Made by a program: the position numbers and the translations under genes. A stretch of 33,828 nt of DNA from Candidatus Gottesmanbacteria bacterium (GTDB taxonomy: Bacteria > Patescibacteriota > Microgenomatia > JACOXO01): positions 1 to 33,828 of the forward strand of contig JACOXO010000038.1 in assembly GCA_016182365.1 (NCBI GenBank), written 5' to 3'. The notes under the pieces are model-generated. The model worked only from the letters and a program-made list of their open reading frames with translations. It did not search any database and was not told the DNA's origin. The stretch's first letter is position 1. Every line of letters begins with the position of its first letter. Below are positions 1 to 33,828 of the stretch, one piece after another.

Positions 1-138
1 CTTTATATACATTGAATAATAGGAAAATTTTAATGGCAATTGTTTATATAGGTTTCTTTGGGGCTAAAATGCCACAATTGGCTTAAAGATACAAATAAAA
101 ACAAGAAATGGCTATTATAGAGAGATTGGGGGAAGCAA

Positions 139-1092
139 ATGTTCAATTCTTTGATTTGGGGTTTTTTCAGGCTTTTGAAAAGGCCAAGCCTCTTGGTGCC
201 TTCAATTGTTTTTAGCATTGTCTCTGCAGGGCTTTTGTTCCTTACATTCCCAATAATTTTTGGATTTTTGCTTGGATGGTTTGGGTCATTATTTAGTATT
301 AGCCCTGCCTTTCAAGCTGTGATGATGATCGCGGTTTCTGTTTTTATGATTGGTACTGCTTTAAATTTACTTCAGGTTCATCCTTTTTTTCGATATTTTG
401 CCATTACTCCTCCAAGATTTTTATTAAGAGTAATAAGAAGTCAAACCAAAAGTGAAAGTAACTTTGCTCCCCTATTCTTAGGAGCATTGACTGTATTTAT
501 TCCTTGCGGCACCACACAAGCTATGATGGCACTTGCTGTTGCCTCTGGTTCCCCTATTTTAGGAGCATTGACAATGTTAGTATTCACTCTGGGAACTTCA
601 CCTGTATTTTTTACATTAGGATACTTAACCACAAAATTAAGCGGAGGTTTTAATGGAGCCATGACAAAAGTAGTTGCTGTTGTTTTGCTTATTCTTGCTG
701 TTGTTAATATTGATTCAGGAGTTGCACTTCTTGGCAGTCCTATAACTTTAGCATCGGTTGGAAAAGAGATTTACTGTACTGCAATTGCCTTTTGTGATAA
801 TAATGTTTTAGGCGAAAACACTGTTACTGATAATCCAACAATTTATTTAAATTCTTCTGGCTATTCACCAAGTAATATTACAGTAAAATCCGGAGAAGAA
901 ATTAGTTTAAGTTTGGTTAATAAAAATGGGCAGGGTTGTATTCAGGCATTTACTATTCCCAAGCTTGGGATACAGAAGATAATAAGGACTGGAACCACAG
1001 AAACTGTCAGTTTTAAAGCACCCTCGGAGCCTGGAAATTTAGCCTTTATGTGCAGTATGGGAATGTACAGAGGAACAATACGGGTAATTTAA
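139..1092 (+). CDS. SafE/DsbD-like membrane protein with C-terminal cupredoxin domain
   Basis: A 317-residue protein with several hydrophobic helices (about 18-75, 108-165, 175-200) and a conserved IPCGTTQAM segment at 121-129, typical of the TauE/SafE (UreH-like) transmembrane family. Residues about 232-317 form a cupredoxin-like beta domain. Cys267 and the FMCSMGM segment (Cys305, Met307/309) look like copper ligands. Family knowledge: such proteins in Patescibacteria are usually annotated as heavy-metal transport/detoxification proteins and are linked to HMA domains; a separate HMA gene follows here. As I recall the family, an extra N-terminal helix with a Gly/Cys-rich motif should precede residue 1. 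It is absent, and the frame is closed by a TAG at 118-120, so the protein may be N-terminally shortened. The ATG at 139 follows a purine-rich GGGGGAAG. Metal handling is inferred; the substrate is unknown. Confidence 0.72.
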   Translation: MFNSLIWGFFRLLKRPSLLVPSIVFSIVSAGLLFLTFPIIFGFLLGWFGSLFSISPAFQAVMMIAVSVFMIGTALNLLQVHPFFRYFAITPPRFLLRVIRSQTKSESNFAPLFLGALTVFIPCGTTQAMMALAVASGSPILGALTMLVFTLGTSPVFFTLGYLTTKLSGGFNGAMTKVVAVVLLILAVVNIDSGVALLGSPITLASVGKEIYCTAIAFCDNNVLGENTVTDNPTIYLNSSGYSPSNITVKSGEEISLSLVNKNGQGCIQAFTIPKLGIQKIIRTGTTETVSFKAPSEPGNLAFMCSMGMYRGTIRVI

Positions 1093-1235
1093 AATTTATA
1101 ATTCAAAATTTGAATTGAATTTTTAATGATTTAATTATAAATTAATTAATTTGATCATTCAATAAAAATTGAAAATTTCAAATTAAAAATTGATAATAAC
1201 CCTATAAAAAACTTTACTCTTAGGAAATATAAATT
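1093..1235. repeat. AT-rich imperfect inverted repeat between the membrane protein and HMA genes
   Basis: This spacer is almost pure A/T and is built from recurring words such as AATTTGAA and AAAATT. The left arm (about 1108-1140) resembles the reverse complement of the right arm (about 1145-1192), so a long, imperfect hairpin is possible. No open frame or clear promoter is seen. It resembles the word-based hairpins at 5698-5790, 16318-16410 and 20533-20609 in design but not in sequence. Confidence 0.5.
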
Positions 1236-1445
1236 ATGTCTAAAAAACTAAAATTAAAGATTGTGAACATGCATTGCTCAAGTTGTGCAATTTCAATCGA
1301 CTTCGCTCTTGAGGATATTGGGGTAAAATCAAAAACCAACTATGCCAAATCTGAAACAGAGGTTGAGTTTGACGAGGCTAAAGTTTCGGAAAAGAGGTTG
1401 ATTGAAGAGATTAAAAAAGCCGGCTATCAGGCAGTTATGATATAA
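1236..1445 (+). CDS. Heavy-metal-associated (HMA) domain protein, CopZ-like metallochaperone
   Basis: A 69-residue single-domain protein, the usual size of an HMA fold (beta-alpha-beta-beta-alpha-beta). The metal-binding motif NMHCSSC lies at residues 11-17, with Cys14 and Cys17 as the predicted soft-metal (Cu+) ligands. The C-terminal KKAGYQA matches the end of the family's second helix. Its position just after the SafE/cupredoxin gene supports a shared copper or metal handling role, with the chaperone passing ions to the membrane protein. Partner and metal are inferred, not shown. A long AT-rich spacer separates it from the upstream gene, so it may have its own promoter. Confidence 0.85.
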   Translation: MSKKLKLKIVNMHCSSCAISIDFALEDIGVKSKTNYAKSETEVEFDEAKVSEKRLIEEIKKAGYQAVMI

Positions 1446-1452
1446 TTTTGGT

Positions 1453-1632
1453 ATGGATAAGTATAAAGTTACCTTTTATCAATATAAAGTAAAACTACTT
1501 GGAAATATTTCTACAGAAAATACTACCGAATTAGAAAAATATATCAATAATTTTAGTTCTGGAGGTTATGAACTACTTTCAACCTCAAGTATGCATCCTT
1601 TAGGAATTCTATGCATCTGGAAAAAAATATGA
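1453..1632 (+). CDS. Small DUF4177-like protein
   Basis: A 59-codon frame from ATG 1453 to TGA 1632, starting 8 bases after the HMA stop. The pattern resembles the small DUF4177 family: a short strand (KYKVTFYQYKV), a helix (TELEKYINNFSSGGYELL, where the family has a Gly-Trp/Tyr-Glu-Leu turn) and a final hydrophobic strand ending in Lys. No catalytic residues are evident and the family has no known function. Its stop overlaps the start of the next gene (ATGA at 1629-1632), which supports its being translated and coupled to that gene. Confidence 0.55.
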   Translation: MDKYKVTFYQYKVKLLGNISTENTTELEKYINNFSSGGYELLSTSSMHPLGILCIWKKI

Positions 1633-1883
1633 TGAATAATAAAAACTATCTCTATTCATTCTATGTAGGAACAGGAGTTATCTTATTAACTGTTATTTTA
1701 ATGAAATTAAATATAGTCTCTGATGAATTTTCTGCAATATTATTAGGAATAACTATTGGTTGGTATGGAGCAACAGGATTTCTAAGATATTTATATCTTC
1801 TTGATGAAAAAAGAACATTGGTGGGAAAAAGTAAAAAAATCTTTGAGGATATAAAAAATTCAATACCTACCAAAAAATCCTAA
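1629..1883 (+). CDS. Small two-helix membrane protein
   Basis: The start chosen is ATG 1629, which overlaps the TGA of the preceding small gene by four bases. An in-frame ATG at 1611 would add six residues but would lie inside that gene. The 84-residue product has two hydrophobic stretches (about 10-28 and 35-60) followed by a basic, Lys-rich tail (DEKRTLVGKSKKIF). I do not recognise a family. Probable four-gene transcription with the SafE-like, HMA and DUF4177-like genes is inferred from direction and spacing. Confidence 0.5.
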   Translation: MMNNKNYLYSFYVGTGVILLTVILMKLNIVSDEFSAILLGITIGWYGATGFLRYLYLLDEKRTLVGKSKKIFEDIKNSIPTKKS

Positions 1884-1888
1884 CTAAA

Positions 1889-1918
1889 CTGTTACCATGT
1901 TTCGAAACAATAGAACAG
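1889..1918. other. Dyad centred on TGTTTCGAAACA between convergent gene ends
   Basis: A perfect 12-bp palindrome TGTTTCGAAACA (1898-1909) is flanked symmetrically, four bases away on each side, by CTGTT and AACAG. It lies between the ends of two converging genes. There is no T-run after it on either strand, so a standard intrinsic terminator is not supported. It could be a protein-binding site or a processed RNA end. Confidence 0.35.
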
Positions 1919-1974
1919 ATTAATTAAACTCTTCTCTTGCCTTAAGAATTGATTTTTTCTTCTTTAGCAAAGTC

Positions 1975-2382
1975 TTATGGTTCGAGGCGTTTGAATTGCT
2001 TTAATTTATCCAAATCTTTATCAAAAGAGTAACCTATATTTATATTTACCTCAAGAGCAAGAGTTACATTCATTAAATCAATAAAACTACTACTTTTTGC
2101 ACTTGCTTTTAAAATTTCTAATAATTTCTTTCCGTCTCTTACTTGCAATCCTCTGGTCATAAGAACACCTGATATAACAACTTTTTTTATTTCTTCCCAT
2201 TTAACCCTCTTTTTCTGTAAAAACCAAATAAGTTCCGCTACAACCCATTCTGTTGTCCATAAAGAAACAAGCCCATTACTTGCTTTTTTAAACAAATTTG
2301 TGGATTTAATATATTTTTGATTATCTATATTAAATAAAGAATAAATGAATATATTGGTATCAACGAATAGTAGGTGCTCCAT
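1975..2382 (-). CDS. PIN-domain toxin (VapC-like), module 1
   Basis: A 135-residue PIN-domain protein. Predicted acidic metal-binding residues are Asp8 (FVDTN), Glu50 (VVAE), Asp102 (FIDLMN) and Asp121/123 (SFDKD), the usual spacing for Mg-dependent VapC-type ribonucleases that cut tRNA, rRNA or mRNA. It begins inside the 3' end of the AbrB-like antitoxin gene (23-base overlap), the normal antitoxin-first order of a type II TA operon. The target RNA cannot be read from the sequence. Family assignment is firm; toxicity is inferred. Confidence 0.85.
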   Translation of the reverse strand: MEHLLFVDTNIFIYSLFNIDNQKYIKSTNLFKKASNGLVSLWTTEWVVAELIWFLQKKRVKWEEIKKVVISGVLMTRGLQVRDGKKLLEILKASAKSSSFIDLMNVTLALEVNINIGYSFDKDLDKLKQFKRLEP

Positions 2383-2614
2383 ATTCTATTGTTGCTTCAC
2401 TAATCAAATCATCAACGGTTTTACCCTTAGGAATTTTAAAAGGAGGAAATTTTCCTGCAAAATCTAATATACCTTTACCTGCAGGTTCAAGTATTACTTT
2501 ATTATCTTCAACTTTAACAATTATTCTGTCACCCTTACTAACTCCAAGGGTTTCTCTTATTTTTTTAGGAAAAGTAACCTGTCCTTTACTGGTAATTGTC
2601 ATTATTGCAATCAT
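2360..2614 (-). CDS. AbrB/MazE-type antitoxin, module 1
   Basis: An 84-residue protein with an N-terminal SpoVT/AbrB swapped-hairpin domain (residues 5-45: TSKGQVTFPKKIRETLGV, then GDRI). The C-terminal half, residues about 50-84, is the likely toxin-binding tail. It precedes and overlaps the PIN toxin gene. The start ATG 2614 is preceded by -35 TTGACA and -10 TATAAG, with only six bases before the ATG; a later ATG at 2602 is less well placed. Autorepression of this promoter is expected from the family but not shown. Confidence 0.85.
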   Translation of the reverse strand: MIAIMTITSKGQVTFPKKIRETLGVSKGDRIIVKVEDNKVILEPAGKGILDFAGKFPPFKIPKGKTVDDLISEATIEYGAPTIR

Positions 2615-2649
2615 GCCTTACTTATATCATATTTACTTACTTTTGTCAA
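2615..2649 (-). promoter_or_regulatory. Promoter of the AbrB/PIN operon, apparently leaderless
   Basis: On the minus strand TTGACA (2649-2644) is followed by a 17-base spacer and TATAAG (2626-2621), then six bases and the ATG at 2614. With the usual -10 to +1 distance, transcription would start at or next to the A of the ATG. No Shine-Dalgarno site is present. Confidence 0.7.
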
Positions 2650-2670
2650 CCACCTTACAATTTATGAATC

Positions 2671-2700
2671 CACCTGAAGGTGTAATTGAGGCTACACCCT
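2671..2700. repeat. Palindromic repeat ATTACACC/AGGTG, copy 1
   Basis: Contains the hairpin CACCTGAAGGTG and a wider inverted pair GGTGTA (2679-2684) and TACACC (2693-2698). Its reverse complement (ATTACACCTTCAGGTG) matches the palindrome at 14110-14129 almost base for base, so the two belong to one repeat family. It lies in the spacer between the CPBP gene end and the module 1 promoter. Confidence 0.5.
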
Positions 2701-2747
2701 TTCTCTTTTCCTTATTCCCTCTAGTACCTAATTCTGTTTGTGATTAG

Positions 2748-2786
2748 CTTTCCCCTTCCCGCTTAACGCTTTACCCTTTACCCTAA
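2748..2786. repeat. AAGCGG/AAAGGG word repeat, intergenic copy
   Basis: On the minus strand this is a run of the words GGGTAAAG, AAGCG and GGGAAGGGG. It touches the stop codon of the CPBP-family gene. Similar word runs occur inside the 5416 gene end, the DNA ligase gene and trmD. The rest of 2615-2782 holds only this repeat, the copy-1 palindrome and the module 1 promoter. Confidence 0.45.
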
Positions 2787-3403
2787 ACAAACAAAGCGAT
2801 GCTCATGTTCCAGAAGGCGTGGATGAGGATTGGGAGAATCAGGCTTTTTCTATTTTCATAGACAAAACAGTTAACAAATGAAAGAAGAAAAATTGAGAAA
2901 AAGTAAACAGTAAAGGTAATACCAGAAAGTCCCAGAACTGTAAATGCAATTGGAATATAGAATCCCATCATAAGAATACTGGATAAAAGTGCACCGTTGA
3001 ATACACCCATATTTTTCTTAAGTCCGGCAAAGAGCATTCCACGACCAAAGACCTCTTCTGAAAATGAAGTGATAAGTGATAAAAATAAATAAAAAATGAT
3101 TCCCGCACCTGCTAGCGGCAAAATTGGCTGTGAGGAAAATATTCCGTATTTCTGAATATTTGCGTATATTGCAGCAAAGGCGAAGAAAAATGATAGACCG
3201 ATACCCAACAGCATATCATTAACTACATTCGCTCTTTTCTCAAATCCGGGTAGTCTTCGCATATGAAAAAGATTAAGAGGAATCAAAATAAATATAATTG
3301 GTTTTACTAACACCTCATCAACCCATTCTGGGAGTCTAAAAAAGAAACGGTATAAAGTCCAAAGCACTAAAACAGTTAAGTAAATAGGCAATATTCTCTT
3401 CAT
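2783..3403 (-). CDS. CPBP-family (Abi-like) intramembrane protein
   Basis: A 206-residue protein with about six hydrophobic segments. The diagnostic family motif EEVFGR (E116, E117, R121) and a second motif HAFWN (H195, N199) are present. Family knowledge: CPBP proteins include CAAX prenyl proteases, bacteriocin self-immunity proteins and some phage-abortive (Abi) proteins, all acting in the membrane. The intermediate motif, normally Phe-x3-His about 30 residues after EExxxR, is missing: the matching stretch SILMMGFYIPIAF has no His, so catalysis may be lost or altered. It starts one base after the HEPN-like gene stops, so the two are probably co-transcribed. Confidence 0.8.
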   Translation of the reverse strand: MKRILPIYLTVLVLWTLYRFFFRLPEWVDEVLVKPIIFILIPLNLFHMRRLPGFEKRANVVNDMLLGIGLSFFFAFAAIYANIQKYGIFSSQPILPLAGAGIIFYLFLSLITSFSEEVFGRGMLFAGLKKNMGVFNGALLSSILMMGFYIPIAFTVLGLSGITFTVYFFSIFLLSFVNCFVYENRKSLILPILIHAFWNMSIALFV

Positions 3404-3404
3404 G

Positions 3405-3926
3405 TTATGTATTTACTGTAGCATATTTTTGACTAGGGTTGCAGGAAGCGAATGATTGTTCCATTGCCGAAATAATTAAGTTAATTGCTTCTTCGGCCGA
3501 TTCGAGGGTTACTTTTAACTGGTTATGGGGGAAATAATGAAAGAGTAAATTCCGTCCTCGTTTCCAGGCATTCCATAAATTGTCAGCTAGCTCCTGACCA
3601 TTACAGTATTTAACGATTTTAAGATAAACTGAAATGTCAGGGCGTTCTTTGGCAAAATTGGGATTTAATTCCCTCCCCACTCTAAATCTGTCACTTTCAT
3701 ACTGCTCTTTTGATATAAATCCCATGTCTAAAAATAATTGTTTTAAAAATCCTTCGTAAGCTTTAGCAATTGGAAAAACAATATAGGAGAAATCAGAAAT
3801 AGGTTTTTGATGATCTTTGGCATCTGCTAGTAAAAACTCACCGGTTTCAATAAGCCCCTTTTGTCCTTCTGATAAATAACTCCAAAGAGCTGAATTTTTA
3901 TTAATCATTTTAACTAAGTATATCAT
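3405..3926 (-). CDS. HEPN-like protein, possibly an RnlA/LsoA-type RNase domain
   Basis: A 173-residue, mostly helical protein. Near the C-terminal third it carries RNLLFH, an exact R-x4-H motif characteristic of HEPN-superfamily RNases, in a context (AWKRGRNLLFHYFPH) like that of RnlA/LsoA. Upstream helices contain a KAYEGFLKQLF segment typical of these proteins. Family knowledge: HEPN domains cleave RNA in TA, abortive infection and CRISPR systems. No recognised antitoxin is adjacent; its only close partner is the CPBP protein one base downstream. An in-frame ATG at 3908, with TATACT eight bases upstream, is an alternative start. Function is inferred from the motif. Confidence 0.55.
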   Translation of the reverse strand: MIYLVKMINKNSALWSYLSEGQKGLIETGEFLLADAKDHQKPISDFSYIVFPIAKAYEGFLKQLFLDMGFISKEQYESDRFRVGRELNPNFAKERPDISVYLKIVKYCNGQELADNLWNAWKRGRNLLFHYFPHNQLKVTLESAEEAINLIISAMEQSFASCNPSQKYATVNT

Positions 3927-4025
3927 TTTTAAAATAAGCTGAAATTGATATAAGTACAGGGTTGACTAAATAATAATGGTGGTATTAGAATACGTAACTA
4001 TTCCTGCTTAAAACATTGAATATTA

Positions 4026-4742
4026 ATGATAAATCCTGAACGAAGTGCACTAACTTCTGAAGAACAACTTTCTGCTAACTTTATAATTGATCGAACCACT
4101 CAATTAGATAGACTATATACCCAACGCATGATAATTGATTCAGCAAACATTCCCTGGAGAGTTGCTAATATTGGTGGCAGAGAAAGGATTGATCCTTTAC
4201 TCAAATTTCTGAAACTAACAACCCAAGGAATTGCACTTACTTTAAGAGCATCAGAAACTGCAGGGGTGGGAGTTCCAGCGTTAAGGGGTCTTGTAGGCGA
4301 TATTGCCAGCGATGAAGAAAATGAAATGGATGCAATTTGGCAATCAATTAAATCATCAGGTATATCAGTTGACGAAAGTCCCAAAGGACTTGCATTGCCT
4401 AACGATAGACATTTTCTTACTGTATCAAGACACACCCTTGCCACTCTTTCACATCTTAGAGACTTAGGAGATGTTTCCTTTGAAAGGCTGGGAATAAAAG
4501 ATCGAGTAAGCGATATTCCAACATATTGGCCTAGAAAAATGACAGTTTGTGATACCATAAAAATGCTTACAGAAATAGAAACAACAACAGGACGAATGCT
4601 AGTTGAGGATGATCCGCCAATAGATGGCGAGACAGCGTTTAGAGCAGCACATTTTCTTGCTATGAGTTCGCTTAACGCACAAATCGTATTGAATCAACAA
4701 GCTGTTAAAAAAGAAAGAAAATTAAATATTAGGATGCTTTAA
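4026..4742 (+). CDS. Conserved-looking hypothetical protein, mainly helical
   Basis: A 238-residue soluble protein without membrane segments or a motif I recognise. It is rich in predicted helices, including an Ala/Leu-rich segment at about 60-100 and a C-terminal helix ending in Lys/Arg. A candidate promoter lies upstream: TTGACT at 3962-3967, an 18-base spacer and TAGAAT at 3986-3991, giving a leader of roughly 30 bases without a Shine-Dalgarno site. It is a lone plus-strand gene between minus-strand genes, and its last 14 bases overlap the end of the acylphosphatase gene on the other strand. No function can be proposed. Confidence 0.6.
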   Translation: MINPERSALTSEEQLSANFIIDRTTQLDRLYTQRMIIDSANIPWRVANIGGRERIDPLLKFLKLTTQGIALTLRASETAGVGVPALRGLVGDIASDEENEMDAIWQSIKSSGISVDESPKGLALPNDRHFLTVSRHTLATLSHLRDLGDVSFERLGIKDRVSDIPTYWPRKMTVCDTIKMLTEIETTTGRMLVEDDPPIDGETAFRAAHFLAMSSLNAQIVLNQQAVKKERKLNIRML

Positions 4743-5010
4743 TAGTAAACTCGCTGTAATTCTCTATTTCTGGCAGCAATTTAATCTTTATATCTTTAAC
4801 CCAGGAAATTTCTGGACCCTTTTTACAAAGATCAATTATCTTTTCTATATCTTCTTTTTCACCTTGGAAAACTGCCTCAACTGCATTTTGGGGAGAACTT
4901 AGGTTTTTCACCCAGCCGGTAATTTTTAAATTATCAGCATTCCTTTTAATAAAACTTCTAAACCCCACACCAATAACGTCACCAGTTATATAAATGTGTA
5001 CGCTTTTCAT
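4729..5010 (-). CDS. acyP: Acylphosphatase
   Basis: A 93-residue protein of normal acylphosphatase size (about 90). The active-site signature TGDVIGVGFR is at residues 9-18 with the phosphate-binding Arg18, and the catalytic Asn36 lies in GWVKNL. The family motif normally has Gln where this protein has Ile13; the catalytic Arg and Asn are intact. It hydrolyses acyl phosphates such as carbamoyl phosphate or 1,3-bisphosphoglycerate in the cytoplasm. It is the last gene of a minus-strand series downstream of the MGMT-family gene. Confidence 0.93.
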   Translation of the reverse strand: MKSVHIYITGDVIGVGFRSFIKRNADNLKITGWVKNLSSPQNAVEAVFQGEKEDIEKIIDLCKKGPEISWVKDIKIKLLPEIENYSEFTIKAS

Positions 5011-5062
5011 ACTATTTTCTAATCTCTATTATCTATTACTAAACTTCTACACTTCTAAACAA

Positions 5063-5407
5063 CTATTCTCCATTATCAAAGCTCCATAAATGTTTCTCCA
5101 AATTCACATGAGTCTTGTCCTTAAAAGTTATACCTTCCACCTCTAGTCTTCTCCTTTGTTCTTTAGCTCCGTCGAAGGCCCGCCGGCCAATCGCTTGCGC
5201 TCCAGGCGCTTGCGGGCCGGCAAAATTGGTAGCCAGCCTCCCATTTCTGTCAACAACCCTATGGCATGGAGTACTAGTTGATTTATTAGCATGGAGTGCC
5301 CAGCCCACAGTTCTAGGATTTGTATTTAAAACTCTGGCAATTTCCCCATAAGTAGTTACTTTACCCGAGGGAATTTGATGTATTATTCTGTGAACTTCTT
5401 GAAATAT
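5063..5407 (-). CDS. MGMT/ATL-family DNA alkyl-base repair protein with a palindromic insert and no normal start codon
   Basis: The reading frame encodes the C-terminal, DNA-binding domain of O6-methylguanine methyltransferase. SGKVTTYGEIARVL is the recognition-helix region and PCHRVV holds the methyl-accepting Cys. Single-domain members of about 100-115 residues are common. The domain begins at about 5407 with an ATA codon; the frame is open back to 5419 but has no ATG, GTG or TTG until GTG 5308, which would remove the conserved first third. Either a rare ATA/ATT start is used or the start was lost. A 42-base GC-rich palindrome (5177-5218) inserts 14 residues between NFA and FDGAKEQRRR without breaking the frame. 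The gene follows the 5416 gene closely. Confidence 0.75.
   Translation of the reverse strand: MFQEVHRIIHQIPSGKVTTYGEIARVLNTNPRTVGWALHANKSTSTPCHRVVDRNGRLATNFAGPQAPGAQAIGRRAFDGAKEQRRRLEVEGITFKDKTHVNLEKHLWSFDNGE
5177..5218. repeat. 42-bp GC-rich palindromic element in frame in the MGMT-family gene
   Basis: The ends are perfect 7-bp inverted repeats, GGCCCGC (5177-5183) and GCGGGCC (5212-5218). The inside holds a direct repeat of CGCTTGCG. The base composition is strikingly GC-rich compared with the AT-rich gene around it. The length is a multiple of three and adds 14 Gly/Ala/Pro/Arg-rich residues to a loop that is otherwise short in the family. Confidence 0.75.
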
Positions 5408-5415
5408 AGAATTAT

Positions 5416-5697
5416 TTATTTACTTTCCCCTTTCCGCTTCTTTAACACTCCCATCTCAGTCAGCTTCCACATAAATAATGCGCCTTTGCGGTTTGATCCT
5501 CTGGCGTCTTTGCAATAAGAAAGAGCTCTTTCCAATACAGCCCTGGGGTAGTTTTTGGCCATTTTTATATACAATGATTTGTGGGAATAGTCATTAAGCT
5601 GCTCTGATAAATATATTCCATACGCCTGGTATTCACGGGAGATATATTTATCTTCCAAGGGGTTAAATTTAATTAGGATATCCTGGATTGACTTCAT
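5416..5697 (-). CDS. Conserved hypothetical protein, helical and basic
   Basis: A 93-residue protein without a family I can name. It is predicted helical, with a Lys/Arg-rich second half (AKNYPRAVLERALSYCKDAR) and a C-terminal tail LKKRKGESK. That tail is encoded by an AAGCGG/AAAGGG word repeat (about 5421-5446), so the natural end was probably altered by the repeat. It sits between pth and the MGMT-family gene on the same strand. A role in nucleic-acid binding is possible from its charge, but this is a guess. Confidence 0.6.
   Translation of the reverse strand: MKSIQDILIKFNPLEDKYISREYQAYGIYLSEQLNDYSHKSLYIKMAKNYPRAVLERALSYCKDARGSNRKGALFMWKLTEMGVLKKRKGESK
5421..5446. repeat. AAGCGG/AAAGGG word repeat at the 3' end of the 5416 gene
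   Basis: On the minus strand it reads GAAGCGG, AAAGGGG and AAAG in succession, the same words as in the ligase gene (15407-15437), trmD (20076-20106) and the spacer at 2748-2786. It encodes the charged C-terminus just before the stop. Confidence 0.45.
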
Positions 5698-5790
5698 AGA
5701 AAATCATGTAACAAATAACATTTAACATATAACAAAATTGTCGTATGAATTTTTTATTATTTTTTCGTGTTACATGTTACCTGTTAATTG
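5698..5790. repeat. Intergenic inverted repeat made of TAACA words
   Basis: The left half carries TAACA at loose intervals (GTAACA, ATAACA, TTAACA, ATAAC). The right half carries the complement (TGTTAC, CTGTTAATTG, TTAATTG). The two arms pair imperfectly into a hairpin of about 90 bases. It fills the entire gap between pth and the next gene, leaving no room for other elements. Confidence 0.5.
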
Positions 5791-6381
5791 TTAATTGTAT
5801 TTGTTCATTCCCAACACTATTCCCTTAGAAATGGAGTACTCAATGGCTTGAGAGGTTTTTTTAATTATTTTCCTTAAATTCCCTTCTTCGTGAGTGGTAA
5901 AAGGAGACAAAACATACCTCTCTACTTCTCTTCTGTGAAGATTTTTTTCAGAAGCTTCAGGTTTTTTCTCAACTTTGCCTATTCCTACTCTAAATTTTAT
6001 AAAGTCTATAAATTTAATTTCCTTTATTATTGACTCAATTCCATGATGCCCACTACTTCCTCCACCTCTTCTTATTTTTAGTTTACCCAATGGAATATCC
6101 AAATCGTCATGAATAACCCAAAGATCACGAGGGTTGATTTTATAAAACGATAATAGATAAGAAATTGAAAGGCCGGATAAATTCATATAGGTTTGCGGTT
6201 TTGCAACCAGAAAATATGCGGATTTATAAAAAAGGGTTTTGGGTTTTTTGACAGTATCCCAAGGACCATCATTAACTTTGGATATATTTTTGACAAAGTG
6301 ATCAACAACAGAAAAACCAATATTATGTCTTGTAAATTCGTATTTGCTTCCAGGGTTTCCAAGTCCAATAATTAGCTTCAT
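5791..6381 (-). CDS. pth: Peptidyl-tRNA hydrolase
   Basis: 196 residues, the normal size for bacterial Pth. It cleaves the ester bond of peptidyl-tRNAs released from ribosomes. Visible family signatures are GLGNPGSKYEFTRHN (Asn9, catalytic His19), TYMNLSG with Asn67, and HDDLD with Asp92, followed by GGGSSGHHG. The start ATG overlaps the stop of the upstream phosphoribosyltransferase gene by four bases (ATGA), which supports translational coupling. All key residues are present. Confidence 0.96.
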   Translation of the reverse strand: MKLIIGLGNPGSKYEFTRHNIGFSVVDHFVKNISKVNDGPWDTVKKPKTLFYKSAYFLVAKPQTYMNLSGLSISYLLSFYKINPRDLWVIHDDLDIPLGKLKIRRGGGSSGHHGIESIIKEIKFIDFIKFRVGIGKVEKKPEASEKNLHRREVERYVLSPFTTHEEGNLRKIIKKTSQAIEYSISKGIVLGMNKYN

Positions 6382-6998
6382 ATTTTTAGTATTCGTATTA
6401 TCTCATTTTCGTCAACCTGAGGGAAAGATTTATAGAACTGCCCTACTGCAAAAAATTGGTCCGTAATTTTTAAAGCTGTTATCTTATTATATAACGAAGA
6501 AAGCTGTAAATATGTTTCTCTTGCTATAACAGGAACTGCCAAATGTAAAGTCTTTACCTTTTTCTTAACAAGGTATAATCCCGCGGCCCTGACAGTTGCT
6601 CCTGTTGCTACTCCATCGTCAGTTACAATAATATTTTTATTAGTTAAAGAAGGTAGTTTCCCAACGCCAAGCCTGTTTTTAAGTTCAATTACCTGGGAAT
6701 ATTTTAAATTGAAAAGTTGACTAACTTCCTTATCTTGTAAGTGGAATCTATTAATAAGATCATCCTCACTTACTCTCACTTTATCATAGGTAACAGCTCC
6801 CAATGCCAACTCCGGATTCCCTGGTAAACTTACTTTCTTAACAACTAAAGGAAAAAGTGGTTTCTCAAGGATTCTTGCAATTGCCTGTGCAATAACTATC
6901 CCTCCCCGGGTTATTCCAAAGATATAATCACACTTGGTTTTGGCAAGACCGAGACGCAAGCCAAGCATGTTTCCTGCCTCACTTCTATCCGTAAACAT
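6378..6998 (-). CDS. Predicted phosphoribosyltransferase (COG1926-like)
   Basis: 206 residues from ATG 6998. The frame stays open to 7172, but that extension reads through the hairpin repeat at 7021-7062 and through the preceding gene, and family members start with MFxDRxEAG as here. The PRPP-binding loop IIVTDDGVATGATV is at residues 123-136. The segment ITRGGIVIAQAIA (29-41) and LPGNPELALGAVT (58-70) are typical of this group. The acceptor substrate of the family is not established. It overlaps pth by four bases. Confidence 0.85.
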   Translation of the reverse strand: MFTDRSEAGNMLGLRLGLAKTKCDYIFGITRGGIVIAQAIARILEKPLFPLVVKKVSLPGNPELALGAVTYDKVRVSEDDLINRFHLQDKEVSQLFNLKYSQVIELKNRLGVGKLPSLTNKNIIVTDDGVATGATVRAAGLYLVKKKVKTLHLAVPVIARETYLQLSSLYNKITALKITDQFFAVGQFYKSFPQVDENEIIRILKI

Positions 6999-7020
6999 GT
7001 TTGTTGTCTTAGTGTTTTTT

Positions 7021-7062
7021 TCCCGACGACTTTGTGTCGGGATCCCGACCTTAGCGTCGGGA
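7021..7062. repeat. Compound GC-rich hairpin repeat, 42-bp copy
   Basis: Two successive hairpins, TCCCGAC...GTCGGGA twice, with loops containing CTTTG and CTTAGC. The whole unit starts with TCCCGAC and ends with GTCGGGA. The first 24 and last about 16 bases are the same as those of the longer copy at 23775-23855, in the same orientation and with a T-run before each. The right end supplies the last codons (Ser-Arg-Arg) and stop of the DUF4870-like gene. Confidence 0.75.
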
Positions 7063-7413
7063 CTTCTTATAATAGAATTGTTTTGCAACAAATGGACCAA
7101 TAAATATAATTGAGAACAATTCACCTCTAAAACTTCGCAAGATAAAAAGAAGCCAAAGAATAAATTCGGCAATCAGAATAAATGGGATGATAACCAAACC
7201 CATATATGAAGCGTAAAAGAGGGAAATAACAGTTGCCTGGACAAGCGTAAAAAACAATAAGGCTTGAAGGGAATGGTATTTAATATATTTACTTTTCTTT
7301 TTGGTTATTAGAAACAGGATGGATATTAACTGGGAAATTACTGGAATAGGGGCAAATAGATAGATAACAAAACTTATAAATTTTTCTTTTTGTGTAACTT
7401 TTGTATTTTTCAT
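7051..7413 (-). CDS. DUF4870/Tic20-like small membrane protein
   Basis: A 120-residue protein with three to four hydrophobic segments (about 12-35, 48-70, 72-95, 100-112). The central SKYIKYHSLQALLFF resembles the conserved H-x-x-Q-A motif of DUF4870/Tic20-like membrane proteins. Function is not established. The last residues (KKSRR) and the stop are encoded by the palindromic repeat that begins inside the gene, as also happens in the PIN gene at 23844. It lies between endonuclease Q and the phosphoribosyltransferase gene on the same strand. Confidence 0.65.
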   Translation of the reverse strand: MKNTKVTQKEKFISFVIYLFAPIPVISQLISILFLITKKKSKYIKYHSLQALLFFTLVQATVISLFYASYMGLVIIPFILIAEFILWLLFILRSFRGELFSIIFIGPFVAKQFYYKKSRR

Positions 7414-7440
7414 GACTTAATATATACGTTACACTTTTTT

Positions 7441-8772
7441 TTAAAATAATCCAAGTTGCTTTTTGGGTTCCTCCTTAGGTTTTTGTTCATCTGGCCAGAT
7501 TTTAACAACTCCAAATACACCGTCATAACCAGGTTCAATCATAATGTCTCCAGTTCTTACTCTTCTTACTGCATCGGCAATTCTTTCTCCTGCGGCCTGT
7601 TGTATTTTCTCAATAGGAGTTTTAAGAAGTAGTGTAAATTCTCCTCCTAAAGAGGCAGTGAGAGAAAGATACTCGGCCATTACCTTAGGGCTAGTAACTG
7701 GTGAACCGATACTTTCGGCAACAATCTCCATAAAAGGAACTATCATCACATAAGGAGCTCTTTTGGTGAAGGTTTTACTGGTTATATACATTCCTTTTTT
7801 CTCAAGCTTTAGGTCTTCAACACTTCTTGATGCAAGCTTATCTACCCTGTGCATAACACCAACTGTTAAGGGTTTTTTACATACAGGGCAAATTTCTCCT
7901 TTTTCCAAAGTTTCCTGAGGGGTTTGTCTTACATTGCAAAGCCTATGACCAGTATAGTGGTATTTACCTTCTTCAGGATAAAATTCAATTGTAAAAGCAA
8001 TTTTATTTTCCTTGCTTTTGCCAATAATTGCTTCTCTAATTGCCGGATAACTTAACTGTTGTAGCTCAAAAACAGTGGCTTCTCTCCCAAGTTTAGGACC
8101 AGAATGAGCATCAGAACAGGAAATAATTGTTCTGTTGTCAAGATCGGCAATCCTCCAATTCATAGCAGGATTGCTTGAGAGTCCGGTTTCCACTGCATAA
8201 ATATTTTTGTCAAACTCTCCAAAACACTCTTCAATCGAGTCAAACCCTGACTTGCTGCCAAAAAGTGAAAACCATGGAGTATAGGCGTGTGCTGGAATTA
8301 TCAAACATTTATCATCTATTGAAAAAACTAGCTCGGCAATATTTATTGAAGTCAAACCGATAATTGGCCTGCCGTCAGACATCAAATTGCATCCCCGGCG
8401 GGTTAGCGCCTTATTTATTTTATCAACAGTTTCAAATGAAGGGGCAAAGATAAGGTTGTGGATTCTCCTTTGTTTACCGCCTTGCGAATAAATACTGGAG
8501 ACTTCACCTGATAGCAAAAACATAGGTTGGTTAACACCTTGGGATACACCATCGGTGGCTTCAATTTTCTCTTTTAATGAAAAAAGTCCTGGAGATTTTT
8601 CAACTAAATTATTTATAATTTCTCTATACCAGAGAGGGTGGGTCCAATCCCCTGTTGCCATTAAATCAATCCTTTTTATCATTGCCCATTTGCCAATTTC
8701 TGGAAGTATCATTTTTTGTGATACAGCTCTAGAATACTTTGAATGTAGTTGTAAGTCAGCAATAATTCTCAT
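7441..8772 (-). CDS. Endonuclease Q family PHP-domain nuclease
   Basis: A 443-residue PHP-fold protein. Metal-binding signatures include ADLQLHSKYS (Asp6, His10), GDWTHP (41-46), HAYTPW (from His162) and SCSDAHSG (Asp221, His223). A zinc-binding region follows, GHRLC (Cys279) and CPVC (Cys295, Cys298), then KPLTVGVMHRV. This combination matches EndoQ (the TIGR00375 group), which nicks DNA 5' of deaminated bases such as uracil and hypoxanthine and at AP sites; it is best known from archaea and some bacteria. Its ATG overlaps the preceding glycosyltransferase stop by four bases. Confidence 0.88.
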   Translation of the reverse strand: MRIIADLQLHSKYSRAVSQKMILPEIGKWAMIKRIDLMATGDWTHPLWYREIINNLVEKSPGLFSLKEKIEATDGVSQGVNQPMFLLSGEVSSIYSQGGKQRRIHNLIFAPSFETVDKINKALTRRGCNLMSDGRPIIGLTSINIAELVFSIDDKCLIIPAHAYTPWFSLFGSKSGFDSIEECFGEFDKNIYAVETGLSSNPAMNWRIADLDNRTIISCSDAHSGPKLGREATVFELQQLSYPAIREAIIGKSKENKIAFTIEFYPEEGKYHYTGHRLCNVRQTPQETLEKGEICPVCKKPLTVGVMHRVDKLASRSVEDLKLEKKGMYITSKTFTKRAPYVMIVPFMEIVAESIGSPVTSPKVMAEYLSLTASLGGEFTLLLKTPIEKIQQAAGERIADAVRRVRTGDIMIEPGYDGVFGVVKIWPDEQKPKEEPKKQLGLF

Positions 8773-9527
8773 TTTGACTCGTGTACCTGTCCTCCCATAG
8801 GATACACAAAAATTTGCTTTTTAGGAACCCCCATAATTAAAGTGTAAATTGCAATACCTACGTATTTAAAAAAAGTCTTAAACCAACCTTCACTTCTAAA
8901 CCGTCTTAAAGAAAACTGAATCCGAAGATCCCTATAAATATCTAGCCTTATCCGCATATTCCCGGCTCTTAAACTAAAATCATAATCATCAATTACATTT
9001 ACTCTAGGGTCAAATCCGCCTACTTTAAAAAATACATCTTTAGCAACAATTGTATTAAATCCGATACAAAGGGGTCTTCCGATTAATTTTGCCCCATCCA
9101 TTGTCATATTAACAACATAAGAAATAAATGACTCATAAATTCCACTCTTGTCTCCTTTAACATAAGTTGTACAAAATTGGCTTTTTTTTGTATTAATCCT
9201 CTCCCAGATGTTAACAAGGTAATTTGGGTTGCAGACAATATCAGCATCAAAAAAAACAAAACATTGTCCTTTAGCGTGCCTTGCGCCCATATTTCTCTGG
9301 CTTGCCGAACTGCGCTGTGGAGATATAAGAAGTCTCAGGTTTATATTCTGTTTGGAAAACTTACCGCTGTAGGCTTTGACAATTTTTGCTGTTTTATCTT
9401 CACTCTTTCCATCAATTACAATTATTTCAAAATTATTAGACGTCTGTGCATATAAAGAGTTTAGTAAATTTGGCAGATACTTTTCTTCATTTAAGGTAGG
9501 AATAATTACGGAAAAATAAGGGCTCAT
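8769..9527 (-). CDS. Family 2 glycosyltransferase
   Basis: 252 residues with a GT-A fold start (FSVIIPTLNEEKYLPNLL), the nucleotide-sugar/metal DxD-type motif in FFDADI (about 92-97), VGGFDPR and an acidic DDYDFSLR that would hold the catalytic base. A hydrophobic C-terminal segment and YPMGG end the protein. It closely resembles the gene at 10224-10994, which shares FSVIIPTLNEE, FFDAD, VGGFD and YPMGG, so they are paralogues. Its start overlaps the preceding gene by four bases. Sugar donor and acceptor are unknown; membrane lipid or surface glycan synthesis is likely. Confidence 0.88.
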   Translation of the reverse strand: MSPYFSVIIPTLNEEKYLPNLLNSLYAQTSNNFEIIVIDGKSEDKTAKIVKAYSGKFSKQNINLRLLISPQRSSASQRNMGARHAKGQCFVFFDADIVCNPNYLVNIWERINTKKSQFCTTYVKGDKSGIYESFISYVVNMTMDGAKLIGRPLCIGFNTIVAKDVFFKVGGFDPRVNVIDDYDFSLRAGNMRIRLDIYRDLRIQFSLRRFRSEGWFKTFFKYVGIAIYTLIMGVPKKQIFVYPMGGQVHESK

Positions 9528-10252
9528 TTGTTTTTGGTAAACCCAGCACCATCTTGGTGCTGGGTAAAGTAAAATCTGGCAAAATAGGCATTTTTTACAA
9601 AATCAACCGGTTTTTCAGCTGTAATTACCTGATTTAAAAAATCTCTGGTCTCGCGAAGAATAAGCTTTACAACTAGTCTGAAGGGTTGTTTCTCGTATTT
9701 GAGATCGTGCTTTATACCGTTAAACTTAAAAACTTTTACTCTTTTATTTTTAAAAAGATAATTAAGTTTAAGTTCTAATCCATATCCTATATTTTTAAAC
9801 TGATTAAGATAAGGGAGAAGGTCTTTTCTGAAATATGCCCTTTCCCCAGAAACAGGCCGGAAAAACTCATCAAAAGTATAGTTTCTGTAGTAACCAACTA
9901 CAGAATCATAACTACCGTCAACCAAAGGCTCAGTTAAATCGTAAATTGTCTGGTTGTTTATTCCTTTAAGGTCGCCGTCTATAAATACAACGATATCTGC
10001 ATTGGTTGATTTAATTCCTGTTATTATTGCGTTGGATTTCCCTGAATTTTTTGGATGGATTATCAACTTTACTGATTTAAATTTCTTTGTCAAGACAACA
10101 GTATTATCTTTTGAACCATCATCAATACAGATAATTTCATTAAGCTGTTTGCATCTGGTTAAAGCATTAAGTACTCCGTAAACATTTTTCTCCTCGTTAT
10201 ATACTGGTACAATTGCCGCAATTTTATATTTTTTCCCGTTTTTTAAGCTCAT
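9524..10252 (-). CDS. Family 2 glycosyltransferase, dolichyl-phosphate-mannose synthase-like
   Basis: The start chosen is ATG 10252, because GGAGG lies a few bases upstream; an in-frame ATG at 10279 would add nine residues. The product has a GT-A start (IAAIVPVYNEEKNVYGVL), IDDGSKDNT, NSGKSNAI and a DxD motif in VFIDGDL, the pattern of polyprenyl-phosphate sugar transferases. The C-terminus (TQHQDGAGF) is encoded by a perfect hairpin at 9541-9565, suggesting a repeat-derived tail. It lies between the two paralogous glycosyltransferases with overlaps at both ends, so the three are likely one pathway. Confidence 0.85.
   Translation of the reverse strand: MSLKNGKKYKIAAIVPVYNEEKNVYGVLNALTRCKQLNEIICIDDGSKDNTVVLTKKFKSVKLIIHPKNSGKSNAIITGIKSTNADIVVFIDGDLKGINNQTIYDLTEPLVDGSYDSVVGYYRNYTFDEFFRPVSGERAYFRKDLLPYLNQFKNIGYGLELKLNYLFKNKRVKVFKFNGIKHDLKYEKQPFRLVVKLILRETRDFLNQVITAEKPVDFVKNAYFARFYFTQHQDGAGFTKNK
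9541..9565. repeat. Perfect 10-bp hairpin in the 3' end of a glycosyltransferase gene
   Basis: ACCCAGCACC (9541-9550), a 5-base loop and GGTGCTGGGT (9556-9565). It is GC-rich relative to the gene and in frame. No T-run follows on the minus strand, so it is not a typical terminator, and the next gene starts within 20 bases. Confidence 0.65.
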
Positions 10253-10994
10253 AATGTCCTCCACCCATAGGATAATCAAAAAGTTTATTATAAATTGGCC
10301 CCTTAAACAAAATGTGGTAAAGAGAAAGCGAGTGTTTTATACCCAACCCTATTCTTCCCTCCTTATTCACTCTTCTTAAACTCATTACCTGATTTAATGA
10401 TTCTACAACATCAAGCCTGTAACCTAATTTTGAAACTTGTTGGGCAAAAAGATGATCCTCAGCCATAAAGGTTTTACTATCAAATCCTCCCACTTTTTCA
10501 AAAACTTCTCTTAGAACAACGATATTGTGTCCGGAAACCAAATATTTAGGGGTAAACTGGGAGGTATATACCAGTACATTCCACAAAGTCATCCAGGAAT
10601 GGTCAATAATAGAATCATTATCAGGAACAATCCAGGTTGTGGCAAAAGCAGAATCGTTTTTAATAACAAAGTTGGCAAGATCGAAGAAGTGGTTTTTTGC
10701 AATAAATACGTCTGCATCAAAAAAAACAAGATATTTGCCTTTTGCATATCTTGCTGCCCTGTTTCTCTGATAGGAGACATTGCGTTTTTGGCTGGTGTAC
10801 CATTTAAGCTGTTTTATTTTTTTCTTGTATTTTTTATATACCTTATATGTTGCATCATATGAATTGCCATCACAGATAATTACTTCAAAATCTTTAAACG
10901 ATTGCCTACTTAGTGAGTTAAGAAGTTTTCCTAAAAAAAATTCCTCATTTAGAGTTGGAATAATTACGGAAAAGAATGGCTTATTTTTAATCAT
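10224..10994 (-). CDS. Family 2 glycosyltransferase
   Basis: 256 residues: FSVIIPTLNEEFFLGKLL at the start, IICDGNSYDAT, FFDADVF (DxD-type), VGGFDSK and AEDHLFAQQ (candidate catalytic base), ending in YPMGG and a charged tail. It is a paralogue of the gene at 8769-9527. It overlaps the next gene by 29 bases, and the codons for its GGG segment form that gene's Shine-Dalgarno site. It is the first of a likely GT-GT-GT-EndoQ transcription unit. Substrate unknown. Confidence 0.88.
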   Translation of the reverse strand: MIKNKPFFSVIIPTLNEEFFLGKLLNSLSRQSFKDFEVIICDGNSYDATYKVYKKYKKKIKQLKWYTSQKRNVSYQRNRAARYAKGKYLVFFDADVFIAKNHFFDLANFVIKNDSAFATTWIVPDNDSIIDHSWMTLWNVLVYTSQFTPKYLVSGHNIVVLREVFEKVGGFDSKTFMAEDHLFAQQVSKLGYRLDVVESLNQVMSLRRVNKEGRIGLGIKHSLSLYHILFKGPIYNKLFDYPMGGGHYELKKREKI

Positions 10995-10997
10995 AAA

Positions 10998-13463
10998 CTA
11001 AAAAGATGATTTGTTCTTAGGAATGATATACGCTATTTTAACAAATTCCAGCAATAATATGATAACTACAGGTACTATAAGTATATACCCCCACCACCCC
11101 AAAGGTATAATTGTAGTCTCTAAAAACCCTCTTAGAGTGGGATTATAAATAGGCAGAATCTGAAAACATAAGCCCACAATAACGGCAATAAGTAAATAAG
11201 TATTTGCAAATATTCCGCTTTTATAAATCGGTGTTTTTAATGTCCTTAGGCTGAAAACATACAAAAGCATGGTTATACCAAGGCTGGTAAACACAACTGT
11301 TCTTGCAAAAGTAAGATCATTGGTTTTATTTAAAGTAAATATAAAAAGTCCAAGGAGCAAAATTCCTGTGGATATGGAGACCAAAGCCATCGTAAACTTC
11401 ATAAGGTTGTCAAAAAGCTGAGTTTTTACTGAAATTGGTGGGTAATCTAGTAAGTTTTTTTGTTTAGGATCAACAGTCAATGCCAGATTAGGGAAACCGT
11501 CAGTTACTATATTGATCCAAAGTATCTGAGAAGCAATTACAGGGAGAGGAACCCCAGCTATAAGAGAACTTAAAACCAGGACAATTTCAGAAAATGATCC
11601 TGCCATCAGGAAAAATATCACTTTTTTAATATTCTGGTAAATTCCCCTGCCCTCTTCTATTGAGTCAACGATTGTGGCAAAGTTGGAATCAAGAAGCACC
11701 ATGTCAGCAGTTTGCCTGGCAACATCTGTAGCTCCGGCAACAACTATACCTATATTTGCAGCTTTTATAGCTGGAGCGTCATTGACTCCATCGCCAACCA
11801 ATGCCACTACTTCGCCATTTTTTTGCAAAGCCTGGACTATCTTAAGTTTTTGGCTAGGACTGACTCTGGCAAAAAGGACTACTCCGTTTACCCTATCAGC
11901 AAGTTGTGAATCAGATAATTTCTCAATCTCCTCACCTTCTAGGATCTGGGATCCCTTTACTGCTATTGCCAGTTTTTTTAGAACTGCGATTGAAGTTGTT
12001 GCATAATCTCCTGTTATCACTTTGGTTTTAATTCCTGCTTTATGGGTTTTAATAAGTGCATCTTTAACTGAACTTCTAACAGGATCTGTGATTCCAACTA
12101 AACCGGTAAACTGAAGACTATTAACATCATGGTCCGTCAGTCTCTTAAGTTTAGTTGTTTTGTATGCAAATGCCAGGAGCCTTAAACCTTGAGCTCCCCA
12201 TTCATCTGCTTTGTCCATCCATTTTCTTTTCTCCTGTTTTGCTAAACGGGAGCGGTGAATGATAACTTCAGGAGCACCTTTTACATAGATAATATTGTCG
12301 CTATTATTAACTAGAACTGCTTGGTATTTTCTAGTTGAATCAAAAGGTATTTCTTTTATTCTTTTATGATCTTTCTCTAAATTTTGCGGATCCAGATTAT
12401 TTTTTTGGGCAAAATCCCACAGGGAAATTTCCAGGGCATCCTCGCGGTTATTTGCAAATACTGAAGCTTCTAAAGCTTTACTTTTATCAGAAAACATTGT
12501 TTTCACAACACTCATCACCCCCAAAGTTAAGGTGCCGGTTTTATCTGTTGCAATAATTGTTGTTGAACCTAAAGCTTCAGCTGCCATAAGTTTCCTAACC
12601 AAGGCTTTTCTTTTTAATATCCTTTGCATGCCAAGAGCAAGAATTGCTGTCAAAGAAACTGCCATGCCTTCAGGAATTGAGGCAACAGCCAAGGCAACAG
12701 AGGTGGAAAACATTTCCATAAATGATTTTCCAGTTAATATTCCGAGTGTAAATACTAAGAAACACACGCCTAAGAAAACAAGGGCTATAAATTTAGCAAA
12801 TTCATTAATTTTAATCTGTAGTGGTGTAGCCTCTTCAGCAGTTGTTGAAAGTTCAGAGGCGATTTTTCCAAACTCGCTAGTCTTTCCGGTTTTGCTAACT
12901 ATCATTTTTCCTCTTCCGGCTATAACTGTTGTACCCATAAATAGCTGACAGCTTTTAGGAATATTATTCTCATTTTGGGTTGCTGTTTTAGTAACAGGTA
13001 CACTCTCCCCGGTTAAAACAGATTCATTAACAAGAAGATTAACTGTATGAAAGGTGTAGCCGTCAGCTGCTATCCTGTCCCCGGGAGCAAGTAGAATCAC
13101 ATCACCCGGAACAATATTCCCTACATCAATTGTAACAACCTCATTGTCACGTAAAACCCTCGTCTTAGGATTTAATATTTGCTTTAAGGAATATAGGGCG
13201 TGCTGGGCTTTTCTCTCCTGATAAAATCCCAGAATCGTATTTAACAAAACTGCAGCAAAAATGATGATTGCATCTTTAATATCTGTAAGAACCAAACTTA
13301 CAACAGCGGCAAAAAGAAGGATGTAAATAAGAGGGCTTTTTATCTGGTCAGCAAGGATAATTAGATCTCCGACAGGTTTTTTGTGGGGAAGGATATTCTT
13401 ACCGGATTGTTTAAGTAGATTTTCAGCCTGGCCAGAAGTTAATCCCTGATACTTTTTTTCCAT
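10998..13463 (-). CDS. P-type (P2, Ca2+-type) cation-transporting ATPase
   Basis: 821 residues. The N-terminal cation-ATPase domain (GLTSGQAENLLKQSG) is followed by the A-domain TGES (151-154), the membrane motif PEGM (264-267), the phosphorylation site DKTGT with Asp307, KGAPEV (395-400) in the nucleotide domain, and GDGVNDAP (557-564). The C-terminal transport helices contain NIVTDG. This is the P2 layout of SERCA/PMCA-like pumps; Ca2+ export is the most likely activity, although related pumps carry other cations. TACAAT (13475-13470) lies six bases before the ATG, pointing to a leaderless mRNA. It is followed at four bases by the glycosyltransferase gene. Confidence 0.9.
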   Translation of the reverse strand: MEKKYQGLTSGQAENLLKQSGKNILPHKKPVGDLIILADQIKSPLIYILLFAAVVSLVLTDIKDAIIIFAAVLLNTILGFYQERKAQHALYSLKQILNPKTRVLRDNEVVTIDVGNIVPGDVILLAPGDRIAADGYTFHTVNLLVNESVLTGESVPVTKTATQNENNIPKSCQLFMGTTVIAGRGKMIVSKTGKTSEFGKIASELSTTAEEATPLQIKINEFAKFIALVFLGVCFLVFTLGILTGKSFMEMFSTSVALAVASIPEGMAVSLTAILALGMQRILKRKALVRKLMAAEALGSTTIIATDKTGTLTLGVMSVVKTMFSDKSKALEASVFANNREDALEISLWDFAQKNNLDPQNLEKDHKRIKEIPFDSTRKYQAVLVNNSDNIIYVKGAPEVIIHRSRLAKQEKRKWMDKADEWGAQGLRLLAFAYKTTKLKRLTDHDVNSLQFTGLVGITDPVRSSVKDALIKTHKAGIKTKVITGDYATTSIAVLKKLAIAVKGSQILEGEEIEKLSDSQLADRVNGVVLFARVSPSQKLKIVQALQKNGEVVALVGDGVNDAPAIKAANIGIVVAGATDVARQTADMVLLDSNFATIVDSIEEGRGIYQNIKKVIFFLMAGSFSEIVLVLSSLIAGVPLPVIASQILWINIVTDGFPNLALTVDPKQKNLLDYPPISVKTQLFDNLMKFTMALVSISTGILLLGLFIFTLNKTNDLTFARTVVFTSLGITMLLYVFSLRTLKTPIYKSGIFANTYLLIAVIVGLCFQILPIYNPTLRGFLETTIIPLGWWGYILIVPVVIILLLEFVKIAYIIPKNKSSF

Positions 13464-13475
13464 AAATCCATTGTA
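13464..13475 (-). promoter_or_regulatory. -10-like TACAAT six bases before the ATPase ATG
   Basis: TACAAT (13475-13470 on the minus strand) and six bases precede the ATG at 13463, placing the predicted transcription start on the start codon. A good -35 at 17 bases is not seen. Confidence 0.45.
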
Positions 13476-13553
13476 GCATGGGAAATTACGTCAAAGGTTT
13501 ACACACCCCAGGTATTATGCAACTATGTAAGTATAATATAAAACTCGTTTTGT

Positions 13554-13826
13554 TTAAAAATCTAAATAAGGATTTGAAACTTTTATTACAGGTAATAAAA
13601 TAACCTCATCACGATATTCTTTGATCGCTGTCCAATATCGATGATTGCCATGAATAATCAAAATACTACCATTATCAAAACAGGCTTCAATAGGAGAAGT
13701 AGAAGTATTTAGTTTGCCGTCAAATGGTTGAGTAGGAGTGAGATTTGATAACGGCATTTGCACAGCTTTTCCTATAGAAGTTAGTCGAAATTCATTTTTA
13801 TAATTAACTGGGTTTTCTTTTCTCAT
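13554..13826 (-). CDS. Small ParB/sulfiredoxin-fold-like protein
   Basis: A 90-residue protein. The second half (SILIIHGNHRYWTAIKEY, then VILLPVIKV) resembles the ParB N-terminal/Srx-like fold, where a G-x-H/R-R motif binds nucleotide, preceded by a PLSNLTPTQPF strand-turn as in that family. It has no DNA-binding helix-turn-helix, so it is not a full ParB. TATAAT (13838-13833) is exactly six bases before the ATG, again suggesting a leaderless transcript. Function unknown. Confidence 0.55.
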   Translation of the reverse strand: MRKENPVNYKNEFRLTSIGKAVQMPLSNLTPTQPFDGKLNTSTSPIEACFDNGSILIIHGNHRYWTAIKEYRDEVILLPVIKVSNPYLDF

Positions 13827-13838
13827 GTGATAATTATA
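13827..13838 (-). promoter_or_regulatory. -10 TATAAT six bases before the 13826 start
   Basis: A perfect TATAAT (13838-13833) with six bases to the ATG. No convincing -35 is seen at 17 bases, where the sequence is T-rich. Confidence 0.5.
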
Positions 13839-13896
13839 GCAAAAATCTTAAAAAAGCTATAGGTTATTTTACAGGTGACGGTGAGGAAGTTAGAGT

Positions 13897-14190
13897 TTAC
13901 TTTGGAGTCCAATACTGTAATTCAACAATATTCCCTTCAGGGTCAGTCATGTAGATATAAGTGGATGTTCCTTTTTTATATTCTTTGGATACCACTTTTC
14001 CAACTTTCTTTCCTCCGTGTTCAATCGCTTTTTTCAGAACTAGCTCAATATCATCTACTTGAAAAGCAATATGTCCGTACCCTTCTCTATTTGCTACTGT
14101 AGTCCCGACATTACACCCTCCAGGTGTAACAGGTTCACACCTTCCCCTTTTACATATTTTGTTGGATTGAAAAAATGAACGCCCTATTGT
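13897..14190 (-). pseudogene. Truncated VOC (glyoxalase/bleomycin-resistance) family gene
   Basis: The minus-strand frame ending at TAA 13897 encodes the C-terminal half of a VOC domain: EGYGHIAFQVDDIELVLKKA, then GGKKVGKVV, and TDPEGNIVELQYW, where the metal-ligand Glu is usual. The N-terminal half is missing. The frame runs upstream only into non-homologous residues, then a stop codon near 14207, and it has no plausible start. A repeat palindrome (14111-14129) sits about where homology stops, encoding EPVTPGGCNVG. The plus-strand gene at 14175 occupies the space where the rest would lie. This looks like a remnant left by a deletion or replacement. Confidence 0.7.
14111..14129. repeat. Palindromic repeat TTACACC/GGTGTAA, copy 2
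   Basis: TTACACC (14111-14117), a 5-base loop and GGTGTAA (14123-14129), a perfect 7-bp stem. It matches the reverse complement of the repeat at 2671-2686. It lies at the breakpoint of the VOC remnant. Confidence 0.6.
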
Positions 14191-14414
14191 ATAAAGTAAA
14201 TACTATGAAATCAGTAGTTGATGAGTTAGCTGGAAGCTTAACTAAATATACTAAACCTTCAAAACTTGGTAAGCCTTTTTCTGAAATAATGCGGGTTACT
14301 AAAAAGAGGGTTGCTAGAAAATTGGCTCTAGAAAATCTTGAAGAAGATAGTTTAAAAGCTCAGCAATTTGAAAAGCTGGACAAAAAGAAGATTAAATGGG
14401 TAGATAAAATCTAA
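14175..14414 (+). CDS. Small antitoxin-like protein without a partner
   Basis: A 79-residue charged, helical protein. The segment VVDELAGSLTKYTKPSKLG resembles the toxin-binding region of some VapB-type antitoxins, but no PIN or other toxin gene follows; the next gene is the ligase on the opposite strand. An internal ATG at 14205 would begin directly before this segment. It is divergent from, and overlaps the upstream edge of, the VOC remnant. The assignment is tentative. Confidence 0.4.
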   Translation: MNALLYKVNTMKSVVDELAGSLTKYTKPSKLGKPFSEIMRVTKKRVARKLALENLEEDSLKAQQFEKLDKKKIKWVDKI

Positions 14415-14418
14415 TATT

Positions 14419-15777
14419 TTACGCTTTATGATTCTGACTTCCAAACATTTTTATTACCTCGGTTAGAGTTGTTGCGTCTTTGGGTTTTTTGTCATCTCGA
14501 AATCTTATAAGTCGAGGGAATCTTAATGCATAGCCTGGGCTAACTACGGCAAAAGCTTTTTTATTTTTTGAAGGTCCCATTATCCGCCCGGCTGTATGTA
14601 CCTGGCTTCTGGTTATTTCATCTGCCGCAACTTCAACAACTAATGAAGGTGTAAGCCAGTGGTCAGCCTCAAGAAGTTTATCAACATCATAGGCCAAAGG
14701 CCTATCTTTTCGTTCTAATGGTTTTACTCTTTTATAGAATTCTTTGAATTGTTCATCTGTTAGTCCTGTTCCAATTTTTGAAACAGTTACAAATTTGTCA
14801 GATTTACTATCATAAACTCCTGTTAAGAACTGCCCCACTCCAAAAGCAGTTCTTTTTCCCTCACCTTTGGTATATCCCATAACCAGAACGTCAAAAGTAT
14901 CAGTTAAAGTTTTGCTCATTGCCCTTTTAAATTTAATCCAGTTAAATCCCCTCATGCCGGCCTGGTATACTCCGTCAAGTTTTTTGGCAATTATTCCCTC
15001 AAATCCTTTTTTCACAGACTCAGAAAAGAGCTGGTCAATTTGAGATTCTTTGGAAACGATAGTTTCCTGCGCATAAATTATTACACTACCCTGTTTTATT
15101 ATCTGCCTTAATTTTTCTTTTCTAGTTTTATAAGCAAGTGCAATATAGTTTTTGCCGTGATCATACAAAAGTTCAAAAGCAAATAGTTTTACAGGAATTT
15201 CAAGAGCTTTTTTTGCTATATCATATTTTCTTTTCCTCTGCATGGTTTGCTGGAAAGGAATAAATACACCATTTTTTGGGTTATAGGCAACGACTTCTCC
15301 TTCGAAAATTACTTCATCTGCACTAACTTGCTTTTTCACTCCTTCTACAATATCAGGAAACATATGGGTAACATCCTCCAGATTTCTTGAATACAGTTTA
15401 ATACTTGCCCCTTTACCCTTTCCGCTTTCCGCTTTCTTATAATGTACCTGAAGTCTTAAGCCGTCGTATTTAAATTCAACAGCGCAGCTGCCGATTTTAT
15501 CCAGAATTTCTGTGGGAGAGGTTAACCTATCTGCTTTTGCCATCAATATTGGAACTCCAATTGTAGGTTCTATATGCTTAATTCCCGATATCCCATTTTT
15601 TTTAATTTTAGTTGCTATATATCCCAAATCAGGTCGTACGTTATACGCCTTTTCAATTTCCTCTCTATATTCTTTGTTGCCGGATATTGTAAAAGAAAGA
15701 GCATCTAATATAGACATATCAGAAAAACCAAGGCGCATTTTATTAAGAGGGATTCTAACAATGTATCTTACCGACAA
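14419..15777 (-). CDS. lig: ATP-dependent DNA ligase, catalytic and OB-fold part (downstream of a frameshift)
   Basis: A 452-codon frame, nominally from TTG 15777. It begins in the middle of the ligase N-terminal domain (SVRYIVRIPLNKMRLGFSDM). The adenylation motif EFKYDGLRLQ carries the nucleotide-accepting Lys (residue 103 of this frame), followed by FEGEVVAY, EGIIAKKLDG and WIKFKR, then an OB-fold region. It joins DNA strands using ATP, in an archaeal LigI-like form. Residues AESGKGKGAS (encoded by the word repeat at 15407-15437) enlarge a loop after the KYDGLR motif. The missing start is in the frame at 15795-16124; joining the two by a -1 shift gives about 568 residues, normal for the family. 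Confidence 0.9.
   Translation of the reverse strand: MSVRYIVRIPLNKMRLGFSDMSILDALSFTISGNKEYREEIEKAYNVRPDLGYIATKIKKNGISGIKHIEPTIGVPILMAKADRLTSPTEILDKIGSCAVEFKYDGLRLQVHYKKAESGKGKGASIKLYSRNLEDVTHMFPDIVEGVKKQVSADEVIFEGEVVAYNPKNGVFIPFQQTMQRKRKYDIAKKALEIPVKLFAFELLYDHGKNYIALAYKTRKEKLRQIIKQGSVIIYAQETIVSKESQIDQLFSESVKKGFEGIIAKKLDGVYQAGMRGFNWIKFKRAMSKTLTDTFDVLVMGYTKGEGKRTAFGVGQFLTGVYDSKSDKFVTVSKIGTGLTDEQFKEFYKRVKPLERKDRPLAYDVDKLLEADHWLTPSLVVEVAADEITRSQVHTAGRIMGPSKNKKAFAVVSPGYALRFPRLIRFRDDKKPKDATTLTEVIKMFGSQNHKA
15407..15437. repeat. AAGCGG/AAAGGG word repeat in frame in the ligase gene
   Basis: On the minus strand the words AAGCGG, AAAGCGG, AAAGGG and TAAAGGGG follow one another. They encode a Lys/Gly/Ser-rich loop that interrupts two strands of the adenylation domain. 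The same words occur at 2748, 5421 and 20076. Confidence 0.5.
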
Positions 15778-15794
15778 ACTATCTAAGTTTTTAA

Positions 15795-16124
15795 TTAAAT
15801 CTGCAAGAAGTTTTTTGCGGCCTGCTGTTTCTTTAAAGCTTCAGCTGCAGTTCCCAAGTCTCCTTTTTCCTTAAATTCTAATACTACTTTATTTGGCTCA
15901 ATATCCAAAGCCTGAGAAATAGCTTCAATTATCAACTTGTCAGAAATCTGAAACTCTAAAGGATCATAAAGAGGAGTAACTCTTCCCTGCAAGAGGTAAC
16001 AGATTTTTTGAATTTCATTCTCATCTATTTTTTTAAAAAGCTCAGATAAAATTTCAACCATTTTATTTCTAAGCGTAGTATTTTCCAGCTTTTCCAAGTA
16101 GAGAGAAAGTTCGTGAAAATGCAT
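15795..16124 (-). CDS. lig: ATP-dependent DNA ligase, N-terminal domain (upstream of a frameshift)
   Basis: A 109-codon frame starting with MHFHELSLYLEKLENTTLRN, the helical N-terminal DNA-binding domain of archaeal-type ligases, with GRVTPLYDPLEF matching the conserved block. Family homology continues through LGTAAEALKKQQAAK and then moves into the -1 frame as KLLADLIKNLDSLSVRYIV; the zero frame stops five residues later. The change happens at A AAA AAC (15816-15810). Either the ribosome slips there or one A is missing from the run. Confidence 0.85.
   Translation of the reverse strand: MHFHELSLYLEKLENTTLRNKMVEILSELFKKIDENEIQKICYLLQGRVTPLYDPLEFQISDKLIIEAISQALDIEPNKVVLEFKEKGDLGTAAEALKKQQAAKNFLQI
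15810..15816 (-). other. A AAA AAC heptamer at the ligase frame change
   Basis: In the zero frame the codons are GCA AAA AAC, which form the classic X XXY YYZ heptamer for -1 slippage. A -1 shift here exactly restores the ligase frame (AAA CTT CTT GCA). An AGCAGG lies just upstream, but I see no strong downstream hairpin. A missing base in the A-run (sequencing or a real mutation) explains it equally well. Confidence 0.55.
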
Positions 16125-16134
16125 AGTCTGTATT

Positions 16135-16317
16135 TTAATGGAAAATCAGAAAGTATCCAACAATTATTGTTAAAATGAAAAAAACTCCTAAGGTAATAGG
16201 TATCCACCCCTGTTCCTGCTGCTGGATTTTATGAATCCCTTCTGCAATCAAAGTCAAAGAAAAAAGGCTAGGTAAGATAAGAGCAAGATATAAAAATGCT
16301 GGGTCTGTTGCTTGCAT
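16135..16317 (-). CDS. Small two-helix membrane protein
   Basis: 60 residues with hydrophobic segments at about 6-26 and 38-58 separated by a polar EGIHKIQQQEQGW loop. No family is recognised. It ends ten bases before the ligase start on the same strand, so co-transcription is likely. The upstream gap is filled by the AGGTT inverted repeat. Confidence 0.5.
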   Translation of the reverse strand: MQATDPAFLYLALILPSLFSLTLIAEGIHKIQQQEQGWIPITLGVFFILTIIVGYFLIFH

Positions 16318-16410
16318 AAATTCAGGTTTTAGGTTAGAGGTTGTAGGTTATAGCAAATACTATATATTTTTAGCTCTAAAACCTAACACCTACAACCTAA
16401 TCCCTAAAAC
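16318..16410. repeat. Intergenic inverted repeat of AGGTT/AACCT words
   Basis: The left arm carries GGTTTTAGGTTAGAGG and TTGTAGGTT. The right arm carries the complement (CTAAAACCTAAC, ACCTACAACCTAA, CTAAAACCT). Both arms are degenerate tandem runs and pair into a hairpin of about 90 bases with a loop near 16355-16368. It fills the whole gap between the Fic gene and the small membrane protein gene. Confidence 0.6.
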
Positions 16411-17478
16411 CTATTTCTTTAATACATATTGTGCTGCTTTAGTTTTTCCTGTCTTTTTTATTATGCCCTTATTCATAAGATCTTTCAAATCCCTAAGGAT
16501 GGTATCCTCAGATACTTTAGGAAACAGTTCAATGAATGTTTTATTTTGTAAAAAACCGGTTTTTTGGATATACTCAACAATAGTTATCTGTCTTTCTGAC
16601 AAATAAATCTGCTTGCCTCCCATCTGCTCTTTAATATGCACATCAGTTGAAAGTCTTTGTACTTTCTTTTTGACCTTCTCAAATTCTGAGGCTAGTCCTA
16701 GAGAAAAATATTCAAGCCAGGGAGTAAGATCGTATTTACCAGACATTCTTCCGCCGGATACAGCTTGCAGCGCTCTATAATAATCCGAGGCATTGTAGTC
16801 ATAATACTCCTCAAGAGAGAAAAATCTTTTAATGTCATACTGGTCTTTAAAAAGAACTAGAGTTGCAAATGCCCTTGCCACCCTACCGTTACCGTCAATA
16901 AAAGGATGGACTCTTACAATCTCATATTGGGTAATTCCTGCTTTTAACACCGGATGCAAATCATCTGCTGTTGTTTTTTTCAACCATTCAAAAAAGCCAC
17001 CCATAAGATAAGGGACTTCAACAGCCGGAGGAGGCCGAAATGAAATCTCTCCGGTTAAGGAATTTCTTATAACCACCTGAGCTTTTCTATATGACCCGCT
17101 TTTTTCAATGGGCATAATTTTATCAGTTGTTAATCTATGGATTTCTTTAAGCACGTTTTCGCAGTAGCAAAGATCACCGGTTGCCTCAGCCAATTGATCA
17201 AGATAGCCCAGAACATTTCTGAAGTTAATTACTTCCTGAATATCTCTATCTCTTGCAATAACTTGTTTACCCTTCAAAACCGCATCTGCCTGTTCAAGGT
17301 TTAAGGCATTACCCTCAATATGGGTACCGTGATGAGTGCTTCTGACAAGCGCATCCTCCCTGAATTTTGCTTCCCAAGAAGGGACAAGGGGCGAGTTTAA
17401 AATTACGGCTCTTGCTGCCTCAATTACTCCAATACTTTTTAGAATCTTATTGTTTAGGGTAAAACTAGGTTCGTACAT
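16411..17478 (-). CDS. Fic-family protein with C-terminal winged helix
   Basis: A 355-residue protein. The Fic active-site motif HPFIDGNGR is at 191-199 with catalytic His191, preceded by a Fic N-terminal domain. Family knowledge: Fic enzymes transfer AMP (or other nucleotides) to hydroxyl groups on proteins. An inhibitory-helix-like segment GTHIEGN (about 51-57, Glu55) lies in the N-terminus, as in class II Fic proteins, although the usual Ser/Thr at the first position is Gly. Residues about 290-355 form a winged helix-turn-helix (LSERQITIVEYIQKTGF, then DTILRDLKDL), common in Fic proteins that regulate their own gene. It is divergent from mscS with 53 bases between. Confidence 0.9.
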   Translation of the reverse strand: MYEPSFTLNNKILKSIGVIEAARAVILNSPLVPSWEAKFREDALVRSTHHGTHIEGNALNLEQADAVLKGKQVIARDRDIQEVINFRNVLGYLDQLAEATGDLCYCENVLKEIHRLTTDKIMPIEKSGSYRKAQVVIRNSLTGEISFRPPPAVEVPYLMGGFFEWLKKTTADDLHPVLKAGITQYEIVRVHPFIDGNGRVARAFATLVLFKDQYDIKRFFSLEEYYDYNASDYYRALQAVSGGRMSGKYDLTPWLEYFSLGLASEFEKVKKKVQRLSTDVHIKEQMGGKQIYLSERQITIVEYIQKTGFLQNKTFIELFPKVSEDTILRDLKDLMNKGIIKKTGKTKAAQYVLKK

Positions 17479-17519
17479 AAAATAATTGTTGCATATTTAC
17501 CGCATAATTTCAATAGTGG

Positions 17520-17531
17520 TATAATTTAGAT
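17520..17531 (+). promoter_or_regulatory. -10 TATAAT six bases before the mscS ATG
   Basis: TATAAT (17520-17525) is followed by six bases and the ATG at 17532, placing the predicted transcription start at the start codon. The expected -35 region has only TTACCG. Confidence 0.5.
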
Positions 17532-18308
17532 ATGATTTTAGATGATTTAGGTTCCAAGTATTTCACGCTTGATAAATCGATCCAGATTCTAGTTATTTTA
17601 ATTGGGACCATACTTGTTAATTTTATTGTAAGGAGATTTGTTAAACTTCCTCATCTTTTGGAAACTAAAAGAGCTAAAACTCTTCTTTCTTTGATTCAAA
17701 GCCTCGTATCTATTGTTATATTTATTCTAGGTCTTGCTCTTATTTTATCTGTTTTAGATATTGATATTACTCCCCTTTTGGCTGGAGCCGGTATTGTTGG
17801 TATCGCTGTTGGTTTTGGTTCTCAGGCATTAGTAAAAGATCTTATTGCCGGGTTGTTCTTGCTTGCTGAAGATTCAATTGCTGTTGGAGATTTAGTTGAG
17901 ATTGGCAAAGATAGAGGAATTGTCAAAAGGATATCATTGCGGACAATTGTTTTAAAAGATGACACTGGAGCACTTCATATCATTCCTGCGGGACAAATAA
18001 CGTCGGTTATCAATTTATCACGTGAAGATGCACAAGTAGTTATGGAAATACCTTTTAAGCCATCAGCATCAATTGAAAAAGTATATAAGGCAATAAGAGA
18101 TGAGATTAAACTTCTATCTATTGATAAAAGGTTTGAAAAAATGCTTCTTAAGAAACCTGAGCTTAAAGGAATAGAAACAATTGAGCCGGGAAAAGTCTTT
18201 GTGCGGATTATCCTGTATTGCAAAGCACCTGATCAGTGGAGATTAAAAAGAGAATTTTTATTTAGGCTTAAAAAAAGGTTTGAGAAAGATGATATTGAAC
18301 TAGCATAA
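17532..18308 (+). CDS. mscS: MscS-family small-conductance mechanosensitive channel
   Basis: 258 residues. Two to three membrane segments (about 18-36, 50-75, 80-100) lead into the Gly/Ala-rich pore helix AGAGIVGIAVGFGSQALVKD (about 84-104), the hallmark of MscS. The beta domain that follows includes VGDLVEIG and the conserved I-P/N block HIIPAGQITSVINLS. A C-terminal alpha/beta domain completes the protein. It opens under membrane tension to release solutes during hypo-osmotic shock. The sequence looks intact and starts from a predicted leaderless promoter. Confidence 0.94.
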   Translation: MILDDLGSKYFTLDKSIQILVILIGTILVNFIVRRFVKLPHLLETKRAKTLLSLIQSLVSIVIFILGLALILSVLDIDITPLLAGAGIVGIAVGFGSQALVKDLIAGLFLLAEDSIAVGDLVEIGKDRGIVKRISLRTIVLKDDTGALHIIPAGQITSVINLSREDAQVVMEIPFKPSASIEKVYKAIRDEIKLLSIDKRFEKMLLKKPELKGIETIEPGKVFVRIILYCKAPDQWRLKREFLFRLKKRFEKDDIELA

Positions 18309-18315
18309 TCTATGA

Positions 18316-18359
18316 TGTACATTATTGACATCATGTACAGTATATGATAACCTATATTT
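18316..18359 (+). promoter_or_regulatory. Promoter/operator of the Phd/PIN operon
   Basis: Two TGTACA palindromes (18316-18321 and 18334-18339) are 18 bases apart, and TTGACA (18325-18330) lies between them. Seventeen bases further, a weak -10 (TAACCT, 18348-18353) lies six bases before the ATG at 18360, the same geometry as the other TA operons in the window. The paired TGTACA sites are plausible antitoxin binding sites. Confidence 0.5.
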
Positions 18360-18650
18360 ATGAGAACAATAAAAGTATCTGCTACCGAAGCGAGAAATAA
18401 CCTGTTCACACTTTTAAATCAGGTGCTTTATGAAAATACCAAAGTGATCATCACTAAAGCTGACGCTAAAGGAGAAGTTGTGTTAATTGCTAAAGAAGAG
18501 AAGGATAAAGAAATTAAGAAGAGAACTAGCATACTTAATGAAACTTTTGGAACGTTTAAAAATGTCTCTTTATCTGCCTATACTGACAATCGATTAAGAG
18601 GAAAGAGAGCAAAAGAATATCTTAATAAAGTCAGAAAAGGTAATGTCTAA
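18360..18650 (+). CDS. Phd/YefM-type antitoxin, module 2
   Basis: 96 residues with the family N-terminus (IKVSATEARNNLFTLLNQVL) and a strand-turn VIITKADAKGEVVLIAKEE, the Phd/YefM DNA-binding fold. The charged C-terminal part would wrap the toxin. It overlaps the PIN toxin gene by eight bases. The operon is autoregulated by analogy; two TGTACA sites lie in the promoter. Confidence 0.85.
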   Translation: MRTIKVSATEARNNLFTLLNQVLYENTKVIITKADAKGEVVLIAKEEKDKEIKKRTSILNETFGTFKNVSLSAYTDNRLRGKRAKEYLNKVRKGNV

Positions 18651-19044
18651 TATTCAAAGAGTTATTATTGATACTTCAATTCTTATTGATCATTTGCGGG
18701 GAACTTCAGAAGACTTTAAACTACTCGATAACTTACGTATTCAAGGAAAAATAGAACTTCTTATTCCTGATATTGTTATTTGCGAACTTTTTGCAGGAAA
18801 AGAAGCAAGGAAAAAGAAAGTGCAAGAAAATTTTAATAAACTTATTGAGGATCTTTCTGTAACTGGTTTAACAATTAACTCAGCCAAAATAGCTGGTAAA
18901 CTAATCCGTACATATACTCAAATTCCTGACCCATTTGATTTTCTTATTGCTGCAGTTGCTATAGAACAAAATGCATACATAGCAACACACAATATAAAAC
19001 ATTTTAAACAAATTCCACAAATTAAGTTATTAAAGATTTCATAA
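18643..19044 (+). CDS. PIN-domain toxin (VapC-like), module 2
   Basis: 133 residues with the PIN acidic residues Asp10 (IIDTS), Glu48 (ICELF) and Asp99 (PFDFLIAAVA), and THNIKHF at the last strand where many VapC proteins have T-x-N. It is a predicted Mg-dependent ribonuclease neutralised by the upstream Phd-type protein. Its 3' end overlaps the convergent nnrD gene by 23 bases. Confidence 0.88.
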   Translation: MSNIQRVIIDTSILIDHLRGTSEDFKLLDNLRIQGKIELLIPDIVICELFAGKEARKKKVQENFNKLIEDLSVTGLTINSAKIAGKLIRTYTQIPDPFDFLIAAVAIEQNAYIATHNIKHFKQIPQIKLLKIS

Positions 19045-19792
19045 CCTTTGGTATTTCATCTGCAAGGTCTGAGGCGTTAAAGTAATAGCCTACTTTTTTA
19101 AATAGTCTATCCCCAGCTTTTTTATTTATAACAGATCCCATATAAGCAGCGGAAAACGCGATATTTTTGCAATAAAGAGAGGCAACTAGTCCTGCAAGCA
19201 CATCACCTGTTCCTCCTTTAGTCATACCGCTATTTCCACCTTTAACCATTTTACATTCCCCTTTAGTACAAACAATATCAGTAACTCCTTTAACCAAAAT
19301 CGTGCAATTAAATTCATAACTCATTCTTTTAACAATATCTTCTGAAGGTTGGTTATTAAAAAGTCTTCTAAACTCCCGGGCGTGAGGAGTAAGAATTGAA
19401 TCTTGCGGTATCCAGGATAATTCCATCATCTGCAAAGCACCGGCATCAATCACCCATTTTTTATCAGGGTAGTTTTTAAGAAGCCTTTCAGTTATTTTTT
19501 TAGTCTCGTTATTTCTTTCCATTCCCGGTCCAATTAAAATACAGTCGTCCTCTTGTATGTAGCTTTCAACATCAGCTCGTTTAATAACAATCCCGTCCCT
19601 GAATTCTTTTTTTAACTCTTTTACGATTTGATTATTTTCTTCAGTTGAGGAGTAGTGAACAAGATCAACAATCCGGGATGCCACTTTCAAAGCCCAAAGT
19701 GAGGCTGCGTGAAACAGGTCAGATCCACCAATAAGAAGAAGCTTCCCATTTTGCCCTTTGTGAGAATTTTTAGCTGGGATATATAGTTTCAT
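19022..19792 (-). CDS. nnrD: ADP/ATP-dependent NAD(P)HX dehydratase
   Basis: 256 residues of the ribokinase-like YjeF C-terminal family. It carries GPGM (88-91), the DAGAL segment (116-120), TPHAREF (135-141) and the diagnostic GNSGMTKGGTGDVLAGL (186-202) with the catalytic Asp197. It dehydrates damaged (hydrated) NADH and NADPH back to the normal cofactor. The usual partner epimerase domain is not fused here. It is divergent from trmD and overlaps the module 2 toxin gene end to end. Confidence 0.9.
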   Translation of the reverse strand: MKLYIPAKNSHKGQNGKLLLIGGSDLFHAASLWALKVASRIVDLVHYSSTEENNQIVKELKKEFRDGIVIKRADVESYIQEDDCILIGPGMERNNETKKITERLLKNYPDKKWVIDAGALQMMELSWIPQDSILTPHAREFRRLFNNQPSEDIVKRMSYEFNCTILVKGVTDIVCTKGECKMVKGGNSGMTKGGTGDVLAGLVASLYCKNIAFSAAYMGSVINKKAGDRLFKKVGYYFNASDLADEIPKVMKSLIT

Positions 19793-19809
19793 GATCCAAT
19801 TTTAGCATA

Positions 19810-19828
19810 ATCCCGATTAAATCGGGAT
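19810..19828. repeat. Palindrome CCCGATTAAATCGGG between nnrD and trmD
   Basis: ATCCCGATT (19810-19818), one base, then AATCGGGAT (19820-19828). Its 15-base core differs only at the centre from the core of the pyrF insert (26074-26092 region). It lies over the position where the -35 box of trmD would be, so it might also affect transcription of both divergent genes. Confidence 0.55.
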
Positions 19829-19836
19829 AAATCTGT

Positions 19837-19848
19837 TACAATATCCCT
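19837..19848 (+). promoter_or_regulatory. -10 TACAAT six bases before the trmD ATG
   Basis: TACAAT (19837-19842), then six bases, then ATG 19849; a leaderless start is predicted. The -35 position falls in the CCCGATT palindrome. Confidence 0.45.
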
Positions 19849-20532
19849 ATGAAAATAGCTATATTAACTTTATTTCCGGCTATGTTCTCTGGACCATTTT
19901 CTGAGTCGATTGTAAAAAGGTCCCAGAATAAAAAAATTGTTGAGATTGAGATTGATAACCTTAGAAACTGGGCGATTGACAAAAGAGGAACAGTTGATGA
20001 AAAGCCTTACGGAGGCGGAGTTGGCATGGTCCTGCGACCCGAGCCAATATTCAATGCAATAGATGAGATACTAGGGAAAAGGGTAAAGCGAAAAGCGGTA
20101 AGGGTAGTTCTTTTGTCTGCAAGTGGCTCTCCTTATACCCAAAAAAAGGCTATTGAATATAGTAAATTAGATAGCCTGATTCTGATATGCGGCCACTATG
20201 AAGGTGTTGATCAGAGAGTTATTGACCATGTTGTTGATGAGGAAATATCAATTGGAGATTATGTGCTAACAGGCGGCGAGATTCCTGCAATGGTTGTTGT
20301 TGATAGCATTGTCAGGCTTATTCCAGGAGTCTTGGAAAATCCGGAAGCTATTGAAAATGAGTCATTTTCGCAAGACCTACTTGAATACCCACAATATACA
20401 AGACCTGAAGAATTTATGGGATATAAAGTACCTTCAGTGCTTTTAGGCGGAAATCATAAGAAAATAGAAAAATGGAGAAAAGAAAAAAGTATTGAAAAAA
20501 CAAAGAAGGTACGACCAGACCTATTAAAATAA
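19849..20532 (+). CDS. trmD: tRNA (guanine-N1-)-methyltransferase TrmD
   Basis: 227 residues, near the usual TrmD size. It methylates G37 of tRNAs using S-adenosylmethionine. Visible signatures are YGGGVGMVLRPEPIF, ICGHYEGVDQR and SIGDYVLTGGEIPAMVVVDS, which build the trefoil-knot SAM site, and the C-terminal helical domain with YTRPEEF. Residues GKRVKRKAVR before VVLLSASG are encoded by an AAGCGG/AAAGGG word repeat (20076-20106), giving a basic surface loop. Other key motifs are intact. It is not grouped with ribosomal protein genes here. Confidence 0.95.
   Translation: MKIAILTLFPAMFSGPFSESIVKRSQNKKIVEIEIDNLRNWAIDKRGTVDEKPYGGGVGMVLRPEPIFNAIDEILGKRVKRKAVRVVLLSASGSPYTQKKAIEYSKLDSLILICGHYEGVDQRVIDHVVDEEISIGDYVLTGGEIPAMVVVDSIVRLIPGVLENPEAIENESFSQDLLEYPQYTRPEEFMGYKVPSVLLGGNHKKIEKWRKEKSIEKTKKVRPDLLK
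20076..20106. repeat. AAGCGG/AAAGGG word repeat in frame in trmD
   Basis: On the plus strand it reads AAAAGGGTAAAGCG, AAAAGCGG, TAAGGG. It uses the same words as in the ligase, the 5416 gene end and the 2748 spacer, and encodes a Lys/Arg-rich loop. Confidence 0.45.
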
Positions 20533-20609
20533 ATTTCTAATTATACTAATTGCTCTAATTTCTAAATTGGAACATTGGGATTTGTTTAGGTTAATTAGGA
20601 ATTAGTTAA
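20533..20609. repeat. Inverted repeat of CTAATT/AATTAG words between trmD and recF
   Basis: The left half carries CTAATTATACTAATTGCTCTAATTTCT in pieces of CTAATT. The right half carries the complement (TTAATTAGGAATTAG, TTAATTAGG). The gap separates two converging genes. It might act as a two-way transcript end, but no T-run follows the stem. Confidence 0.5.
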
Positions 20610-21668
20610 TTAGGTCAATTTTATAACCTTCGCTTCCTTTAAAAATTTTCTGTCAACTAAATCCAACTCGGCAGTAGTTATAATTGTCTGATGGTTTTTA
20701 ACTATTGAAAAAATCATATGTCTGTTGTCTTTATCAAGCTCTGAAAATATATCATCCAAAAGAAGTATTGGTTTGCTTCCTGTCTTTTTCTCAATATACA
20801 GAAGTTCATTTAACTTAAGCCACAATACTCCCAGTCTCTGCTCTCCTCTGGATCCAAAATGTGCCAAATTCCGTTTAATTTCGAATTTCGAATTTCGAAT
20901 TTCGAATTTTAGGTCGTCCCTGTGTGGACCAACTAAGGTATTTGTTGCCATTACCTCCTCTTTTTCGTATTGTTTGAGCCTTTCTTTTGATATTTTACTA
21001 TGATCATAAACAATTGAAAAACTTTTGTTTTTAATTGGATCTTCATTTAAATTAATAAAATTAATAAATTCTTCTCTCTGTTTGGAAAGATATGATCCGC
21101 TATTTATAATAAGATCGTCCCAGTAAGGAAGCTGGTCAGGCGTTGCCTCTCCTTCCTTTATTTTGTAAAGAAGTCTGTTTCTGGCTCTTACCCCTTTTTC
21201 ATAAAGCCTTAAGTTTCTGTGGTATTCTCTATCAGTTTGAGATAAAACAAAATCTAAATATCTCCTTCTAGTGCTAGGTGAATTTATGATAAGGGCCAAA
21301 TCTTCAGGCCAGAAAAGACTAACTTTAAAACGTCCGGCAAAATCAATTGCCCTTCTTGGAATTTTATTTACAAAATATTTTTTAGATGCTACTTTCCTGC
21401 CATACAAATTTCCCCGTGTTAACAAAATTTCAAGTTCAGTCTCATCATCAACCAGTAGTTCTACTCTTGCGTAATCTTTTTCATGTTTAATTGTCTCCTG
21501 GTCAGAGGGTGTTCTGAAACTTTTACCAGTTGCCCCCAGGAAAATTGCTTCTAAAATATTGGTCTTGCCTGAGGTGTTTGGGCCGGAAATTATAATGGTT
21601 TGACTATTAAGGTCAAAACTGTTTTTTGAGTATGAACGAAAACTGTCTAAATGTATACTCTTTAGCAT
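20610..21668 (-). CDS. recF: DNA replication and repair protein RecF
   Basis: 352 residues with an ABC-type ATPase layout: Walker A GPNTSGKTN (29-37), RRYLDFVLSQ, GPHRDD, the signature block GSRGEQR and Walker B LLLDDIFSELD (about 302-312). RecF loads RecA at gapped DNA with RecO and RecR. An AATTTCG heptamer run at 20877-20910 adds KFEIRNSKFEIK in frame between GPHRDDL and the signature motif, a position that is short in relatives. Upstream genes on the same strand (21678 and beyond) are ten bases away. Confidence 0.93.
   Translation of the reverse strand: MLKSIHLDSFRSYSKNSFDLNSQTIIISGPNTSGKTNILEAIFLGATGKSFRTPSDQETIKHEKDYARVELLVDDETELEILLTRGNLYGRKVASKKYFVNKIPRRAIDFAGRFKVSLFWPEDLALIINSPSTRRRYLDFVLSQTDREYHRNLRLYEKGVRARNRLLYKIKEGEATPDQLPYWDDLIINSGSYLSKQREEFINFINLNEDPIKNKSFSIVYDHSKISKERLKQYEKEEVMATNTLVGPHRDDLKFEIRNSKFEIKRNLAHFGSRGEQRLGVLWLKLNELLYIEKKTGSKPILLLDDIFSELDKDNRHMIFSIVKNHQTIITTAELDLVDRKFLKEAKVIKLT
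20877..20910. repeat. Four tandem AATTTCG heptamers inside recF
   Basis: Units at 20877-20883, 20884-20890, 20891-20897 and 20898-20904, then AATTTT. Each pair of units creates TTCGAA palindromes. The frame is kept. The encoded residues (KFEIRNSKFEI) are characteristic of this heptamer read in one frame. Confidence 0.8.
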
Positions 21669-21677
21669 TTGTAGAGG

Positions 21678-22724
21678 TTATTTTGTTTTTTTATCAAGAA
21701 GAAAAACCGTTTCCATGAACTTGGGTAGTTTGAAGAATAGAACTTTGACTTCCTCATATCCTAAACTGTTAAGAAAGTCCTTCCACCAACTGGCATTGTG
21801 AATATTAATTCTGGAAAAATCATCTCCCCTGGTTTTTGTTATCCATTTATTCTCAAGTGTAAATATTTTATGAATAACGAGTCTTTTTTTAACACGGCAA
21901 CATTCAGACAAGGCTTCTTTCATTTCATTGATCTCAAGATGCTCCAGTACTTCAAAAGTAGTAACTACATCAAAAGATTTATCATTAAAAGGTAATCTAT
22001 ATATATTTCCGTATTGCAAGTAATTTTTGATACCTGGGTGTGCTTTAGATAAAGCATACTTGCTAACCTCAATTCCATATGCTTCAATACCCATTTTTCT
22101 TAAGTAATAAACGAGAAGTCCGGTTGCGCATCCAACATCTAGAACTGTTTTAGGTTTTAAAAATATTTTTATTGTCAACGCCCGATATAAATTGGCCAGA
22201 TGTGAAAGCAATCTGCCTTTTTTAGTTGTAGTATAACCGGAATAACCTATACCCAGCTCAAAATATTCCCGGTTATAAAAAGAGCTGTCATGTCTTGCCG
22301 GAAGGACTATAGTACCTTTAAATGGTTGTCCCTGGAGCGCTTTTTTAACATTATCCAAATCAACACCTTTGACGATAAATACTGTAAGACCTAAAGATTT
22401 TGATAGTTTCGTGGCAACTGGATCAAAAGGCAGGTTAGCCCCAGGAGTCCATTTTGTCCCTACCAGCTTTTCAAAATTTTCCCAAGTTATCTGCTTTAAG
22501 GGTTTTGCATCTTTATGAAGATTGGGATCTTTATCATATACCGCCTCAATATTAGAAAGGTTAATGATTGTACTAGCATCATGATCTCTTGCTAAAAGAG
22601 TTGCGCAATAATCGGTTGACCATCCTGGTTTCCATCCGGCAGCAATTACCACTGGCTTATCAAAACCGTAAATTTTTTTACCATAAACGGGTAGCATGGG
22701 TTCCCAGCCAATCAAGATCGTCAT
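21678..22724 (-). CDS. UMP kinase-like C-terminal part fused to a SAM-dependent methyltransferase
   Basis: A 348-codon frame. Residues about 14-141 (KKIYGFDKPVVIAAGWKPGW, YDKDPN, PFDPVATKLSKS, KGTIVLP) match the second half of the UMP kinase at 22931-23665. From about residue 147 the protein becomes a class I methyltransferase: motif I VLDVGCATG (194-202), EAYGIEVS, LPFNDKSFDVVTTFEVLEHL. The first 13 residues are out-of-frame sequence. The N-terminal half of the kinase is in the other frame (22678-22944), separated by an internal deletion of about 62 bases. The kinase part is therefore probably dead; the methyltransferase domain may still be made, substrate unknown. Confidence 0.75.
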   Translation of the reverse strand: MTILIGWEPMLPVYGKKIYGFDKPVVIAAGWKPGWSTDYCATLLARDHDASTIINLSNIEAVYDKDPNLHKDAKPLKQITWENFEKLVGTKWTPGANLPFDPVATKLSKSLGLTVFIVKGVDLDNVKKALQGQPFKGTIVLPARHDSSFYNREYFELGIGYSGYTTTKKGRLLSHLANLYRALTIKIFLKPKTVLDVGCATGLLVYYLRKMGIEAYGIEVSKYALSKAHPGIKNYLQYGNIYRLPFNDKSFDVVTTFEVLEHLEINEMKEALSECCRVKKRLVIHKIFTLENKWITKTRGDDFSRINIHNASWWKDFLNSLGYEEVKVLFFKLPKFMETVFLLDKKTK

Positions 22725-22944
22725 CTGGAGTATTTTTCATAACTTCTGATGCAATCTTTTGATACTGTCGTGTAATTGATCCTCCACCGCAAATTATAAA
22801 AAATTTTTTTCCCTGGGAGACTTGATCGAGAATAAATTTTCTAAACTTAGTTAAAAAATCAGTATCAATTCCACCTCTTGGATAAATTAGTGAACCTCCC
22901 AAGGATATAATAATAGGCGCGTTGTTTTCGTTATTCTCCTTCAT
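22678..22944 (-). pseudogene. UMP kinase paralogue, N-terminal fragment
   Basis: Starts at ATG 22944, four bases after a clear GGAAGG site, and overlaps the pyrH gene end by 14 bases. It encodes the nucleotide-binding first half of an amino-acid-kinase fold (APIIISLGGSLIYP, FFIICGGGSITRQY, DDDLDWLGTHATRL) and then stops at TAA 22678-22680. In the intact neighbour about 22 more residues (starting NAHLIRTIF) follow before the next conserved block. Here only four bases remain in that place, which breaks the frame. Homology resumes in the frame of the 21678 gene. Confidence 0.75.
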
Positions 22945-23665
22945 ATTTCCTTCCTTCGATAAGAGTACCTTTAAAATTGCCACCGTCAAAAAGATTTGCC
23001 AGGTTATCAAGACTCGAACCATTTACAACATACGCTTTTTGTCTTAGTTGTTGGGCAAGTTTTGCAGCAATAGGATCAAACGGTATTTCTCTACCCTGCT
23101 CTCTTTTATCGCCAAAGATATCAATATAATCTGGCCAGTTAATATGTGTTAAAGGTTTTGCATCTTTAAATTTTTCAGGATCTTTATCATAAATATAGTC
23201 AACTTTACAAAGAGAGACCGCGAATTCTGTTGGAAATATTTTTGTAAACAATACCATATCAAAATCTGTATTCCATCCTGGCTGCCATCCTGCACAGACT
23301 ACTATTCTTTTTCCGTTTATCTGAGGCTTTCTATCATAATCTTCAACAATCACCGGATGTGCAATATCTCTAAATATTGTTCTTATAAGGTGGGCGTTTA
23401 ACTTGGTTGCTCTTATACCGATCCAATCAAGATCGTCAGCTTTAACTCTACCAATCACCTTTTTTGCAGCTTCTTGATAATAATCATTGGTAAATCCACC
23501 TCCTACGAAAATAAAAAATCGCCTTTTGGTATTGGCGATTTGCTTTCTTATAAATTCATTGAATTTATTAAGGAATTCCTTGTTAATTCCTGAAGGAGGA
23601 AATACAACAGATCCGCGGAGTGAAAGCATTATATTTTGGACTTTAGCTTTTGAAGTTTTAGGCAT
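22931..23665 (-). CDS. pyrH: UMP kinase (archaeal-like amino-acid-kinase fold)
   Basis: 244 residues with an intact UMP-kinase layout: LSLRGSVVFPPSGI, the GGGFTNDYY loop, DDLDWIGIRATKLNA, VCAGWQPGWNTDFD, DYIYDKDPEKFKDA and IPFDPIAAKLAQQ. It phosphorylates UMP to UDP, the step after PyrF, and lies in the same minus-strand series as pyrE and pyrF. The usual Lys-x-Gly-Gly start is Leu-Arg-Gly here. TATAAT (23687-23682) lies 16 bases before the ATG, so a short leader and a separate promoter are likely. A disrupted paralogue follows immediately. Confidence 0.88.
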   Translation of the reverse strand: MPKTSKAKVQNIMLSLRGSVVFPPSGINKEFLNKFNEFIRKQIANTKRRFFIFVGGGFTNDYYQEAAKKVIGRVKADDLDWIGIRATKLNAHLIRTIFRDIAHPVIVEDYDRKPQINGKRIVVCAGWQPGWNTDFDMVLFTKIFPTEFAVSLCKVDYIYDKDPEKFKDAKPLTHINWPDYIDIFGDKREQGREIPFDPIAAKLAQQLRQKAYVVNGSSLDNLANLFDGGNFKGTLIEGRKYEGE

Positions 23666-23774
23666 ATTACAGTATTTGCCAATTATACTAATAACATAAA
23701 TAAATTACCAGCCATAAAATCACGTACGGGTCTTGTCATCAGTTAAAAGTTAAATAATGAAAGTATTATTTTTT

Positions 23775-23855
23775 TCCCGACGACTTTGTGTCGGGATCCT
23801 CCGACGCTTTGGTGCGGAGTCCGACAGAATCGTCGGACCGATCTTAGCGTCGGGA
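23775..23855. repeat. Compound GC-rich hairpin repeat, 81-bp copy
   Basis: It shares the first 24 and last about 16 bases with the copy at 7021-7062 but has a longer middle. The middle adds two further hairpins (CTCCGAC...GCGGAG and GTCCGAC...GTCGGAC), a net gain of 39 bases. It starts after a T-run. Its right end encodes Ser-Arg-Arg and the stop codon of the PIN gene at 23844. The remaining gap to pyrH holds the pyrH -10 and no other feature. Confidence 0.75.
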
Positions 23856-24314
23856 CTTTTTTAGATAATCTCTGTCTTTCCCCACAGTGGTGTTTATAGG
23901 ATACCCATCAATTCCAAACCTTTTAAAACCTCTCTTTTTAAAATGGACGTCAAAAGAGTATACCCAGTTAATTGAATATTCTTTTAAAATAGCAAAATTT
24001 AAGCAATCAGAATAAGAAACGCTTTTTGATTTAATAAATTTAAAAATTTCTTCTCCCTTCGATATTAAATCTTCATTTGGATGAATAATGATATATTTAC
24101 CGCTTCTTAATTCCCTAAGTAAATTTAAAGAATGATTTTTACTGACTCTTTGACTTATTATAGTTAAAACTTCAAGAAGTACATTTGTAGACAAAAAAGG
24201 CTGAAGTTTATAAGATAACATTTTATTCCAATATTCCTTAACTGAAACATGAAGAATATCTGAGGAATCATGTAAGGCGATTAATAAATCAGTATCGTAG
24301 AAAATCTTAGTCAT
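23844..24314 (-). CDS. PIN-domain toxin (VapC-like) with a tail copied from the pyrE 3' end, module 3
   Basis: 156 residues. PIN acidic residues are Asp7 (YDTDLL), Glu48 (LLEVL), Asp103 (YSDCLNFA) and Asp122 (SFDVHF). A normal PIN protein would end near KRGFKRFGI (about 127-135). The extra tail PINTTVGKDRDYL is the PyrE C-terminus (PINTTVGKGREYL), 11 of 13 residues identical and about 33 of 39 bases. The last residues KKSRR come from the adjacent palindromic repeat. Its start overlaps the antitoxin stop by four bases. The tail's effect on activity is unknown. Confidence 0.85.
   Translation of the reverse strand: MTKIFYDTDLLIALHDSSDILHVSVKEYWNKMLSYKLQPFLSTNVLLEVLTIISQRVSKNHSLNLLRELRSGKYIIIHPNEDLISKGEEIFKFIKSKSVSYSDCLNFAILKEYSINWVYSFDVHFKKRGFKRFGIDGYPINTTVGKDRDYLKKSRR
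23864..23902 (-). repeat. Second, diverged copy of the pyrE 3' end
   Basis: Direct repeat of 24610-24648 (the end of pyrE). About 33 of 39 bases match, and four of the six differences are silent in the shared reading frame. The two copies flank the whole RHH/PIN module 3, as expected if the module entered at the pyrE 3' end. Confidence 0.75.
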
Positions 24315-24553
24315 TTACGCCCTTTACCATAGAGATAGTAGTCATGTCTTCTGCTTAAATCGCCAATATTGCTTTTGGGTGCTTTTTTTGCAAGCTCAAG
24401 CATCGATTCAACCCAATCAGTTTTTGTGTTTTCTACTTCTTTCCTAAGGAGTTTCCTAATTACAGCAGCCATCGTCTTCTTTTCACTTTTGGCTTTAAGT
24501 TTTAACAAATCAACTACCTCTTTTGGAAGATAAATATTTGTTCTGACTAACAT
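24311..24553 (-). CDS. Ribbon-helix-helix antitoxin, module 3
   Basis: 80 residues with an N-terminal ribbon-helix-helix (RTNIYLPKEVVDLLKLKAKS, then KTMAAVIRKLLRKEV), the DNA-binding fold of VapB/CopG-type antitoxins, and a C-terminal toxin-binding region. It overlaps the toxin gene by four bases. Two TGATGTAT direct repeats overlap the promoter -10 and are likely operator sites. Confidence 0.85.
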   Translation of the reverse strand: MLVRTNIYLPKEVVDLLKLKAKSEKKTMAAVIRKLLRKEVENTKTDWVESMLELAKKAPKSNIGDLSRRHDYYLYGKGRK

Positions 24554-24590
24554 ACATCACTAATATACATCATTTAAGAAAGTTTGTCAA
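24554..24590 (-). promoter_or_regulatory. Promoter/operator of RHH/PIN module 3, leaderless
   Basis: On the minus strand TTGACA (24590-24585), 17 bases, TATATT (24567-24562), then eight bases to the ATG at 24553. TGATGTAT occurs twice, 13 bases apart, around the -10. Transcription would begin within a base or two of the start codon. Confidence 0.75.
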
Positions 24591-24600
24591 GTGGTTTAAA

Positions 24601-25233
24601 TTAAGCTTTCCTAGCTAAATACTCTCTGCCTTTCCCCACAGTTGTATTTATTGGGATTCCTTTTTTACACAAAGGACACTCTTTTTCATCCCATGCTTGC
24701 ATTTTTACCTGTGATAGAGCTTTAAAATAAGGCACGCCTAAGGCTTTAGCGTTAACTTCCTCGGGGTTTCTGTTTACTAAAACACACACGCCTGTTATTT
24801 TACCACCGGCCTCTTTTACGCTTTTGATTACTTTAGCAACCGATCCACCGGTTGTTGTTATATCTTCAACTATTAAAACTCGTCTTTTTTTAACTAACTT
24901 ATCGTAGCCACGAGTTAAAATCTGGTTCTTGTCAGACGTTTTTTCTGTATAAATTCCCACTACTTCTTTTTTTGTTAATTTAGATAAGTGATAAGCAGTC
25001 CATTGGGAAAGAATAATCCCCCCAAGAGCCGGAGCAACAACAACTTCAATTTTTTTATTTTTAAATTTTTCTGCAATTGCCTTACACACTTTCGAGGTTT
25101 CAAAAGTATGCGGATAAATGGCATCTTTATTTAAATATGCCTCGCCGTGTTTTCCTGAGGTATAGACAATGTGGCTATCTGTAATATATCCACCTGTTTT
25201 TTTAAGAATTGCTAAAATGTTAACTTTTGTCAT
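24601..25233 (-). CDS. pyrE: Orotate phosphoribosyltransferase
   Basis: 210 residues from ATG 25233; the frame is open to 25314, but the extra Lys/Arg-rich stretch is not part of the family. The PRPP-binding loop LIVEDITTTGGS is at residues 120-131, with TSGKHGEAYLNKDAIY near the start binding orotate. The C-terminus carries CPLC (186-189) and GIPINTTVG, as in archaeal-type PyrE. It transfers the ribose-5-phosphate of PRPP to orotate to form OMP. Its 3' end is the source or partner of the duplicated segment in the module 3 toxin. It is the next gene after pyrF. Confidence 0.94.
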   Translation of the reverse strand: MTKVNILAILKKTGGYITDSHIVYTSGKHGEAYLNKDAIYPHTFETSKVCKAIAEKFKNKKIEVVVAPALGGIILSQWTAYHLSKLTKKEVVGIYTEKTSDKNQILTRGYDKLVKKRRVLIVEDITTTGGSVAKVIKSVKEAGGKITGVCVLVNRNPEEVNAKALGVPYFKALSQVKMQAWDEKECPLCKKGIPINTTVGKGREYLARKA

Positions 25234-25313
25234 AATTTTATTTCTTTGTTTTTTTCTTATAACGCTCGACAGCCGCCATCTCCCACGCTTTTTCTTCCAA
25301 AGCAATAATTTCA

Positions 25314-26177
25314 TTAATAGACTTCTTTTATAGCTTTATGTTTAAGTGTACCCTTAAGTTCCATAAGATCAATAGGTTTCCTATATTTATTAATCTCTTC
25401 TTTTAATTTAATTGCTTCATCTTTAGGATTATCTGCAAAAATTATACTACGGGAAGCACTGATGATTATTCCTTCACCCTTATTGTTTTGACCCGATTTC
25501 ACTGTTTTTTCAACGTCTCCTCCTTGAACACCAATTCCCGGCACCAGAAACCAGATATTATTCCCGACAATTTCTCTTACTCTTTTAAGCTCAGTAGGAT
25601 AAGTTGCGCCTACAACTAATAAACAATTATTGTTGGCATCCCACTCTTTTGCCACTTTATAAGCTAAGTGTTCATATAACGGAATATTGTTGGTTTTAAG
25701 ATCCTGGAGTTCTCCTGCTCCTGGGTTTGAAGTCCGGCAAAGAATAATTGCACCTTTATCTTTTCTGTTAAGAAATGGCATTAAAGCTTCTTTCCCAAGA
25801 TATGGATGTAATGTAACTGCGTCAACACATAAATAATCATAGATGTATTCCACATAGCCATTATTGGTATTGCCTATATCCCCTCTTTTTGCATCCAAAA
25901 TTATAGGAATGTCAGCATATTTAGATTTTATATAATCAACTGTTTTTTTTAGCTCGCGAATTCCGTCAATTCCTTTACTTTCATAAAAAGCGCTGTTGGG
26001 TTTGTAAGCGCAGACAAATGTATGTGTTTGGTCAATTATGTTTTTATTAAATTCAAAAAATGGTCCGCCAACTGGCCCCGATTCAATCGGGGCTGGCGGA
26101 TTAACAGGATCAAGTCCTACACACAAAAGCGAGTTATTCTTATTAACTGCTTTTTTTAATTTATCAACAAATGTCAT
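25314..26177 (-). CDS. pyrF: Orotidine-5'-phosphate decarboxylase (type 2) with a palindromic insert
   Basis: 287 residues. The catalytic motif DAKRGDIGNT, VGATYPTELKRVREIVG and LVPGIGVQGGD identify PyrF type 2, which decarboxylates OMP to UMP. Between GLDP (21-24) and FFEFN (40-44), residues NPPAPIESGPVGGP are encoded by a 37-base palindrome (26064-26100), a loop that relatives fill with unrelated or fewer residues. The frame and catalytic residues are intact. About 20 C-terminal residues (IDLMELKGTLKHKAIKEVY) also seem additional. The start overlaps the HAD gene stop by four bases. Confidence 0.92.
   Translation of the reverse strand: MTFVDKLKKAVNKNNSLLCVGLDPVNPPAPIESGPVGGPFFEFNKNIIDQTHTFVCAYKPNSAFYESKGIDGIRELKKTVDYIKSKYADIPIILDAKRGDIGNTNNGYVEYIYDYLCVDAVTLHPYLGKEALMPFLNRKDKGAIILCRTSNPGAGELQDLKTNNIPLYEHLAYKVAKEWDANNNCLLVVGATYPTELKRVREIVGNNIWFLVPGIGVQGGDVEKTVKSGQNNKGEGIIISASRSIIFADNPKDEAIKLKEEINKYRKPIDLMELKGTLKHKAIKEVY
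26064..26100. repeat. 37-bp nested palindrome in frame in pyrF
   Basis: Outer 7-bp inverted ends TCCGCCA (26064-26070) and TGGCGGA (26094-26100) enclose an inner perfect GCCCCGATT-C-AATCGGGGC. A four-base bulge lies on one side. The inner core CCCGATTNAATCGGG is shared with the palindrome at 19810-19828. It is GC-rich in an AT-rich gene. Confidence 0.75.
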
Positions 26178-26812
26178 TTTGTAATTATAGGTAATATATC
26201 AATTATATCGCGGATAATAAAATCGGGGCTGCTTGCCTTTACTCTGTCTTTATGAAATCCATAGGCTGCCGCAATGGTCTTCACTTTTGCATTTTTTCCT
26301 GCTTCGATATCAAATTTGGTATCTCCCACCATAACTGCATTCTGGGATTTAATACCTAAATTGTTTAAAGCTTTTAATAAAGGTTCCGGATGTGGTTTAT
26401 GATTTTTTACATCTTCTGAGGATATTAAAAGATCAAAATATTCATAAATGTTAGCCAGTTCCAGAGTCTTTTGAGAAGTTCGTTTTGAACGGGAAGTTAC
26501 AGCAGCAATTTTCAATCCTGCTTTTTTTATTTTTCTCAATGCCTTAATTGTATTTGGGAAAGGTTTTGATAAGTGTAGATTTTTAACTTGAAAAGAACGG
26601 TGAGTCTCGCAATACTCAACTACATTGTCAGAATTAGATAGAATTTTGTAAGTTTTTTCTAGCTGTTGTCCAACAATTTTTAATACCTGTGTTTTGGTAA
26701 TGGTTGGAAGATTATGCTTTTTTAATGTATATTTAAATGCTTTATATATAAATTCTTCTGTATCAAGTAGTGTTCCATCAACGTCAAAAAGCACAGCCTT
26801 AAATTTTTTCAT
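26174..26812 (-). CDS. HAD-family phosphatase, phosphoglycolate phosphatase-like
   Basis: 212 residues with HAD motif I FDVDGTLLDT (nucleophile Asp10, acid/base Asp12), motif II VTSRSKRTSQ, Lys in HKPHPEP, and motif IV MVGDTKFDIEAG. The helical cap between motifs I and II puts it in the PGP/beta-phosphoglucomutase-like subgroup. The substrate is unknown. Placed immediately before pyrF (four-base overlap) it could be a nucleotide phosphatase, but that is inference. Its start overlaps the PIN toxin stop by four bases. Confidence 0.85.
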   Translation of the reverse strand: MKKFKAVLFDVDGTLLDTEEFIYKAFKYTLKKHNLPTITKTQVLKIVGQQLEKTYKILSNSDNVVEYCETHRSFQVKNLHLSKPFPNTIKALRKIKKAGLKIAAVTSRSKRTSQKTLELANIYEYFDLLISSEDVKNHKPHPEPLLKALNNLGIKSQNAVMVGDTKFDIEAGKNAKVKTIAAAYGFHKDRVKASSPDFIIRDIIDILPIITK

Positions 26813-27216
26813 ACTGCGGAGATATGTTTTACAAAGGAGAATTTGGTTTTCTGGATAAATTTATCGTCAGCCGTAATAAGAAAAGTCTTGTGCTTTTTTG
26901 CAACAACAGCATAAAGCATATCATAGACGGTTGTATTGTATTTCTTTGCTAAATTTAGAGTTTCAAAAATATCCTCTCTACTAGACTCATAACATATTAA
27001 ACGACTTTCATAAAAAAATTCTAAATGTTTCTTTATGGTTAGGAGTGTACTATGAGAGTTGGTTACCAAATAGTTGGAAACTTCAATATAAAAAAGAGAA
27101 GGGATAATGATTTTTTGGCGACCACTAAAATGATTTCTAAGAACGATCAAAGATTGCTGTCTATATTCCTCGTTTTTCTTAATCAGTTTAATACCAACAG
27201 AAGCGTCAATAATCAT
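26809..27216 (-). CDS. PIN-domain toxin (VapC-like), module 4
   Basis: 135 residues. PIN acidic residues are Asp4 (IIDAS), Glu45 (YIEVSNYL), Asp99 (VYDMLYAVVA) and Asp117/118 (ITADDKF). It overlaps the antitoxin gene upstream and the HAD gene downstream by four bases each, so it is embedded in the pyrimidine series and probably shares a transcript with pyrF and pyrE. Confidence 0.86.
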   Translation of the reverse strand: MIIDASVGIKLIKKNEEYRQQSLIVLRNHFSGRQKIIIPSLFYIEVSNYLVTNSHSTLLTIKKHLEFFYESRLICYESSREDIFETLNLAKKYNTTVYDMLYAVVAKKHKTFLITADDKFIQKTKFSFVKHISAV

Positions 27217-27461
27217 TGTTCGTAACGCATTTCAATGAGTTTCTCGGTAAAATTAATTCCAGGATTCTGACGTGCGGTTTCTTTTGCTAATTTATCCAAT
27301 TCCTTCATAATTGTCTTAACGTCTCTTTGCTTTTTTTTACTTTTTCTAGTAAATTTATCACGCACCAAAGCAGCAACGCTCTTTCTCTTTTTGGCTGCTT
27401 CTATTTTAATCTCCATATAGAGATCTTCAGGAAATCTAATATTGGTAGTCACCCAGTTCAT
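27213..27461 (-). CDS. Ribbon-helix-helix antitoxin, module 4
   Basis: 82 residues: TTNIRFPEDLYMEIKIEAAK and RKSVAALVRDKF form a ribbon-helix-helix, followed by a charged toxin-binding tail. It overlaps the toxin gene by four bases. A perfect AGTACAATTGTACT palindrome lies in its promoter and overlaps the -10, a strong candidate operator. Confidence 0.85.
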   Translation of the reverse strand: MNWVTTNIRFPEDLYMEIKIEAAKKRKSVAALVRDKFTRKSKKKQRDVKTIMKELDKLAKETARQNPGINFTEKLIEMRYEQ

Positions 27462-27497
27462 ATATACAATAGTACAATTGTACTAAAATCTTGTCAA
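27462..27497 (-). promoter_or_regulatory. Promoter/operator of RHH/PIN module 4, leaderless
   Basis: TTGACA (27497-27492), 17 bases, TACTAT (27474-27469), then seven bases to the ATG at 27461. The 14-base palindrome AGTACAATTGTACT (27471-27484) covers most of the -10 and spacer. It may also drive the HAD, pyrF and pyrE genes downstream. Confidence 0.75.
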
Positions 27498-27498
27498 G

Positions 27499-28419
27499 CT
27501 ATACCACTCTGTTTGTTCTGTCGCCTTTTTGGAATCTTTTTATATTTTCCTCTGTTTCTTTGGCAATGATTTTCATCGAATCATCGGTATAAAAGGCAGA
27601 ATGGGGTGTAATTATGCAGTTTTTAAGTTTAAGAAGGGGGTGCTTTTTGTTAAATGTTAACTCACCCTCAACTACGTCTAAACAAATTGAGTGAAATTTG
27701 TTTGCATGTTGTATTAAAGCTTTAATATCAATTAAATCTCCTCTTGCCGTATTTACTAAAATTGCATTGTTTTTGATAAGTTTAAATTCTTTTTCACCTA
27801 GCATATGATATGTTTCTTTGGTTGAAGGAATGTGAAGAGTAATCACATCGGATTCTTTAAGAAGCTTTGAAAGGGTTGTATAGGAAAATCCGTGCTGCTT
27901 AGCTGCATTTTCGTTTTTAAATATATCAAAAGCCAGAATATTCATTCCCAGGCTTTTACCGATTTTGATCGCTTCAATACCGATTTTACCGGTACCAATT
28001 ACACCAAAGTTTTTCCCATGCATGCTTATTCCCAAAAAATTCTTGTAGGAGAAATTGCCGGAGTGGGTGTCGATATTTGCACTGATAATATTTCTGGCTC
28101 CTGTCAACATCAAGGCAATTGCATGCTGAGCAACATTATATGGGCCATAGTTTGGGATATGGTAAACAGCAATTTTTCTCTCTTTACATGAAGTCAGATC
28201 AATATGGTCAATGCCTACTGTCCTGGTTTGCAGCATTTTAAGTTTAGGAAAAGCTTCAAGAACTTCTTTGGTTATAAAGGAGGCGGTTTTTACAGACATT
28301 ACCGTAATTTTGTCTTTATTTTTAATTCGACTCAAAGTTTTGGGAGTTATTTCAATCGAATGTTTCTCTCCTTGTAAGAGGGAATTAAGTGTTTTGTCAA
28401 CATCAAAATGTACAATCAT
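27499..28419 (-). CDS. D-isomer-specific 2-hydroxyacid dehydrogenase
   Basis: 306 residues. The NAD-binding Rossmann motif GTGKIG is at 142-147, followed by the catalytic Arg226 in NTARGDLID, a Glu in DVVEGE and His273 in TPHSAF. This is the layout of D-lactate/glycerate/phosphoglycerate dehydrogenases. The exact substrate is unclear; the absence of an ACT domain argues against full-length SerA, and D-lactate dehydrogenase is plausible for a fermentative cell. Its start overlaps the prs stop by four bases. Confidence 0.88.
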   Translation of the reverse strand: MIVHFDVDKTLNSLLQGEKHSIEITPKTLSRIKNKDKITVMSVKTASFITKEVLEAFPKLKMLQTRTVGIDHIDLTSCKERKIAVYHIPNYGPYNVAQHAIALMLTGARNIISANIDTHSGNFSYKNFLGISMHGKNFGVIGTGKIGIEAIKIGKSLGMNILAFDIFKNENAAKQHGFSYTTLSKLLKESDVITLHIPSTKETYHMLGEKEFKLIKNNAILVNTARGDLIDIKALIQHANKFHSICLDVVEGELTFNKKHPLLKLKNCIITPHSAFYTDDSMKIIAKETEENIKRFQKGDRTNRVV

Positions 28420-29339
28420 ATTTTTAAAAATGGTGCAAAAAGTGAAGCTGAGGAAATAATATGCAGCTTACCTTTTAAATACCCTTTCTTTTTATCATCA
28501 ATTATTACCGAATCAGAAACAACCAGCTCATCAACTGGACTGTGGGAAATCTTTTCTGCCGCATCGCCTGATAATAGCGGATGGGTAATGCAGGAAATGA
28601 TTTTTTTGGCACCGGCTGAGGAAAGAAGTTTGACAACCTCAAGCATGGTGCTGCCCGTTGAAACAAAGTCATCCAGCATTACAACAGTTTTATTTTTTAC
28701 ATCCAAATTTATCCCCCTTAGTTTAACTTTTCCACTGGTTAAAGATCTCTCCTTATCAACAATTCCTATAAAGCCTTTCTGCCCGATATCTTTTGCAAAC
28801 CTCCTGGCTCTTTTTGCCCCTCCAAAATCAGGGCTTACAACTAGAACCCTTTGACCATAATTTTTCCTGATGTACTGGGCAAAAAGAGGAATTATGGTCA
28901 CATGAACTACCGGGACTTCAAAAAAGCCAATAATATTATCGGAGTGAAGATCAAGAGTCATAAGAGAGTTGATTCCCACTGTCTGCAGAAAATCAATAAC
29001 CACCTTTGACGACAGAGCTTCTCCAGGCATAAATACTTTATCCTGCGGCCCGTATCCAAACCAGGGAACAATTGCCGAGATCTTTTCTGCTCCTCCCCTT
29101 TTTAATGCATCGACAATCAAACACAGCTCCATGATATTTTCATCAACAGGAATAGATAAAGACTGGGTGACGTAGAATGTTTTCCCAAATATATCCTCCT
29201 CAATGCGTACCTTTGCCTCCCCGTTTGAGAATCTGCCGCTTGTCATTTTAGCCAGGGTAATACCGGTTTTTTTGGAAAGATTTTGGGCAAATGGTAAATT
29301 GGAAGGCCCGGCAATAATAAAGGTGTTTGTTTTTTTCAT
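28416..29339 (-). CDS. prs: Ribose-phosphate pyrophosphokinase (PRPP synthetase)
   Basis: 307 residues. FSNGEAKVRI, PWFGYGPQDK, TLDLHSDNIIGFF, SPDFGGAKRAR and the PRPP-binding loop VVMLDDFVSTGSTM (219-232) identify Prs. The PQDKVFMPGEALSSK version resembles archaeal-type enzymes. It makes PRPP from ribose-5-phosphate and ATP, supplying PyrE and the phosphoribosyltransferases in the window. It lies two bases after pyrK and overlaps the dehydrogenase gene. Confidence 0.93.
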   Translation of the reverse strand: MKKTNTFIIAGPSNLPFAQNLSKKTGITLAKMTSGRFSNGEAKVRIEEDIFGKTFYVTQSLSIPVDENIMELCLIVDALKRGGAEKISAIVPWFGYGPQDKVFMPGEALSSKVVIDFLQTVGINSLMTLDLHSDNIIGFFEVPVVHVTIIPLFAQYIRKNYGQRVLVVSPDFGGAKRARRFAKDIGQKGFIGIVDKERSLTSGKVKLRGINLDVKNKTVVMLDDFVSTGSTMLEVVKLLSSAGAKKIISCITHPLLSGDAAEKISHSPVDELVVSDSVIIDDKKKGYLKGKLHIISSASLFAPFLKI

Positions 29340-29341
29340 TT

Positions 29342-30181
29342 TTAAAAGTTGTGCGGCATGCCGGAAGCAGACCGATGATATTTACCAAATTCAGTAATTT
29401 TTTTAAGATCCTCTCCACTAACAATAGGGCCTTCCATGCACATCCGCCAACCGGTCGGATCAACAGAGCAGGATCCGCAAACTCCGATTCCGCATTTCAT
29501 ATACCGCTCAACTGAAACCTGTAATGGAATTTTTTTGGCCCAGCAGACTTTGGCAACATTGTATTCCATTATTTCTGGACCGCAGGTATATAGCATCTTT
29601 GGTTTCCTGTTTTTTGACAGGTATTCAAGTAGCAACTGGTGAACGTATCCTTTTTTGCCTTGTGATCCGTCATCAGTGGAAATTAGCATTTTAATTTTTT
29701 TCTTTTTTAAAAAATCCTGATAAAGTGCTTCTTTTGCAGTTCTTGCTCCGTTTAAAATGGTTGGATTATATCCCCTCTTTTGTGCTTCAATTGCAAGATA
29801 AGCTAAGGGGACGATGCCGTATCCTCCGGCGACCATAACCAGATCTCCTTTTGCTCGGGGAAGTGTAAAGGATGTGCCGTAAGGTCCTCTTATTCCCACC
29901 CTGTCACCGGCTTTAAATTTGTGGAGTTCTCCACTTACTTTACCAATATTGGCAACAGATATTCTAAAACTCCCTTCTTCTTCATAAATAGCAACAGGTC
30001 TTTCGCCAACTCCAGGTATCCAAAGCATAATAAATTGCCCTGGACTGGCATTTAAATTAGCATCAAATAAATAGGATTTTACCCGTGGACTTTCTGTAAT
30101 TACTTTTTTTATGGGAATCAAAACCGGCAGACTTTCTTCTCTTTCCTCACCACAACAACCGCCTCCGCAACAATTATCCAT
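29342..30181 (-). CDS. pyrK: Dihydroorotate dehydrogenase electron transfer subunit PyrK
   Basis: 279 residues: an FAD-binding barrel with RPVAIY (61-66), an NAD-binding region with VMVAGGYGIVPLAYLA, and a C-terminal 2Fe-2S site with Cys230, Cys235, Cys238 and Cys248 (KCGIGVCGSC...RMC). It passes electrons from PyrD to NAD+. The N-terminus has an unusual Cys-rich extension, DNCCGGGCCG, with four cysteines in residues 4-10, which could bind a metal. It overlaps pyrD by eight bases. Confidence 0.92.
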   Translation of the reverse strand: MDNCCGGGCCGEEREESLPVLIPIKKVITESPRVKSYLFDANLNASPGQFIMLWIPGVGERPVAIYEEEGSFRISVANIGKVSGELHKFKAGDRVGIRGPYGTSFTLPRAKGDLVMVAGGYGIVPLAYLAIEAQKRGYNPTILNGARTAKEALYQDFLKKKKIKMLISTDDGSQGKKGYVHQLLLEYLSKNRKPKMLYTCGPEIMEYNVAKVCWAKKIPLQVSVERYMKCGIGVCGSCSVDPTGWRMCMEGPIVSGEDLKKITEFGKYHRSASGMPHNF

Positions 30182-31106
30182 GGGCTGCTCCTTTTATACT
30201 TTCAAGATTTTTAATACCTTCATCTTTCATAATTTCTGTCATTTCCTGTTGAATGTGCTTAAATACTTTCATTCCTCTTGAATAAATTGCACTTCCTACT
30301 CCAACCAATGTTGCACCGACCATAATCATCTCAAGTGCGTCTTGTCCTGTTTCTACTCCACCCAAACCAATTATTGGGATTTTTATTGCTTTGTATAAAT
30401 CATATACTGCTTTAACTGCAACTGGTTTTATTGCTTTGCCAGAGACTCCGCCACTTTTGTTAGTTAAGACGGGACGTCTGGCATAAATATCAATAATCAT
30501 TCCTGGAACAGTATTTACTGCACAAATTGCATCCGCCCCTTCAGATTCTGCAATTTTTCCCATGATAGATATATCAGGAACATTAGGAGATAATTTTACA
30601 ATCATCTTTATACTTTTTGGTACAACTTTTCTGACTTTTCTTACTAAAATTTTTAAAGCATTACTATCAACTGCAAAAGGAGCCCCCAGATCATCCTGGG
30701 TATTCGGGCAAGATGCGTTAACTTCGATAAGTTTAGGTTTAAGAGTAACAATTTTCTGGGCAACTTTGGCGTAATTAGTATCAGTATCTGCAAAAAAACT
30801 TATAATTAAAGGCACTTTTATTTTTTTCTGCATCATTGCAAGAATAGGCAGACTTTGATCAATACCTGGATTGGAAAGGCCAACTGCATTTAGTATATTT
30901 CCGCTCCATGCTAGTACTGTGGGACTGGTATGACCCATTCTTTCCAAATGTCCGATTGATTTAGTTGTTACTCCGCCAGCACGTGATTTTTCAACATAAG
31001 AAAGGGAGGATGCTGAAATTCCCATAAAACCAGATGCTAAAATAAGAGGGTTTTCAAATTTAACCCCGCAAAAGTTAACAGATAAACTATTCTTTTTCAT
31101 AACCAA
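30174..31106 (-). CDS. pyrD: Dihydroorotate dehydrogenase, class 1B catalytic subunit
   Basis: 310 residues. FMN-barrel signatures include NPLILASGFMG, AVGLSNPG, the active-site loop VNASCPNTQD with catalytic base Cys133 (class 1), and GLGGVETGQDALEMIMVGA for phosphate binding. It oxidises dihydroorotate to orotate. The next gene is pyrK, which defines the class 1B (NAD-linked) type. A second ATG at codon 3 is an alternative start. It overlaps the hydrolase gene by ten bases. Confidence 0.94.
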   Translation of the reverse strand: MVMKKNSLSVNFCGVKFENPLILASGFMGISASSLSYVEKSRAGGVTTKSIGHLERMGHTSPTVLAWSGNILNAVGLSNPGIDQSLPILAMMQKKIKVPLIISFFADTDTNYAKVAQKIVTLKPKLIEVNASCPNTQDDLGAPFAVDSNALKILVRKVRKVVPKSIKMIVKLSPNVPDISIMGKIAESEGADAICAVNTVPGMIIDIYARRPVLTNKSGGVSGKAIKPVAVKAVYDLYKAIKIPIIGLGGVETGQDALEMIMVGATLVGVGSAIYSRGMKVFKHIQQEMTEIMKDEGIKNLESIKGAAHG

Positions 31107-31993
31107 TTAGACATAATTATAGACAATTCCCTCTGATGTTTACTAAAACTATGATCTGCGTCTTTGATAATTTCGTATTTAAATTCCGGCTTTTGTCTTT
31201 TTAAGATTTCGACTACTTTTGGAACGTCGCCCCATGCATATTCATCCTTCTCCCCGTAAATAACATGCGTGGGTTTATTTATTGATTTAAAATGTCTAAA
31301 AAGCTTCTTCTTAGAAAGCTTTAAATTTTTAATTACCTCTAAAAACGGGAAACAATTATAATCCCCGTCCGGATTTGCTGTATCATAAAAAGCTTTATAA
31401 GAGAAAATTTCCTCCGGAAGTAATTCCAGAATAATATCCTCTCCTTTTCTTCTTCTAATTTTCTCTTTTGATTCTTTTAATAATTTATAGAATCTCTTTT
31501 CTCCAAGCAGATTATAATAAATACCTGTATCGTCTCCTCCGCTTAATAGAATATATTTTGTGACTTTATTTTTTGGTTTAAAGTAGTGGTAAACGCATAT
31601 CTTATTAGCTCCGGTTGATTCGCCAATCAGATAAAATTCTTTATAACCTTTCTTTTCTAAAAAGTTAATAGCGCCATTTATATCATAAATGCAATCTTTA
31701 ATCTTTTCATAGGACATCCCAAACCGTTTTCTTACCGCGTCTTTACTCTTATTTCCAATATTTAATTTTTTGATGTAATGAGCGCCCCTATTATTAAATA
31801 CAAGATAGGAAATACCTTTATTATTCAGCGCCTTTGCCTGAATATCCTTAACATCATCGCTATAAAATACAGATGAACTTCCGTTTCCATGCAAATATAT
31901 TGCTGCCTTTTTAGAATTTGCAGATTCATATAAAAGCCCCGGTAAAGTCAAACCGTCTTCAGTCGGAATCTGCACTAATTGCATATTTTTCAT
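31097..31993 (-). CDS. Alpha/beta-fold hydrolase (DUF1749-like)
   Basis: 298 residues. The oxyanion segment AIYLHGNGSS (31-40), nucleophile elbow GESTG with Ser126, an Asp in GEKDEYAWGD and a His in DADHSFSKH complete a catalytic triad. The substrate is not known; a serine esterase or acyl hydrolase is likely. It overlaps the 31990 gene (four bases) and pyrD (ten bases), so it is part of the same transcription series. Confidence 0.78.
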   Translation of the reverse strand: MKNMQLVQIPTEDGLTLPGLLYESANSKKAAIYLHGNGSSSVFYSDDVKDIQAKALNNKGISYLVFNNRGAHYIKKLNIGNKSKDAVRKRFGMSYEKIKDCIYDINGAINFLEKKGYKEFYLIGESTGANKICVYHYFKPKNKVTKYILLSGGDDTGIYYNLLGEKRFYKLLKESKEKIRRRKGEDIILELLPEEIFSYKAFYDTANPDGDYNCFPFLEVIKNLKLSKKKLFRHFKSINKPTHVIYGEKDEYAWGDVPKVVEILKRQKPEFKYEIIKDADHSFSKHQRELSIIMSNWL

Positions 31994-32694
31994 ACACTGA
32001 AATTTGTAATGTACTCACATACCGTTATACCTAACGGAGTTAGTCTAAATTCTCTTCCAGCCCTAACCCCAGATTTATCGCCAAATGTTCTTGTTGATAA
32101 CAAACCTAACCTAACTAGTCTTTCATCAGCTTGATCAACTAACTGAGGTAAACCATATCCTATTTTGTCTGAAACTAAATTAACCCATTCACCTGAAGAT
32201 TTAATTTGTGTAGATCTTACATCGCCTTTTTGGTAAATCTCATAACAAACTTTTAATACCAATAAGTCCATAGATTGTAGATTCTTTACTACTTGAAGTA
32301 ACTGATAACCTATCTGCTGTTTAATTTCATCAGCATCAATAGAAATTGTTGTGAAGAATATAGATTTCATAGCTTTGAACCTTTCTTCATCTGGAATCAC
32401 CTCATCAATAAATTTTAGGAGTTCATATAAAGATGCTTGCTCTAAATGTGTAGCAAAGTAATCCTCTTTGATCTTTCCTTTTACTTTTAAATCATCCAAT
32501 TCCCTACCTAATTGTGTCAGAAGATTCTTCTTTATTATTGATTGGATTAATCTTCCTGTTACCAACTTATATTCTGTTAATCCGTACGACAAAATACCAG
32601 TGAGAACTTCGGCAATTACAATAGTAGGTTTTTCTAATAGTTTGACTAATTCTTTAATGTCTGTTGGGATAACAATATTTGTCTTTTTATTCAT
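31990..32694 (-). CDS. Hypothetical protein with a possible C-terminal winged helix
   Basis: 234 residues, all-helical in the first two thirds, without a motif I recognise. The final part (LVRLGLLSTRTFGDK, then GREFRLTPLGITVCEYI) has the pattern of a winged helix-turn-helix ending in a wing and helix, as in small regulators and in some DUF4393-like proteins. It is soluble. It is adjacent to a HAD gene and overlaps the hydrolase gene. A regulatory role is a guess. Confidence 0.55.
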   Translation of the reverse strand: MNKKTNIVIPTDIKELVKLLEKPTIVIAEVLTGILSYGLTEYKLVTGRLIQSIIKKNLLTQLGRELDDLKVKGKIKEDYFATHLEQASLYELLKFIDEVIPDEERFKAMKSIFFTTISIDADEIKQQIGYQLLQVVKNLQSMDLLVLKVCYEIYQKGDVRSTQIKSSGEWVNLVSDKIGYGLPQLVDQADERLVRLGLLSTRTFGDKSGVRAGREFRLTPLGITVCEYITNFSV

Positions 32695-32698
32695 AATT

Positions 32699-33373
32699 TT
32701 AACTCAAGCTATCTGGCAGTGGTAGTAAATTGTCAAGTTCTAAGTCTGCTCTAATTTCGCTTATTGGTTGCTCATTATTTCTATTAATCCAGATTGCGTC
32801 AAATCCTTGTTCTTTAGCTGGAATAATATCATGAACATAACTTGCAGCAACATGTAGTATCTCTTCTTTTTTAGTTTCATATCTTTTAAGTACTTCGCTC
32901 CAATGACCATGAGCAGGCTTATAAGAACCAACTTCTTCGGCAGTAACTATACCATCAAAATCAACTCCAATTAATTGTACGGACTTTTGGATAATGTCAT
33001 TATCAATATTGGAGAGAATAATATGTTTATATCCTCTATCTTTTAACTTTGATAAAGATTCTTTGGTTTCCTGAAACGGAGGCCATGTATAAATAGATTT
33101 TGCAAATTCAATCGTGTCTTGATCTGAGATATCAAAACCTTTTGATTTAAAAAGCCTTTTCACTGAAAGTTGTAAAACCTGATAGTATTTTCTATATTTT
33201 TCAGATTCCACTTGGAGCTCGGTCTTTATATATTCATTAGAAGTATCATCTAGCTTGAAATTAAAACCATTTTTATCAGCCAATTTCTTTACAGCCTTTC
33301 TAATTCCTCCTTCCCAATCAATCAAAGTTCCATAACAGTCAAAGGTAATAAATTTTTTATTTTTAAATTTCAT
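32699..33373 (-). CDS. HAD-family hydrolase, haloacid dehalogenase type II-like
   Basis: 224 residues. FDCYGTLIDWE (nucleophile Asp12), LSNIDND, a Lys in SYKPAHGHW and HVAASYVHDIIPA match the type II haloacid dehalogenase subgroup. Many members are phosphatases rather than dehalogenases, so the substrate is open. It is in line with the next gene on the same strand, with a four-base gap, and close to the PNPOx-family gene upstream. Confidence 0.85.
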   Translation of the reverse strand: MKFKNKKFITFDCYGTLIDWEGGIRKAVKKLADKNGFNFKLDDTSNEYIKTELQVESEKYRKYYQVLQLSVKRLFKSKGFDISDQDTIEFAKSIYTWPPFQETKESLSKLKDRGYKHIILSNIDNDIIQKSVQLIGVDFDGIVTAEEVGSYKPAHGHWSEVLKRYETKKEEILHVAASYVHDIIPAKEQGFDAIWINRNNEQPISEIRADLELDNLLPLPDSLS

Positions 33374-33389
33374 TTTTATTTATCTTTTA

Positions 33390-33828
33390 TTAATTTAAAA
33401 ATACTTCTACTCGTTTATCTGTTTTTGATTCAGTATCCTGTATGTATAAATGTTGAGGAACAATCTTAAAGAAACGGTATGGTGAGTTTCCTAAAAATAA
33501 TTCTTTTTTCATCTCTATATAAGTCGTATGATACCATTTAAATGCTTCGTCTAATTCATTCTCTGGAAGTTGATATGCTTTTCCCGATCCTTGAACGCCA
33601 TTACCAGTTCCTTCTTTTTGATGAGAATCGAAAATGGCAAATGATACTGTTGGATTTTTTAAAATATGTTGGACATGGAGTGAATCTACTGGGAGATAAA
33701 ATAAAAATGATAATCATTACCTACCGCATAAAAAAGTGGTGCTGACCAGGGTATTTTTCCATCAGTTGTTGCAAGTGTAAGATAGATATTTTTTTTGATA
33801 ATTTCTTTTGCAATTTTATTTAATTCTT
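33390..33828 (-). pseudogene. PNPOx-family (pyridoxamine 5'-phosphate oxidase-like) gene, frameshifted and cut by the window edge
   Basis: The minus-strand frame from the right edge reads ELNKIAKEIIKKNIYLTLAT, then DGKIPWSAPLFYAV and HFYFIS, the start of the flavin-binding split barrel. It then hits TAG. In the adjacent frame the fold continues: PVDSLHVQHILKNPTVSFAI, GVQGSGKAY, and FKIVPQHLYIQDT to TAA at 33390. The junction is the CCC run (33691-33693 on plus); one extra C would restore a single frame. The start lies beyond the window. FMN-binding function is inferred from the family; a base-calling error is possible. Confidence 0.75.

Follow-up and report, generated by a model that had tools for sequence, protein, structure and literature searches.

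Introduction

Rickettsia palindromic elements (RPEs) are palindromic repeats that lie in frame within unrelated protein genes of small-genome bacteria (Ogata et al. 2000, 2002, cited in PMC10969869); the RPEs first reported, in Rickettsia, are ~150 bp long. Translated palindromes, seen at first as a peculiarity of Rickettsia, were later recognized among the REPs of some other bacteria. GTAG- and CGTC-tagged REPs are palindromes of 20-40 bp that are mostly intergenic, with some translated, for example in uvrA and tRNA synthetase genes, and in two Xanthomonas recB genes distinct REPs occupy roughly one position (Di Nocera et al. 2013, PMC3733652). REP/RAYT systems and REPINs comprise short hairpin repeats that have multiplied in some genomes (PMC3686654).

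Here we analysed a 33,828-nucleotide stretch of Candidatus Gottesmanbacteria DNA (contig JACOXO010000038.1; hereafter the window), in which a first-pass annotation had reported a 42-bp palindrome splitting an MGMT domain in frame. We conclude that this insert very probably belongs to a mobile, REP-like palindromic element dispersed through the ultra-small Patescibacteria, which lands between and inside genes and whose retained intragenic copies keep the reading frame and would be translated as loops.

Results

A GC-rich insert in an MGMT-like gene

The reported segment, GGCCCGCCGGCCAATCGCTTGCGCTCCAGGCGCTTGCGGGCC, carries perfect 7-bp inverted ends at 5177-5183 and 5212-5218 that can be read directly from the DNA (Table 1). 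Its unusual G/C richness is equally plain, at 33 of 42 bases (79%) versus ~35% for the genome. Read on the minus strand, the segment adds the 14 residues GPQAPGAQAIGRRA at the junction of NFA and FDGAKEQ. The pattern GGCCCGC-N(10-40)-GCGGGCC has a single match in the window, none in any of 100 shuffles and no other across the whole genome, and we found no further genomic copy of the 42-mer with up to three mismatches. Because GCC stands at both ends, the boundaries of the insert can slide; family alignment shifts the element proper by 2 bp, the empty site then being TTTTG^CCTTCG, and the covariance-model match extends over 5175-5225 (67 bits). No target-site duplication is visible at the window element beyond the ambiguous GCC. 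The element as a whole is an imperfect nested hairpin rather than a perfect palindrome. Its fold is unremarkable for its own composition (z -1.1 and -1.25), and folding energy was rejected as a criterion, as it does not discriminate among such GC-rich DNA.

Table 1 Coordinates of the insert, its host gene and a hairpin of another family within the window.
Feature	Position	Strand	Details and basis
Single-domain O6-alkylguanine-DNA alkyltransferase-like gene, PF01035 with PCHRV active-site motif	5063..5419	-	Pfam, PDB MGMT/ATL matches
Reported segment with 7-bp inverted ends	5177..5218		Sequence
Family element proper	5179..5220	-	Core of 42 bp, CCGGCCCGC...GGCCGGCGGG; the 5177-5218 insertion after a 2-bp slide; alignment to copies of four further Patescibacteria, and core length rule
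Consensus nested hairpin	5183..5220	-	Consensus structure; compensatory changes over 55 aligned matches
Outer hairpin stem	5215-5220 with 5183-5188		
Inner hairpin stem	5212-5214 with 5192-5194; 5206-5210 with 5196-5200		
Tandem double hairpin CCCGAC...GTCGGG, other family, not part of the element	7021..7062		Sequence; intergenic

The Pfam PF01035 match spans the insert (E=1.4e-19). The host gene has an open frame that runs from an ATA (5417-5419), overlapping the upstream gene's stop codon (5416-5418), to its own stop at 5063-5065. This ATA is apparently the start, no ATG, GTG or TTG lying ahead of the conserved domain; because a standard start codon is lacking, the function of the gene is uncertain, and it may be decaying. 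A decaying pseudogene would not select against an insertion, which would then be in frame by luck. Both the unusual start and the position of most family copies outside genes fit this account, but the frame is otherwise open, PCHRV and the conserved residues are retained, and elsewhere the family is kept in frame in normally essential genes, so we regard the account as unlikely. An AlphaFold model of the host protein, built with 27 sequences, has a mean pLDDT of 81.6, with residues 69-82 (most of the insert) below 50 and most of the domain above 90, suggesting that the 14 residues are probably a flexible, disordered loop of the MGMT-like protein.

The site is empty in relatives

The host gene was recovered in 91 of 110 class relatives, among which the aligned loci provided the empty-site comparison. 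NFA-F(D/G)GA runs uninterrupted in the aligned class homologues except that of one genome, G030, placing an empty site at the same codon boundary. The check that had been proposed against close relatives thus finds the site empty, and most homologues are without the insert.

The G030 homologue (L025, 1560-1800) carries a 30-bp insert at exactly the codon boundary used by the window element, and, nearer the start of the gene, a second insert that is also GC-rich and palindromic. The 30-bp insert contains CTTCGCTGAAGCTTCG. We counted 54 occurrences of CTTCGCTRAAGCTTCG in 33 of 110 class genomes versus 0 for the reversed control, and the G030 insert is therefore a member of another dispersed family of repeats. 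In the gene tree G030 groups with G006 (support 99/99), in which the site is empty, so two separate gains are needed. Two different repeats thus reached one codon boundary independently, in the window and in G030.

A dispersed family across Patescibacteria

Two further genomes of the class hold the element core, differing at 2-3 of 28 bases, and the reversed control gave 0 matches. A degenerate 24-base core pattern has four matches in 257 Gb, all of them in Patescibacteria: Collierbacteria, Levybacteria, a Patescibacteria bin and a Parcubacterium. In-frame copies of the core read PPASAWSASDWRAG in a Collierbacteria membrane protein gene and PARTRLERKRLAGG in an Mfd-like protein gene of Parcubacteria. 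With GPQAPGAQAIGRRA in the window, one DNA unit is read in three frames in three genes, so what spreads is the DNA itself and no protein module. The core pattern had no match in viral contigs, and a plasmid search for the element returned weak, chance-level matches only.

A covariance model built from five copies matched 100 of 374 class genomes at E<=0.01 and, at E<=0.001, further genomes from other classes. Five matches lie in the window's own genome. The first-pass annotation had called for a search for other elements there, and the three other copies that we inspected are of the same family; C39 and C4 are inside long open frames and C38 is not. Across the family, copies occur on both strands, in unrelated genes and in intergenic DNA. 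An ordinary lineage-specific expansion of a protein loop, with no mobile element involved, would agree with an insert that sits in a loop near which other homologues vary slightly. The same DNA is, however, present in unrelated genes of other genomes and in intergenic DNA, on both strands and in different frames, which leaves loop expansion hardly credible.

The family architecture combines near-constant outer arms (CCCGCCTGC / GGCGGGCAGG, represented by CCGGCCCGC / GGCCGGCGGG in the window) with an inner stem that is variable and always paired. Over 55 aligned matches, 49 two-sided compensatory cells were counted versus 11.1 in shuffles, with 0 of 500 shuffles as high; fitting of the alignment to the structure biases this count somewhat towards pairing, but sliding the partners abolishes the signal. 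The core spans about 39-42 bp; for 54 of the 72 copies measured, intergenic ones included, its length is either 39 or 42 bp, a proportion that is not an independent test because the copies share ancestry. In some copies the outer arms are lengthened by complementary flanking bases that differ by copy (TTGG...CCAA in L099, TCAG...CTGA in L098).

Arms extended in this manner, and inner stems that vary while their pairing is kept, are what template switching at a prior quasi-palindrome could produce; each palindrome would then have formed in place, by the one mechanism acting on different templates that had been suggested for this locus. Yet different templates could not repeatedly yield a core of 20-28 bases that is shared across families and phylum-level groups. 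Template switching may polish the arms but leaves dispersal unexplained, and we consider it a very improbable origin of the element.

A second 42-bp segment is of another family

The segment at 7021-7062, with which the insert had been compared, is likewise 42 bp long with 7-bp ends. It consists of two tandem hairpins from a separate family, which recurs elsewhere in the genome. It is not the window element, and the proposed common design and mechanism are not supported. Relatives of CCCGAC...GTCGGG lie at 23776-23795 of the window, L048:17663 and L037:18438. The 20-base hairpin CCCGACGACTTTGTGTCGGG is identical at 7022-7041 and 23776-23795, both intergenic. We surveyed palindromes in a 322-kb sample of the genome, in which 42-bp segments with 7-bp inverted ends number 44 versus 35 expected. 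Among those with GC-rich arms, length 42 accounts for 6 versus an average of <2 per length, and these 6 represent different repeat families. As evidence that 5177 and 7021 are related, the equal length is weak, and it lies within what many palindromes of varied length would yield.

Other features of the window include a 37-bp nested palindrome, TCCGCCA...TGGCGGA, in frame in the N-terminal loop of pyrF (26065-26101). We do not count this palindrome as a second in-frame insertion, the loop of relatives being similar in length; since the pyrF loop does not exceed that of most relatives, the palindrome may have replaced sequence instead of adding to it. Four small gene pairs resemble PIN-domain toxin-antitoxin modules, judging from translations only (1975-2614, 18360-19044, 23844-24553 and 26809-27461).

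Intragenic copies keep the reading frame

We scored the 120-bp flanks of 93 copies for coding by codon usage, treating each side independently. In 20 copies both flanks were coding in the same frame, which was open through the element. Two had coding flanks on the same strand in different frames (L062, L174), in one the frame shared by the flanks contained a stop (L077) and one had flanks coding on opposite strands. A further 20 had one coding flank and 49 had neither, most copies being intergenic. On inspection, L077 and L174 proved to lie at two-gene junctions and L062 at the 3' end of a gene, and no clear frame-breaking insertion was found among the 93 copies. Frame retention was compared with a one-third chance by binomial test (20/22, p=3e-8; 20/23, p=1.6e-7), and loss of frame-breaking insertions is its likely explanation.

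Translational bypass elements have been described in yeast mitochondria, and compact GC-rich hairpins in AT-rich genes resemble them. If the segments were transcribed and then removed or skipped, through splicing-like excision or translational bypassing, nothing would be added to the protein. Such skipping, however, needs neither an intact frame nor stop-free copies, and the 20 clear intragenic copies have both; we give it only a very slim chance. Since the retained intragenic copies keep the frame and have no stop in the frame used, they would instead be translated as short extra loops, as judged from open frames rather than from peptides.

Host proteins of the in-frame copies include TopA, LepA, TrxB, CysS, ArgS, SecD and LeuS, some of which are normally essential. 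The inserts fall within domains of CysS, ArgS and TopA, and comparison with solved TrxB, LepA and TopA makes extra residues visible at the element. The proteins presumably tolerate the insert loop. The ribosomal protein L1 gene at L104 was rejected as an insertion case, having no clear net insertion relative to solved L1 proteins.

Recent multiplication and a candidate enzyme

The element has clearly multiplied recently in two genomes. G580 contains about 20 near-identical copies (L238-L256), all outside long frames, in AT-rich intergenic surroundings with partly shared flanks (TTTTG...AGATTTGAG), and G272 contains four. In multi-copy genomes the flanks lie within short repeats.

Y1 transposase genes are present in 247 of 374 class genomes, comprising 81 of 100 with the element versus 166 of 274 without it (p=2e-4, a value that ignores kinship). 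A Y1/RAYT gene lies beside the element in 1/21 loci, in 0/30 and in 3/28 partly overlapping loci, and no Y1 transposase was detected in G394, which has 13 element copies. Because adjacency is rare and one multi-copy genome is without Y1, we do not claim a RAYT link. Y1 (RAYT-like) genes are often flanked by near-perfect palindromes of their own, distinct from the element (L142, L144, L145, L149, L156, L159). Many of these genes also hold a palindrome inside the transposase frame, and in L149, L156 and L159 it matches the flanking one.

Discussion

In favour of our preferred reading, a dispersed REP-like element, we observed the empty sites, one DNA family shared by unrelated genes in different frames, pairing kept by compensatory changes, retention of the frame and, in some genomes, recent multiplication. 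In the lineage of the window, the element would have inserted between the Ala and Phe codons of a single-domain gene of the MGMT family and added a 14-residue, probably disordered loop. We surmise that copying proceeds via a hairpin or single-stranded intermediate with an enzyme supplied in trans, for which a RAYT/Y1 transposase would be the obvious candidate. The mobilizing enzyme could be sought in multi-copy genomes, G580 for example.

The presence of copies in genes for topoisomerase, elongation factor 4 and tRNA synthetases, in genomes that are highly reduced, suggests that reduced bacteria commonly gain protein segments from small mobile hairpins. Lineage-specific insertions of 13-14 residues in Patescibacterial proteins may thus be mobile DNA, not adaptations. 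More tentatively, the family could be a phylum-wide, gene-tolerant selfish palindrome whose length, largely in multiples of three, and mostly open frames suit it to survive in genes, making it a recurrent source of protein loops.

Comparison with known systems

Like the Rickettsia palindromic elements (PMC10969869), the Patescibacterial element occurs in frame in unrelated protein genes; it is set apart by host and by length, with a core of 39-42 bp in place of ~150 bp. GTAG/CGTC REPs share its size, its intergenic majority and the translation of some copies, and the two repeats at one site recall Xanthomonas recB. These REPs belong to other taxa, however, and no fixed GTAG/GGAG or CGTC stands beside the Patescibacterial hairpin: GT[AG]G lies <=8 nt from either arm in 8 of 72 copies versus 4.5% of random positions and is not a fixed feature, and CGTC stands at one end in 2 of 72 versus 2.3%. 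As in REP/RAYT systems and REPINs, the hairpin is multiplied in some genomes, and Y1 transposases with palindromes of their own are present, but the element is rarely beside a Y1 gene, and G394 holds its 13 copies with none detected. With MITEs it has in common that it is short, non-coding and dispersed, with terminal inverted repeats; no clear target-site duplication was seen, given the GCC ambiguity at the window site and the short repeats around copies in multi-copy genomes. A literature search, conducted mostly outside subscription journals, returned no paper describing palindromic repeats within Patescibacterial genes, nor was the sequence family found described there. The element resembles RPEs and intragenic REPs but carries neither REP tags nor a consistent RAYT neighbour.
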